Shown here: one piece after another, positions 1 to 64,000 of the stretch
Layout: each line of letters opens with the position of its first letter
Numbering within the stretch: position 1 is the stretch's first letter
Source of the DNA: Winogradskyella sp.
Lineage (GTDB): Bacteria; Bacteroidota; Bacteroidia; Flavobacteriales; Flavobacteriaceae
DNA length: 64,000 nucleotides
Direction of reading: 5' to 3'
Assembly (NCBI GenBank): GCA_004211785.1
Contig: SHBX01000001.1
Coordinates: 248,001 to 312,000, forward strand
Translations under genes and position numbers: made by a program
The notes under the pieces: generated by a model
What the model was told of the DNA's origin: nothing
Databases searched by the model: none
Seen by the model: the letters and a program-made list of their open reading frames with translations, nothing else

Positions 1-1
1 A

Positions 2-118
2 AATCTATCTATCTTAAAGTCGGGTAAAGCAAAAGCTATCAGATTTTCTACATTAGAAGCCATTTGCAACGCACTAGATTGCCAACCAAGTGATATTTTA
101 GAGTATGTTGAAGTATAG
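2..118 (+). CDS. C-terminal fragment of a small Cro/C1 (XRE)-type HTH regulator (5' end outside window)
   Basis: Frame 2 reads NLSILKSGKAKAIRFSTLEAICNALDCQPSDILEYVEV*, the typical end of a YozG-like HTH domain. Confidence 0.8.
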   Translation, partial: NLSILKSGKAKAIRFSTLEAICNALDCQPSDILEYVEV

Positions 119-160
119 TTGCCGTTTAAAACTATACAAAAACTATACAACGGTATAATT
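113..160. promoter_or_regulatory. Cluster of inverted/direct 8-mers GTATAGTT/AACTATAC (candidate operator)
   Basis: GTATAGTT 113-120, AACTATAC 130-137, AACTATAC 141-148, GTATAATT 153-160. Confidence 0.45.
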
Positions 161-209
161 CTATTGTGCATCAGTATATTGTTTAATATCTTAATACACT
201 AAACCATAA

Positions 210-3059
210 ATGTTGAGTGTAAAAGATTATATAGCCTTAATATTCTTATATTTTTCGTGTTCTGTATTACATGCACAACTTAACGCAACAACGATAGGAG
301 ATGCGCAAAGTCTAGGTAATAATTGTTTTATTATTACTCAAGACATATTAAGTCAGGTTGGTGGTGTTTGGTATGATAATGCCATAGATTTTGATCAAGA
401 CTTCACTATAAATTATCAAAATAATTTTGGAAGTAAAGATGGAAATGGTGCAGACGGCATGGCCTTAGTTTTTAAAGATAATTCAACGCCTCAGTTAGGA
501 AACGCTGGTGGTGGTATGGGATACCAAAATATAGGTTCACTCACAGATCCAATATCAGAGGCATCATTAACGATAGAGTTTGATACTTATTTAAATAACA
601 CACCTCAAGAAGGGCTTTTAGCTGATCCGTTTTTTGATCATATTGCAATAATGCGTAATGGTAATCCAAATCATAATAGTACTGATAATTTAGCAGGTCC
701 AGTACAAGCTAGTAATACATCTCAAAATATTGAAGATGGGAATACGCATGAAATAAAAATTGATTGGAATGCTTCTACTCAAATACTAAGTGTATTTTTT
801 GATTGCGAATTAAGGTTGTCTCTAAACTTAGACGTAAAAAACACTATTTTTTCTGGTGATGATACTGTCTTTTTTGGCTTTGTAGGATCAACAGGAGGTT
901 TATCTAATTTACATCAAGTCTGTTTTAATAGTATTTCATTTATAGATAATTTACAATTACAAGATGAAACTATATGTGAGAATGATGACATTCAAGTAGA
1001 CGCTACTATTCCAAGTGGTGTTACATATGTCTGGACACCAACTAATGGTGTTAGTGACCCCAATATTGCTAATCCATCATTTTTTCCAAATACTACCACG
1101 ACATACACTGTTACTATAAGTGATATTTGTGGAGACACGACTGTAGACGATTTTATGTTAACGGTCTTACCAGTCGAGACACCTACTTTTAATACTGTTC
1201 CTCCAATTTGTGTAGGAGGTTCTTTGACGTCATTACCAACAACTTCTCTTGAGGGTATAACAGGAACTTGGTCACCGACTTTAACCAATACACAAACTAC
1301 GACCTATACATTTACGCCAGATGGAGGTTGCGCCAATTCTACGACTTTAGACATTGTTGTTATTCCTCTTGCGTTACCCACATTTAATTCTGTAGCTCCC
1401 ATTTGTCAGGGAGAAACACTTGCTCCATTACCAACGACTTCTAATAACGGAATTACAGGAACATGGTCTCCAGCTCTAAATAATACGAGTACAACCATAT
1501 ACACATTTATGCCAGACACTGGACAAGGTTGCGTGGACACAGCCACGCTACAAATTGATGTTATAGCTCCAATTACTCCCAGTTTTGATAATGTGACATC
1601 TATTTGTGAAGGTGAAACTTTAGCGCCATTACCAACGACGTCTAATAATGGAATTACAGGAACGTGGTCTCCAGCTTTAAATAATACCACTACAACAACC
1701 TATACTTTTACCCCAAGTATTGGAGAATGTGCGATATCTACAACACTTGATGTTATAGTCAATCCTCCAGTGTTACCTGTGTTTGATGCTATTGATTCTA
1801 TTTGCGAAGGAGAAGCTCTTGCTCCATTACCAACGACTTCTAATAATGGGATATCAGGAACATGGTCTCCAGCTTTAAATAATACCACTACAACCACGTA
1901 TACTTTTACGCCAAATGCTGGAGAATGTGCTATCACAACTACACTAGATATTGTAGTGGACATACCTGTTACTCCGATTTTTAATTCATTAGGTTCTTTC
2001 TGCGAGGGAGATACACTTCCACCATTACCCACGACGTCTAATAATGGCATATCGGGAACATGGTCTCCTGCTCTAAATAATATGGTGACTACCACATATA
2101 CATTTATGCCAAATGTTGATGAGTGCGCCAACACTACAGATTTAACAATTACTATTATTCCTAACATAGTGGCAGATTTTGATGCTGTTGGTGCTATTTG
2201 CCCAGGTGAATTTTTACAAGAATTACCATTAGTTTCTAACAATGGGATTACTGGTGTTTGGTTACCAGCATTAGATAACCAAAATACCACAGAATATACC
2301 TTTACACCAGATACAGGTCAAGGTTGCGTAGTTGGAAACACTTTGACAATTCAAGTGCTTCAACCTGTAATTCCATCTTTTAGTTTACCAGATTTTATTT
2401 GTCAAGGTGATACCACATTTGTATTACCTGTAATTTCTAATGAAGGTATCACAGGCATTTGGTCAGAGCCCGTTAATAATCAAATAACAACAACCTATAT
2501 TTTTACGCCAGACCCAAATCAATGTGCTTCAATTGTAGACGAGGAAATACAAGTTTTATCAGTAAATACATTAGCACTTTCTATTGAATTGATTTCAGAA
2601 CCATTTAGCGATAATCAAATTGTAGTTGCTACGGCAACCGGAGGTGATGGTATGTACGAGTATCAATTAGATAATGGTGTTTGGACAAGTCAAAATACAT
2701 TTTCAAATATAACAGGTTGTGATGAACATGTCATTAATGTACGTCAGCTTAATGGTTGTAGTATAGCGGGTGTAGAAACATTTCGTGTTTTGGATTATCC
2801 TAAATTTTTCACACCTAACGGAGATGGTTTTAATGATTTATGGAACATTAAGTGTTTAAATAATCAAGCGATAGCTCGAATATATATATTTGATAGACTT
2901 GGAAAATTATTAAAGACTTTCAGTCCTAGTGGCTCAGGTTGGAATGGAACTTATAATGGCGCATTAATGCCAACAAGTGATTATTGGTTTAGAGTAGATT
3001 ATTTGGGAAATGATAATACTTCAAGGACATTTACGTCGCACTTTACCTTGAAACGATAA
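210..3059 (+). CDS. Secreted L-type lectin-domain adhesin with tandem Ig/PKD-like repeats and T9SS type B (gliding-motility-associated) C-terminal sorting domain
   Basis: N-terminal signal and legume-lectin-like domain (DGMALVFKD, IEFDTYLN, HEIKIDWN); repeats PLPTTSNNGITGTWSPALNNTTTTTYTFTP; C-term FFTPNGDGFNDLWNI...RIYIFDRLGKLL. Confidence 0.88.
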   Translation: MLSVKDYIALIFLYFSCSVLHAQLNATTIGDAQSLGNNCFIITQDILSQVGGVWYDNAIDFDQDFTINYQNNFGSKDGNGADGMALVFKDNSTPQLGNAGGGMGYQNIGSLTDPISEASLTIEFDTYLNNTPQEGLLADPFFDHIAIMRNGNPNHNSTDNLAGPVQASNTSQNIEDGNTHEIKIDWNASTQILSVFFDCELRLSLNLDVKNTIFSGDDTVFFGFVGSTGGLSNLHQVCFNSISFIDNLQLQDETICENDDIQVDATIPSGVTYVWTPTNGVSDPNIANPSFFPNTTTTYTVTISDICGDTTVDDFMLTVLPVETPTFNTVPPICVGGSLTSLPTTSLEGITGTWSPTLTNTQTTTYTFTPDGGCANSTTLDIVVIPLALPTFNSVAPICQGETLAPLPTTSNNGITGTWSPALNNTSTTIYTFMPDTGQGCVDTATLQIDVIAPITPSFDNVTSICEGETLAPLPTTSNNGITGTWSPALNNTTTTTYTFTPSIGECAISTTLDVIVNPPVLPVFDAIDSICEGEALAPLPTTSNNGISGTWSPALNNTTTTTYTFTPNAGECAITTTLDIVVDIPVTPIFNSLGSFCEGDTLPPLPTTSNNGISGTWSPALNNMVTTTYTFMPNVDECANTTDLTITIIPNIVADFDAVGAICPGEFLQELPLVSNNGITGVWLPALDNQNTTEYTFTPDTGQGCVVGNTLTIQVLQPVIPSFSLPDFICQGDTTFVLPVISNEGITGIWSEPVNNQITTTYIFTPDPNQCASIVDEEIQVLSVNTLALSIELISEPFSDNQIVVATATGGDGMYEYQLDNGVWTSQNTFSNITGCDEHVINVRQLNGCSIAGVETFRVLDYPKFFTPNGDGFNDLWNIKCLNNQAIARIYIFDRLGKLLKTFSPSGSGWNGTYNGALMPTSDYWFRVDYLGNDNTSRTFTSHFTLKR
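1170..2565 (+). repeat. About seven in-frame tandem repeats of ~198 bp within the lectin adhesin gene
   Basis: CCATTACCAACGACKTCTAATAAYGGRATWNCAGGAACRTGGTCTCCAGC motif recurs at about 1424, 1625, 1823 and 2021 (198-201 bp spacing), with more diverged copies on either side. Confidence 0.9.
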
Positions 3060-3102
3060 AAATATACGTCAATTTTAGGAGTTTATTTTATCTTTATAGT
3101 CT

Positions 3103-4359
3103 ATGTATGCTTTAGTCGATTGTAATAATTTCTATACCTCTTGCGAGCGTGTTTTTAATCCTAATTTAGAAGGAAAACCTGTCGCTATTCTTAGTAATAA
3201 TGATGGTTGTGTTATCTCTATGAGTGACGAAGCTAAAGTATTACAATTGCCTTTTGGCGCACCTATTTTTAAGTGGGAAGGGTTTTGTAAGTTGAATAAT
3301 ATTACAGTATTATCATCTAACTATCCATTATATGGCGATATGAGCAGTCGAGTAATGAAAATACTTGAACAATTTACTCCAGATGTTGAGGTGTACAGTA
3401 TTGATGAGGCTTTTCTTCAGTTTGAAGGCTTTGATAATTATAATTTTGATGATTATGGTCTTGAAATTAGGCAACGTATATTAAAATGGACGGGAATTCC
3501 AACATGTGTAGGGATTGCACCAACAAAGGCATTAAGTAAAGTTGCCAATAAAATTGCGCGTAAGTTTCCAGAAGAAACTAAAGGAAGCTATGTTATAAAT
3601 TCTGATGAAAGCCGAATAAAAGCTCTAAAATGGATAAAGCTTGAAAGTGTTTGGGGTATTGGCCGTGGTCTGCAAAAGCGGTTGAAAGCTAAAGGCTGTA
3701 AAACAGCATACGATTTTATACAGCTAAATGATGAGTGGGTTAGAAAAACATTCTCTATAACAGAATGGAAACTTAAAAAAGACTTAGAAGGTGTTTCAAA
3801 AATAGAACTAGATGAACCAACTCGCAAGCGCGCAATTGCAACGACACGAAGCTTTGATTATACGTATGATGATATCAATTATATAAAGGAGCGTGTTTCA
3901 ACCTTTGCAACAAGTTGTGCTGAAAAATTGCGTAAGCAAGGTTCTAGTTGTCATATGGTTATTGTAAGCTTGAGTAGCAATAGACATAAAAAAGAGCTTG
4001 AGCAGCATCGCGCAAGTACCATAGTAAGTTTTCCTTATCCTACAGACTCTTCGCTGTTAATTAGTAGAGAAGCTGTAAAAGCGGTACAATCTATTTTTAA
4101 AAAAGGAATTAAATATAAAAGAGCTGGTGTTATTGTCACTGGTTTGGTACCAACAGATAATTATCAGTTAGATATGTTTAGTGAAGAAGACCCTAAGCAT
4201 AAACCTTTAATGTCTGCTATTGATACGATAAATAAAAAGTATAAAGGCGATAAAATTAAAATCGGTAACCAAGACTTAGAGCGTACATGGAAAATGCGTC
4301 AAGAGCGTTTGTCACCTAGATATACCACAAATATTAACGATATTATTATTGTAAAGTAA
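3103..4359 (+). CDS. umuC: Y-family DNA polymerase, UmuC-like
   Basis: MYALVDCNNFYTSCERVFNP...YSIDEAFLQF; C-terminal LSPRYTTNINDIIIV (DUF4113-like). Confidence 0.93.
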   Translation: MYALVDCNNFYTSCERVFNPNLEGKPVAILSNNDGCVISMSDEAKVLQLPFGAPIFKWEGFCKLNNITVLSSNYPLYGDMSSRVMKILEQFTPDVEVYSIDEAFLQFEGFDNYNFDDYGLEIRQRILKWTGIPTCVGIAPTKALSKVANKIARKFPEETKGSYVINSDESRIKALKWIKLESVWGIGRGLQKRLKAKGCKTAYDFIQLNDEWVRKTFSITEWKLKKDLEGVSKIELDEPTRKRAIATTRSFDYTYDDINYIKERVSTFATSCAEKLRKQGSSCHMVIVSLSSNRHKKELEQHRASTIVSFPYPTDSSLLISREAVKAVQSIFKKGIKYKRAGVIVTGLVPTDNYQLDMFSEEDPKHKPLMSAIDTINKKYKGDKIKIGNQDLERTWKMRQERLSPRYTTNINDIIIVK

Positions 4360-4366
4360 ACCCATT

Positions 4367-4807
4367 ATGATAGCACATAAATCAAAAAACCTGACAATTT
4401 TTATTCCAGAACCTACTGAAGATTCTGGAACTCATTTCTTTGATACAGGAATATCAGCAGGCTTTCCATCTCCAGCAGAAGACTTTAAAGAACAACGACT
4501 GTCTTTAGATGAGGAATTGGTAAAGAATAAAGAAGCAACTTTTTATGCGCGAGTGAGTGGACAATCTATGATTGGCGCAGGATTAGACGACAACGATTTA
4601 TTGGTTATTGATAGAAGCCTAGAACCGGAAAATAATAAAATAGCAGTGTGCTTTCTCGATGGAGAGTTTACCGTAAAACGCTTAAGGGTATCTAGTGATG
4701 AGGTTTGGCTTCAACCTGAAAATCCAGATTATCCGATTATAAAAATAACAGAAGAAAACAACTTCGTTATTTGGGGTATTGTAACTAATGTGATTAAAAA
4801 GGTATAA
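4367..4807 (+). CDS. umuD: UmuD-like S24 autoprotease (Pol V subunit)
   Basis: AGFPSPAEDF cleavage site, catalytic Ser in VSGQSMIGAG and Lys in FTVKRL. Confidence 0.92.
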   Translation: MIAHKSKNLTIFIPEPTEDSGTHFFDTGISAGFPSPAEDFKEQRLSLDEELVKNKEATFYARVSGQSMIGAGLDDNDLLVIDRSLEPENNKIAVCFLDGEFTVKRLRVSSDEVWLQPENPDYPIIKITEENNFVIWGIVTNVIKKV

Positions 4808-4812
4808 CCTGT

Positions 4813-5862
4813 ATGACATTTGATAACCCTTTATTATTTTTCATTTGCTCTATTGGGGTCTTTAATGGATTTATAGCGAGTTTTTATTTCCTGTTTTTTA
4901 GCAAACAAAAACGTATTCAGAACTTATTTTTTGGGCTCTTATTATTAATGCTGAGTTTAAGAATAGGAAAATCTGTTTATATCATTTTTACAGAAATGGC
5001 TAATCGAGATTTATTGATTTCTCAAATTGGCCTATCTGCTTGTTTTTTAATAGGAATTTCATTGATTTTTTATTTAAAGTCTTCAGTAGAAAATAGAAAA
5101 ACTATTCCGAAATCTTGGAAAATACATTATATAATTCTTGCTGTAGCTATCATTTTAACGGGAATTTTAAAACCATATAGAACCAATGTAGATTTCTGGC
5201 ACAAGTATTTAATTTACTTTATATATACAGTTTGGGGAATTCACTTAATTTTTTCTGGTTTCGTTTTAAGAGATATTTTCAAGAAACTTGTTAGTAAAAA
5301 AATAAAGTGTACGACTTCAGAGGTTTGGTTAATTGCCGTTTTTGTAGCGAATATATTAATATATTCGGCCTATATTATTGGTTATTTCTACTTGTATTTG
5401 GTTGGGACTATTACATTTTCTGTAGTGTTTTATGCATTGTTAATTTTTCTGCTATTCAAGAAAAATAGAGAAAGTGTTTTTCAAGATATTCCAGAGAAAT
5501 ACGCTGCAAAAAAGATTAATGTAAATGAAGCAGAGAAGCTTATTAATGAACTGTCCTCTTTAATGCAAACTAAAGCGATGTTTAAAAATTCAGATGTAAA
5601 ACTGAAAAACGTAGCAGATGAATTAAATGTTTCTAAGCACCATTTATCTCAATTATTAAATGATAATCTAGGAAAATCCTTTACGCAATATATTAATGAA
5701 CTTAGAACAGAAGAAGCAAAACGCTTACTAGTTGAAAACAACCAATTCATTCTAGAAGCAATAGGTTTTGAAGCTGGTTTTTCATCAAAATCCACATTCT
5801 ATGCTACTTTTAAAAAGGTTGTTGGACAAACACCTGCTGAGTATAAAAAGCAGTTTTCCTAG
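4813..5862 (+). CDS. Membrane-anchored AraC-family transcriptional regulator
   Basis: Multiple N-terminal TM segments, C-terminal AraC HTH (LKNVADELNVSKHHLSQLLND...FEAGFSSKSTFYATFKKVVGQTPAEYKK). Confidence 0.9.
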   Translation: MTFDNPLLFFICSIGVFNGFIASFYFLFFSKQKRIQNLFFGLLLLMLSLRIGKSVYIIFTEMANRDLLISQIGLSACFLIGISLIFYLKSSVENRKTIPKSWKIHYIILAVAIILTGILKPYRTNVDFWHKYLIYFIYTVWGIHLIFSGFVLRDIFKKLVSKKIKCTTSEVWLIAVFVANILIYSAYIIGYFYLYLVGTITFSVVFYALLIFLLFKKNRESVFQDIPEKYAAKKINVNEAEKLINELSSLMQTKAMFKNSDVKLKNVADELNVSKHHLSQLLNDNLGKSFTQYINELRTEEAKRLLVENNQFILEAIGFEAGFSSKSTFYATFKKVVGQTPAEYKKQFS

Positions 5863-5878
5863 TCATTTTTATCCCATT

Positions 5879-5905
5879 TTATAATTCTGGACAATTCCAT
5901 TATAA
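5879..5905. promoter_or_regulatory. Bulged palindrome TTATAAttcTGGAcaatTCCATTATAA upstream of the DJ-1 fusion
   Basis: Arms read directly; lies between the AraC regulator and the fusion gene, no T-tract. Confidence 0.4.
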
Positions 5906-5965
5906 CCTAACACTTTAAATTTCATTTGTTTTTTAAAGTTTGTATAGAATTTTAAAAATATACAA

Positions 5966-7603
5966 ATGAAAAAGGCATTCCTTTTATTTATTATAGTCTT
6001 AATGTCTAATTCTCTTTTAGCGCAATCTAAAGATAATCCTGAACCAAATACGACTGTTATTACATTAATTATCCTAAACGATAATGGAGAGGTTTTAATA
6101 AAAAGGGCAACAATAGGTTGGATTACTATAGGTGCGTTTTATGAGCAAAGACAAACGCTTAATGAAGTAATCGCTAGTCTTTCAAATAAATATGGCGTAT
6201 CTATTTCAAAACCTGAACTCAAAGGTGTTTTTACTTATAAATTTGGGTTTAATAATTCTTTAAGTGTAAGGCAACTATATGTTGCTAAATCTACGACTAC
6301 TGAGTTGCCAAAAAACAAAAAAGTTGAATTTCACTGGGTTCCAAAAGATGAGGCTATAGAAAAGTTTAAGAGTACGGTTCCTTCTTTCGGCGAAATGATT
6401 GAGCAAATTTTAGATTATCCTCAAGTAGTTTGGGGTGGATCTTTTTTAATTAATAGAGAAAACGAGAAAAAAACTTCTGAGCAAACAGAAGATTTTTACC
6501 CAATAAGTGACCCATCTGCTTATAGAATAGCATCATCTTATTCAACATCATCATCTAATGCTTTAATAGAGAAAACACTTCAAAATTATATGGAAGGCAG
6601 TTCTTATAACAAGTTAGAAATACTAGAAAGTGCTTTTACAGATAATGCCACCTTATACCTCACTAATAAAGATGGCTTATTTAAACTATATACACCAAAA
6701 GAATATACAGGCTTTTTTAAAAATGCAGATAAGGGTAAGTTCAATGGGCGCTATGCCAAAATTTTAGAAATTCAACAGATAAAAGACATTGCAACTGCTA
6801 AGGTTGAAATTGCAGGTCCTGAAAGAAAATGGGTTTATATTGATTTATTCTTATTAAAAAAGTTAGAGGATGGTTGGAAAATAATCAGCAAAACAGCAAC
6901 TAGAGTCGATGACTCAAAACGGAATTCTGTTTTATTTATTCTTTCTAATGCTCATTTTTACGGAGACACAAAAATAAGCACGGGAAATAGTTTTTCAGAA
7001 ATTGTAAATGCTTATGATGTTTTTAAAAATGCTGGTTATATTGTTGATTTTGTGAGTCCTAAAGGTGGAGCTGTTCCGCTAGCATATATTAATACTTCCG
7101 ACGATATGAGTAAAAAGTATTTGTATGACACTAATTTTATGAATGCACTAAAGAACACGAAATCGCCTTCTGAAATTGATGCTTCTAAATATAAAGCAGT
7201 TCAATACATAGGTGGTGGTGGTGCTATGTTTGGAGTTCCAGAAAATAAAGAAATTCAAAAAATAGCAATGGACGTTTACGAGAAGCATAATGGTATTATT
7301 TCTTCTGTTTGTCATGGCACAGCAGGTATTGTTAATTTAAAAACCAAAGATGGAAAATATTTGGTTGATGGTAAAAGGGTAAGTGGTTATCCAGATGATT
7401 ACGAAAATAAATCAGCACCGTATTTTAAAACATTTCCTTTTTTAATCAAAAAAACAATTGAAGAACGAGGGGGAAGTTTTAGATTTTCAGAAAGAGGGAG
7501 GTTTACTTTAGAAGTTGATGGGCGTTTAGTTACAGGGCAGAATTTTCAATCTTCAAAACCAGTCTCTTTGAAAATTATTGAATTAATAGAATCAAATAAT
7601 TAA
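5966..7603 (+). CDS. Secreted fusion: degenerate Nudix-like domain + NTF2/lumazine-binding-like domain + DJ-1/PfpI domain
   Basis: Signal peptide MKKAFLLFIIVLMSNSLLAQ; Nudix-like fold without canonical GX5EX7REUXEEXGU; LIEKTLQNYMEGSSYNKLEILESAFTDNATLY...; DJ-1 nucleophile region ISSVCHGTAGIVNL. Confidence 0.78.
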   Translation: MKKAFLLFIIVLMSNSLLAQSKDNPEPNTTVITLIILNDNGEVLIKRATIGWITIGAFYEQRQTLNEVIASLSNKYGVSISKPELKGVFTYKFGFNNSLSVRQLYVAKSTTTELPKNKKVEFHWVPKDEAIEKFKSTVPSFGEMIEQILDYPQVVWGGSFLINRENEKKTSEQTEDFYPISDPSAYRIASSYSTSSSNALIEKTLQNYMEGSSYNKLEILESAFTDNATLYLTNKDGLFKLYTPKEYTGFFKNADKGKFNGRYAKILEIQQIKDIATAKVEIAGPERKWVYIDLFLLKKLEDGWKIISKTATRVDDSKRNSVLFILSNAHFYGDTKISTGNSFSEIVNAYDVFKNAGYIVDFVSPKGGAVPLAYINTSDDMSKKYLYDTNFMNALKNTKSPSEIDASKYKAVQYIGGGGAMFGVPENKEIQKIAMDVYEKHNGIISSVCHGTAGIVNLKTKDGKYLVDGKRVSGYPDDYENKSAPYFKTFPFLIKKTIEERGGSFRFSERGRFTLEVDGRLVTGQNFQSSKPVSLKIIELIESNN

Positions 7604-7633
7604 AAGGCATAAGAAATTCTAGACTTATCAAAC

Positions 7634-7668
7634 AAAAAACGCGAAGCATTATTTGCTTCGCGTTTTTT
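7634..7668. terminator. Bidirectional intrinsic terminator between convergent genes
   Basis: AAAAAACGCGAAGCattatttGCTTCGCGTTTTTT. Confidence 0.88.
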
Positions 7669-7690
7669 AATGTATATAATTAGATTAATG

Positions 7691-7984
7691 CTAATCTGCT
7701 AATATAATTAGCTTATTATCTTTCATTTCAATAGTACCAGAATTGATACTCACAGTTAATACCTTTTTGTCATCATTATGAGGAACAACATCTGCATGTA
7801 ATTCATCAAATACTAAATGACTTTGCGTATGCGTATTAATTCGTATTGTACCTTCTTTTAATATAGATACAATAGGAGCGTGATCTTTTAACATCTCAAA
7901 CTCACCATTAACACCTGGTACAACTACAGAATCAACCTCTGAACTAAATAAAGTCGCTTCTGGTGATACAATTTCTAAATACAT
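7691..7984 (-). CDS. atpC: F1F0 ATP synthase subunit epsilon
   Basis: MYLEIVSPEATLFSSEVDSVVVPGVNGEFEMLKDHAPIVSIL. Confidence 0.95.
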   Translation of the reverse strand: MYLEIVSPEATLFSSEVDSVVVPGVNGEFEMLKDHAPIVSILKEGTIRINTHTQSHLVFDELHADVVPHNDDKKVLTVSINSGTIEMKDNKLIILAD

Positions 7985-8001
7985 AATTCTGAAATTTTAT
8001 A

Positions 8002-9513
<1,512 letters not shown>

Positions 9514-9594
9514 TTATATGTTTTTGTTTTGCAATAATTTAAATATGAAAAACAGCTTACCCAATCAAGTTGAGCACGTGCGTTTTTCGCGCTG

Positions 9595-9602
9595 CAAAGA
9601 TA
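9595..9602 (-). promoter_or_regulatory. Bacteroidota -7 element TATCTTTG upstream of atpDC
   Basis: Matches TAnnTTTG on the minus strand. Confidence 0.5.
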
Positions 9603-9650
9603 GAGTTATTATTTAAAAAATAAACACTTTTTTACGAAGCTTTTTTAGAT

Positions 9651-9681
9651 AAAAAAAGCGCGTTCTATTAGAACGCGCTTT
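9651..9681 (-). terminator. Intrinsic terminator of the SGNH lipoprotein operon
   Basis: Minus strand AAAGCGCGTTCtaataGAACGCGCTTTTTTT. Confidence 0.85.
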
Positions 9682-9703
9682 AAGTATTTATTTTTGAATA
9701 ATT

Positions 9704-11236
9704 TTATTGTAATAATGGCGAGTAGTTGGTAGGGAAATCACCTGCTTTTGCTACATTACCAGATGCAACAAAATTAGACCCATAAGTTTCATCTATAGCT
9801 TCAAGGAAAGCATTTGCCATTAGAGCATAGCCTCTAGCAGTTAAGTGCACGCCATCTAAGCTTACTAAGCCACCAAATACTAAATCAGTATTTAAAAAGT
9901 AATCGTCAAAAGCAATACCAGTAGTTGATGCTTCAACTAAAATGGAATTTAAATCTACTAAAGCCAAACCATTTGCATTTGCAGCTGCGGAAATACTTGA
10001 GTTATATGCAGCCGTAGCAGTAGCAATTTCTTGTTGCTCTTGAGGCGTAAGAACAAAAGTATCTGCAAGCGGTGTTGCAGTTCCTCCACCTTGAGGGATT
10101 AAACTACCAGCAGTTAGTAATACTAGGTCATCTGATGTTGCTTGTCTGAAATTTTGAAGTTGCATGTTTATACCTGTTAAGTCTCTTAAGTCTTCATCGA
10201 CTATTACAACAGCATTTCCTTCACCAGCAGCAAAAGTTATTGTTCTTTGAGCTATTTCAGCATCTGCTTCAGCTTGCGTTAATGGAGTAGTTGCTACTAA
10301 AAAAGCATATGCTTGAACAATACCCGCATTGTATGCGCCATAACCTTGAGCACTATTTAAAAATCCAGCTGTTGCCGCATCTAAAGGAACAGGATTATAA
10401 TCAACAGTTGTAAAAAAAGATAAACTAGTAATGTCAGGTAAATTACCAATAGCACCTTTAGAACCATTTGCAGTTAAACCAGCAACTAAAGCATTTAATG
10501 CAAAATCAAATGTTGCCGTATCAGTAATTGGGTTACTTCCATCACCGCCAGACGTGGCATAACCTAAAACATCATTACCGCCAACTTCAGACAATGTGAA
10601 AAAAGTAGGGTTTTGAGCAACAGCTAAATCTAGCATTGAAGCATTAGGTGTAGCTCCAGTTAATCTTATTGCATAAGGATTAGCGGCAGCAGGGAAATTA
10701 GCTAAATTACCATAGCCAGGTGCAATCATATGAAAACTCTTTGCACCAGGCACTCCTAAGTTACTAAAAGGACCAGTAGGATTGTTTAATGCAAAATCAG
10801 TGGTAGACATTGCTACAGGATTGATACTTTGAAGCGGAACAGGTCCTGCTCCTCCAAACACTAAGCGTTCGGCAAATAATCTTTCTCCGTTAGCAGGATT
10901 TAAAACTGGATTGCCCCCTAGAATTAAACCTCCAAAATTATCACTCATCATTGGTTGGGTATAAGTACCACCACCAATTTTAGAAAATTGAGTTGCCATA
11001 ATATTTGGGAATGAATTTTCTTGAGAAGCAATAAATAATCCATTGTCTGTAAAACCTGCAGTAAATGATGCGCCTATAGACACAAAATTTGAAAAATCAG
11101 CGGTACCTGCACTTAAATCAGGTAAGTCTTCAGTGCCTTGATTAACTCTGTCTCTAAGGTCATCTAATGTGTCATTTTCACAGGCTATAAAACCTAAAGC
11201 AAAAAGTGATAATGCGATATATTTAATTTTTTTCAT
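9704..11236 (-). CDS. SGNH/GDSL-like esterase lipoprotein
   Basis: Lipobox FIAC; FSNFVSIGASFTAGFTD block I, SEVGGNDVLGYA block III, LDGVHLTARGYALMAN block V. Confidence 0.8.
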   Translation of the reverse strand: MKKIKYIALSLFALGFIACENDTLDDLRDRVNQGTEDLPDLSAGTADFSNFVSIGASFTAGFTDNGLFIASQENSFPNIMATQFSKIGGGTYTQPMMSDNFGGLILGGNPVLNPANGERLFAERLVFGGAGPVPLQSINPVAMSTTDFALNNPTGPFSNLGVPGAKSFHMIAPGYGNLANFPAAANPYAIRLTGATPNASMLDLAVAQNPTFFTLSEVGGNDVLGYATSGGDGSNPITDTATFDFALNALVAGLTANGSKGAIGNLPDITSLSFFTTVDYNPVPLDAATAGFLNSAQGYGAYNAGIVQAYAFLVATTPLTQAEADAEIAQRTITFAAGEGNAVVIVDEDLRDLTGINMQLQNFRQATSDDLVLLTAGSLIPQGGGTATPLADTFVLTPQEQQEIATATAAYNSSISAAANANGLALVDLNSILVEASTTGIAFDDYFLNTDLVFGGLVSLDGVHLTARGYALMANAFLEAIDETYGSNFVASGNVAKAGDFPTNYSPLLQ

Positions 11237-11251
11237 AATGATTTGTAATTA

Positions 11252-14059
11252 TTATAGATTATTGATTGTCCAAGACAGATAATATTGTGAACCAATAAAT
11301 CCAGTACCAAATGCTGTAAAGTATTCGTCTTGTAATAAGTTTGTCGCACCTAATTTAAAAGTAGACTTAAGGCTAGGGATTCTATAATTAACCTGTGCAT
11401 CTAAAACATTAAATGCAGGAATCTCTCCATCACCAAAAGAAGCTTCCCAGAAGTAGTTATCACTCCATCTCCAAGCTACATTAAACCCAAAGTTTTTGAA
11501 TAACTCAGTTTTTCCAAAATTAACTTTCACCTTATGCTCAGGTGTATTAAAGTTAGTTCTAAAATCAGGGTTAGCATTTACATCAAAATCTAACTTAGCA
11601 TATGTATAGTTAGCACTAATATCAAAACCATCAAAGATTTTTGTTGAAACTTGTATAGCAGCACCATAAGAGTTTACATCAGCATCAGAGTTTGTGTATG
11701 TTTGATAAGCTTGGAAATCTCCATTTGCAATTGCAGCAACAGCTAGAGGAGTCGAAGTTCCAGGGATGTTTTGCGTTAATTGCACATCTCCATAGAATGG
11801 TGCAATTACAGTTTCGTTAGCTAAAAAGTCTTTGTAGGCATTGTAATAGGCAGATGCATCAATAATAAATCCTTTAACCTTACCACGATAACCAACTTCA
11901 AAAGAACTTACTTGTTCTGGTTGAGCAAGATTAGAATTTGCGATACTTAAATCAGCTGGATTTCCTGTTGCAGCAAAATTTGTTACAGAATTTGCAAAGA
12001 ATGAATTGTTATAAGCACCAGTTCCATCAAAATCTATACTTGTTTGACCTCCTAATAAAGCAGATCCTGTTGGGCTTAATCCATAGTTTCTAATATCTCT
12101 AGCAGGGTTGTCAGCAGCACCACCAATTAATATAGCACGGCCTACATCTAAGCCAATGTATAAATCTTGAGTTGTAGGGTTTCTGAATCCAGTTTGAAAA
12201 GAGGCTCTAAAGTTATGGTTTTCATTAACTGTAAAACCAGCAGATAATCTAGGAGAAAAGAACCCATCAAAAAGCTCAGACTTATCATATCTTAGAGAAC
12301 CAGTAAGTTTCATCTCAACATTATCAGAAAGTTCTAATGATTTTTGTATTTGAGTATATACACCAACTTCCGAGTAGTTAATTGGGCCATCAGTATCTGT
12401 ATAAATTGTTCCAAAAGAATTTAATCTATATCTTCTGTAAGAAGCTCCAACTTGAACATCTGCAACATCCCAAAGATGGCTAAAATTATAGTTAGCATCT
12501 CCATGATAAATCTTTGAATTATCTTGGAATTTAGAACCTGTAGTTAAATCAGGATCATTAATACTTGCATTAAAAGCATTTTGAAATTCTGGAGTTCCTG
12601 GCAAAAATCTACCTGTATCAGCAGCTACTCTTGCAGCATCATGTGCTTGTGTATCTGTAGCTCCTCCTAAAGTGGCTCCAATATATTCAGCAACATATTC
12701 ACCAAACCATGTGTTGTCATCTTTCCATGCTCTATTAATATTTATTCCAGTGAATACCATATCGTAAGAATCCCCAGCTTTATCTTCCGTAACGTATCCT
12801 CTAACAAAGAAGTTATCGTTTCTAATTTCTAATTTGTGTTGTTGCAAGAAGAAATTTTTAATATTGTAGCGGTTAGCACCTTGGTAGATAGTGTTACCAG
12901 AACCTACCTTACCAACATACTGAATTTCAAAATCATCAGCCCAAGGACGGAAATATAATCCCCAATCGGCTTTTATACTTTCAGCATTGTAATTTGTTAA
13001 ATCTCTTTCATCATATCCTGTTCTACTTACATCAACAGATGGCACTAAAGCAGATGAACCAGCAGGCGCAAGGCCTAAGCCCTCTAATAATTGCGCAACA
13101 CCATTGATATCTGTGCTTACCTCATCACCATAAACATTTATTCCGTCATAATCAATATCTGCTCTTGTAAGACCACGATTCAATTTGTCTTCTACACTAG
13201 TAGCAGCCCAATCGGTTCCTTTTAAATATCCGAAATTAACTTTAGCAGCAAATTTATCGCTAAACTTGTAAGCCATTCGTATACCTAAATCTGTATAATC
13301 ATTATCTCCAGCAGCTTCTTGCGAAGTAATTCCACGTTTTATATATCCGCTAATGCCTTGGTTATCAAAAGGACTTTTACTTCTCATGAAAAGGATACCG
13401 TTAAAGGCATTTGCTCCATAAAGTGCAGAAGCCGCTCCTGGTAAAAGCTCAACACTATTTACATCTGTCTCTGTCATACCTAAGAGATTACCTAGTGGGA
13501 AGTTAAGTGCTGGTGCAGAATTATCCATTCCGTCGACTAACTGCATAAAACGTGTATTTGCAAATGTTGCAAAACCTCTAGTATTAATAGATTTAAACGT
13601 TAAACTATTAGTATTAATATCAACACCTTTAAGGTTTTCTAATCCATCATAGAAATCTACAGAAGGTGTATTTTTTATTTCTTTTAGTCCGAAACGTTCT
13701 ACCGTTACAGGAGATTCAAAAATACGTTCAGGTGTTCTAGAAGCAGAGATAACTACTTCATCAAGCTCGTTACCTTCTTTTAATTGTACATCAATTGTTT
13801 GGTCATTTGCTGTTACGTCAAGGGTTTGAGTTTCAAAACCAGTGTAGGAAATTATAATTTTGAAAGGTGGTGCTTGATCTGTAGTTAAGATGTACATACC
13901 ATCAAAATCAGAACTTGTACCTGTAGTGGTTCCTTCAATTATAACGTTAGCGCCAGGTAAAGGTTGACCTGTGTTGTCTGTAATTTTTCCTTTAACCGTG
14001 GTTTGTGCAAACGAAATCACAGTAAAAAGCATTACAAAAAGCTTTAGGGTTGTCTTCAT
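11252..14059 (-). CDS. TonB-dependent outer membrane receptor with N-terminal carboxypeptidase-like domain
   Basis: TVKGKITDNTGQPLPGANVIIEGTTTGTSSDFDG; plug domain; C-terminal beta-barrel ending YYLSWTINNL. Confidence 0.95.
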   Translation of the reverse strand: MKTTLKLFVMLFTVISFAQTTVKGKITDNTGQPLPGANVIIEGTTTGTSSDFDGMYILTTDQAPPFKIIISYTGFETQTLDVTANDQTIDVQLKEGNELDEVVISASRTPERIFESPVTVERFGLKEIKNTPSVDFYDGLENLKGVDINTNSLTFKSINTRGFATFANTRFMQLVDGMDNSAPALNFPLGNLLGMTETDVNSVELLPGAASALYGANAFNGILFMRSKSPFDNQGISGYIKRGITSQEAAGDNDYTDLGIRMAYKFSDKFAAKVNFGYLKGTDWAATSVEDKLNRGLTRADIDYDGINVYGDEVSTDINGVAQLLEGLGLAPAGSSALVPSVDVSRTGYDERDLTNYNAESIKADWGLYFRPWADDFEIQYVGKVGSGNTIYQGANRYNIKNFFLQQHKLEIRNDNFFVRGYVTEDKAGDSYDMVFTGININRAWKDDNTWFGEYVAEYIGATLGGATDTQAHDAARVAADTGRFLPGTPEFQNAFNASINDPDLTTGSKFQDNSKIYHGDANYNFSHLWDVADVQVGASYRRYRLNSFGTIYTDTDGPINYSEVGVYTQIQKSLELSDNVEMKLTGSLRYDKSELFDGFFSPRLSAGFTVNENHNFRASFQTGFRNPTTQDLYIGLDVGRAILIGGAADNPARDIRNYGLSPTGSALLGGQTSIDFDGTGAYNNSFFANSVTNFAATGNPADLSIANSNLAQPEQVSSFEVGYRGKVKGFIIDASAYYNAYKDFLANETVIAPFYGDVQLTQNIPGTSTPLAVAAIANGDFQAYQTYTNSDADVNSYGAAIQVSTKIFDGFDISANYTYAKLDFDVNANPDFRTNFNTPEHKVKVNFGKTELFKNFGFNVAWRWSDNYFWEASFGDGEIPAFNVLDAQVNYRIPSLKSTFKLGATNLLQDEYFTAFGTGFIGSQYYLSWTINNL

Positions 14060-14183
14060 GTGTAAGAATTAGTTAATTTATATAGATGCCCAATTTAACT
14101 AAATATATGAAAACTTGATAAGAAATTTCTAAAAAATTATGCACGCATAGCACTTTTTGATAATTAAAAGCGTTAAAAATCAA

Positions 14184-14220
14184 AAAATCCATAAAAAATA
14201 TGGTTTTTTCTATGGATTTT
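14184..14220 (-). terminator. Intrinsic terminator downstream of glmS
   Basis: Minus strand AAAATCCATAGAAAAAACCATATTTTTTATGGATTTTTT. Confidence 0.7.
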
Positions 14221-14243
14221 GAAATTTACTTTTTGTTTGTTTT

Positions 14244-16091
14244 TTACTCTACAGTTACTGATTTTGCTAAATTTCGGGGTTGATCAACATTTTTATTTAA
14301 CATTACAGCAATATGATAAGATAAAAGCTGAAGAGGAATTGTTGTTAAGAGCGGACTTAAAGATTCTATAGTCTCTGGAATCTCTATAGTATGATCTGCT
14401 AATTTTTTTACATCAACATCACCCTCAGTAACAATTGCTATAATTTTACCTTTTCTAGATTTTATTTCTTGAATATTGCTAACTACTTTTTCGTAATGTC
14501 CTTTTTTTGTAGCTATAACAAATACGGGCATGTGCTCATCAATTAATGCGATAGGTCCATGTTTCATTTCAGCGGCAGGATAACCTTCAGCATGTATGTA
14601 CGAAATTTCTTTGAGCTTTAAAGCGCCTTCTAATGCTACAGGAAAATTATAACCTCGACCAAGGTATAAGCAATTAGCTGCATCTTTATAGGTTTTGGCT
14701 ACAGATTTAATATGCTCATCTGACTTAAGCGCTTTTTCAACTTTTTCAGGTATGAGTTCTAATTCTTCTAAATGGTAATGAAATTGAGAGTTAGAAATTG
14801 CTCCTTTTTCTTTAGCAAGTTTTAAAGCTATAAGTGTAAGCACTGTAATTTGAGTTGTAAATGCTTTAGTTGAAGCAACTCCTATTTCTGGTCCGGCATG
14901 TGTATATGCACCTGCATCGGTCTCTCTTGCAATACTTGAGCCTACTACATTACAAACCCCAAATACAAATGCACCGTGAGATTTTGCCAATTTTATTGCA
15001 GCTAAGGTATCTGCTGTTTCGCCAGATTGCGAAATGGCTATAACAACATCTTTATTAGTGATTACAGGATTTCTATACCTGAATTCTGATGCGTATTCTA
15101 CTTCTACTGGGATTCTGGCAATATCTTCAAAAATGTATTCTGCAACTAAGCCTGCATGCCAAGATGTTCCACAAGCCACAATAATTATTCTGTTAGCGTT
15201 AAGAAATTTTTCTTTGTGATTTTCCACACCAGACATTCTTACTATACCTTCTTTTGCAAGAAGACGCCCACGATAAGTGTCTCTAATTGCATGAGGTTGT
15301 TCGTATATTTCTTTTAACATAAAATGCTCATAACCACCTTTTTCAATTTGCTCTAAATTGAATTTAAGTTCTTGCATTAATGGATTAACTAAAGAATCGT
15401 CTTTTATTTTTCGGATTTTAATCTTTTTACCTAGTCTTACAACAGCCATTTCTTCATCTTCTAAATAAATGGCATTTTTTGTAAACTCTATAAATGGTGA
15501 TGCATCACTAGCTATGAAAAATTCTTCGTCACCAACACCAATAGCTAAAGGGCTTCCTAGTTTGGCTACAACAATCTCGTTAGGTTTGTTTTTGTCAAAA
15601 ACAGCTATAGCGTAGGCACCAACAACTTCGTTGAGTGCAATTTGTACTGCTTTTCCAAGTTTCACACCTTGTTTTTTCTTAACTTCTTCAATTAAGTTAA
15701 TTAAAACTTCAGTATCTGTATCTGAATTAAAAGTATAACCACGTTTAATTAATTCGGTCTTAATAGCTTCATAATTTTCTATGATACCATTATGTATAAT
15801 TACTAAATCTCCAGAATTTGAATAATGAGGATGAGAGTTAACATCATTAGGAATACCATGAGTTGCCCAACGTGTATGACCAATACCTAGGTTTCCAGTT
15901 GTAGTAATTTCATTTTCTAGCCTCTCTTTTAAATCGGCAACCTTGCCTTTGGTCTTAGAAAGCTTAATATTATTTCCATCATATAATGCTATTCCGGCAC
16001 TGTCATAACCTCTATACTCTAATCTTTGTAGACCTTTGAGAATGATTGGGTAAGCTTCTCTATGACCTATATATCCTACAATTCCGCACAT
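14244..16091 (-). CDS. glmS: Glutamine--fructose-6-phosphate aminotransferase (isomerizing)
   Basis: MCGIVGYIGHREAYPIILKGLQRLEYRGYDSAG; two SIS domains; ends NLAKSVTVE. Confidence 0.99.
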   Translation of the reverse strand: MCGIVGYIGHREAYPIILKGLQRLEYRGYDSAGIALYDGNNIKLSKTKGKVADLKERLENEITTTGNLGIGHTRWATHGIPNDVNSHPHYSNSGDLVIIHNGIIENYEAIKTELIKRGYTFNSDTDTEVLINLIEEVKKKQGVKLGKAVQIALNEVVGAYAIAVFDKNKPNEIVVAKLGSPLAIGVGDEEFFIASDASPFIEFTKNAIYLEDEEMAVVRLGKKIKIRKIKDDSLVNPLMQELKFNLEQIEKGGYEHFMLKEIYEQPHAIRDTYRGRLLAKEGIVRMSGVENHKEKFLNANRIIIVACGTSWHAGLVAEYIFEDIARIPVEVEYASEFRYRNPVITNKDVVIAISQSGETADTLAAIKLAKSHGAFVFGVCNVVGSSIARETDAGAYTHAGPEIGVASTKAFTTQITVLTLIALKLAKEKGAISNSQFHYHLEELELIPEKVEKALKSDEHIKSVAKTYKDAANCLYLGRGYNFPVALEGALKLKEISYIHAEGYPAAEMKHGPIALIDEHMPVFVIATKKGHYEKVVSNIQEIKSRKGKIIAIVTEGDVDVKKLADHTIEIPETIESLSPLLTTIPLQLLSYHIAVMLNKNVDQPRNLAKSVTVE

Positions 16092-16101
16092 AAGTTATTT
16101 G

Positions 16102-17796
16102 TTAGTTATTTGGGCAATCAATATCGGTTTCTAAACAGGTATAGAAAATTTCAAGAAACAAACGTTTGCTTATGTTTGTGTCTTCATTATTATTGCCATG
16201 TAATACTGTCCCTCTTGGAGTTATGACACTACTTACAGGAAGTGTTTCTGCTCCACTACCTGTTTCTTGCACCCTGTATTGTGGTACAGTAGCTTCAAGA
16301 TTTACATTGCCAGAAACAGCAATTCCTAATTCAACATTCTCAGTATTGTTTAGTAAAAGATTATTAATATGAGATGTGATTTTCATTTTATAACGGCCTT
16401 GACCAGTAGTTTCATCTCTAGTTAAGACCCCTAAGTGATTAGGGATTGAAACTGAAGGTAGCGTATTGTTTTGAGTGTCTTCGAAGTAATCTACAAGAGG
16501 ACCACCGTTAGTTTTATTATAAAGGTATAGTCTTTGTGGTTCTTCACCTTCAACTAAGTCCTCATCTACATAAAAAACAAGATTAGCTTCATTAATTAAT
16601 CGTCTTGATGATTCAAAATTGCCTTCGTCATCTAGATTGATAAATTGTTTTCTAAAAGCTTCAAAAGTATTATCTGTAGTGTTGTCATCATCAGAGTTTT
16701 CGCCATCAAATAAGCTAATTGAAGCTAAAGCGCCTTCTCCACCTTTGAGATATAATCTGCTATCTCCTTGTACTTCATCTCCGTCAGCGAACGGTAGATT
16801 AAAGTTATTCTCAAAAAAGTTAGCTCTTGTTGGACTAAATGTCAAAATATATGTTGCTTGATCTCTCTCCCCAGTTACTGTAGGTGAATCAAAGGAATAA
16901 AACAATGTAACGTTTGCGTCTTGTTGGGATAGATTAAGAAGCATTAATGAGCCATTGTTATTTACAGGCTCTGCTCTAAAATATAATCCTCTAAAATAGT
17001 CATTAAAGTTGTTAGGATTACTTAACGTAGCTTCTCCTTCTTGATCAAGAATTTTTTGTGTCCAGTAATTTATAGCATCATCGTCTTCGGTTACATTTTT
17101 GTCCCATACAATTCTAATTCTTGGTGTAAGCCTTTGTGTAATTATAGGCTCTGTCTCATCCCCATCGGTTAAAACTACTTCTTGCTCACTGATATCTAGA
17201 GTTTCTATTTCATCTATTAGAGTAAATTCTAAATCTGATGGACCTATTTGCTCTGTTGCTGATGCAGATTTATTTGAGAAATAAGATTGACTTATGTCAA
17301 AATCTTCGTTTGGATCAAAATCTCTTAAGAAATAACTATTTTCATAGATACTTAGTTTTATTGGGTTGTAACTGTCTTCTCTAGGTAATACAGAGTCAAT
17401 CTCATATTCAATATTGTTGTCTTCTGTTAAACCAATACTTCTACTAAAAAACGGGATAGATAATACAACAGAATCTAATATAACATTGTCACCAAATGTA
17501 GGATTAACAAGTCCAGTATTTACTTGAGTTACAACACTAGCAACTGTTTGACCATAAGTAGGGTCGTTGAAAACCCCTAACATATTTAACCCCAGTCCAC
17601 TTGTTTGAACAGGACTAAGTCTATCGGTGTAGCTAATAACATCAAACTTCTCTGAGGTTGTGTTAAAGTTAGTTGCAGTTTCTTCATTAATAATATCAGA
17701 ATCTATTGTAGTAAAGTCTTTATCGCAAGCGATAAAGGTTATAGCAATAGATGCTAAGACTAGAAGACTTCTTAAGCTTTTCTTATATAATTTCAT
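16102..17796 (-). CDS. DUF4270 family lipoprotein
   Basis: Lipobox FIAC; SDIINEETATNFNTTSEKFDVISYTDRLSPVQTSGLGLNMLGVFNDPTYGQTVAS typical of DUF4270. Confidence 0.85.
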   Translation of the reverse strand: MKLYKKSLRSLLVLASIAITFIACDKDFTTIDSDIINEETATNFNTTSEKFDVISYTDRLSPVQTSGLGLNMLGVFNDPTYGQTVASVVTQVNTGLVNPTFGDNVILDSVVLSIPFFSRSIGLTEDNNIEYEIDSVLPREDSYNPIKLSIYENSYFLRDFDPNEDFDISQSYFSNKSASATEQIGPSDLEFTLIDEIETLDISEQEVVLTDGDETEPIITQRLTPRIRIVWDKNVTEDDDAINYWTQKILDQEGEATLSNPNNFNDYFRGLYFRAEPVNNNGSLMLLNLSQQDANVTLFYSFDSPTVTGERDQATYILTFSPTRANFFENNFNLPFADGDEVQGDSRLYLKGGEGALASISLFDGENSDDDNTTDNTFEAFRKQFINLDDEGNFESSRRLINEANLVFYVDEDLVEGEEPQRLYLYNKTNGGPLVDYFEDTQNNTLPSVSIPNHLGVLTRDETTGQGRYKMKITSHINNLLLNNTENVELGIAVSGNVNLEATVPQYRVQETGSGAETLPVSSVITPRGTVLHGNNNEDTNISKRLFLEIFYTCLETDIDCPNN

Positions 17797-17808
17797 AAGT
17801 ATTTTTAA

Positions 17809-18618
17809 CTATTGTAATACACTATTTGTGTAAAATTCTGAATATGGTTCAGCAAATTCTTCTGGAGAGTGATAACCTAACGTTGGTTTATCTAATTCAT
17901 TAATATAGCTATCTAATTCAGTTGGTAATTCTTGAGAGCCTTTAATTATGGCATCAGAATTATCAATAGCAATCTTCATTAAATTAATGTAGTTAGGCTT
18001 GCTTAATGGTTTTATTGCTTCTTCGTCAAGTCCATCAAAGCTCACTTTCTTTTTCATGTCTTTATCTAACGTACCATCAAAGTTTTGATTGTATACAGAG
18101 GTAACAATTTTACTTTCAGTAAATAATGGTTCAGTTTTATAAAACTCTTTGAGATATAGCGGCAATAATGATGCCAACCATCCATTAACATGTATAATGT
18201 CTGGAGCCCAATTCAATTTTTTAACAGTTTCAATAACACCTTTAGCAAAGAAAATAGCACGCTCATCATTATCTGGAAAGAGCTTACCGTCTTCATCTGT
18301 TAAGGTAGCTTTACGCTTAAAATATTCTTCATTATCTATGAAATAAACCTGAATACGCTCTTTTGGTATTGAAGCAACCTTGATTATAAGTGGCATATCC
18401 AAATCATTAATCACAAGATTAATACCCGATAACCTTATAACTTCATGAAGTTGATGTCTACGCTCATTGATGTTTCCAAATCGAGGCATAAATATACGTA
18501 TCTGTCCACCTTGTTTATTCACCATTCGTGGTGCTTCAAATGACATTGAAGAAATTTCAGTTTCAGGTAAATACGGAACTACTTCCGAGGACACATACAA
18601 TATTCGTTTATCTTTCAT
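17809..18618 (-). CDS. Short glycogen/starch synthase-like protein (GT5 N-terminal domain only)
   Basis: ILYVSSEVVPYLPETEISSMSFEAPRMVNKQGGQIRIFMPRFG...WAPDIIHVNGWLASLLPLYL; 269 aa, no C-terminal GT-B half. Confidence 0.85.
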   Translation of the reverse strand: MKDKRILYVSSEVVPYLPETEISSMSFEAPRMVNKQGGQIRIFMPRFGNINERRHQLHEVIRLSGINLVINDLDMPLIIKVASIPKERIQVYFIDNEEYFKRKATLTDEDGKLFPDNDERAIFFAKGVIETVKKLNWAPDIIHVNGWLASLLPLYLKEFYKTEPLFTESKIVTSVYNQNFDGTLDKDMKKKVSFDGLDEEAIKPLSKPNYINLMKIAIDNSDAIIKGSQELPTELDSYINELDKPTLGYHSPEEFAEPYSEFYTNSVLQ

Positions 18619-18727
18619 ATACCGATTGATTTAGAAATTAAAAGTAAAAAACATGCAAAATTACAAAAATTTATGCCAATTGCTAGTAAAATCTTAAGTT
18701 TGCACGCGTTAAACTTATGTTACAGAA

Positions 18728-19579
18728 TTGAAAATATTTCATAATAAAACAGACTTATCAACTCATATTCATAGTCTAAAGGCTAAAGAAGCTTCTATTG
18801 GTTTTGTGCCTACTATGGGGGCTTTGCATAAAGGGCATTTGTCTTTGGTGAATTTTGGGCTCTCTGATAACGATTTTGTTGTTGTTAGCATTTTTGTAAA
18901 TCCTACTCAGTTTAATAATCCTGAAGATTTAAAAAAATACCCTAGAACTTTAGATAGAGATGTAGAACTTTTGCAAACAATTTCTGACTCTAAAATTCTT
19001 GTTTATGCCCCTACAGTAGAAGATATATATGAAAATAATGTTGCTTCTCAAAGTTTTACTTTTGGAGGTTTAGAGCATGAAATGGAAGGCGCATTTAGAC
19101 CAGGGCATTTTGATGGTGTTGGTACTATTGTTAAACGGTTATTAGAAATAGTAAAGCCAGATAAAGCATATTTTGGTCAGAAAGATTTTCAGCAATTACT
19201 GATTGTGAAGAAAATGGCAGAATTATACAAAATACCAACAGAAATTATAGGTTGCCCAATCTTTAGAGCAGCTGATGGTTTAGCAATGAGTTCTCGTAAT
19301 GAAAGACTCAAATCAGAGCATAGAGAGGCCGCTCCTTTTATATACAGAACATTAAAATCTGCCAAAGAAAAGTTTGGCACAAAAAGTGCTAAAGCAGTAA
19401 CGGAATGGGTTGCAAAGCAATTTAAAAAACAAGAACTTCTAGAATTAGAATATTTTTTAATTGCAGACACAAAAACACTAAAGCCAGTAAAACGAAAATC
19501 AACAAAAAAAGTATATAGAGCATTTATTGCGGTATATGCAGACGATATAAGACTTATAGACAATATCGCGTTAAATTAA
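18728..19579 (+). CDS. panC: Pantothenate synthetase (TTG start)
   Basis: [33 protein letters not shown]. Confidence 0.98.
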
Positions 19580-19580
19580 T

Positions 19581-19588
19581 TACCTTTG
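19581..19588 (+). promoter_or_regulatory. TACCTTTG -7-like element directly before panD
   Basis: TAnnTTTG ending 4 nt before the panD ATG. Confidence 0.35.
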
Positions 19589-19592
19589 CCTC

Positions 19593-19943
19593 ATGCAAAT
19601 TCAAGTTGTAAAATCTAAAATTCATCGTGTAAAAGTTACAGGTGCAGACCTTAACTATATTGGTAGTATTACCATTGATGAAGATTTAATGGATGCCGCA
19701 AATATAATCCAAGGAGAGAAAGTACAAATTGTTAATAATAACAATGGTGCACGCTTGGAAACTTATGCAATTCCTGGTCCACGCAATAGTGGAGAAATCA
19801 CCTTGAATGGTGCTGCCGCTAGACTGGTTTCTCCAGGAGATGTGCTAATACTTATTACCTATGCTTTTATGGATATCGAAGACGCTAAAGTTTTTAAGCC
19901 TGCTTTAGTGTTTCCAGATGAAGCAACCAACTTATTAAAATAA
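19593..19943 (+). CDS. panD: Aspartate 1-decarboxylase proenzyme
   Basis: [29 protein letters not shown] (processing G-S), [20 protein letters not shown]. Confidence 0.98.
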
Positions 19944-19948
19944 CTCTT

Positions 19949-20908
19949 TTGAGTAAACTTGTTTCAGTATTAAAAATAGTTCTACCACTTCTTCTAGGTG
20001 TAGCATTAGTATGGTATGCACTAACAGATGTGCCGCTTTCAAAAATAATAGATTATTGGAAATCTGCGGATAAAACATGGATTGTTTTAGGAGCATTTTT
20101 AGGCTTCTTAAGCCATTTGTCTAGAGCATATAGATGGCAATTCCAATTAGAGCCATTAGGTTATAATATTAAGTTAGGCAATAGTATTATGGCTGTATTT
20201 GCCACATACCTTATTAATTATACAATTCCCAGAGCAGGTGAGATAGCTAGAGTATCTATACTTACTAACTACGAAGGAGTACCGTTTGAAAAAGGATTTG
20301 GAACTATAGTAGCAGAGCGTGTTGCAGATATGATTGTACTTGTAGGAATTATAATTATCACACTCTTTTTACAGTTTGAATTCATTTACACATTCTTATT
20401 AGAAAAGTTCGATCCAATTAAAATAGGTATTGCTATTTCTATATTGTTCGTAATAACTTTTTTAAGCTACAGAATCATAAAAAATAGTACATCCAAACTC
20501 GCCATAAAGATTAAAAATTTTGTTAGCGGAGCAATTGAAGGTGCGCTAAGTATTTTTAAGATGAAGAAAAAATGGGCATTTATTTTCCACACGCTTTTTA
20601 TATGGGTAATGTACGTGCTAATGTTTTACTTTACATCTTTTTCAATAGAAGAAACGAGCAAGGTGCCTTTTGCGGCAATTCTTATTGGATTTATTTCAGC
20701 AAGTTTTAGTGTTGCAGCAACTAATGGCGGGATAGGTTCATTTCCTGTTGCGGTTTTTGCAGCTTTTTCAATATTTGGTATTGCCAAAGACCCAAGCTAT
20801 GCTTTTGGCTGGATTATGTGGGCATCTCAAACTTTTATGATTATAATCTTTGGAGGACTTTCCTTACTTTATTTGCCAATCTACAATCGTAAGAACAAAG
20901 AAGTATAG
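19949..20908 (+). CDS. Lysylphosphatidylglycerol synthase-like TM protein (UPF0104/DUF2066-type flippase family; TTG start)
   Basis: Many TM segments; FLSHLSRAYRWQFQLEPLGY, NYTIPRAGEIARVSIL, GIGSFPVAVFAAF. Confidence 0.85.
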   Translation: MSKLVSVLKIVLPLLLGVALVWYALTDVPLSKIIDYWKSADKTWIVLGAFLGFLSHLSRAYRWQFQLEPLGYNIKLGNSIMAVFATYLINYTIPRAGEIARVSILTNYEGVPFEKGFGTIVAERVADMIVLVGIIIITLFLQFEFIYTFLLEKFDPIKIGIAISILFVITFLSYRIIKNSTSKLAIKIKNFVSGAIEGALSIFKMKKKWAFIFHTLFIWVMYVLMFYFTSFSIEETSKVPFAAILIGFISASFSVAATNGGIGSFPVAVFAAFSIFGIAKDPSYAFGWIMWASQTFMIIIFGGLSLLYLPIYNRKNKEV

Positions 20909-20950
20909 AAATATTTTTTACCTTGCCTTAGCAACCAAACATCATTAACC

Positions 20951-22099
20951 ATGACTAAGCTAAAGGCTACTTTTATAGTTCTACTTATAGGATTTATTGG
21001 ATTTTCTCAAGCTAAATACAAAACGATTTCTTCAAGTATTTTAGGTGAAGACCGAGAATTAAAAATATTATTACCAAGAGGATATTCTGACGATGACAAT
21101 AAGGCATATCCAGTGATTTATGTTTTTGATGGCGACTATCTTTTTGAAGCAGTAGCAGGAAATGTCGATTACTATGCCTATTGGGAAGATATCCCGGAAT
21201 CTATAGTTGTTGGCATAAATCAAGTAGATTCAAGAGAAGACGATTTGGTTTACTCGGAACAGAATTCGCTTCCTGTTGAAAGTGGAGCTGATTTTTTTGA
21301 GTTTGTAGGTAAAGAGCTTATTCCTTTTATAGAAGATAATTACAAAACCGAAACATTTAAAGTTGCTGTGGGTCATGGAGAAACAGCTAACTTTATAAAT
21401 TATTATCTCGTAAGAGAAAACCCAATTTTTAATGCTTACGTAACTATAAGTCCAGATTTGGCTATAGATATGGAACAATACCTTGGAGAAAGATTAAAAG
21501 CGATTGAGAAAAAGATTTTTTATTATTTGGCAGTTTCAAATGCAGATGTAAAACATATCATGGAGGGTGCTACGTCTTTGAATAATACATTAAAAGGATT
21601 GGAGAATAATAATTTATTATACACTTTTAAGGAGTTTGATGGTCCAACACATTATGCCATGCCAGCTCATGCTATCCCAAAAGCATTAGAGTCTATTTTC
21701 TATATTTTTCAGCCAATTAGTAAAAAAGAATACAAAGAGTCTATCTTAAAACTTGAAGGCTCACCAGTAGAATATTTAGAACAGAAGTATGAAGAAATAA
21801 AAAATATGTTTGGTATCGAAAAACAAATTCTTATTAATGATTTTAAAGCTGTTGCTGCTGCTATAAAAAAGAAGCAAAAATGGGAGTATTATGAAGATCT
21901 CTCAAAACTGGCTAAGAAGAATTATCCTGATACTGTATTGCCTAGTTATTATAAAGGTTTATATCTAGAAAATATGGGCGAATCTAAAAAAGCAATGAAA
22001 ACTTTCCAGTCAGCTTATATTCTCGAAGAGATAGGAGGCATAACAAAAGACTTAATGCTTGAAAAAGCGGAACAGATTAAAGCAGATTTTGGGTATTAA
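20951..22099 (+). CDS. Secreted esterase D-like alpha/beta hydrolase (PF00756-type)
   Basis: Signal peptide; YPVIYVFDGDYLFEAVAGNVDYYA; VGHGETANFINYYLVRENPIFNAYVTISPDL; ends directly at the radA start. Confidence 0.82.
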   Translation: MTKLKATFIVLLIGFIGFSQAKYKTISSSILGEDRELKILLPRGYSDDDNKAYPVIYVFDGDYLFEAVAGNVDYYAYWEDIPESIVVGINQVDSREDDLVYSEQNSLPVESGADFFEFVGKELIPFIEDNYKTETFKVAVGHGETANFINYYLVRENPIFNAYVTISPDLAIDMEQYLGERLKAIEKKIFYYLAVSNADVKHIMEGATSLNNTLKGLENNNLLYTFKEFDGPTHYAMPAHAIPKALESIFYIFQPISKKEYKESILKLEGSPVEYLEQKYEEIKNMFGIEKQILINDFKAVAAAIKKKQKWEYYEDLSKLAKKNYPDTVLPSYYKGLYLENMGESKKAMKTFQSAYILEEIGGITKDLMLEKAEQIKADFGY

Positions 22100-23460
22100 T
22101 GGTAAAAGTAAAGACCACATTTTTCTGCCAAAGCTGCGGCAGTCAATATAGTAAATGGCAAGGGCAATGCACTGCATGTAAACAATGGAATACTATTGTC
22201 GAAGAAGTTATCCAAAAACCTGAAAAGAGCGATTGGAAAACACCATCAACTTCTATTTCTAAGCGTGTCTCAAAACCATTAAAAATTAATGAAATTGATG
22301 GTTCCAAAGATGCACGAATGAACATGCAAGATGATGAGTTTAATCGTGTTTTAGGTGGTGGTATGGTGCCTGGTTCGTTAACCCTTCTTGGTGGAGAGCC
22401 TGGAATTGGCAAGAGTACTTTGTTACTTCAAATTGCACTAAAACTAACATACAAAACATTATATGTTTCTGGAGAAGAAAGTCAGAAGCAAATAAAAATG
22501 CGAGCAGAACGCATTCAGCCTAACAGTGAAAATTGTTACATACTTACAGAGACAAAAACTCAGAATATCTTTAAGCAGATTGAGACCTTGCAGCCAGATA
22601 TTGTAGTAGTAGACTCTATACAAACATTACATAGCGATTATATAGAATCTTCATCCGGGAGTATCTCACAAATTAAAGAATGCACAACAGAGCTTATAAA
22701 ATTTGCTAAAGAAACGGCGACACCAGTATTATTAATTGGGCATATTACAAAAGATGGCAATATTGCTGGGCCAAAAATTTTGGAGCACATGGTCGACACC
22801 GTTTTACAATTCGAAGGCGATCGCAATCATGTATTTAGAATTCTTAGAGCAAATAAAAATCGATTTGGCTCTACAAACGAGCTTGGTATATACGAAATGC
22901 AAGGTTCTGGTTTACGTGAAGTTAGCAATCCATCAGAGATTCTTATTTCTGAAAAAGATGGCGAATTATCTGGTAATGCAATTGCTGCGACTTTAGAAGG
23001 TATGCGACCTTTAATGATTGAGGTACAAGCACTGGTAAGTACAGCGGTTTATGGAACACCTCAACGCTCTGCAACAGGTTTTAATGCTAAACGTCTTAAT
23101 ATGCTTTTGGCAGTTTTAGAAAAGCGAGCAGGCTTTCGTTTGGGAGCAAAAGATGTGTTTTTAAATATCACTGGAGGCATTACAGTAGATGATCCAGCAA
23201 TAGATTTGGCAGTTGTTGCTGCTATATTGTCTTCTAATGAAGATGAAGCATTACAAAGTGATTATTGTTTTGCTGCAGAGGTTGGTTTATCTGGTGAAAT
23301 TAGACCTGTGCAACGCGTAGAGCAACGTATTCTAGAAGCTGAAAAATTAGGATTTTCAACTATTTTTGTATCTAAATATAACAAGATAGCTCTAAAAAAC
23401 ACTAAGATTAAAATTCAATTAATTTCTAAAATTGAAGACCTAGTTGAGTTTTTAGTTTAA
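22099..23460 (+). CDS. radA: DNA repair protein RadA
   Basis: Zinc finger CQSCGSQYSKWQGQCTACKQW, Walker A GGEPGIGKSTLLLQ, KNRFG motif, Lon-like C-terminal domain. Confidence 0.97.
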   Translation: MVKVKTTFFCQSCGSQYSKWQGQCTACKQWNTIVEEVIQKPEKSDWKTPSTSISKRVSKPLKINEIDGSKDARMNMQDDEFNRVLGGGMVPGSLTLLGGEPGIGKSTLLLQIALKLTYKTLYVSGEESQKQIKMRAERIQPNSENCYILTETKTQNIFKQIETLQPDIVVVDSIQTLHSDYIESSSGSISQIKECTTELIKFAKETATPVLLIGHITKDGNIAGPKILEHMVDTVLQFEGDRNHVFRILRANKNRFGSTNELGIYEMQGSGLREVSNPSEILISEKDGELSGNAIAATLEGMRPLMIEVQALVSTAVYGTPQRSATGFNAKRLNMLLAVLEKRAGFRLGAKDVFLNITGGITVDDPAIDLAVVAAILSSNEDEALQSDYCFAAEVGLSGEIRPVQRVEQRILEAEKLGFSTIFVSKYNKIALKNTKIKIQLISKIEDLVEFLV

Positions 23461-23543
23461 TTTTTAAAATCTCCATACCTAAAATCATTTTTGTAAAAAA
23501 ATTCTGTATTTTAGAAGATAATTAATCCCTAAAATTAAACATT

Positions 23544-23957
23544 ATGAGTAAAAAACTAATCTCTATTGAAGAAGCAAAATCGTGGACTAAAAATTATCAA
23601 GAAAATATGCGTTCTGGTTCTGCAAAAGCGTTTTTAATTAGTTGTGAAGCTATTGTTGATATATTAAAAGAAATGAAAGTTTTGCAAGATAAAGGAAAAG
23701 GAACGTATACCTTAAATGATGTAGATAGTTCTAGTATTCGTGCTTATTTAGCTGTAAACCCTAAACAAACTGATGCTAATGGGGAAACTATGATTTTAGT
23801 GGGTACAATGAAAGATAGTTCTGGTATTGAGCGCGATATGGTAGAAGGCGAAAAAGATGCGCCTTTTAGCAAGTCGGATTTAAATGGTAGTGGCGCTTTT
23901 GACTTTCATTTACCTTGTCCTAAATATTGTGATGAAAATAGTCCTTTAAATCATTGA
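23544..23957 (+). CDS. Conserved-looking small protein of unknown function
   Basis: 137 aa ORF with start well spaced in front; C-terminal FHLPCPKYCDENS; no recognised domain. Confidence 0.65.
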   Translation: MSKKLISIEEAKSWTKNYQENMRSGSAKAFLISCEAIVDILKEMKVLQDKGKGTYTLNDVDSSSIRAYLAVNPKQTDANGETMILVGTMKDSSGIERDMVEGEKDAPFSKSDLNGSGAFDFHLPCPKYCDENSPLNH

Positions 23958-23969
23958 TAATTACATTGG

Positions 23970-24617
23970 ATGAGTGGTTTTTTAGAAAATTTGATAACAC
24001 TTCTTCCGATTATTCTTTCAGTACTTTTTCTGTTTAAGTATAAGCATAATAAGCATAATATAGTCTATAAATTATTTTGTTTCTATTTAATGTTTATTGC
24101 GGTAGTTCAAATCATTTATGGTGTAATGTTTCATTACAAGATTAATAACCTATTACTTTCGCATGTTTATTTCATAGGTGAAAGTTTACTATTAGTACTT
24201 TTTTTTAGGGAATTAATTAAAACTCATCAGAAGAGGAAAATTGATTTTTTAATAATAATTGTATTTGTATGTTTAATTATATTAATAATTTTAGATAGAT
24301 TGGGTTATTATGTATTAAATCCATTTGACCCTCTAGAAATCATATTGTGTGCTTTGCCAGTATTCTGTTTGTCTGTTATGCATCTTTACAATTCTTTGAG
24401 TGAGTCACTAAAGTTTTTATATGTCACAATTGGTGTTATTGTATACAAAACGATAAGTGTGTTGGTGTTTATATTGCAAAACTTCACAAATACTATAGAT
24501 TATTTTGACGACTTATCATTTATATTATGGAAATTAAATTCTATTTTTCTTTTAATATATTATGGTTTAATATTTTTTGAATGGTTCAAGAATTTCAGAC
24601 AGAAGAGAATAAGTTAA
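23970..24617 (+). CDS. Polytopic membrane protein of unknown function
   Basis: Several hydrophobic segments; 3' end overlaps the start of the histidine kinase ORF. Confidence 0.7.
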   Translation: MSGFLENLITLLPIILSVLFLFKYKHNKHNIVYKLFCFYLMFIAVVQIIYGVMFHYKINNLLLSHVYFIGESLLLVLFFRELIKTHQKRKIDFLIIIVFVCLIILIILDRLGYYVLNPFDPLEIILCALPVFCLSVMHLYNSLSESLKFLYVTIGVIVYKTISVLVFILQNFTNTIDYFDDLSFILWKLNSIFLLIYYGLIFFEWFKNFRQKRIS

Positions 24618-25381
24618 TATTAGTATTAACATTTGCCGTAGTTTTTTTGGTTCTTGTAAGCTTAGGATTGATTTTGTTTTTTTTCTTTTCAAGACGAAAA
24701 GTGATTGAAAAAGAACGCGAAAAAGCAGATTTAAGAATTGAGCATCAACAAAAAATATTACAAACCTCAATAACAATCCAAGAAGTAGAGCGTAAACGTA
24801 TTGCACAAGATTTACATGATGCCATTAGCGCCAAACTTAATGTGGTAAGTTTAACAACTAATGTGCTTTTAGCGGATAAAAATATTAACGAAAAACAAAA
24901 AGATACCTTAGAACAGATTTTAGATATTACATCAACTACTTTAGAGAGTTCAAGGAAGATAGCTCATGATTTATTACCGCCAATATTAGCAAAATTTGGA
25001 CTTAAAGCAGCACTCGAAGAGTTGTTTGAAGAGTTTAGCAAAAACACAGATATTGATATAGAATACGAGATTGAAGATTTGAGGCTATCTGGGACAAATC
25101 AACTCCATGTTTTTAGAATATTACAAGAGCTAATCAATAATTCCTTAAGACATGGAAAAGCAAATGAGTTAGTAATACATGTAGAGGAGACTAATGAAGG
25201 TTTTTCTTTAAGGTATCAAGATAATGGTATTGGTTTCAATATTGAAGATATTAGAAAAAAGCCAGGTATTGGTATACAAAATATAAATAGCCGAGTCAGA
25301 ATTTTAAATGGAGAAATTCAAATTGAGAGTAGTAAAAACAAAGGTAGTTTGTTTATAATACAATGTATATATGGAGAATGA
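24581..25381 (+). CDS. Sensor histidine kinase (HisKA_3/NarX-like)
   Basis: One TM, VERKRIAQDLHDAISAKLN DHp, ELINNSLRHGKA N-box, DNGIGFNIEDIRKKPGIGIQNINSR. Confidence 0.93.
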   Translation: MVQEFQTEENKLILVLTFAVVFLVLVSLGLILFFFFSRRKVIEKEREKADLRIEHQQKILQTSITIQEVERKRIAQDLHDAISAKLNVVSLTTNVLLADKNINEKQKDTLEQILDITSTTLESSRKIAHDLLPPILAKFGLKAALEELFEEFSKNTDIDIEYEIEDLRLSGTNQLHVFRILQELINNSLRHGKANELVIHVEETNEGFSLRYQDNGIGFNIEDIRKKPGIGIQNINSRVRILNGEIQIESSKNKGSLFIIQCIYGE

Positions 25382-26057
25382 AATAAAAATAGCCATTGCA
25401 GATGACGAGTTATTGTTTCGTCAAGGGTTAAAAGAAATTCTTCAAAAAGAAGACAATATTGATATTGTTTTTGATGCAAAAGATGGAAGTGATTTATTAG
25501 CGAAATTAAGAGTTGCAAAAACAAAGCCCAGTATAATTGTTACAGATTTAAAAATGCCAGAGTTAAATGGTGTTGAGGTCACTAAAATTATTAGAAAAGA
25601 GTTCCCTGAAATTAAAGTTATTGCTTTGACAAGTTATTTTAGTAAGCCTTTTATCCTTAATATGATTTCCACCGGAGCTGTAGCTTATTTGGCTAAAAAC
25701 AGTACGCCTAGATTAATGATTAAAACTATTATAGAGGTAGATAAAAAGGGATTTTACTACGATAAAGTAGTCTACAATTATATTAAAGAAAGCGGCAAAA
25801 GCTCAAAAAAGAAACCTGTAAAATCTAATTTTGACGCAAAATTTTTCACTAAGAGAGAGCTTCAAGTTTTAGAGCTCATTTGTAAACAACACACTGCAAA
25901 AGAGATTGCCGAAACTCTTGAAATAAGTTCAAGAACAGTAGAGGTTCATCGCGGAAGTTTATTACTAAAGACACAATCAAAGAACATAGCAGGATTGGTA
26001 GTTTATGCTATAAAAAATAAAATTATTAATATAGAAACTGATATGTCTTTTGATTAA
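25371..26057 (+). CDS. LuxR/NarL-family response regulator
   Basis: IAIADDELLFRQGLKEIL, TDLKMPELNGVEV, C-terminal FTKRELQVLELICKQHTAKEIAETLEISSRTVEVHRGSLL. Confidence 0.96.
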   Translation: MENEIKIAIADDELLFRQGLKEILQKEDNIDIVFDAKDGSDLLAKLRVAKTKPSIIVTDLKMPELNGVEVTKIIRKEFPEIKVIALTSYFSKPFILNMISTGAVAYLAKNSTPRLMIKTIIEVDKKGFYYDKVVYNYIKESGKSSKKKPVKSNFDAKFFTKRELQVLELICKQHTAKEIAETLEISSRTVEVHRGSLLLKTQSKNIAGLVVYAIKNKIINIETDMSFD

Positions 26058-26147
26058 TGGCTGTTCAACGTTAAGAAATAGTTGTTTTTTGACCATCTCT
26101 AATCTGTAAATTACTCAAAAATTAGTATTTTCGCATCCTTATAAGAA

Positions 26148-29100
26148 ATGCGAAAAATGAGCCAAAAGTTCCCTGAATATAAAGGACTTAACTTGCCAAA
26201 CGTTGCCGACGAAATTAGTAACTATTGGGAAGCAAATGATATCTTCAACAAAAGTGTAACTACTAGAGAAGGAAAACCACCTTATGTCTTTTTCGAAGGG
26301 CCACCATCTGCAAACGGTTTACCAGGAGTTCACCACGTTCTAGCACGTGCGATTAAAGATATTTTTCCGCGCTACAAAACTATGAAGGGCTTTCAGGTTA
26401 AACGTAAAGCAGGATGGGACACACATGGTTTACCAATTGAGCTTGGTGTAGAGAAAGAACTCGGCATTACTAAAGAAGATATTGGCACAAAAATCACTGT
26501 AGAAGAATACAATGCGGCTTGTAAAAAAGCAGTGATGCGTTACACAGATATCTGGAATGACCTGACTCAAAAAATGGGCTATTGGGTAAACATGGATGAC
26601 CCATATATTACTTACAAATCTAAGTATATGGAATCTGTTTGGTGGTTGTTGAAACAGATTTATGATAAAAATTTATTATACAAAGGCTATACTATTCAGC
26701 CATATTCACCAAAAGCAGGAACAGGTTTAAGCTCTCATGAGTTGAATCAGCCTGGAACATATCAAGATGTCACAGATACTACGGTTGTAGCACAGTTTAA
26801 AGCAAATATAGATAGCTTACCAGACTTTTTAAAAGATGAAGGTGATGTCTATTTCCTAGCATGGACCACAACACCTTGGACATTGCCAAGTAACACGGCA
26901 TTAACTGTTGGTCCTAAGATTGATTATGTGTTAGTAGAGACTTATAATCAGTATACATTCAAGCCAATTAATGTGGTACTGGCTAAGAGTTTAGTCGCAA
27001 AACAATTTGCTGGTAAATTCAATCAAGTTGAAGAAAAGTCTGAATTGTTAAGTTACAATTCTGGGGATAAAAAGATTCCTTTTTACCTTGTAAAAGAGTT
27101 TAAAGGAGCAGATTTAGTCGGCATTACATATGAGCAGTTATTAGATTATGCATTACCAAATGACAATCCTGAAAATGCATTTAGAGTCATTTCTGGAGAC
27201 TTTGTCACTACTGAAGACGGAACAGGAATCGTACACACAGCGCCAACATTTGGAGCAGACGATGCATTAGTAGCAAAACAAGCGATACCAGAAGTACCAC
27301 CACTTTTAGTCAAAGACGAGAATGATAATTTAGTACCTCTTGTAGATTTACAAGGAAAATTTAGACCTGAGCTTGGAGAGTTTGGCGGTAAATATGTGAA
27401 GAACGAATATTACGCTGATGGTGAAGCACCAGAAAAATCTATTGATGTTGAGCTAGCTATTAAGTTAAAGACAGAAAACAAAGCCTTTAAGGTTGAAAAA
27501 TACAAGCATAGTTACCCAAATTGTTGGCGTACTGATAAACCAATTTTATACTATCCATTAGACTCTTGGTTTATAAAAGTTACGGATGTAAAAGGGCGCA
27601 TGCACGAACTTAATATGGGTATTAATTGGAAACCAAAATCTACTGGCGAAGGTCGTTTTGGTAACTGGTTAGCTAATGCAAACGACTGGAATTTATCACG
27701 TTCCCGTTTTTGGGGCATTCCACTACCAATTTGGAGAACTGAAGACGGAAAAGAGCAAATCTGCATTGGCACAATGAAAGAGTTAAAAGCAGAAATGCAA
27801 AAATCTGTGAAGGCTGGAATAATGTCTGAAGATATTTTTGCTGACTTCGAAGTGGGTAACATGTCTGAAGAAAACTATGAGAAGATAGATCTTCATAAAA
27901 ATGTAGTTGATAAGATTATTTTGGTTTCAGAATCTGGACAACCAATGCAACGTGAAAGTGATTTAATAGATGTTTGGTTCGACTCTGGTTCAATGCCTTA
28001 CGCACAATGGCATTACCCTTTTGAAAACAAAGAATTAATAGACGAGAACAAATCATTCCCGGCAGATTTTATTGCCGAAGGCGTTGATCAAACACGCGGT
28101 TGGTTCTATACGCTTCATGCTATTGGTACAATGGTTTTCGATTCCGTAGCATACAAAAATGTAGTGTCTAACGGATTGGTTTTAGATAAAAACGGGCAGA
28201 AGATGTCTAAGCGTTTAGGTAACGCCACAGATCCTTTTGAAACCCTATCTAAATACGGTGCTGATGCTACGCGTTGGTACATGATAAGTAATGCCAATCC
28301 TTGGGATAACTTAAAATTTGATGTTGATGGTATCGAAGAAGTCAAACGTAAATTCTTTGGGACACTTTATAACACCTATTCGTTCTTTTCATTATATACA
28401 AACCTTGATGGTTTTGATTATAGTGAGACAGATATTCCGTTAAACGAGCGTCCAGAAATTGACCGTTGGATTCTTTCAGAATTAAACACGTTAATCAAAA
28501 AGGTAGATGCATTCTATGCTGAATATGAACCAACAAAAGCAGCGAGAGCGATTTCTAATTTCACTCAAGAATACTTAAGTAACTGGTATGTACGTTTAAG
28601 TAGAAGACGCTTCTGGAAAGGCGATTACCAAACCGATAAGATTTCGGCATATCAAACACTTTACACATGTATGGTTACGCTATCAAAATTAGGCGCTCCA
28701 ATTGCACCGTTTTTTATGGATCGTTTGTATTTAGATTTAAATGCAGTCACTGGTAAAGAAAATTTTGAAAGTGTGCATTTAGCAGAATTTCCAGCAGCTA
28801 ATGAAAGCGCTATTGATAAGTCATTAGAACGTAAGATGGAGAATGCACAGACCATTTCATCTTTAGTATTATCATTAAGAGCCAAAGAGAAAATAAAAGT
28901 GCGTCAACCGCTTCAAAAAATCATGATTCCTGTGACTAATTCTCAGCAGAAAGAAGAAATTGAGGCTGTTGCAGATTTAATAAAGCATGAAGTTAACATT
29001 AAAGAAGTAGAACTTTTAGAAGACGCTTCAGATATATTGGTGAAACAAATCAAGCCAAATTTTAAAGCTTTAGGCCCGCGTTTTGGAAAAGATATGAAGT

Positions 29101-29561
29101 TGATTGCCAGTGCGGTAAATAATTTTACTTCAGAAGATATCAACAAAATGGAGCAAAACGCTAGTTTTGAGCTTGACATTAATGGAAAAAATATTACATT
29201 AGGGCTAGATGATGTTGAGATTACATCACAAGATATCGAAGGATGGCTTGTGGCTAATGAAGGCTTGTTAACAGTGGCGTTAGACGTTACAATAAATGAA
29301 GATTTACGTAGAGAAGGTATTGCAAGGGAACTTGTTAATCGTATCCAAAATCTGCGAAAAGATTCAGGATTTGAAGTTACTGACAGAATTGACGTACAAC
29401 TACTTAGTAATACGGATGTAATTGCTGCTGTAAATGATAACGAAGCCTACATTAAAACTGAAACATTAACCAACGATTTAAAAATTGTAGATAACCTAGA
29501 CAATGGTATAGATATTGCTTTCGATGAAGTAAATACCAAATTGTTTATTAAAAAACATTAA
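26148..29561 (+). CDS. ileS: Isoleucyl-tRNA synthetase (IleRS2-like) with GVHH signature
   Basis: 1137 aa; GPPSANGLPGVHHVLARAIKDIF; GWDTHGLPIELGVEKELGI; DKNGQKMSKRLGN. Confidence 0.98.
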   Translation: MRKMSQKFPEYKGLNLPNVADEISNYWEANDIFNKSVTTREGKPPYVFFEGPPSANGLPGVHHVLARAIKDIFPRYKTMKGFQVKRKAGWDTHGLPIELGVEKELGITKEDIGTKITVEEYNAACKKAVMRYTDIWNDLTQKMGYWVNMDDPYITYKSKYMESVWWLLKQIYDKNLLYKGYTIQPYSPKAGTGLSSHELNQPGTYQDVTDTTVVAQFKANIDSLPDFLKDEGDVYFLAWTTTPWTLPSNTALTVGPKIDYVLVETYNQYTFKPINVVLAKSLVAKQFAGKFNQVEEKSELLSYNSGDKKIPFYLVKEFKGADLVGITYEQLLDYALPNDNPENAFRVISGDFVTTEDGTGIVHTAPTFGADDALVAKQAIPEVPPLLVKDENDNLVPLVDLQGKFRPELGEFGGKYVKNEYYADGEAPEKSIDVELAIKLKTENKAFKVEKYKHSYPNCWRTDKPILYYPLDSWFIKVTDVKGRMHELNMGINWKPKSTGEGRFGNWLANANDWNLSRSRFWGIPLPIWRTEDGKEQICIGTMKELKAEMQKSVKAGIMSEDIFADFEVGNMSEENYEKIDLHKNVVDKIILVSESGQPMQRESDLIDVWFDSGSMPYAQWHYPFENKELIDENKSFPADFIAEGVDQTRGWFYTLHAIGTMVFDSVAYKNVVSNGLVLDKNGQKMSKRLGNATDPFETLSKYGADATRWYMISNANPWDNLKFDVDGIEEVKRKFFGTLYNTYSFFSLYTNLDGFDYSETDIPLNERPEIDRWILSELNTLIKKVDAFYAEYEPTKAARAISNFTQEYLSNWYVRLSRRRFWKGDYQTDKISAYQTLYTCMVTLSKLGAPIAPFFMDRLYLDLNAVTGKENFESVHLAEFPAANESAIDKSLERKMENAQTISSLVLSLRAKEKIKVRQPLQKIMIPVTNSQQKEEIEAVADLIKHEVNIKEVELLEDASDILVKQIKPNFKALGPRFGKDMKLIASAVNNFTSEDINKMEQNASFELDINGKNITLGLDDVEITSQDIEGWLVANEGLLTVALDVTINEDLRREGIARELVNRIQNLRKDSGFEVTDRIDVQLLSNTDVIAAVNDNEAYIKTETLTNDLKIVDNLDNGIDIAFDEVNTKLFIKKH

Positions 29562-29564
29562 GAA

Positions 29565-29948
29565 ATGGCCTCAGAAATTAAAAATAGATATTCAGATAAG
29601 GATTTGGAAAAATTTAAAGTTCTTATTCAAGAAAAAATTAAAAAAGCAGAGCACGATTTAGAATTAATTAAAAGTGCGTATATGAATGACCATAATAATG
29701 GTACTGAAGATACGTCACCGACTTTTAAGTCTTTTGAAGACGGAAGCGCAACGATGAGTAAAGAAGCAAATTCTGCTTTAGCGATTCGTCAAGAAAAGTT
29801 TATTCGTGATTTAAAAAACGCATTAATTCGTGTGGAGAATAAAACATACGGTGTTTGTAGAGTTACAGGAAAGCTTATTAACAAAGAGCGTCTAAAATTA
29901 GTGCCACATGCTACATTAAGTATTGAAGCCAAAAACATGCAGAAGTAA
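29565..29948 (+). CDS. TraR/DksA-like protein lacking most zinc-ligand cysteines
   Basis: IRVENKTYGVCRVTGKLINKERLKLVPHATLSIEAKNMQK. Confidence 0.88.
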   Translation: MASEIKNRYSDKDLEKFKVLIQEKIKKAEHDLELIKSAYMNDHNNGTEDTSPTFKSFEDGSATMSKEANSALAIRQEKFIRDLKNALIRVENKTYGVCRVTGKLINKERLKLVPHATLSIEAKNMQK

Positions 29949-29957
29949 TAGTATTGC

Positions 29958-30620
29958 ATGAACAATCAAATAAATATCACTAAGTCTTGGAATACTAATT
30001 TCAAGGCTTTTTTATTAGGATTTTTTTTTCTATCGCCATTAATTAGCTTATCACAAAACATGTCCGAATCCATTTTTACTGCAAAGGATATTTCTGAGAT
30101 TATAGTAGATGGCAACCAAATTTTTAATATTTCTGTTAAGACCAAAGCAACTGATATGATTTCTGTAAAGTCATTATCTGATGGTGAGTATGGTAATGAT
30201 TATAATGTAGTTTCTGAGGTTAAAGGCAATCAATTGTTTATTGCATTAAAGCGTATATCTCTTGATGTAACTCCTGATGACAAAAGGAATGCACACAAAG
30301 TCATTGCTGCAACATTGCAAATAAAAATGCCAGAAAATTTAAACCTCACCATCAAAAGTGATATAGGTTCTGTTGACGTTAAAGGTGTGTTTAATGAGTT
30401 GAACATGAATTTGTTCCAAGGCGGTTGTACTATTAATGCAACAGCTAAATTAGCAACAATTAAAACCATAGATGGTAATATTTACGTAAAGACTAGTAAT
30501 GCCATAATAGAAACCGACTCTCATCATGGGTTGGTAGATTTTCCTAGTGATATGTTAGGCTTTAATGTTTGGCGACTTAGAACTAATGGCGGAAATATTA
30601 AGGTTGAAAAACAAGAATAA
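29958..30620 (+). CDS. Exported protein of unknown function, DUF4097-like beta repeats
   Basis: Hydrophobic N-terminus; NLTIKSDIGSVDVKGVFNELNMNLFQGGCTINATAKLATIKTIDGNIYVKT. Confidence 0.65.
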   Translation: MNNQINITKSWNTNFKAFLLGFFFLSPLISLSQNMSESIFTAKDISEIIVDGNQIFNISVKTKATDMISVKSLSDGEYGNDYNVVSEVKGNQLFIALKRISLDVTPDDKRNAHKVIAATLQIKMPENLNLTIKSDIGSVDVKGVFNELNMNLFQGGCTINATAKLATIKTIDGNIYVKTSNAIIETDSHHGLVDFPSDMLGFNVWRLRTNGGNIKVEKQE

Positions 30621-30635
30621 TAAGTCTGTAATTAT

Positions 30636-31250
30636 ATGTCTTTAAAAAAGTCTTTATTAATTGTCATTATTATTTTATTGATAGACCAAATCAGTAAAAT
30701 ATATATTAAGATGAATTTTCAATTAGGTGAAGATGTCACAGTGTTCTCTTGGTTTAAAATTTTGTTTGTTGAAAACGATGGTATGGCTTGGGGTACAAAG
30801 TTGAGTGATATTTTTTCATTTATTGACGATAAATCCGCAAAACTCATATTAACTTTATTCAGAATTGTTGCAGTAACTGGTATTGGTTTTTGGCTCTATG
30901 ATGTGATTAAGAAACAAAAAACAAAAACCTTAATCTTTGCAATCTCTTTAATTTTTGCAGGTGCTTTAGGTAATATTATAGACTCAGTATTTTATGGTGT
31001 TTTGTTTAGCGATAGCTATGGACAAGTCTCTACATTTCTACCTGAAGGTGGTGGTTATGCAAACGTATTTCATGGTAAGGTTGTAGACATGCTTAATTTC
31101 CCATTATATAATGGTATTTTGCCAGAATGGTTGCCATTTTGGGGTGGCAAACAATTCTCTTTTTTCGACCCTGTTTTTAATGTCGCCGATATGGCGATTA
31201 GTACAGGTATTGGGATTTTAATTGTGTTTAACAAGAGGGCTTTTAGGTAA
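30636..31250 (+). CDS. lspA: Lipoprotein signal peptidase
   Basis: Four TM segments; AGALGNIIDSVFYGVLF and FDPVFNVADMAISTGIG catalytic Asp motifs. Confidence 0.93.
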   Translation: MSLKKSLLIVIIILLIDQISKIYIKMNFQLGEDVTVFSWFKILFVENDGMAWGTKLSDIFSFIDDKSAKLILTLFRIVAVTGIGFWLYDVIKKQKTKTLIFAISLIFAGALGNIIDSVFYGVLFSDSYGQVSTFLPEGGGYANVFHGKVVDMLNFPLYNGILPEWLPFWGGKQFSFFDPVFNVADMAISTGIGILIVFNKRAFR

Positions 31251-31255
31251 GACTG

Positions 31256-31819
31256 CTATTTAAATTGATAAATTGTATTTGGACTTAAACAATAATCCAA
31301 CCTAACATCATTTTCAGAAGTTTCAATGAGTTCTTCAGCTTCAAAAAAAGACAAACCAATTTTTAGAGTTTCAGGCTTACAGTTTGATAAAAAACGGTCA
31401 TAAAACCCTTTGCCATAACCAACACGATTTCCTGAAGTATCAAAAGCTAGAAGTGGTACAAATACTACATCAATTTGTTGAGGTAAAATAGGAATGCCGT
31501 TAACGGGTTCAGGTATGTTGTATTCGTTTTTCTTTAAAGTAGTACTATCAGTAAGTAGAAAGTGAGACATTGAGTAATCGTCAAAATTACTTTTAGAGAT
31601 GACAATGTTCTTATCTTTTCCTGCGAGAATATTTAAAATATATTCAGTATTGATTTCTTTTTGCTCTTCAATAGGCAAAAAGATATGATAGAAAGAGTGA
31701 TTCCAGATGTCTAATTGTAACAGCTGATTGGCAATGGTAAGGCTTCTATCTTCTATTTGGTCTTCGCTCAATTCATTACGAAGCGTTTTATATTTCTTAC
31801 GTATTTCAGACTTAGTCAT
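31256..31819 (-). CDS. 5-formyltetrahydrofolate cyclo-ligase
   Basis: MTKSEIRKKYKTLRNELS...VFVPLLAFDTSGNRVGYGKGFYDRFLS. Confidence 0.93.
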   Translation of the reverse strand: MTKSEIRKKYKTLRNELSEDQIEDRSLTIANQLLQLDIWNHSFYHIFLPIEEQKEINTEYILNILAGKDKNIVISKSNFDDYSMSHFLLTDSTTLKKNEYNIPEPVNGIPILPQQIDVVFVPLLAFDTSGNRVGYGKGFYDRFLSNCKPETLKIGLSFFEAEELIETSENDVRLDYCLSPNTIYQFK

Positions 31820-32787
31820 TACTCCTCAAGCTTTGTAGATATATGAAAAATCGCATCACCTTGATAAATAATAGGAGATTCGTTAACGTTAAAAATATAA
31901 CCGCTATTAGGTGCTTTTACAAAATGATTAAAGCTTCCATATGGGTCCGTGATATTACCAATGACATCACCTTTTTCAACTTTGGCATTTACCTTTACTG
32001 TTGGCCTAAACATACCCGAGTACTTAGCACGTATCCATTTGCTTTCAGATATTTTTACACATTGTTTTTTGGGCTTGGATACTTTGAATTTGCGGTTAAG
32101 CATTTCTAAATGACTCAAAACACGTTTTACGCCATTTACGCCAGTATTTGTTATTGTATTATCTATATGAAAAGATTTTCCGCCTTCAAATAACAACATC
32201 GGAATGCCAAGCTTGTAACAAGAATTTCTGAAGGATTTGTTTAGGTTTTTAGAATTGAATACAAAAGGTGCTCCAAAGACTTGTGCAAGTTCATCTAAAA
32301 CAACTTCATTTTTTACAATTCGTATTTGCGCCGCATTAAAACGGTCAGCGCCACCAGTATGAAAATCTAAAATCAGATCAGCATGCGGTACTATCTCTGT
32401 CATGAGTTTATGCGCTACACGACTTGCTAAAGAGCCACCTTTACCACCAGGAAAAACCCGGTTAAGGTCACGCCCATCAGGGAACAAACGATCCATATGT
32501 ATAAAACCAAATACATTAATTACTGGCACACAAATTATAGTGCCTCGTTTTGGTTTGTTAATACCTTTGGCTATAACTTGACGTACAATTTCAACGCCGT
32601 TAACTTCATCACCATGAATACCAGCGGTCATCAGAACTGTAGGTCCAGGTTTTTTGGAGCGCTCAATAATTACAGGCACATCAATCCTATTTTGGGTATG
32701 GAGTTTGGCCACATTAAAGCTTACCTTGGCACTTTCACCAAGTGCAACTTTTTGACCTAAAATATCTAGAACTTCTTTTTCGCTCAT
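31819..32787 (-). CDS. Succinylglutamate desuccinylase/aspartoacylase family zinc hydrolase
   Basis: TAGIHGDEVNGVEIVRQV, LILDFHTGGADRFN, LLFEGGKSF. Confidence 0.9.
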   Translation of the reverse strand: MSEKEVLDILGQKVALGESAKVSFNVAKLHTQNRIDVPVIIERSKKPGPTVLMTAGIHGDEVNGVEIVRQVIAKGINKPKRGTIICVPVINVFGFIHMDRLFPDGRDLNRVFPGGKGGSLASRVAHKLMTEIVPHADLILDFHTGGADRFNAAQIRIVKNEVVLDELAQVFGAPFVFNSKNLNKSFRNSCYKLGIPMLLFEGGKSFHIDNTITNTGVNGVKRVLSHLEMLNRKFKVSKPKKQCVKISESKWIRAKYSGMFRPTVKVNAKVEKGDVIGNITDPYGSFNHFVKAPNSGYIFNVNESPIIYQGDAIFHISTKLEE

Positions 32788-32802
32788 ATAATCTTTCTAT
32801 CT

Positions 32803-33678
32803 CTATTTTCTATTACGCTCAATAAACGTAATAATTGCTCTGGCAATGTTTTTTTGTGTGGCACTTTCAATACCTTCTAATCCTGGCGTGGAATTGACTT
32901 CCATAATTAATGGACCGCGATTAGACTGTAACATATCTACACCACAAACAGGTAGTTTTAAAGCGCGTGATGCTTTTATGGCAAGCTTTAATTCATCTTC
33001 AGAAAGTTTAATATAATCTGCATGACCACCACGATGAAGGTTAGAACGAAATTCGCCATCTTTCCCTTGACGTTTCATAGCACCGACAACTTGGTTATCT
33101 ACAACTAATGCACGCAAATCGGCACCTTTGGCTTCCTCAATATATTCTTGTACCAAGGCTCTTGCTTGCAAGCCATTAAATGCTTCGAGTACGGATTCGG
33201 CTGCGTTTTTAGATTCGGCTAAAACCACACCCAGACCTTGAGTACCTTCTAAAAGCTTAATGATTACTGGAGGTCCGCCAACATGATTGAGTACCTCTTC
33301 GACATCACGAGAATAATTTGTAAATACTGTTTTTGGCATCCCTATTCCGGCTTTAGACAAACGTTGAAAACTACGAAGTTTGTCCCTAGACCTCAAAATA
33401 GCATCAGATGTTACAGTGGTAAACACATTCATCATTTCAAACTGTCTTACAACTGCACAACCAAAAAAAGTAACGGAAGCTCCAATTCTAGGTATAATTG
33501 CGTCTACATAATTAAGATAACGGTCTTTGTAATATATAGTAGGTTTCTCTTGCTCAATAATAATATCGCACTTTAGTGGGTCAATAACTTCAACATCATG
33601 ACCACGGTCTTCGGCTTCGTCGATAAGGCGTCTCGTGGAATATAAGTTTTCATTTCTTGAAAGTATTACGATATTCAT
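32803..33678 (-). CDS. rimK: RimK-like ATP-grasp alpha-L-glutamate ligase
   Basis: [86 protein letters not shown]. Confidence 0.93.
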
Positions 33679-33752
33679 TTTCTAGTGCTTAAAGTGCTAA
33701 AGTTAAAAAGTATTTAGAGTTAGTCAAACTTATATAACTCTTAACTTTTATA

Positions 33753-33760
33753 TACCTTTG
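33753..33760 (+). promoter_or_regulatory. TACCTTTG -7-like element directly before uvrC
   Basis: TAnnTTTG ending 5 nt before the uvrC ATG. Confidence 0.4.
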
Positions 33761-33765
33761 AATAC

Positions 33766-35571
33766 ATGTCCGAAACAAGTCTTGAAATTCAAATAAAAAC
33801 CTTGCCACATCAGCCTGGCGTGTATCAGTATTTTGATGCTGATGACAACTTAATATATGTTGGCAAAGCCAAGGACATAAAAAAACGTGTAAGTTCTTAT
33901 TTTACAAAGCATCATGAGTATGGAAAAACACGTGTTTTAGTCAAGAAAATAGCTTCCGTGAAGCATATTGTAGTCGAGACTGAGAGCGACGCATTGTTAT
34001 TAGAGAATAACCTTATAAAAAAGTACAAACCGCGCTATAATGTGTTGCTTAAAGATGATAAGTCGTATCCTTGGATTTGTGTGAAGAATGAACGTTTTCC
34101 AAGAGTGTTTCCTACAAGAAGAGTTATAAAAGATGGTTCAGAGTATTTTGGACCATACACAAGTATGAAGACTGTAAAAACTCTATTAGGTTTAATTAAA
34201 GGGCTATATCAATTAAGAACATGTAATTATCAATTGACTGAAGAAAAGGTAGAAGCAGGAAAGTTTAAAGTTTGCTTAGAATATCATTTAGGAAACTGTA
34301 AAGGCGCTTGCGAAGGATTAGAAACCGAAGAGCAATATCATGGAAATGTTGCTGCGATTCGTGAAATTTTAAAAGGAAATTTTAAAGATTCACTTCAGCA
34401 ATTTAGAAAGCAGATGAAGACTTTTGCAGAAAACATGCAGTTCGAAGACGCGCAAAAAGTCAAAGAAAAATTAGACATACTTGAAAATTACCAAGCCAAA
34501 TCAACAGTTGTTAATCCTAAGATTAGTAATGTCGATGTGTTCTCTATAGTAAGTGATGAGAGTTATGCTTATATCAATTTTTTACAATTGTCTTATGGTT
34601 CAATTATTCGCTCACATACTCTAGAAATAAAAAAGAAACTTCAAGAAACCGATAAAGAATTACTAGAGTTGGCAATTACAGAAATTCGTCAGCGATTTCA
34701 TTCTAACTCCAAAGAAATATATGTGCCTTTTAAAGTTGGTTTAGGAAATAATATAAAGATAACAGTCCCAAAGCTAGGTGATAAAAAAAGTATTTTAGAT
34801 TTATCTGTCCGTAACGCGAAGTATTATCGTATGGACAAGATGAAACAGATAAAAATCACTGACCCAGACAGACATGCTAATCGTATTATGGCACAAATGA
34901 AAGCCGATTTGCGTTTGTCTGATGAGCCAAGACATATCGAGTGTTTTGATAATTCAAACATACAAGGAACAAATCCTGTAGCAGCTTGCGTAGTATTTAA
35001 AAATGGTAAGCCAAGCAAAAAAGATTACCGACACTTTAATATAAAAACTGTAGAAGGACCAGATGACTTCGCATCTATGGAAGAAGTTGTTTATAGAAGA
35101 TACAAACGGCTTTTGGAAGAAGATCAACCATTACCACATCTTATAATTATTGATGGCGGAAAAGGACAATTATCTTCGGCTTTAAAAAGTTTAGACCTAT
35201 TAGGGTTACGCAAAAAAATAGCAATTATTGGTATAGCAAAACGTTTGGAAGAATTATTTTATCCAGATGATCCAATTCCGTTATATTTAGATAAAAAAAG
35301 CGAAACACTAAAGATTATTCAGCAACTTAGAAATGAGGCGCACCGTTTTGGTATCGAACATCATAGAAACAGACGAAGTAAAGGCGCATTAAAAACGGAG
35401 TTAGAGAATATTCCTGGTGTTGGTGAACAGACAATAGTTGACTTAATGAAAACGTTTAAGACCGTAAAACGTATTGCTAATGCAAAGTTAGATGAGCTAG
35501 AGAATGTTGTTGGCGTATCAAGAGCTAATAAAGTATATAACTACTATCATAAAGAGCAAGGTGAGATTTAA
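33766..35571 (+). CDS. uvrC: Excinuclease ABC subunit C
   Basis: LPHQPGVYQYFDADDNLIYVGKAKDIKKRVSSYF GIY-YIG domain; C-terminal HhH. Confidence 0.98.
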   Translation: MSETSLEIQIKTLPHQPGVYQYFDADDNLIYVGKAKDIKKRVSSYFTKHHEYGKTRVLVKKIASVKHIVVETESDALLLENNLIKKYKPRYNVLLKDDKSYPWICVKNERFPRVFPTRRVIKDGSEYFGPYTSMKTVKTLLGLIKGLYQLRTCNYQLTEEKVEAGKFKVCLEYHLGNCKGACEGLETEEQYHGNVAAIREILKGNFKDSLQQFRKQMKTFAENMQFEDAQKVKEKLDILENYQAKSTVVNPKISNVDVFSIVSDESYAYINFLQLSYGSIIRSHTLEIKKKLQETDKELLELAITEIRQRFHSNSKEIYVPFKVGLGNNIKITVPKLGDKKSILDLSVRNAKYYRMDKMKQIKITDPDRHANRIMAQMKADLRLSDEPRHIECFDNSNIQGTNPVAACVVFKNGKPSKKDYRHFNIKTVEGPDDFASMEEVVYRRYKRLLEEDQPLPHLIIIDGGKGQLSSALKSLDLLGLRKKIAIIGIAKRLEELFYPDDPIPLYLDKKSETLKIIQQLRNEAHRFGIEHHRNRRSKGALKTELENIPGVGEQTIVDLMKTFKTVKRIANAKLDELENVVGVSRANKVYNYYHKEQGEI

Positions 35572-37804
35572 TACCAAACATATTATCTTTTTTGGACTAT
35601 TTGTCTTTATGTTTTCAAATTTGCAATTACAAGCTCAAGAAAACGAAAGACCAAAAGTAGGCTTAGTTTTAAGTGGCGGCGGAGCAAAAGGCTTTGCTCA
35701 TATAGGTGCCCTTAAGGTTATAGATAGTTTAGGGATTAAAGTAGATTATATTGCCGGTACTAGTATGGGCGCAATTATTGGATCGTTATACTCATCTGGT
35801 TATTCGGGGAAACAGCTAGATTCACTATTCAAATCTATAGATTTTGATATGCTGATTAACGATAAATTTTCTAGAAAATCTAAATCCTTAGCAGAACGAA
35901 ATAATTCTGAACGTTACGCAGTTAGCCTTCCTTTTCAGAAGTTTAAAATTTCGCTGCCTTCAGGCTTATCAAGAGGGCAAAATGTATATAATTTGTTATA
36001 CAAAATGATGCTCCCAGTAAATGATGTGTCTAATTTTGAGGATTTACCGATTCCTTTTTTCTGTATTGCAACCAATATAGAAACTGGCGAACCTGTAATT
36101 ATGGATAAAGGTAATTTAGCTGAAGCTGTGGCAGCTAGCGGCGCTTTTCCGTCATTATTTCAGCCAGTTGAAATTGACAATAAAATTTATATAGATGGCG
36201 GTGTTACTAATAATTACCCTATCAAAGAGCTTAGAGAGAAAGGCATGGATATTATTATTGGAGTGGATGTGCAAGATGATTTAAAAGATAGAGAAGCATT
36301 AGATTCTGCGCCAGATATTTTACTTCAAATAAATAACTTTAGGACTATTAATGATATGAAGGTAAAGCGGAAGCTTACCGATATTTATATAAAACCAGAT
36401 ATCACAAATTTTTCGGTTATTTCATTTAGTGAGGGAAAAGACATTGTTAAAAATGGAGAAGCGGCTGCAAAAGAACAATTAGAAGCGCTAAAGAAATTAA
36501 AAGAAACTCAAAAAGACTTCACAGTAAAAAAGCATCTTAGCATAGCAGATAGTATCAAAATTAGAAATATAAATATTACTAAAAATGAGCGTTATACAAG
36601 GTCTTATGTTTTAGGTAAATTAAAGCTTAAAGGCAATGATAATATTAGTTATGATGAATTAAATAAAGGTATAAATAACTTGGTTGCCACTAACAACTTT
36701 GATGCCTTTAGATATAAGCTTTCACCGACTGAAATAGATGATGTTTATGATTTGGATGCAAAAATTAAAGAATCTGAAAAGAGTACGTTTATAAAATTAG
36801 GTGTACATTATGATGGCTTATACAAAAGTGCTGCATTGGTTAATATATCTCAGAAGCGTTTATTGTCTAAGAATGATATAGCTGCTTTAGATATTATTCT
36901 TGGAGATAATATTCGATATGATTTTGACTATTTTATTGATAAAGGGTTTTACGTAAGTATAGGTTTAAAATCTAGATATAATCAGTTTGATAGAAGAGTA
37001 AATGCCAATCTATTATTGCAGCCAGATGACCCACTTTTGGTTAACTTAAACAAAGTTGATGTAGAACTCCAAGATCAAACTAATCAATTATATTTCCAAA
37101 CTCTTTTAGCAAAAGAGTTTGCTATAAATGCTGGAGTTGAACATAAGCGACTTAAAATCACAACAGAAAACTTAAACAATAATAATGCTGAAGAGGATTT
37201 TACGTTTGAAAATACAGATTATTTTAGTCTTTTTGGAGGACTAAAAATAGATACTTATGACAATCGTTATTTCCCAAATAATGGGTTTTGGTTTGATGGT
37301 AATGTCCATTGGTATTTGACGGCTAGTGGTTTCAATAATGATTTTGAGCCTTTTTCGATTGCCAAGGCCGAAATTGGTTATGCTTTTAGTCCATTAAATA
37401 AGTTGTCCATTAATCTTAAAACTTCAGGAGGTTTTCAATTAGGAGACCGTTCCACAAACTTCTTAAATTTTGCTTTTGGCGGTTATGGTGAAAATTTTAT
37501 AAATAACATAGATTCTTTTTACGGGTATGACTATTTATCAATAGTTGGGAATAGTTTTGTAAAAGCTGATATTAATATAGATTATGAGCTGTTTAAAAAA
37601 CACCACATCATGTTGTCTGGAAATTTTGCTAATATAGAAGATAATATTTTTGATGATGACGAATGGATATCTATTCCAGATTATACGGGTTATGCACTTG
37701 GCTATTCTGTAGAAACATTTTTAGGCCCCATTGAAGCTAAATATACCATCTCTCCGGAGCTTAAAGAAAGTTATTGGTTTTTTAATGTTGGCTTTTGGTT
37801 TTAA
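35561..37804 (+). CDS. Patatin-like phospholipase with POTRA/BamA-like C-terminal barrel (type Vd-like); likely GTG start at 35561, overlapping uvrC stop
   Basis: Signal-like VRFNTKHIIFFGLFVFMFSNLQLQA; GLVLSGGGAKGFAHIGAL, GTSMGAIIGS, DGGVTNNYP; C-terminal barrel ending SYWFFNVGFWF. Confidence 0.88.
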   Translation: MRFNTKHIIFFGLFVFMFSNLQLQAQENERPKVGLVLSGGGAKGFAHIGALKVIDSLGIKVDYIAGTSMGAIIGSLYSSGYSGKQLDSLFKSIDFDMLINDKFSRKSKSLAERNNSERYAVSLPFQKFKISLPSGLSRGQNVYNLLYKMMLPVNDVSNFEDLPIPFFCIATNIETGEPVIMDKGNLAEAVAASGAFPSLFQPVEIDNKIYIDGGVTNNYPIKELREKGMDIIIGVDVQDDLKDREALDSAPDILLQINNFRTINDMKVKRKLTDIYIKPDITNFSVISFSEGKDIVKNGEAAAKEQLEALKKLKETQKDFTVKKHLSIADSIKIRNINITKNERYTRSYVLGKLKLKGNDNISYDELNKGINNLVATNNFDAFRYKLSPTEIDDVYDLDAKIKESEKSTFIKLGVHYDGLYKSAALVNISQKRLLSKNDIAALDIILGDNIRYDFDYFIDKGFYVSIGLKSRYNQFDRRVNANLLLQPDDPLLVNLNKVDVELQDQTNQLYFQTLLAKEFAINAGVEHKRLKITTENLNNNNAEEDFTFENTDYFSLFGGLKIDTYDNRYFPNNGFWFDGNVHWYLTASGFNNDFEPFSIAKAEIGYAFSPLNKLSINLKTSGGFQLGDRSTNFLNFAFGGYGENFINNIDSFYGYDYLSIVGNSFVKADINIDYELFKKHHIMLSGNFANIEDNIFDDDEWISIPDYTGYALGYSVETFLGPIEAKYTISPELKESYWFFNVGFWF

Positions 37805-37844
37805 TGTATTCTAAATTTTTCGATATTTGTAGCATCATGAAATT

Positions 37845-37900
37845 ATTCTGGACAGATTTAAAACTTTATCTTCATTTCCTTATCAAAAGGAATCCAGAAT
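37845..37900. promoter_or_regulatory. Nested inverted repeat ATTCTGGA ... TTCCTTatcaaAAGGAA TCCAGAAT upstream of hmgA
   Basis: ATTCTGGA 37845-37852, TCCAGAAT 37893-37900, inner TTCCTT/AAGGAA. Confidence 0.4.
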
Positions 37901-37985
37901 AGATACGCATTTTTTGTACCTTTAAAAACAGTGAGATTTATATAGTGTAAACGTATAAACAAATCAACTTTTAAACAATTCAAAA

Positions 37986-39143
37986 ATGCCATTTTATCAT
38001 AAACTCGGAGAAATTCCACATAAGCGACATACCCAATTCAAAAAACCAGACGGTAGTTTTTACTACGAACAACTGTTTGGCACTATAGGTTTTGATGGTA
38101 TGTCTACCAATAGCTATCATGAGCAACGCCCAACACAAGTCAAAGAAATTAAGGGACAATATAGTGTTGCGCCAAAAATTGCAAAAGCTAATAACATGCA
38201 ATCGTATCGTTTACATGGCTTTAAAGTAAAGCCAGAAAACGATTATCTTCAGAGCCGAAAAATAGTACTCTCTAATAGCGATTGTAATATTATTTTATCA
38301 GCACCACAATCGTCAACAAAAGACTATTTCTATAAAAATACGGATGCCGATGAGCTAATATTCATCCACAAAGGGACAGGGAAACTAAGAACACATCTAG
38401 GTAATTTAGATTTTAAATACGGCGATTACTTGTTAGTGCCACGCGGCATAATTTATAAGCTAGATTTCGATACTGAGGATAACCGATTATTTATTGTAGA
38501 GTCGTATCGTCCAATATATACGCCAAAGCGATATCGTAACTGGTTTGGACAACTTTTAGAGCATTCTCCATTTTGTGAACGAGATATTCGCCGTCCGAAC
38601 GAGTTAGAAACTTATAATGAGTGTGGTGAGTTTTTAATTAAAGTAAAAAAGCAAGATGAAATTTTTGATATGGTCTATGCCTCACATCCTTTTGATGTTG
38701 TGGGTTATGATGGTTATAATTATCCGTATGCATTTTCTATTCATGATTTTGAGCCAATAACAGGGCGTGTACATCAACCGCCGCCAGTGCATCAAACTTT
38801 TGAAACAGATGCGTTTGTGGTTTGTAGCTTTGTGCCAAGATTATATGATTACCATCCTTTAGCAGTGCCCGCGCCATACAATCATAGTAATATAGATAGT
38901 GATGAGGTGTTGTATTATGTAGATGGCGATTTTATGAGTCGTAATGATATTGATAAAGGCCACATTTCTTTACATCCAGCAGGCATACCTCATGGACCAC
39001 ATCCAGGAGCTATGGAACGTAGTATTGGTAAAGTAAAAACAGATGAATTGGCCGTAATGGTAGATACATTCAAACCTTTAAGAGTTACAGAAGAAGCTAT
39101 GAAAATAGCCGATGAAGATTACTATAAATCTTGGTTGGAGTAA
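37986..39143 (+). CDS. hmgA: Homogentisate 1,2-dioxygenase
   Basis: MPFYHKLGEIPHKRHTQFKKPDGSFYYEQLFGTIGFDGMSTNSYH; PAGIPHGPHPGAMERSIG. Confidence 0.95.
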   Translation: MPFYHKLGEIPHKRHTQFKKPDGSFYYEQLFGTIGFDGMSTNSYHEQRPTQVKEIKGQYSVAPKIAKANNMQSYRLHGFKVKPENDYLQSRKIVLSNSDCNIILSAPQSSTKDYFYKNTDADELIFIHKGTGKLRTHLGNLDFKYGDYLLVPRGIIYKLDFDTEDNRLFIVESYRPIYTPKRYRNWFGQLLEHSPFCERDIRRPNELETYNECGEFLIKVKKQDEIFDMVYASHPFDVVGYDGYNYPYAFSIHDFEPITGRVHQPPPVHQTFETDAFVVCSFVPRLYDYHPLAVPAPYNHSNIDSDEVLYYVDGDFMSRNDIDKGHISLHPAGIPHGPHPGAMERSIGKVKTDELAVMVDTFKPLRVTEEAMKIADEDYYKSWLE

Positions 39144-39149
39144 AACTAT

Positions 39150-39215
39150 AATTAGTTAATTTGGAAATTAGAAAATCATAATTTAGAAATTTACCCGAAT
39201 CCAAATCAACTAATT
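39150..39215. repeat. Long imperfect inverted repeat between hmgA and hppD
   Basis: AATTAGTTAATTTG 39150-39163 vs CAAATCAACTAATT 39202-39215 (13/14 paired). Confidence 0.5.
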
Positions 39216-39306
39216 GAAAAATTAAACACAATTATTAAGATATTAAATAAAATTATTAGTAGTTCTAAAAAAGCAATCTGCTAATTATAAAATTCGCATA
39301 TTTATT

Positions 39307-40464
39307 ATGAAAGAAATAAAATCAGTCGATTACGGACTTGAAAAAATATTTGAAGGAGCGCAGGATTTTTTACCACTTTTAGGAACAGACTATGTAGAGT
39401 TCTATGTAGGTAATGCAAAACAATCTGCACATTTTTATAAAACAGCATTTGGGTTTCAATCTTATGCATATAAGGGTTTAGAAACAGGTTCAAGAGATGA
39501 AGTCAGTTATGTCCTAAAACAAGATAAAATAAGAATTGTTTTAACGACCCCTCTAAATAGCAAATCGCCAGTTAATGACCATATTGTCAAACACGGTGAT
39601 GGCGTAAAAGTTGTTGCGCTTTGGGTAGATGACGCTAAAAAATCTTATGAAGAAACTACTAAACGAGGTGCTAAATCCTTTATGGAGCCAAGAGTTGAGT
39701 CCGATGATTTTGGTGAAGTAGTTAGGGCCGGAATTTATACTTACGGCGAAACAGTGCATATGTTTGTAGAGCGCAAAAACTATAAAGGGGCATTTTTACC
39801 AGGCTTTGTTGAATGGAAAAGTGATTATAATCCAGAACCTGTAGGGCTAAAATATATAGATCATATGGTTGGTAATGTAGGTTGGGGTCAAATGAACAAA
39901 TGGGTAAAGTGGTACGAAGATGTTATGGGCTTTGTTAACTTCTTATCCTTTGATGACAAGCAAATTCATACAGAATACTCAGCACTAATGAGTAAAGTAA
40001 TGAGTAATGGTAATGGGCGTATCAAGTTCCCAATAAATGAGCCAGCAAAAGCTGCTAAAAAATCTCAGATAGAAGAATATTTAGATTTTTATGAAGATTC
40101 AGGTGTACAACATATTGCTGTGGCAACAGACGATATCATTAAAACAGTAGCGCAATTAAAAGCTCGAGGTGTTGAGTTTTTACCACCACCACCGCAATCC
40201 TATTACGATATGATTCCAGAACGATTAGGTGTACATATGGATATGATGAAAGAGGATATTGCAGAACTCCAGAGACTATCAATATTAGTTGATGCTGACG
40301 AAGAAGGCTATTTATTGCAGATTTTCACTAAACCAGTTGAAGATAGACCAACTCTATTTTTTGAGATTATCCAACGGATGGGAGCACAAGGCTTTGGCGC
40401 AGGAAATTTTAAAGCCTTATTTGAGTCTATAGAGCGTGAGCAAGCCAAACGTGGCACACTATAA
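39307..40464 (+). CDS. hppD: 4-hydroxyphenylpyruvate dioxygenase
   Basis: FYVGNAKQSAHFYKTAFGFQSYAYKG; YIDHMVGNV; LLQIFTKPVEDRPTLFFEIIQRMGAQGFGAGNFKALFESIE. Confidence 0.97.
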   Translation: MKEIKSVDYGLEKIFEGAQDFLPLLGTDYVEFYVGNAKQSAHFYKTAFGFQSYAYKGLETGSRDEVSYVLKQDKIRIVLTTPLNSKSPVNDHIVKHGDGVKVVALWVDDAKKSYEETTKRGAKSFMEPRVESDDFGEVVRAGIYTYGETVHMFVERKNYKGAFLPGFVEWKSDYNPEPVGLKYIDHMVGNVGWGQMNKWVKWYEDVMGFVNFLSFDDKQIHTEYSALMSKVMSNGNGRIKFPINEPAKAAKKSQIEEYLDFYEDSGVQHIAVATDDIIKTVAQLKARGVEFLPPPPQSYYDMIPERLGVHMDMMKEDIAELQRLSILVDADEEGYLLQIFTKPVEDRPTLFFEIIQRMGAQGFGAGNFKALFESIEREQAKRGTL

Positions 40465-40528
40465 TATACAATGTTGTATTTGTTATTTATAAAAACTAAC
40501 TTTATACTTCATTGAAAAATCTAGCATT

Positions 40529-41521
40529 ATGACAAAAAAACTACTTATTCTAAGTTTAGTATTTACTTTTTTCTTTTTATCTACAAATAAAAACCAAGCC
40601 CAAACCGTACTTAATCAAGGTGAGGTCATGATTATTGGTTATTATGGGGATGGTTTGTCGCCTGAACCTAATTGCAACGAGGCCTTTGCTTTTACAAGTT
40701 ATGTAGACTTATTGCCTGGGACAGAGATTAGATTTAGCGAAGAAGATTTTGATCAATGGGGGACACCGACAGAAGGAGATTTAATTTGGACAAATAATAC
40801 TGGTAATACTATCTCAGCATTAACAGGAATAAATATTGTTACACATTCTCAAATGGCTTCTTGTGGTACAGGAGCAAGTGCTAGCATGGGAAGTATCTCT
40901 TTTCAAGGCACAGGAAGTTGGGCTTTAGGTACTTCTAACGAAGAAATATTTGTTTATCAAAGTTCAAGTTCATTAACATTAGGGACAATGATATCCGCAT
41001 TTTATACAGATGATAGTACAAGCCCAGGTCATATTCCACCAGCACCATTTTCAACTGCAAACATTATAGATTTGGAATCCTTAGATGAGGATGCAGATGT
41101 TGCTGTATATTCTGGACCAACTACATTTAGTTCATTAAATGATTTTGTGACCCAACTTACAGATGTTACTAACAACTGGAATACAGAAGATGGTGGAGGA
41201 GATAATGGTACAGATGGAGGTGTTGATTATCCTGGTAGTTTACCAAGCGGGTTTCCGCTCAGTATAGACGATAATAGCTTTGATAGAAATATAAAAGTCT
41301 ATCCAAATCCATCTAATACAGGTGGCATCACAATTTCAAATCCGGGGCTTAATATCCAAAATATAAGTATTATTGATATTAATGGCCGTGTATTAAATAG
41401 TTTTAACTATGAAGGTGTCAATCAAAACATTGAGTTAGATTTATTTTTAGCATCTGGTATATATATGTTTAAAATAACATCACACAATAAATCAACTATT
41501 AGGAAAGTTATTATAGAATAA
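40529..41521 (+). CDS. Secreted protein with T9SS type A C-terminal sorting domain
   Basis: Signal peptide; C-term IKVYPNPSNTGGITISNPGLNIQNISIIDINGRVL...LASGIYMFKITSHNKSTIRKVIIE. Confidence 0.85.
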   Translation: MTKKLLILSLVFTFFFLSTNKNQAQTVLNQGEVMIIGYYGDGLSPEPNCNEAFAFTSYVDLLPGTEIRFSEEDFDQWGTPTEGDLIWTNNTGNTISALTGINIVTHSQMASCGTGASASMGSISFQGTGSWALGTSNEEIFVYQSSSSLTLGTMISAFYTDDSTSPGHIPPAPFSTANIIDLESLDEDADVAVYSGPTTFSSLNDFVTQLTDVTNNWNTEDGGGDNGTDGGVDYPGSLPSGFPLSIDDNSFDRNIKVYPNPSNTGGITISNPGLNIQNISIIDINGRVLNSFNYEGVNQNIELDLFLASGIYMFKITSHNKSTIRKVIIE

Positions 41522-41543
41522 GACTTTCAAATAATTTTTTATG

Positions 41544-41577
41544 AGTCAAAATTCCATAGCGTATTTTGGCTTTTTTT
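41544..41577 (+). terminator. Intrinsic terminator after the T9SS protein
   Basis: AGTCAAAATtccatagcgtATTTTGGCTTTTTTT. Confidence 0.65.
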
Positions 41578-41712
41578 ATTGTGAATTTTACAAATTTATT
41601 TTTTTAACGAGAACTTAATAGTATAAATATATTTAACCTTTTGGTTTTTTTACTTTTGGAATAGTAATTGTAAATGTTAGAGTATTACTAATTAAAGTGT
41701 AGATATAAAAGT

Positions 41713-41720
41713 TACATTTG
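41713..41720 (+). promoter_or_regulatory. TACATTTG -7-like element before the DUF3108 gene
   Basis: TAnnTTTG 15 nt before the probable ATG at 41736. Confidence 0.4.
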
Positions 41721-41735
41721 CATTACAGATTTTAT

Positions 41736-42527
41736 ATGAAAAAGCGTTTACTATTTTTTGTAACTATAATTTGCCTACAGTTTGGGATAGCTCAACAAGA
41801 ATCTGCCTTCAAAAGTGGAGAATGGTTTAAGTTTCGTATGAGTTATAGTGGCTGGCTTAAGGCGGGAGAAGCAACTTTGAATATCAAAGAAAAAAGCCTA
41901 GATGGAAAGTCCGTTTACCATGTGGTAGGTAAAGGAAAAACAACAGGTGCTATAAATTGGTTTTTTAAAGTAAGAGACCGTTACGAAAGTTATTTTGATA
42001 CTAAAACTGGACTGCCATATAAGTTTATTAGAAAAATTGATGAAGGTGGCCACAAAAAGGATATTGAAATAGCTTTTGACCATGATAAGAGGAAAGCTAA
42101 AGTAAATAATAAAAAACGCAAAACTGTAAAGTCTGTCGACATTGATGCAAATGTTCAAGATTTGGTTTCAGCATTCTATTACCTAAGAAATAACTATAAT
42201 ACAGAGAGCATTAAAAAAGGTGATGTCGTAAAATTGAGTATGTTTTTTGATGAAGAAAATTATCCTTTTAAACTTAAGTTTCTGGGTCGCGAGACTATAA
42301 AAATAAAAGTAAACGGTAGTAGGATAAAGGTGAAAACACTTAAGTTTAGACCATACGTTATGGCCGGTCGTGTTTTTAAGGAAGAAGAGAGCTTAACGCT
42401 TTGGGTAAGCGCAGATGATAATAAAATACCGTTAAAGATAAAAGCAGATTTAGCAGTTGGCTCTTTACGAGCAGATTTAGAAAAATACAAAGGACTTAAA
42501 CATTCTTTTGAAGTTCAATTTGATTAA
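41736..42527 (+). CDS. DUF3108 domain exported protein (start corrected from 41718)
   Basis: MKKRLLFFVTIICLQFGIAQQESAFKSGEWFKFRMSYSGWLKAGEATLNI. Confidence 0.85.
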   Translation: MKKRLLFFVTIICLQFGIAQQESAFKSGEWFKFRMSYSGWLKAGEATLNIKEKSLDGKSVYHVVGKGKTTGAINWFFKVRDRYESYFDTKTGLPYKFIRKIDEGGHKKDIEIAFDHDKRKAKVNNKKRKTVKSVDIDANVQDLVSAFYYLRNNYNTESIKKGDVVKLSMFFDEENYPFKLKFLGRETIKIKVNGSRIKVKTLKFRPYVMAGRVFKEEESLTLWVSADDNKIPLKIKADLAVGSLRADLEKYKGLKHSFEVQFD

Positions 42528-42532
42528 AGTTT

Positions 42533-43465
42533 ATGCCAAACCAACCAGACTATTCACACATTGTAAAAGCCCTTCAAGAGAAGTATGACGGCATAGACCA
42601 AGATACAGATGATCATCTTTTAGGCTTATTATATAGTAAACCTATAACCTATTGGGATTATATCCAGACTGATGCTTTATTAGGATTACAAACGCAACGA
42701 ACTACTTTACCAGATGAGATGGTTTTTATAGCCTACCATCAAATCAATGAACTTATTTTTAAGATGATTCTTTGGGAAATCTCTCAAGTAGCTGAAAAAG
42801 AAAATCTAAAAGCAGATTTTTTTGAAAGCAAAATCATGCGCGTTTCTAGGTATTTTGATATGCTGACGACGTCTTTCAATATTATGAGAGAAGGTATGGA
42901 AGTAGAGCAGTATATGAAATTTAGATATACACTAACACCAGCAAGTGGTTTTCAAAGTGCGCAGTATCGTTTTATAGAATTTGCGTCCACAGAACTCATT
43001 AATCTTATAGATTATAGATTTAGAAAAGATATAGATAGAGATACACCATATACACATGCATTTGAACATTTGTATTGGCAAGCTGCAGGGAAAGACCATA
43101 AAACAGGTAAAAAATCGACATTACTAGTAAATTTTGAAAAACGTTATAAAGACGAGTTTTTAAGATTTATGGAAACATATAATACTAAGAACTTGTGGAC
43201 ACGCTTTAAGGAATTGCCAAAAGAAGACCAAGAAGACAGAGACTTAGTTAAAGCTATGCGACATTACGATTATACTGTGAATGTTACTTGGGTAATGGCA
43301 CATTATAATGCAGCAAAACATTATATAGAAAGTGGAATTGGAGATGGCGAAGCTACTGGAGGTAGTGATTGGAAAAAATATATGCATCCAAAATACCAGC
43401 GCCGTATTTTCTTTCCAGATTTATGGAGTGAAGAAGAATTAAAAAATTGGGGAACTAATATATAA
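42533..43465 (+). CDS. kynA: Tryptophan 2,3-dioxygenase
   Basis: YWDYIQTDALLGLQTQRTTLPDEMVFIAYHQINELIFKMILWEI; SGFQSAQYRFIEF. Confidence 0.95.
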   Translation: MPNQPDYSHIVKALQEKYDGIDQDTDDHLLGLLYSKPITYWDYIQTDALLGLQTQRTTLPDEMVFIAYHQINELIFKMILWEISQVAEKENLKADFFESKIMRVSRYFDMLTTSFNIMREGMEVEQYMKFRYTLTPASGFQSAQYRFIEFASTELINLIDYRFRKDIDRDTPYTHAFEHLYWQAAGKDHKTGKKSTLLVNFEKRYKDEFLRFMETYNTKNLWTRFKELPKEDQEDRDLVKAMRHYDYTVNVTWVMAHYNAAKHYIESGIGDGEATGGSDWKKYMHPKYQRRIFFPDLWSEEELKNWGTNI

Positions 43466-43479
43466 ACCAAGAACAATTA

Positions 43480-44769
43480 ATGCATTTTAAAAGATTACTT
43501 TGGTTAGCAGTAGTAGCTGCAACCCTTTGGACTTGTAAAGAAGATAAAGCAGAAGACATACCAGAAGAGTTAGCAGTTATTGAGGTTAAAGAAAATCTCG
43601 AATTTGGATTTAATCTCGATGACTATATCGTTAAAAGGGATACCATAAAAAGCGGAGACAGTTTTGGAGAAATTTTAGAACGTAACAATATTGGTTATCC
43701 AAAAATCTTTCAAATTGCCGAGAAAGCAAAAGACTCATTCGATATCAGAAGATTACAAGTTGGTAAGCCTTATACCTTACTTTGTGCAAAAGATAGTTTA
43801 GAAACACCAAAAAGGTTTATTTATCAGCCCAATAAAATAGAATATGTAGTTATTGATTTTCAAGATTCAATACAAGCATATATGGGTAAAAAGCCTATTA
43901 AGTACGTCGAAAAAGAAGCCTCTGGAGTTATTACGCCAGGAAGTGGAATTTCAATGGTGTTAGATAAAAAGGGATTGAGTCAGCAATTAGCCAACAAAAT
44001 GGCTAACGAAATCTATGCGTGGACTATAGATTTTAATAGACTTCAACCAGGTGATCGATTTAAAGTTATCTATACAGATAAGTATATAGACGATAGTATT
44101 TATGCAGGAGTAGATCATGTCAAAGCAGCCTATTTTGAACATAATAAAAAACCAATCTATGCTTTTGAATTTGAAACAGATAGTGTAAAAGGGATTGTTG
44201 ACTACTTTAATGAAGAAGCTAAAAACCTCAGACGCGCTTTTTTAAAGTCGCCACTCAGATTTGGCCGCGTATCTTCAAGGTATAATCTTAATAGAAGAAT
44301 TGCCTATTATGGCTACAAAAGACGCCCTCATAAAGGTACCGATTTTGCAGGACCTGTTGGGACACCAATTTTAGCTACTGCCAATGGTACTGTAACAGAG
44401 TCTACAAGACGTGGTGGTAATGGCAAATATGTAAAAATTAGACACAATGCGACATACGAAACGCAATATTTGCACATGAAAGCCCAAAAAGTAAAGAAAG
44501 GAGAATTTGTAAAACAAGGTGATGTTATAGGTTGGATAGGAATGACAGGTAATACAGGTGGTCCGCATGTCTGTTATCGTTTTTGGAAAAACGGAAAACA
44601 AGTAGATCCGTTTAAGCAAAAATTACCAGAAGCAAAACCAATTTCAGATAGCTTAAAGGTAAAATTCTTAGATTATATCATTCCAATAAAGGAACAATTA
44701 GACAATATTATTTTGGTTGAAGATTCTCTTCCTCCAGAAACTGAAGAGACACTTTCAGAGATTCAATAA
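43480..44769 (+). CDS. M23 peptidoglycan DD-metallopeptidase, lipoprotein with OapA/LysM-like N-terminal region
   Basis: Lipobox [52 protein letters not shown]. Confidence 0.93.
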
Positions 44770-44771
44770 CT

Positions 44772-46412
44772 ATGGCATTACAAGCAACCAATCCAATAAC
44801 GACCAAAGCTTGGTCAAACCTTCAATCACATTTTTCAGAATTAAAAGATGTTCATCTTAAAGAGTTATTTAAGACCAATCCAGAACGTGCAGAAGAATTG
44901 ACTGTAATTTGGGATGATTTTTATGTCGATTTTTCAAAAAATAGAATAACCAAAGAGACAGTTGCTTTACTAATAGATTTAGCTAATGAACTAAATCTTA
45001 AAGATGCCATTTCAAAATATTTTCGAGGCGATACTATTAACCAAACAGAAGACAGAGCTGTGCTACACACAGCACTTAGAGCACCTAAAAATGCAGAGGT
45101 TTTTGTTGATGGAGAAAATGTAATTCCAGGTGTTTATGCTGTAAAGGAAAAAATTAAAAACTTTACTAGTGCAATAACTGGTGGGAGTCATAAAGGTTAT
45201 ACAGGTAAGCATATAACAGATGTTGTAAATATAGGCATAGGAGGTTCTGATTTAGGGCCAGCTATGGTTGTAGACTCACTTCAATTTTATAAAAATCACC
45301 TTAATACTCATTTTGTAAGTAATGTAGATGGTGATCACTACCAAGAAGTAGTTAAAAATTTAAACGCAGAGACTACGCTTTTTGTTATTGTATCAAAAAC
45401 GTTTACAACACAAGAAACTTTATCTAATGCAAATTCGATTAGAGATTGGTTTTTACAATCGCAGCCAAAAGAAGCTGTGGCAAATCATTTTGTAGCTGTA
45501 TCTACAAACATCGAGAGTGTTAAAGCGTTTGGTATTGATGAAGCAAATATTTTCCCAATGAAAGATTGGGTTGGCGGACGATTTTCATTGTGGAGTGCTG
45601 TTGGATTATCTATAAGTCTCGCTTTAGGTTATGATAATTTTGAAAATTTACTTAGTGGCGCTCATAAGATGGATGAGCATTTTAGAACATCTAATTTTGA
45701 AGAAAATATTCCTGTTATTTCAGCACTATTAACCATTTGGTATAATAATTTTTTTGAAGCTGAAAGTGAAGCTATAATTCCGTACACTCAGTATTTAAAT
45801 CAGTTTGCAACATACTTGCAACAAGGCATAATGGAAAGTAACGGTAAGAGTGTAGATAGAAAAGGTAAACCAGTTAATTATCAGACTGGGACTTTGATTT
45901 GGGGTGAACCAGGCACAAACTCTCAACATGCTTTTTTCCAGTTAATACACCAAGGCACTAAGCTAATTCCTACAGATTTTATAGGCTTTGTAAAATCATT
46001 ACATGGTAACAAAGACCACCATGATAAGCTCATGTCTAATTATTTTGCTCAGACTGAGGCTTTAATGAACGGTAAAACTGAGGCTGAGGTTTTAGAGGAG
46101 TTGTCTTTAAACAATACTAGTGACGAAGAAAAGAACATGCTTTTGCCTTTCAAAATTTTCGAAGGAAATAAACCAACAACTTCAATTCTAATTCAAAAGT
46201 TAACACCAGAAAGTTTAGGGAAATTGATAGCCATGTATGAGCATAAAATTTTTGTGCAAGGCATCGTCTGGAATATCTTTAGCTATGATCAATTTGGTGT
46301 TGAGCTAGGTAAAAAGTTGGCTAAAACTATTTTAGAAGATTTAAATTCGTCAGTTATTCACAATACTCATGACAGTTCTACTCAGAGTCTCATAGGGTTT
46401 TTTAAGAAATGA
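44772..46412 (+). CDS. pgi: Glucose-6-phosphate isomerase
   Basis: [48 protein letters not shown]. Confidence 0.98.
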
Positions 46413-46536
46413 TTAATATTTTGTTGAAAAATATTCAGAATTCTTAAGTTTTTAAGTGTTTTTCACTCGTCTTTTTGATTAATTTTAAATGTTAAGATTC
46501 TTAACATTTAATTAATGTTTCAACCAGCATTAGTCG

Positions 46537-46544
46537 TAATTTTG
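46537..46544 (+). promoter_or_regulatory. TAATTTTG -7-like element upstream of the TonB receptor
   Basis: TAnnTTTG 33 nt before the ATG at 46577. Confidence 0.4.
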
Positions 46545-46576
46545 CGACGTAATAAACAAAATCAACTTTATAAACA

Positions 46577-49123
46577 ATGAAAAAAATTTCACAACTTGTA
46601 CTAGTTTTTGCAGTGATGTTATTCACTACATTGACTTTTTCACAAAGTACAATTACTGGTAAAATTTTAGGTTCAGATTTTAATGGACCATTGCCAGGAG
46701 TTAACATCCTTGAAAAGGGAACTACCAATGGTACTTCAACAAACTTTGACGGGAATTTCTCAATTACTACAAAAGAAGCTTCAGGTGAATTATTAATCTC
46801 TTATGTAGGTTATGTTTCGCAAACAATTGCTTTTGATGCAAGTAAAGATTTAGGAACTATCACTATGATGGTTAGTGATGTAGGTTTAGATGAAGTAATG
46901 ATTATTGCTTCTGTAGCAGTAGATAGAAAAACACCTGTCGCTGTATCAACTGTAAAGGCAGAACAAATCGAATTAAAATTAGGAACACAAGAATTCCCAG
47001 AGGTATTAAAATCTACGCCAGGCGTATATGCTACTAAACAAGGTGGTGGATATGGAGATGGCCGTATTAACTTAAGAGGTTTTAACTCTGAGAATGTTGC
47101 TGTAATGATTAACGGTGTTCCAGTAAATGATATGGAAAACGGTCGTGTTTTCTGGAGTAACTGGGCAGGTTTAGGAGATGTTACAAGTTCTTTACAAGTG
47201 CAGAGAGGTTTAGGAGCTGCTAAAGTTGCTGTACCTTCTGTAGGAGGAACAATAAACATTATCTCTAAAACTACTGATGTTGAAGCTGGAGGAAATTTCT
47301 ATACGACTTTAGGTAACGATGGTTTCAAGAAATTTGGTGTGACTTATTCAACAGGTTTAATGGACAATGGTTTTGCAGCTACAGTTTCTGCAGCTAAAAC
47401 AGATGGTGATGGTTATGTAGATGGTACAGAGTTTAACGCAGTATCTTACTTCATCAACATATCTAAGCAAATAAACGAGAATCATAAATTAGCATTTACA
47501 GCTTTTGGTGCTAAGCAACGTCACGGCCAGAGACAAAACAGACACTCTATTGAAACATTTAGAAAGTCTGAAAGAGACATCAGATTTAACTCTGATTGGG
47601 GTTATAGGAATGGGCAAGTTACTTTTCAAGAAGATAACTTTTACCACAAACCACAAATCTCTTTAAATCACTATTGGAAGATTAATGATAAGTCTAAATT
47701 ATCTACTGCTGCATACGTATCGTTTGGTACTGGTGGAGGTGGAGGTTTCCGTGGTGTAAACAAATTTGGTTTTGACCCTTCTACAGGAATTGGAGAATAC
47801 AGAGATGGTTTATATGGACCAATTGATTTTGATAGAATTGCACAAGAAAATGAAGATTTAGGTGTTAACGGGTCTGAAACTATTTTAAGAGCTTCACGTA
47901 ATGACCATAAATGGTATGGTGTTTTATCTACTTATCAAACAGATTTAACAGATGAATTAGTTCTTTTAGGAGGCCTTGATTTTAGATATTATAAAGGGAT
48001 TCACTTCCAAGAAGTTACTGATTTATTAGGAGGTCAGTATTACCTTGATGATAGTGATGTAAATAACCCAAATAGACAAACTAGGGTTGGTGATAAAGTT
48101 AACTATGATAATGACGGTATTGTAAACTGGATTGGTGGATTTACACAACTAGAATATTCTAAAGATAAATTAGCAGCTTTCGTCTCTTTAGCAGCGTCTA
48201 ATACTGGTTATAAGCGTGTAGATCGTTTTAATTATTTAGATTCAGATCCATTACAAACTACAGGTACGTCTAACTTTTTTGGTTATGGAGCAAAAGGTGG
48301 TGCGAATTATAACTTAGACGATAATCACAACGTATTTGCCAACTTAGGATATTTTGAAAAAGCACCATTCTTTAGAGCAGTTTATCCAAGATTTAACAAT
48401 GAGGATATTAACGATGATGCTCCAAATCAAAAAATCACAAGTTTTGAGTTAGGTTATGGCTACAGAAGTGATAAGTTAACTGCCAATGTTAATGTATATC
48501 ATACAAGATGGAATGATAGAACTGAGTTTGCTTCTTTCCAGACGCAAAGTAATGAGTTAGCTTTTGTTAATATTTTAGGAGTTAATGCTATCCATAAAGG
48601 AATTGAAATAGATTTCGTTTACAGACCATGGGATAACCTAAGAATAACAGGTATGGCATCTATTGGAGATTGGAGATGGGATAATAATATAGAAGATGTT
48701 GAGATAAGAGATGAAGATCAAAATCTTGTAGATACTGTAGATATCATTATTGAAGATTTAAAAGTTGGTGATGCAGCTCAAACAACTTTTGCATTAGGAG
48801 CTAATTATGATATTGGTCCTGATACAATTTTAACTGTTGATTACAACTACTTTGCAGATTTATATTCAGATTTCGACCCTAGTGATAGAGGAACAGCTGG
48901 ACCTCAAGCATGGAAAGTGCCTGATTATGGAATTTTTGATACTGCTATGCGTCATAACTTTAAGTTTGGTAACTTTGATGCTACATTAACAGCTAGAATG
49001 AATAATGTATTCAATACAGAGTATATTGCTGACTCTCAAGACGGTGACGGAACTGCTCAAGGAGCAAGAGTATTTTACGGTTTTGGACGTACATTTAGTG
49101 TAGGTGCAAAAATTAAATTTTAA
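46577..49123 (+). CDS. TonB-dependent receptor with N-terminal carboxypeptidase-like domain
   Basis: STITGKILGSDFNGPLPGVNILEKGTTNGTSTNFDGNF; plug LRGFNSENVAVMINGVPVNDMENGRVFWSNWAGLGDV. Confidence 0.95.
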   Translation: MKKISQLVLVFAVMLFTTLTFSQSTITGKILGSDFNGPLPGVNILEKGTTNGTSTNFDGNFSITTKEASGELLISYVGYVSQTIAFDASKDLGTITMMVSDVGLDEVMIIASVAVDRKTPVAVSTVKAEQIELKLGTQEFPEVLKSTPGVYATKQGGGYGDGRINLRGFNSENVAVMINGVPVNDMENGRVFWSNWAGLGDVTSSLQVQRGLGAAKVAVPSVGGTINIISKTTDVEAGGNFYTTLGNDGFKKFGVTYSTGLMDNGFAATVSAAKTDGDGYVDGTEFNAVSYFINISKQINENHKLAFTAFGAKQRHGQRQNRHSIETFRKSERDIRFNSDWGYRNGQVTFQEDNFYHKPQISLNHYWKINDKSKLSTAAYVSFGTGGGGGFRGVNKFGFDPSTGIGEYRDGLYGPIDFDRIAQENEDLGVNGSETILRASRNDHKWYGVLSTYQTDLTDELVLLGGLDFRYYKGIHFQEVTDLLGGQYYLDDSDVNNPNRQTRVGDKVNYDNDGIVNWIGGFTQLEYSKDKLAAFVSLAASNTGYKRVDRFNYLDSDPLQTTGTSNFFGYGAKGGANYNLDDNHNVFANLGYFEKAPFFRAVYPRFNNEDINDDAPNQKITSFELGYGYRSDKLTANVNVYHTRWNDRTEFASFQTQSNELAFVNILGVNAIHKGIEIDFVYRPWDNLRITGMASIGDWRWDNNIEDVEIRDEDQNLVDTVDIIIEDLKVGDAAQTTFALGANYDIGPDTILTVDYNYFADLYSDFDPSDRGTAGPQAWKVPDYGIFDTAMRHNFKFGNFDATLTARMNNVFNTEYIADSQDGDGTAQGARVFYGFGRTFSVGAKIKF

Positions 49124-49128
49124 AAAAA

Positions 49129-50772
49129 ATGAAAATGAAAAAAATAGTTTATTTATTCGCTTTAGTGGCCATAGCTTTTACTAGCTGTAACCCACTAGAA
49201 GATATTAATGAAGAGATTGATGCAATCCCTGCCGCACCAAATGTTGGTACTTTTGAGTACACACTTATAGCAGAAGATTATGATGCGCTTATGGTCGATG
49301 GTGCATTTGTAAATGTAGATGAAGCCAAATTACTATTACCTGATTTTTTAGCTGACCTATATCCACTATATGGACAAGGGTCTTCAGTACTGGTGAACTA
49401 TAATTTGTTTTTTAGTGGTATTGACGGTGTTTCTGATTTCACAGATTCTGATATATATCAATTAACAAATGCTGATTATGCTTCTACTGGTAGTGATGCT
49501 TTTGGTTTTTATCCTAATGTTAATGCTACTGATGAGATTCCTGCTGTGTTGGATACTCAAGTTATGAGTCCAGTAGATGGTCAGTTCTTGTTAGTAGAGT
49601 ATGATCAGTACTTCGAAACGCCTACTGTTGGTATTGCTGATTTATATAGAGCTGAATTTCCTGGAGATTTCGGAAATTTTGAAGTGGTTTCTATTTCAGG
49701 ACCTGCAGATTTAGGTTGGAATGCAACAGGATCTAATGTTACAGGATCTGCCTTTAATGGTTCGTCAAACGCAATGGAAGAGTGGTTAGTTTCTCCTCAG
49801 ATAGATTTATCGAGTCAAACAAGTGTATTATTTGAAATTACTCAAGAAATTGATTTCTTTGGAGCTGATCCAGCTTCAATAGATATTATGGTTTCTACGA
49901 CTTATACTCCAGGAGGAGGCATTGATGCAATGGATTGGACTGCTTTTAGTTTTGATAAAACAGCATTTGGTTCTTTAACTACTTCTGCGGATTTAGATTT
50001 TTCAGCTTACGATGGTGAGCAAATTTATATCGCTTTTAGATATACTGCTACAGATTCTAATTCTGCAAGATGGAGACTTCAGTCTTTCGCTACAAAAGCA
50101 GTTGGTGTGTCTGGAGACACTAACGGAAAAGGTGAGTACTTTGTATTCGATGGAGGTTCTTGGGAAGCAGCAGAAGGTGTTTACTATTTAAGTGATGCAG
50201 ATTATGATTCTATGGGAGAAGAATCAGGACAACCAGGTCGTTTCAACAACTTTAGTGATTCTGTTTTACCAGAGAATTATGTACCCCAGTTCTTAGGGTT
50301 AACTTACCCATTTGCACAGGAAGGTGATGAACTATTCATAATCTACAAATACTTCTCAGGAGGTGTTTCACGCAGAGGTGACTTCTATACATTCACAAAT
50401 GGAGAATGGTTACCATTCCAAGCATCTTTACAATTTGGATTTAATGATGGTGTTTGGGTACCAGACAATACGATTAGACACGAATTAGTTACTTCGGATT
50501 ATGAATTGGTGGTTTCAGAACTTACCGGTGTTATGGGCTTTGAGGATGCTGTAGATAACTTAGATAGTTTTGGTAACTTTAAAAGAACAGGAAGTAGTGA
50601 TAGCTGGACAGATGAAATGATGTTGACTGCTGTAGGTGCAATTTTAGATAATTTAAATCCAAGTGCAGAAGAAGGACAAAAGTATGTCGTGATTGCTGAA
50701 ACTTGGGCACCAGGTAACGCAACAGAAGAGTTTGCAGTTATAAAAACTGGAGGTGAATGGGTTTATCAATAG
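49129..50772 (+). CDS. Surface lipoprotein with choice-of-anchor J-like/DUF5017-like region and repeated xLxxxDYxx motifs
   Basis: Lipobox FTSC; WLVSPQIDLSSQTSVLFEITQEIDFFG...QIYIAFRYTATDSNSARWRLQSF; repeats YTLIAEDYDAL, YQLTNADYAST, YYLSDADYDSMG, HELVTSDYELV. Confidence 0.8.
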   Translation: MKMKKIVYLFALVAIAFTSCNPLEDINEEIDAIPAAPNVGTFEYTLIAEDYDALMVDGAFVNVDEAKLLLPDFLADLYPLYGQGSSVLVNYNLFFSGIDGVSDFTDSDIYQLTNADYASTGSDAFGFYPNVNATDEIPAVLDTQVMSPVDGQFLLVEYDQYFETPTVGIADLYRAEFPGDFGNFEVVSISGPADLGWNATGSNVTGSAFNGSSNAMEEWLVSPQIDLSSQTSVLFEITQEIDFFGADPASIDIMVSTTYTPGGGIDAMDWTAFSFDKTAFGSLTTSADLDFSAYDGEQIYIAFRYTATDSNSARWRLQSFATKAVGVSGDTNGKGEYFVFDGGSWEAAEGVYYLSDADYDSMGEESGQPGRFNNFSDSVLPENYVPQFLGLTYPFAQEGDELFIIYKYFSGGVSRRGDFYTFTNGEWLPFQASLQFGFNDGVWVPDNTIRHELVTSDYELVVSELTGVMGFEDAVDNLDSFGNFKRTGSSDSWTDEMMLTAVGAILDNLNPSAEEGQKYVVIAETWAPGNATEEFAVIKTGGEWVYQ

Positions 50773-50794
50773 ATAAACAAATTACCTATAAACT

Positions 50795-50828
50795 AAAAAA
50801 AGCCCATCAGAAATGATGGGCTTTTTTT
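50795..50828. terminator. Bidirectional intrinsic terminator between convergent genes
   Basis: AAAAAAAGCCCATCAgaaaTGATGGGCTTTTTTT. Confidence 0.9.
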
Positions 50829-50847
50829 ATTAATAATGTTTTTAGAT

Positions 50848-51423
50848 TTAATTCTTCCATTCTAAACTCTCCATAACACGTTTTATATCGTTTCTAAGAT
50901 ATATTGCAGCTGGATAGATAGAATCGTAATTAGGTTTTGCATAAAAGTAAAGAGAGCCGCTTAAAAAGTGATTTGTGCTATCCATAGCATAAAACTGCGA
51001 TTGAGAGGCAGCATTACCACCCACTTCGTAAAACATACCATAAATATTCTTTTTGGGATATTCAAAGAATTCACTTTGTATTTCGTCCGCTTTTTGAGTA
51101 TGCTTCTGAGTCAAGTTCTGAGCGTCTCTTAATAAGCTTTTTAAGTTGGCTTTAGTTACTTTTTTATAAGTTAGGTATATGGTACCTTTCAATTTCGGGT
51201 ATTCAATATCCACACTATATGATGTGCCGTTATTTTCAGTCTTTATTTTAGAAACAGATTTTGATAACGTGTTTCTTTCAAAAGAAAATGGCACAGGTAT
51301 ATCTACACGTTTATATGTTGGCTTAGGATAGTCTAATCTTAAAAAGGCCTTAGGTTTTGGCAATGGGTCATTGCCACAGCCAACTATAAAAAAGGCAAAA
51401 AGTGGAATTATGATTTTTTTCAT
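50848..51423 (-). CDS. gldD: Gliding motility lipoprotein GldD
   Basis: Lipobox VGC; PLPKPKAFLRLDYPKPTYKRVDIPVPFSFERN. Confidence 0.92.
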   Translation of the reverse strand: MKKIIIPLFAFFIVGCGNDPLPKPKAFLRLDYPKPTYKRVDIPVPFSFERNTLSKSVSKIKTENNGTSYSVDIEYPKLKGTIYLTYKKVTKANLKSLLRDAQNLTQKHTQKADEIQSEFFEYPKKNIYGMFYEVGGNAASQSQFYAMDSTNHFLSGSLYFYAKPNYDSIYPAAIYLRNDIKRVMESLEWKN

Positions 51424-51471
51424 TTTATGCTGAACTTGATTCAGTATCTTTTAAATATCAAACAAAATTTA

Positions 51472-52779
51472 CTAATCTAATATAGTAAGCTTTATTTGTT
51501 TTATGCGCTTTTTCTCAATAGCTTCTGTAGTAAAAACGTAGTTTTCAAAATTTATTTTACTATTGATGCGAGGAAATCCTCCAGAAATCTCTAAAATAAA
51601 ACCAGCAATGGTTTCAGCTTCGCCTTTTTTGTCTTCAAAAAGAGTCGTGTCTTTGAGCTCTAATATTTTATAGATATCCTTCAATTGTGTTTTGCCATCA
51701 AAGCGATAATTAGTATCATCTATTTTAGAGTAGTTGAGGTCATCTACATCATACTCATCACTAATATCACCCACAATTTCTTCAATAATATCTTCTAATG
51801 AAACAACACCAGAAGTACCGCCATATTCATCTACTACAACTGCTAAATGCACTTTTTTGGTTTGAAACTCTTGCATTAAATCGTCAAGTTTCTTGTTTTC
51901 TGGAACAAAGAAGGGTTCTCTTAAAATACGAGTCCAATCAAAAGATGTTTTATTGAGGTGAGGCAGTAAATCTTTAACGTATAGGATACCAACTACTTTA
52001 TCTATACTTTCTTCATAAACAGGAATACGAGAGTAACCGTTGCTAATTATCTCAGGGATAATGGTATTAAAATCAGCTTCGATATTAACTGCAAAAATAT
52101 CCATCCTTGGGCGCATAACTTGTTTTGTGTCTGTATTACCAAAAGAGACTATACTTTGAAGAATTTGCTGTTCTTCTTTCGTAGTATCGTTATCATCAGT
52201 TAACTCTAATGCCTGCGAAAGTTGATCTACACTAATATTAGATTTTTGCTTGCCTAATTTGTTTTGTATTTGGATGGTTATAAAACGTAACGGCATGCTT
52301 ACTGGTGAGAATATAACATCCAGAACCTTCAGTGGTCTTGCCATAGCAACAGAGAATTTAACACTGTTTCTACTGGCATATATTTTAGGAATAATTTCTC
52401 CAAATAAGAGAATTAAAAAAGTAGCAGAAACTACTTCAAGTAAAAATCTAAAAATTGAGTTTTCTATCGAAGAAAAAAGAAATTCACCCAAATAGGCAAA
52501 TAAAATAACGATGGCAATATTTATAAAATTATTAGCAACTAAGATGGTTGCCAGAAGCTTTTTGGGCTTTTCTAAAAGTGATGTAATAATGCCAATACTT
52601 TTTGTATGCTCACTGGTAGCAGTATCTATATCAGATTTTGTCAAAGAAAATAGAGCAACTTCAGCTCCAGAGATTAATGCAGAACAAAATAATAATACAG
52701 CAAGAACTATTATACTTACCAGAAAAGAGGTGTTAACGGTAATAAGAGAAATTAGTAAACTACTGGGTTCAGGGTCCAA
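51472..52779 (-). CDS. gldE: Gliding motility-associated hemolysin-like CBS/CorC protein GldE
   Basis: N-terminal TM (DUF21/CNNM), CBS pair (VMRPRMDIFAV, VVVDEYGGTSGVVSLEDIIEEIVGDI), CorC_HlyC C-terminus; adjacent to gldD. Confidence 0.92.
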   Translation of the reverse strand: MDPEPSSLLISLITVNTSFLVSIIVLAVLLFCSALISGAEVALFSLTKSDIDTATSEHTKSIGIITSLLEKPKKLLATILVANNFINIAIVILFAYLGEFLFSSIENSIFRFLLEVVSATFLILLFGEIIPKIYASRNSVKFSVAMARPLKVLDVIFSPVSMPLRFITIQIQNKLGKQKSNISVDQLSQALELTDDNDTTKEEQQILQSIVSFGNTDTKQVMRPRMDIFAVNIEADFNTIIPEIISNGYSRIPVYEESIDKVVGILYVKDLLPHLNKTSFDWTRILREPFFVPENKKLDDLMQEFQTKKVHLAVVVDEYGGTSGVVSLEDIIEEIVGDISDEYDVDDLNYSKIDDTNYRFDGKTQLKDIYKILELKDTTLFEDKKGEAETIAGFILEISGGFPRINSKINFENYVFTTEAIEKKRIKQIKLTILD

Positions 52780-52807
52780 AGTAAATAGGTTTTATTCTAT
52801 AATAATC

Positions 52808-53260
52808 TTAAAATGGTAAATCGTCGTTATCATCCGTTAAGGGTACATCATTTGCTGATTTTGCAGACTCTGATGCTTGAGCGGGATTTTGTGGAGCAGT
52901 ATTATTGGATGGTTGCTGTTCGTTCTTATTTGTCAAAAACGTAAAATCGTTACACTGAATTTCAGTAGAGTAGCGCTCCATACCTTTGTCATCAGTCCAC
53001 TTACGTGTTTTAATACGACCTTCTATATATACCTTATCACCTTTGCTTAGATATTTTTCACAAATTTCCGCGGCTTTGTTACGCACAACAACATTATGCC
53101 ATTCCGTATTAGAAACACGCTCGTTAGTTTGCTTGTTGGTATAAGTCTCGTTAGTTGCCAAAGGAAAACGACCAACACAATTTTTATCATCAAAATAATG
53201 CATCTTTACTTCATCTCCCAAATGCCCAATTAGCATTACTTTATTTAGTGTTCCAGACAT
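52808..53260 (-). CDS. ssb: Single-stranded DNA-binding protein
   Basis: MSGTLNKVMLIGHLGDEVKMHYFDDKNCVGRFPLATNE; acidic tip TDDNDDLPF. Confidence 0.97.
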   Translation of the reverse strand: MSGTLNKVMLIGHLGDEVKMHYFDDKNCVGRFPLATNETYTNKQTNERVSNTEWHNVVVRNKAAEICEKYLSKGDKVYIEGRIKTRKWTDDKGMERYSTEIQCNDFTFLTNKNEQQPSNNTAPQNPAQASESAKSANDVPLTDDNDDLPF

Positions 53261-53289
53261 AATATTCTATTTCGGTTTAACGTAGAGTG

Positions 53290-53297
53290 CAAAATTA
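53290..53297 (-). promoter_or_regulatory. TAATTTTG -7-like element upstream of ssb-gldE-gldD
   Basis: Minus-strand match to TAnnTTTG. Confidence 0.45.
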
Positions 53298-53349
53298 CAC
53301 TTTTTCTATTCCGTATTTAAAAATAATAAAAATAAGAATAGGGTAGTTT

Positions 53350-54390
53350 CTAAAATTTGAATTTAGATATAAACTCACTAATCAAAGTTGGTACAGGATA
53401 GTCTTTTATTTTGTCGGTAGATATTCCTTCTTCGGGTAAATAATTTACTTCAATAATCCAGAACTTGGTATGCAAATGCTGATGCGATAATTTATGCACA
53501 ACATCTTTCTCATTATACAGACTAAATTCAAAATCTAAATTTTTCAGAAATTCACTTTCTGAAGATGAGGCTTTAAATTCTGATATAGCAATACTTTTTT
53601 CAGTTTCTAGAAGCGGAAACTGATATAGATTTTGCCAAATCCCTTTTTGAGTACGCTGCTCAATAATTGTGTTCTTTTTGGCGTCAATAATAACGAGATA
53701 ATTAAAATATCTATTTCTAACCTTCAGCTTTTTTAATTTAACAGGTAATTCAGAAATTTTATTTTTCTGAAACGCCAGACAACCAGATTGAAGCGGACAA
53801 ACAATACAGTATGGATTTTTTGGTTTGCACTGTTGCGCACCAAACTCCATGATTGCTTGATTAAAAAGAGCAGGTTGTTTTTGGTCAATTAGCTTTGTTG
53901 CTAAGGCTTTAAACTCTTTAATGCCTTTTGTAGAATTTATTGGTGTTTCTATACCATAAAAACGAGATAATACTCTGTAAACATTTCCATCTACAACTGC
54001 AGCCACTTCTCCAAAAGCAATTGATGAAATAGCACTAGCAGTATAGTCGCCAATACCTTTTAGTTTTATAATTTCATTGTAATTATCAGGAAATATACCA
54101 TCTAACTCATTAACTATATGTTTGGCAGTATAATGTAGGTTTCTTGCTCTAGAATAGTAACCCAAACCTTGCCATAGTTTTAAAACGTTTTGCTCATCAC
54201 TTTTTGCAAGGTCAAAAACCGTAGGAAATGCTTTTACAAAAGATTCGTAATATGGCAAACCCTGCTTAACCTGTGTTTGCTGTAAAATAATTTCAGAAAG
54301 CCAGATGTAATATGGATTTATGGTACGCCTCCAAGGCAAATCTCTTTTATTGTCTGAATACCAGTTAATTACGTTTTTCGAAAAATTCAT
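53350..54390 (-). CDS. mutY: A/G-specific adenine glycosylase
   Basis: WYSDNKRDLPWRRTINPYYIWLSEIILQQTQV; LKGIGDYTASAISSIAFGE; 4Fe4S CKPKNPYCIVCPLQSGC. Confidence 0.97.
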   Translation of the reverse strand: MNFSKNVINWYSDNKRDLPWRRTINPYYIWLSEIILQQTQVKQGLPYYESFVKAFPTVFDLAKSDEQNVLKLWQGLGYYSRARNLHYTAKHIVNELDGIFPDNYNEIIKLKGIGDYTASAISSIAFGEVAAVVDGNVYRVLSRFYGIETPINSTKGIKEFKALATKLIDQKQPALFNQAIMEFGAQQCKPKNPYCIVCPLQSGCLAFQKNKISELPVKLKKLKVRNRYFNYLVIIDAKKNTIIEQRTQKGIWQNLYQFPLLETEKSIAISEFKASSSESEFLKNLDFEFSLYNEKDVVHKLSHQHLHTKFWIIEVNYLPEEGISTDKIKDYPVPTLISEFISKFKF

Positions 54391-54452
54391 TTATTAAAAT
54401 GTAAGGCATTGCAAACATAAAACTATATACGCTTAAATTTTAATGAATTACG

Positions 54453-54485
54453 TTTGAAATATTGAAATTAAATTACATATATTTG
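54453..54485 (+). promoter_or_regulatory. Bacteroidota-type promoter TTTG-N21-TATATTTG upstream of the HU gene
   Basis: TTTG 54453-54456; TATATTTG 54478-54485. Confidence 0.55.
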
Positions 54486-54526
54486 CTACCCCTTAAAATA
54501 ATAGTAACACAAATAAATTAAACAAA

Positions 54527-54817
54527 ATGACAAAAGCAGATTTAGTAGCTAAAATTTCTGATAAATTAGGAATTGAAAAAGGTGATGTACAAGCTACAGT
54601 TGAATCTTTCATGGACGAAGTAAAAACATCTTTAGAGAGTGGAGATAACGTATATTTAAGAGGTTTTGGAAGCTTTATAATCAAAACTAGAGCAGAAAAA
54701 ACGGGACGTAACATTTCTAAGAATACAACCATAAAAATACCAGCTCACAACATACCAGCATTTAAGCCAGCTAAAATCTTTTTAGAAGGTGTTAAATCTA
54801 AAGTAGAAGTGAACTAA
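54527..54817 (+). CDS. HU/IHF-family DNA-binding protein
   Basis: MTKADLVAKISDKLGIEKGDVQATVESFMDEVKTSLESGDNVYLRGFGSFIIKTRAEKTGRNISKNTTIKIPAHNIPAFKPAK. Confidence 0.97.
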   Translation: MTKADLVAKISDKLGIEKGDVQATVESFMDEVKTSLESGDNVYLRGFGSFIIKTRAEKTGRNISKNTTIKIPAHNIPAFKPAKIFLEGVKSKVEVN

Positions 54818-54857
54818 GACATACTAAGTAAAATATTAATTTAAAAACGAATTATTT

Positions 54858-54947
54858 ATGCCAAGTGGTAAAAAAAGAAAAAGACACAAGGTAGCGACGC
54901 ATAAGCGTAAGAAACGTAGACGCGCTAATCGTCACAAGAAAAAATAA
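54858..54947 (+). CDS. 29-aa ultra-basic protein, AURKAIP1/COX24 (mS38/bS22-like) family candidate
   Basis: MPSGKKRKRHKVATHKRKKRRRANRHKKK*; followed by an intrinsic terminator; absent from the supplied ORF track. Confidence 0.85.
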   Translation: MPSGKKRKRHKVATHKRKKRRRANRHKKK

Positions 54948-54952
54948 ATCGG

Positions 54953-54979
54953 AAAAGTAGTTAGGATAACTACTTTTTT
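54953..54979 (+). terminator. Intrinsic terminator after the 29-aa ORF
   Basis: AAAAGTAGTTAggaTAACTACTTTTTT. Confidence 0.85.
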
Positions 54980-55124
54980 CGGTTTTAAAAAAACGTTCTT
55001 TGATATAAAATCTACGGTTGTATTTAATAGATTGCACCATAGATTTACTGGATATTACATCCTGTGTCAAAAAATTAAGTAAAATCCATTTGTCTCAATT
55101 AAGAGATAGATAAAAATTAACATC

Positions 55125-56669
55125 ATGAACAAAGAATTAATCGTAAGATCGAGTTCAGATATTGTTGATTTTGCCTTATTAAAAGATGGAAAACTTATTG
55201 AATTGCACAAAGATGAAGAGGATAACAACTTTGCAGTTGGTGATATTTTTATTGCCAAAATACGTAAAGTCATTCCTGGACTCAACGCTGCGTTTGTAAA
55301 CGTAGGTTATGAGAAAGATGCATTTTTGCATTACCATGATTTGGGTCCGCAAATGCCTTCTCTTTTAAAATTCATTAAACGTGTAAGCACAGGGAAATTA
55401 AGAGATTACACACTCAAAAACTTTCCTTTTGAAAAAGATTTAGACAAAAATGGCAAAATTGCAGAAGCCATAAAGTCTAACCAATCACTACTAGTACAAG
55501 TTGTAAAAGAGCCAATTTCTACCAAAGGACCTCGCATTAGTTCAGAATTATCTATTGCTGGTCGTTATATTGTTTTGGTACCTTTTTCTAATCGTATTTC
55601 TGTTTCTCAAAAAATAGAATCTCAAGAAGAAAAAGACCGACTAAAACGTTTGGTAAAAAGTATTACACCTAAAGGTTTTGGCGTAATTATACGTACCGTT
55701 GCCGAAGGTAAAAAAGTGGCAGAAATAGATAGTGATTTACAAAATTTGCTGAATCGATGGACAGCAATGTGTAAAAAACTCTACAAAGCACATCACCCAA
55801 CAAAAGTATTGGGAGAAATGAACAAAGCATCCTCAATTTTGAGAGATATCTTTAACGATTCGTTCTCTGGTATTCATGTTAATGATGAGATTTTGTATGG
55901 TCAAGTAAAAGATTATGTGCAACAGATTGCACCAAAAAAGGAAAACATTGTAAAACACTACAAAAACGGCATGCCAATTTTTGAGAAATTTGGTATCGAA
56001 CGTCAAATAAAAACATCATTTGGACGTACCGTAAGCATGGCAAAAGGCGCTTATTTGGTTATAGAACATACTGAAGCCTTACATGTTGTAGATGTTAATA
56101 GTGGTAATCGCTCTAATAAAGAGAAAAACCAAGAAGACACTGCTTTAGAGGTTAATTTAATATCTGCGTCCGAGGTTGCCAGACAATTACGTTTACGTGA
56201 TATGGGCGGCATCATAGTTATCGATTTTATCGATATGGGTAAAGCAGAAAATCGAAAAAAACTTTACAATCATCTTCGTGATGAAATGAAAGATGATAAA
56301 GCAAAGCATAAAATATTACCGCCGAGTAAGTTTGGATTAGTGCAAATAACCAGACAGCGCGTTAGGCCAGAACGTAATATTAAAACTAAAGAGGTCAATC
56401 CTAATAGTGCTGGTGGTGACGAAATCGAAGCGCCAATCAAAGTTGTAGAACGTATGAGTCAAGACTTAGAAAGGATTTACAAAAAAGACTATAAAAAGGT
56501 ATCATTACATGCACATCCTTTTATAGCAGCCTTTTTAACCAAAGGGTTTCCATCTGTACGTTCAAAGTGGTTTTTTGAACACAAAAAATGGGTAAAAGTT
56601 TTACCTAGAGATGCTTACACTTATCTTGAATATCATTTTTTTGATAAAAATGGTAACAAAATCAAATAA
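55125..56669 (+). CDS. rng: Ribonuclease E/G family protein
   Basis: MNKELIVRSSSDIVDFALLKDGKLIELHKDEE, S1-like domain, ALHVVDVNSGNRSNK, GGIIVIDFIDMGKAENRKKLYNHLRDEM. Confidence 0.95.
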   Translation: MNKELIVRSSSDIVDFALLKDGKLIELHKDEEDNNFAVGDIFIAKIRKVIPGLNAAFVNVGYEKDAFLHYHDLGPQMPSLLKFIKRVSTGKLRDYTLKNFPFEKDLDKNGKIAEAIKSNQSLLVQVVKEPISTKGPRISSELSIAGRYIVLVPFSNRISVSQKIESQEEKDRLKRLVKSITPKGFGVIIRTVAEGKKVAEIDSDLQNLLNRWTAMCKKLYKAHHPTKVLGEMNKASSILRDIFNDSFSGIHVNDEILYGQVKDYVQQIAPKKENIVKHYKNGMPIFEKFGIERQIKTSFGRTVSMAKGAYLVIEHTEALHVVDVNSGNRSNKEKNQEDTALEVNLISASEVARQLRLRDMGGIIVIDFIDMGKAENRKKLYNHLRDEMKDDKAKHKILPPSKFGLVQITRQRVRPERNIKTKEVNPNSAGGDEIEAPIKVVERMSQDLERIYKKDYKKVSLHAHPFIAAFLTKGFPSVRSKWFFEHKKWVKVLPRDAYTYLEYHFFDKNGNKIK

Positions 56670-56680
56670 TATCTATTAGT

Positions 56681-56715
56681 AAAAAAGCCCTTCCAAATTT
56701 GGAAGGGCTTTTTTT
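56681..56715. terminator. Perfect palindromic terminator after rng
   Basis: AAAAAAGCCCTTCCAAATTTGGAAGGGCTTTTTTT. Confidence 0.92.
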
Positions 56716-56722
56716 GTATATA

Positions 56723-56756
56723 AAAAATCCTTTCATCTTGCGACAAAAGGATTTTT
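56723..56756. terminator. Second back-to-back hairpin, probable terminator for the opposing small gene
   Basis: AAAAATCCTTTcatcttgcgacaAAAGGATTTTT. Confidence 0.7.
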
Positions 56757-56781
56757 ATGATTTAAAACTAAATTATTGTGT

Positions 56782-57039
56782 CTAGCACAACTTTACGCGA
56801 CGCACTTTGTCTTTAAGACTCTTGCGATAAGCTTTAATGCTTATTATATCGTTACTTTTCTTGTAATTAACTTTAAGGTGTTTGGCATTACGAGATGCTC
56901 TAGCTTTTCTAGGAGCAACATCTTCAGCCTTCTTTAAAACTACTAATTCTGTAGCATCAATAGATACAGACTCATTAGTCTGTGCGAACCCTGCTAGTGG
57001 TAGAGTTAAGAATGCTAGTATTAGAATTAAGTTTTTCAT
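56782..57039 (-). CDS. Small exported basic protein of unknown function
   Basis: Signal peptide MKNLILILAFLTLPLAGFAQ; mature region rich in K/R ending VRRVKLC. Confidence 0.72.
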   Translation of the reverse strand: MKNLILILAFLTLPLAGFAQTNESVSIDATELVVLKKAEDVAPRKARASRNAKHLKVNYKKSNDIISIKAYRKSLKDKVRRVKLC

Positions 57040-57144
57040 TTGTTTTTATTGTTCTTATTTTTAACAACAGGGCAAATTAACGACACAAAAGAGTATACCT
57101 TACAATTTTTTAGACCAATCCAGTATACTTTTAGACAAACGGAA

Positions 57145-57183
57145 TACATTTGTTTAAAACATCGACGAAATGCACAATTTCGT
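57145..57183 (+). promoter_or_regulatory. TACATTTG -7-like element followed by a perfect inverted repeat ACGAAATgcacaATTTCGT
   Basis: TACATTTG 57145-57152; arms 57165-57171 and 57177-57183. Confidence 0.45.
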
Positions 57184-57213
57184 TCTGTAGCCCTTTAAAA
57201 TCAATACGATATA

Positions 57214-58626
57214 ATGACAGAAAATACCGATAATCCATACTATAGTTTATTCCTAAAGCAAAAAAGCAATCAATTTAATATTGCTAATAGTACTTATAGT
57301 CAGCGTATTACAAAGTTAAATGCACTTCAACGAGCTATAGAAATTACGTATAGAGATAAAATACAAGAAGCGCTATATAAAGATTTAAGAAGACCTTTGG
57401 TTGAGTCCGATTTAGTGGCAGTTTATCTCGTAATTAAGGAAATCAAGCATGCAAAGACCAATCTTCATCGTTGGCTAAAAAAGCAAAAAGTAAAATCTCA
57501 GATAACTCTTTTGGGTACTAGTTCTTGGATAAGCTACGAGCCAAAGGGTGTTTGCTTAATCATATCCCCTTGGAATTATCCTATTAATCTTGCATTATCT
57601 CCTTTAGTTGCTGCAATAGCTGCTGGTAATTCTGTAATCATAAAACCATCAGAAATAGCAAAGCACAGTTCTACTTTACTTGTAGAGCTTATCTCTTCTC
57701 TTTATAAAGAGGACGAAGTTGCGGTTATTAAAGGTGGAGTAGAAACAGCACAACATCTTTTAAAATTACCTTTTAATCACATTTTCTTTACGGGATCCAT
57801 ACCTGTAGGCAAAATTGTGATGGAAGCAGCAGCAAAACATTTAACATCTGTAACATTAGAGCTTGGTGGAAAATCACCAGTAATAATAGACCAATCAGCT
57901 AATTTAAAACAAGCAGCTGAAGCTGTGGTTTGGATAAAACATTTCAACTGTGGACAAACTTGTATTGCGCCAGATTTTATTTTTATTCATGAATCTATAA
58001 AACAAGAGTTTTTAGAACACTATAAGCGAGTTTTAGTTAGGTATTATGGTGAAGATGCTTCTAAATCTGAAACATATGGTAGAATCATTAACAATAAGAA
58101 TTTTAAACGCTTAGAGTTGTATTTAGAAGATGCTAAGTCGAAGAATGCTCATTTTGAGGTTCAAGGGTTAAAGAATGAGCAAGATAAATTTATTGGTCCG
58201 ACAGTAATTTCAGATTTACCAGAGGACTCATTATTATTAAAGGAAGAAATATTTGGACCCATACTCCCAATTAAGACTTTTAATCAGCTGGATGAAGTGA
58301 CAGATTATCTTAAGTCCAAAGAAAAACCTTTAGCATTATACATATATGCTAAAAATAGAAAGACTATTGATTTGTTAATTAAAAACACTCGAGCTGGAGG
58401 GACAGGAATTAACAATAACGGATTACACTTTTCTAACCATAACTTACCTTTTGGTGGCAGTAATAGTAGCGGGATAGGAAAAGCTCATGGTTTCTATAGC
58501 TTTAAAGAATTCTCTAATGTACGCTCAATATTAAAAAGATATTCCATTGGCCCAATCAGATTATTATATCCGCCGTATACTAGTTTTAAAGAATTAATTG
58601 CAAGAATTACAGTTAAATGGCTTTAA
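57214..58626 (+). CDS. Aldehyde dehydrogenase family protein (class 3-like)
   Basis: LIISPWNYPINLALSPLVAAIAAGNSVIIKPSE; VTLELGGKSPVII; HFNCGQTCIAPDF. Confidence 0.95.
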   Translation: MTENTDNPYYSLFLKQKSNQFNIANSTYSQRITKLNALQRAIEITYRDKIQEALYKDLRRPLVESDLVAVYLVIKEIKHAKTNLHRWLKKQKVKSQITLLGTSSWISYEPKGVCLIISPWNYPINLALSPLVAAIAAGNSVIIKPSEIAKHSSTLLVELISSLYKEDEVAVIKGGVETAQHLLKLPFNHIFFTGSIPVGKIVMEAAAKHLTSVTLELGGKSPVIIDQSANLKQAAEAVVWIKHFNCGQTCIAPDFIFIHESIKQEFLEHYKRVLVRYYGEDASKSETYGRIINNKNFKRLELYLEDAKSKNAHFEVQGLKNEQDKFIGPTVISDLPEDSLLLKEEIFGPILPIKTFNQLDEVTDYLKSKEKPLALYIYAKNRKTIDLLIKNTRAGGTGINNNGLHFSNHNLPFGGSNSSGIGKAHGFYSFKEFSNVRSILKRYSIGPIRLLYPPYTSFKELIARITVKWL

Positions 58627-59630
58627 GCTTTATTATAAAAGTCTGACTGTATCTGCTTATTCTCACCATCTTGAAATTTAGTCATGCTAAAATATTGATG
58701 GATAGAATAACAGCCCGTTTCACCTTTTTTATTTACCGCTATATAACCAACTTGAAAATCTTTATAATCTTTTCCAGGTTTATTAACGATACGACCTATA
58801 GCTTCTTCGCAGGCTTCTTGAGGGGTTTTACCTTGGCGCATCAATTCTACAATTAGAAAACTTCCCACAGTTTTTACAACTTCTTCGCCAAGTCCAGTTG
58901 CGGTAGCACCACCAATTTCGTTATCAATAAATAAACCAGAACCTATAATTGGTGAGTCGCCAATACGACCATTCATTTTGTAAGCTAAACCACTGGTAGT
59001 ACACGCTCCAGAAATATCACCGTTTTTATCTACTGCGAGCATGCCAATAGTATCATGATTTTCAATATTAATAATAGGTTTATATTTGGCTTCAACTTTC
59101 CATTTTTCCCAAGCTTTTTTTGAAGCTTCGGTTAATAAGTCTTCTGCTTCAAAACCTTGTTCGAGTGCAAATTGTTTTGCGCCTTCGCCTGCAAGCATTA
59201 CATGTGGTGTGTCTTCCATTACTTTTCTAGCTACAGATACAGCATGTTTGACATCTTTTAAATAGACTACAGCACCACAATTACCATTTTTGTCCATGAT
59301 ACAAGCATCAAGCGTGACATTGCCCTCACGGTCTGGTAAACCACCTTTACCAACGGATTGTCCTTTTTCGTTTGCTTCTTCTACTTTACAACCAAGTTCT
59401 ACAGCATCTAGAGAACTTCCTCCGGATTCCATTACTTCCATCGCTTTTGATGTTGCGTCAATAACATGCCAAGTGGCAACAACTACAGGTAATAAGGCTT
59501 TAGATTCAGAGTTTTCTTTAATAGATGTTGGTTTGCCTTCAACTTTGTCATCACAAGATGTCATTGCTGCGCCTACAGCCAATCCAACACCAGTTAATGA
59601 AGCATTTTTTAAAAATTTTCTACGTTTCAT
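58623..59630 (-). CDS. Glycosylasparaginase (N4-(beta-N-acetylglucosaminyl)-L-asparaginase), exported
   Basis: RRKFLKNASLTGVGLAVGAAMTSC Tat/lipoprotein-like signal; NHDTIGMLAVDKNGDISGACTTSGLAYKMNGRIGDSPIIGSGLF autocatalytic Thr. Confidence 0.93.
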   Translation of the reverse strand: MKRRKFLKNASLTGVGLAVGAAMTSCDDKVEGKPTSIKENSESKALLPVVVATWHVIDATSKAMEVMESGGSSLDAVELGCKVEEANEKGQSVGKGGLPDREGNVTLDACIMDKNGNCGAVVYLKDVKHAVSVARKVMEDTPHVMLAGEGAKQFALEQGFEAEDLLTEASKKAWEKWKVEAKYKPIINIENHDTIGMLAVDKNGDISGACTTSGLAYKMNGRIGDSPIIGSGLFIDNEIGGATATGLGEEVVKTVGSFLIVELMRQGKTPQEACEEAIGRIVNKPGKDYKDFQVGYIAVNKKGETGCYSIHQYFSMTKFQDGENKQIQSDFYNKA

Positions 59631-59647
59631 AAAAAAGACATTTATTT

Positions 59648-59674
59648 GGTCGCTGAACGGAGTCGAAGCGAGTC
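59648..59674. repeat. REP-like element copy 1 (intergenic)
   Basis: GGTCGCTGAACGGAGTCGAAGCGAGTC. Confidence 0.65.
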
Positions 59675-59684
59675 AAATTATTGA

Positions 59685-61358
59685 TTAATATTCGACACCT
59701 TGTTTGTCTAAAACTGTTTTTGTTCTAAATGCATAAAACAATAAATATCCAAAGCAAAGTACTGCAATCCAATAGGACGATTGTATGCTAAATACATCGG
59801 CTAGTTTTCCTTGCACAGGTGGAATGATTGCACCACCCAAAATCATCATAATTAAAAAAGCGGAACCTTGAGAGGTGTATTTTCCTAATCCAGCAATACT
59901 TAGTGTAAAAATACATGGCCACATAATTGAACAGAATAATCCACCGGATAAGAATGCAAATAAAGCTACATTTCCAGAAGTGAATAAGCCAATTAACATG
60001 CCTAACATGCCTAGGAAACTGAATATTTTAAGTGTTTTGACAGGTCGGTCTTTAGCTAAAAAGAATCCAAATATTTGAACAGCAATACAAATTCCGAAGA
60101 ATAATATTTCGTTTGTTGTAAAGGTATATTTTACTAAGTTGGCTAAAATGATAACTCCAAAAGCGATATAAGGCACAATAATCAATAATACTTTCTTTAA
60201 ACCTTTACTTGGATTAAAAACAGTAATAGCACCAACCCAACGCCCAATCATTAAGCCACCCCAATACAAGGATATATACTTTCCAATTTCGGAATCGTTT
60301 AAGATAGAAAGTCCAAGTGCATTTAATCCAGATTCTCCGGAACCTTGTTTTAAAAGCTCACCTAAATTACTTCCTATAGTGACTTCGACACCTACATAAG
60401 TGAAGATGGCAAGCATACCCAAAACGAGTTGTGGATATTTCATTGCGCCCCAACCTTTTTCGTTTTTACTAGCACTTGTGTTAGCAATAAATACAGCAGC
60501 AACTACTGCGAATAATGCTATAAATAGAATAATTAATCTGGTTTGCTCGATATCTTCAGAAGTTGTTTCTGTACCAGAATATGTGCTAAAAATATACCCA
60601 AAGCAACCAACAATAATAAGAGTAAGAATGATTAGTAAATTTCTAGCTTTATTTGCAGCTTCAAAAGGAGTGTCCGATTTTAAAGCTGGTAATTTTTTTG
60701 AAAAATGGAATAAGGCAGCTGCTAATAAAAATAATAAGCCAACGCCAATGTATAAACCTTGGACAGTAACCAATGTAATCTCATTAGACGCAATTTTACT
60801 TGCCAATTCATCAGTAGACCAACTTGCAGCTCCAAAAATGACAAGACTTACAACAACTGGTCCTATGGTTGTTCCGAAGGAATTGATTCCACCTGCTAAA
60901 TTGAGACGATGAGACCCTGTTTTAGGGTCGCCTAATGCTATCGCGAAAGGATTCGCACCCGTTTGCTGTAAAGAGAATCCTAAACCAACAATAAATAATG
61001 CTATGAGCACAAAATAGAAAACACCAGTTTGTCCCTGCTCAGCACCAGCAGTTGCCGGATACATAATAAAAGCACCAACTGCTGAAAGTAATAGGCCAAT
61101 GACAATAGCTTTTTTGTAACCCCAAGTATTGACAATGTCTTTTTTGATACCACTAGAAACTATAAACAGAAGTAATGCACCAATATAATAAGCGCCATAA
61201 AATGCAAAATCTACCAATTGCGATTGAAATTGATCTATGTTAAAATAGGTTTTGCAAAACGGGATAAACACACCGTTTGATGCGGCGATAAATCCCCAGA
61301 AAAAGAACACTGTCACTAAAGTCGTTAGTGCCGATTTGTTAGTTTGTTGGTTACTCAT
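59685..61358 (-). CDS. Sugar MFS transporter (FucP/NagP-like)
   Basis: [91 protein letters not shown]. Confidence 0.93.
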
Positions 61359-61388
61359 AATTTATTTTGAATGTTAGTTGTTATTTTA

Positions 61389-64000
61389 TTATTTCACAGA
61401 AATCTCATCTACAAAAATCCAGCTACGTCCATCCATCGGATAACCGATATGCCATTCTGGTAATAGACCTAATTTTTTGGCGATGACTTTGACATATCTT
61501 ACAGTTTCACCTTTAAGATGATAGCTTACTTCTTCGATATCAAGAGTACTATTTTTTTCTACAGTATTGATTTTGGTTTTAGCGATAGATTTAAAAGACT
61601 TACCATCTATAGAAATTAAATATTCTACTTCTGAAGGGTAAAAAATCCATGCACCTTGATCCCTTAAAAATGTTGTTGTTATTGATGAAACCTCTTTCGC
61701 TGTACCTAAATCTACTATAGCGACTAAATCAGTATTCCAGTAACCTTGCCAGCTTCCGGTTCTGTAATTTTTGGTGCTACGAATCCCATCAATTAAGGCA
61801 TCATTACCACCAGCAGAATATTGGTTTGCAAATTCAGCTTCTAATTTTATACTCAAATTCGGGTCAATTTTATAGAACGGTGTTTCTAAAATAGGACTTT
61901 TCAATTCACCTTTTTCTGAATATAATTTTACCTTAGTGTCTTCTGTAACTGTAAACGGTTTTTCGTAAGGTTGAAATTCATTGTCACCTAAAGCATAAAA
62001 AATTTTGGCATTGTCTTCAGAGGTGTTTAAAACCACTTCGGTAGAACCTCTAAACGTGATATCTCCTTTTTCAATGTAAGGCGAAGGCAGAATGATATGT
62101 TCTGTAATTTCGGTTTTTGGCTCATTACCTTCTACTGTTCCCCAAGATGAAGGCTTATTAGTCATGTTAAACTCCAGAGCTCCACCTTCATTAATATCAG
62201 AATGGTTGATAAATGTTTTATTTAGTGGTTTTCCATTAAGGTTAGCACTTTCGATGTAGATATTAGTTTCACTTCTGTGATTTGCAACAACAGTAAATTG
62301 TTTTCCATTTTCAAGATTAATAGTCGCTTTATCAAAAAGTGGTGTACCAATAACATACTCATTACTTCCAGGCGTCACTGAATAAAAGCCCATAGAACTT
62401 AACACATACCAGGCACTCATTTGACCACAATCTTCATTTCCAGAAACACCATCTGGGTCATTGTTATAAAGTTCAGTCAAGATCTGGTAAACACGCTCTT
62501 GGGTTTTATGCGGTTTATTTACAAAATTGTACAGATATGCCATGTGATGACTTGGCTCGTTACCATGAGCATATTGCCCAATTAAGCCTGTAATGTCCGA
62601 TTGATTACGACCAGACGTTTCTGTTTTTGCAGTGAATAATTCGTCAAGTTGCCCTTCTAATTTATCTTTACCGCCCAATAAACCAATAAACCCAGAAATA
62701 TCTTGAGGTACATAAAAACTGTATTGCCACGAGTTGGCTTCGGTATAATTAAAATTGACTTCGTATGGATCAAAAGGCGCAAACCATGTGTTTCTAAATC
62801 GTCCACGCATAAACTTGGTTTCTGGATCAAAAACATTCTTGTAATATTGCGCACGTTCAATGTAAGTTTTGTAATCTTCGGATTTGCCCATGTCTTTTGC
62901 CATCTGAGCAATTGTCCAATCGTCATAGGCATATTCTAGGGTTTTAGATACCGATTCGCTTTCTTCATCAACAGGAATAAATCCAAACTTTTTATAAGCT
63001 TCAAGCCCAAATTTATCTCTTGTAGAAGAGTGCTTCATGGCTTCAAACGCTTTTTCAGTATCATAACCACGAATGCCTTTTAAGTAGGCATCAGCAACAA
63101 CAGGAACAGCATGATAACCAATCATACAATCTGTATAATTCCCCGCTAAATCCCACATAGGCATAATGCCACCTTCATCATATTTAGCCAAAAATGTATT
63201 TATAAAGTCGTTGGTTTTTTCTTGTTCAATAATGGTGTAGAGTGGATGTGCAGCACGATAGGTATCCCAAAGAGAAAACACGGAGTAGTAATCAAAATCA
63301 GCATTATGAATTTTTAAATCCATGCCTCTGTAACGTCCATCAACATCTTGGTAGCGATTTGGTGCTAACATGGTATGGTATAATGCTGAGTAGAAATTAA
63401 TTTTATTTTCCAAATCTTGGTCACTGAGCTTAGTCGAAGTGTCTTCAATGACTATTTTCTCGAGTTGTTGTTCCCAGTAATTCTGTACTTCGCTTTTAAT
63501 TGTTTTAAAATCTTTGTTTGAAATCTCCGCATTTAAATTTTCGCGAGCACCATCAATATCTACTGAAGAAATTCCAACTTTTATATATACAAGTTCATTA
63601 CTAGGATTAATGAATTTTATAGCTGCCTTTTTGCTAAGAAATTTATAATTTTTAGATATCGCATTGCCTTCATTGTCATCATAAGAAATGCTTTCAATCT
63701 CATGTGAAAACGTTATGTAATAAAACAAACGTTGATCTTTTGCCCAAGCTTCAGAATGACGTGCACCTTGTATGGTTTTATCGTCGATTTTTTCGATTTT
63801 ATAATCTAATAATTTATCACGATGCGCTAAATCTAAAATTACATACTGATTTTCAGATGAAGGGAATTTGTATTTATGGATTCCACTTCGTTTAGAGACG
63901 GTTAATTCTACATCAATATCTGTAGAATCTAAATGCACTTTATAATATCCAGGTTCGGCAGATTCATTCTCGTGAGAAAAATGAGCACGGTAACCAGCTT
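61389..64000 (-). CDS. GH92 family alpha-1,2-mannosidase, 5' end outside window; C-terminal CHB_HEX- and F5/8-like modules
   Basis: Coding continues past 63938 (AGYRAHFSHENESAEPGYYKVHLDS); DVDGRYRGMDLKIH, SVFSLWDTYRAAHPLYTIIEQ, GNEDCGQMSAWYVLSSMGFYSVTPGSNEYVIGTPLF. Confidence 0.95.
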   Translation of the reverse strand, partial: AGYRAHFSHENESAEPGYYKVHLDSTDIDVELTVSKRSGIHKYKFPSSENQYVILDLAHRDKLLDYKIEKIDDKTIQGARHSEAWAKDQRLFYYITFSHEIESISYDDNEGNAISKNYKFLSKKAAIKFINPSNELVYIKVGISSVDIDGARENLNAEISNKDFKTIKSEVQNYWEQQLEKIVIEDTSTKLSDQDLENKINFYSALYHTMLAPNRYQDVDGRYRGMDLKIHNADFDYYSVFSLWDTYRAAHPLYTIIEQEKTNDFINTFLAKYDEGGIMPMWDLAGNYTDCMIGYHAVPVVADAYLKGIRGYDTEKAFEAMKHSSTRDKFGLEAYKKFGFIPVDEESESVSKTLEYAYDDWTIAQMAKDMGKSEDYKTYIERAQYYKNVFDPETKFMRGRFRNTWFAPFDPYEVNFNYTEANSWQYSFYVPQDISGFIGLLGGKDKLEGQLDELFTAKTETSGRNQSDITGLIGQYAHGNEPSHHMAYLYNFVNKPHKTQERVYQILTELYNNDPDGVSGNEDCGQMSAWYVLSSMGFYSVTPGSNEYVIGTPLFDKATINLENGKQFTVVANHRSETNIYIESANLNGKPLNKTFINHSDINEGGALEFNMTNKPSSWGTVEGNEPKTEITEHIILPSPYIEKGDITFRGSTEVVLNTSEDNAKIFYALGDNEFQPYEKPFTVTEDTKVKLYSEKGELKSPILETPFYKIDPNLSIKLEAEFANQYSAGGNDALIDGIRSTKNYRTGSWQGYWNTDLVAIVDLGTAKEVSSITTTFLRDQGAWIFYPSEVEYLISIDGKSFKSIAKTKINTVEKNSTLDIEEVSYHLKGETVRYVKVIAKKLGLLPEWHIGYPMDGRSWIFVDEISVK
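63419..63443. repeat. REP-like element copy 2 (inside GH92 CDS, in frame)
   Basis: GGTCACTGAGCTTAGTCGAAGTGTC; encodes DTSTKLSD on the minus strand. Confidence 0.6.

Follow-up and report, generated by a model that had tools for sequence, protein, structure and literature searches.

The question raised by this locus of Winogradskyella sp., a marine flavobacterium, is what an exported protein does with domains of the DJ-1/Hsp31 and Nudix classes, both of which are usually regarded as cytoplasmic and both of which a conserved family exports here. The window analyzed is a stretch of 64,000 nucleotides, and coordinates are positions within it unless another locus is named; the regulator gene, the fusion gene and the elements between them are on the forward strand. 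The fusion gene (5966–7603) is a single unbroken frame of 545 amino acids by ORF analysis, with no comparable frame on the opposite strand of this interval, and is present as a single copy in its genome. Starting at the N terminus the protein comprises a Nudix fold, an NTF2-like domain and an Hsp31/DJ-1 domain. The same order is found in other genomes of Winogradskyella and in Aquimarina, Dokdonia and Tenacibaculum. The original prediction of one three-domain frame is thus upheld, and the occurrence of the fusion in independent genomes excludes an origin in a frameshift or in assembly. The first two domains are connected by a fast-evolving linker (residues 181–196; 6506–6553) that is modelled with low confidence (pLDDT <50 for residues 182–196) and has a dN/dS of about 1 or above in window comparisons. 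The domain arrangement in the full-length model (pTM 0.48) is not reliable. A limited search of the literature found no account of a Nudix–NTF2–Hsp31 fusion, of DUF5916 or of the 7TM-AraC regulator group described below; what is new beside earlier anatomy is the genomic context, i.e. the upstream regulator, the candidate operator and the changing architecture at the locus.

Read directly, the N terminus of the fusion is a signal peptide of the signal peptidase I type, MKKAFLLFIIVLMSNSLLA followed by Q (5966–6025), without a lipobox. Its hydrophobic segment comprises residues 1–19 and ends LLA/Q, and a helix is predicted for residues 2–19. Hydropathy reveals no further membrane segment, in keeping with the export that had been predicted. 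A signal peptide or lipobox is present in 102 of 109 ORFs of the family as judged by a simple rule rather than a trained predictor, and most of the ORFs without one are truncated or wrongly started frames. A lipobox is common in the free-standing DJ-1 relatives of sister operons, giving an independent sign of extracytoplasmic location, with the qualification that some entries that this rule lists as lipoproteins, L092 and L008 among them, resemble ordinary signal peptides in which a cysteine happens to occur.

The N-terminal domain (residues 29–180; 6050–6505) adopts the alpha/beta/alpha Nudix fold as judged from structure prediction and weak profile similarity. Pfam finds nothing significant in residues 1–190 of the fusion, where the curated NUDIX cut-off is not reached, and two of 14 family members give weak NUDIX matches (best E = 0.011). 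A profile of 14 sequences of the domain matches MutT 3fk9 with E = 2e-5. The AlphaFold2 model has a mean pLDDT of 84.5, and its best match in Foldseek is the same MutT structure (E = 1e-8), with many MTH1 structures also matched; these matches bear out the Nudix-like N terminus originally proposed. FecR_C or another fold, raised by weak Pfam matches, is ruled out by the structure search. The domain thus resembles the MutT/MTH1-type Nudix hydrolases in predicted fold and profile, but the family differs from them in lacking the REUXEE metal site, in being exported and in falling below the Pfam cut-off. Alignment to 3fk9 places a degenerate Nudix box, GAFYEQRQTLNEVIASLSNKYGV, at residues 56–78 (6131–6199), where the positions of the catalytic glutamates are occupied by S, N and K. 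The signature GX5EX7REUXEEXGU with its metal-binding glutamates is absent from these residues, just as the original prediction had quoted, and none of 19 relatives, fused or free-standing, contains REUXEE.

Recent decay of the Nudix domain is ruled out, since the box is absent in all relatives and dN/dS is low. Pairwise values are 0.12–0.29 (ten comparisons), compared with about 0.06–0.13 for the DJ-1 domain, and indicate that the inactive domain is maintained by purifying selection. The loss of catalytic residues together with this conservation suggests a role as a non-catalytic binding module, and a Nudix part selected without its active site makes it possible to ask concretely what such pseudo-Nudix domains bind. 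The domain is rare: a sample taken across the phylum has it in four of its 396 genomes, one of which (G505) gives a weak match only, to a protein that is MutY-type by Pfam. At one locus (L008, 4001–6185) a further exported pseudo-Nudix gene, this one free-standing, begins within 2 bases of the end of a three-domain fusion. Free-standing exported pseudo-Nudix genes are also found in two genomes beside genes for acyl-CoA:6-APA acyltransferase-like (AAT) proteins (L124, 2742–4325; L123, 2179–3643).

The middle domain (residues 197–313; 6554–6904) is NTF2-like, as had been suggested. Pfam Lumazine_bd_2 (PF12893) matches residues 198–310 with E = 2e-13 and 51.4 bits against a curated cut-off of 22.1, and the fold match in Foldseek is 3blz. 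In score and fold it agrees with the Lumazine_bd_2/NTF2-like proteins; the difference lies in its setting, in that here it is usually encoded behind a 7TM-AraC gene and is often fused to DJ-1, pseudo-Nudix or both.

The C-terminal domain (residues 319–545; 6920–7600) is recognized as DJ-1_PfpI (PF01965) at residues 344–539 (33.9 bits, cut-off 26.6). Its nearest solved proteins, by both sequence and fold, are Francisella REP24 (4p5p), 1u9c, yeast Hsp31 and Candida albicans glyoxalase III (4lru), and the fold match to these class II proteins spans the whole domain. On alignment to 4lru and yeast Hsp33 the Glu–Cys–His center and the class II glutamate are all present. Glu345 (6998–7000) is equivalent to catalytic Glu30 of yeast Hsp31 and is glutamate in 77 of 78 relatives. 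The nucleophile and histidine, Cys449 and His450 (7310–7315), are each kept in 77 of the 78; Cys449 lies in the SSVCHGTAG motif that was read from the start as an apparently intact nucleophile, and is the only cysteine of the fusion protein. Glu480 (7403–7405), which aligns in 4lru and corresponds to Glu170 of yeast Hsp31, is the third member of a Cys–His–Glu triad and is conserved in 76 of the 78 relatives, the remaining two being gapped. In yeast Hsp31 residues Glu30, Cys138 and His139 are assigned to glyoxalase III activity, and Glu170, a position where class II proteins have glutamate, completes a peptidase-like triad whose function is called unknown (PMC4021431). As these residues align with the yeast center, the domain is better classed as Hsp31 class II-like than as DJ-1 proper. 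It shares with YDR533c, 4lru, 4p5p and 1u9c the fold, 25–33% identity, the Glu/Cys/His center and the class II glutamate, and differs in being exported, in carrying two extra domains and in its link to a membrane AraC protein, its activity being predicted. The HchA equivalog (NCBIfam NF003168) is not reached, at 46 bits against a cut-off of 365. Since the Hsp31 class II subfamily has members with demonstrated glyoxalase III activity (PMC4021431), carbonyl detoxification by the exported fusion is plausible. The DJ-1/Hsp31 superfamily also includes chaperones, proteins with a proposed peptidase-type triad and proteins without known function, a point against the glyoxalase III-type reading. A second DJ-1_PfpI protein is encoded elsewhere in the same genome.

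Directly upstream of the fusion gene lies the gene for a 349-amino-acid regulator (4813–5862). This has the C-terminal AraC-type DNA-binding domain of its family (HTH_18, PF12833; E = 1e-21), but where a soluble ligand-binding domain would be expected its N-terminal part has, by hydropathy, seven hydrophobic segments. The pairing of the two genes is repeated in many relatives. Taking the 17 closest regulator homologues outside the genome itself (score >200 bits in a family-wide sample), 16 have an NTF2 and/or DJ-1 gene behind them on the same strand and no more than 825 bp downstream, the sole exception being G103:C2. The pairing extends to Saprospiraceae and to the gammaproteobacterium Thalassotalea (L015 and L014). 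Among weaker homologues the gene order is mixed or reversed. Two paralogues of the regulator in its own genome (L119 and L120; G000:C52 and C16) precede a TPR–S41 peptidase and a beta-lactamase-fold protein. Upstream, UmuC-like (IMS) and Peptidase_S24/UmuD-like genes (3103–4807) stop 5 bp short of the AraC gene; their order and short spacing are repeated in several relatives (e.g. L018, L020 and L133), so that the regulator gene might share a transcript with these SOS genes.

The intergenic region contains a candidate AraC operator, TCC-N5-TTATAATTCTGGACAATTCCATTATAA (5872–5905), with two copies of TTATAA 21 bp apart. In an alignment of 14 loci this block has a mean identity of 0.87 with 17 of 34 columns invariant, against 0.67 in the next 30 columns, and in divergent loci the TTATAA repeats are retained with differing flanks. 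A tandem site (at least 10 of 12 matches) occurs with the 21 bp period in 28 of 41 distinct stretches downstream of homologues with ≥36% identity, compared with a mean of 4.3 and a maximum of 11 in shuffled sequences, statistics that are inflated by the shared ancestry of the loci; at other periods from 15 to 30 it is found in 2–12 of the 41. For remote AraC homologues the count is four of 20, and the L119 and L120 loci are without the site. The tandem site is probably an operator, and its position and repeat spacing suggest that it is bound by the AraC protein. There is one tandem site in the whole genome at up to three mismatches, so control of further genes by the AraC protein is unsupported. 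Regulator, candidate operator and changeable exported product offer a compact and testable one-gene regulon. An invariant TTTG (5939–5942; 14 loci) about 23 bp before the start codon is possibly part of a Bacteroidota promoter. At the far end of the gene a hairpin flanked by A/T tracts (7640–7669), read from the sequence and not returned by the scan, lies between the fusion gene and atpC and is probably a bidirectional terminator.

The original prediction held for the three domains, the catalytic loss in Nudix, the DJ-1 nucleophile and export; its description of the fusion as a 'sensor-enzyme' is not supported in that form. With a 7TM-AraC gene directly upstream and a conserved candidate operator between, the AraC protein is a more likely sensor than the exported fusion, and the Nudix domain is an optional accessory. 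Among relatives the architectures include Nudix–NTF2–DJ-1, Nudix–DJ-1, Nudix–NTF2, NTF2–DJ-1, NTF2 alone, and separate adjacent genes in several orders; at the corresponding locus there is NTF2 alone, Nudix–NTF2, NTF2–DJ-1 or all three. Mapped onto a tree of the NTF2 domain the distribution of architectures takes 10 changes in total, so that domain gain or loss has been a repeated event; the three-domain form takes three changes, two of them forced by well-supported branches. Wherever the upstream AraC homologue has at least 60% identity, the neighboring gene has an NTF2-like domain, with DJ-1 and Nudix optional. The DJ-1 domain is absent from the orthologous locus in several relatives, so the core job of the unit cannot rest solely on that enzyme. 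Comparing relatives that have gained or lost domains at this one locus offers a natural way to tell apart the contributions of the modules. The fusions of Aquimarina, Dokdonia and Croceitalea adjoin a different AraC gene or none, and at L032 (1480–2604) an NTF2–DJ-1 homologue is broken by an in-frame TGA.

The folds, residues, export signal, gene pairing and intergenic site are established by sequence and computation, and on them we tentatively base the proposal, which we put at somewhat short of an even chance, that the locus is a small self-contained regulatory unit in which the AraC regulator activates an exported glyoxalase III-type enzyme carrying an NTF2 scaffold and a dead Nudix module; the DNA binding, the direction of regulation, the enzyme activity, its substrate and the signal are parts that we infer. 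The membrane-anchored regulator would sense a signal from the membrane or periplasm, bind the tandem site with 21 bp spacing behind its own gene and activate the adjacent fusion gene. Outside the cytoplasm, small reactive compounds would then be converted at the Glu345/Cys449/His450 center by chemistry of the glyoxalase III type or by a closely related reaction that depends on the cysteine. A scaffold for dimerization or ligand binding may be provided by the NTF2-like domain, which is constant at the locus, and the dead Nudix domain may be an optional binding module. A more specific version, in which 7TM-AraC, single-copy operator and exported Hsp31-type enzyme constitute a unit dedicated to the extracytoplasmic response to electrophiles, with the dead Nudix domain as a sensor that binds nucleotides or electrophile adducts and with sensor and enzyme modules exchanged among relatives at one locus, seems to us improbable.

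Three other readings have to be weighed against the proposed glyoxalase III-type unit. The complete peptidase-type triad Cys449–His450–Glu480 might make the DJ-1 domain a cysteine peptidase or amidase, or a holdase chaperone for damaged exported proteins whose substrates are bound by the other domains; relatives of Hsp31 are known as chaperones (PMC4981205), but the peptidase function of the triad is unproven even in model proteins (PMC4021431), and we regard this as distinctly unlikely. It is also unlikely that the exported fusion acts as a co-sensor, in which a ligand bound by the NTF2-like and pseudo-Nudix parts is signalled to the regulator's 7TM part and the DJ-1 cysteine senses redox state or electrophiles. 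Such a role would fit the close coupling of the regulator to its exported partner, a Nudix part that is non-catalytic, an NTF2 part without known activity and a single cysteine placed in the DJ-1 center, but next to regulators that differ little from one another the exported protein takes widely different architectures, which would be unusual for an obligate sensor partner.

The third reading draws on the operon partners, whose variety keeps it a serious, if doubtful, rival: the unit may respond to an exogenous compound such as an antibiotic or other xenobiotic rather than to carbonyl stress, the AraC protein switching on variable exported hydrolases, and the NTF2-like and Hsp31 domains binding and hydrolyzing or modifying the compound. 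In the more distant, sister operons the AraC/NTF2/DJ-1 genes adjoin exported serine hydrolases of the beta-lactamase fold or an amidohydrolase, DJ-1 is once fused to that fold, and the regulator stays constant as the partners change. The beta-lactamase fold family is, however, broad and most of its members are not known to degrade antibiotics, and the window locus has no hydrolase partner. In close relatives the gene next after that of the exported protein encodes a CBM9/DUF5916 protein of ~720 amino acids. This is absent at the window locus, where the hairpin and atpC follow instead, and elsewhere in the genome there are partial matches of 31–35% only. The DJ-1 fusion (L137, 2217–4355) is a protein of 712 amino acids that combines a DJ-1 domain, a beta-lactamase-fold domain and a TPR segment, directly behind an AraC homologue. 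Further upstream in the window (210–3059) is the gene for a large, repetitive exported protein, which contains several near-identical units of PTTSNNGI.GTWSPALNN and has a C-terminal end that by eye is of the gliding-motility type.
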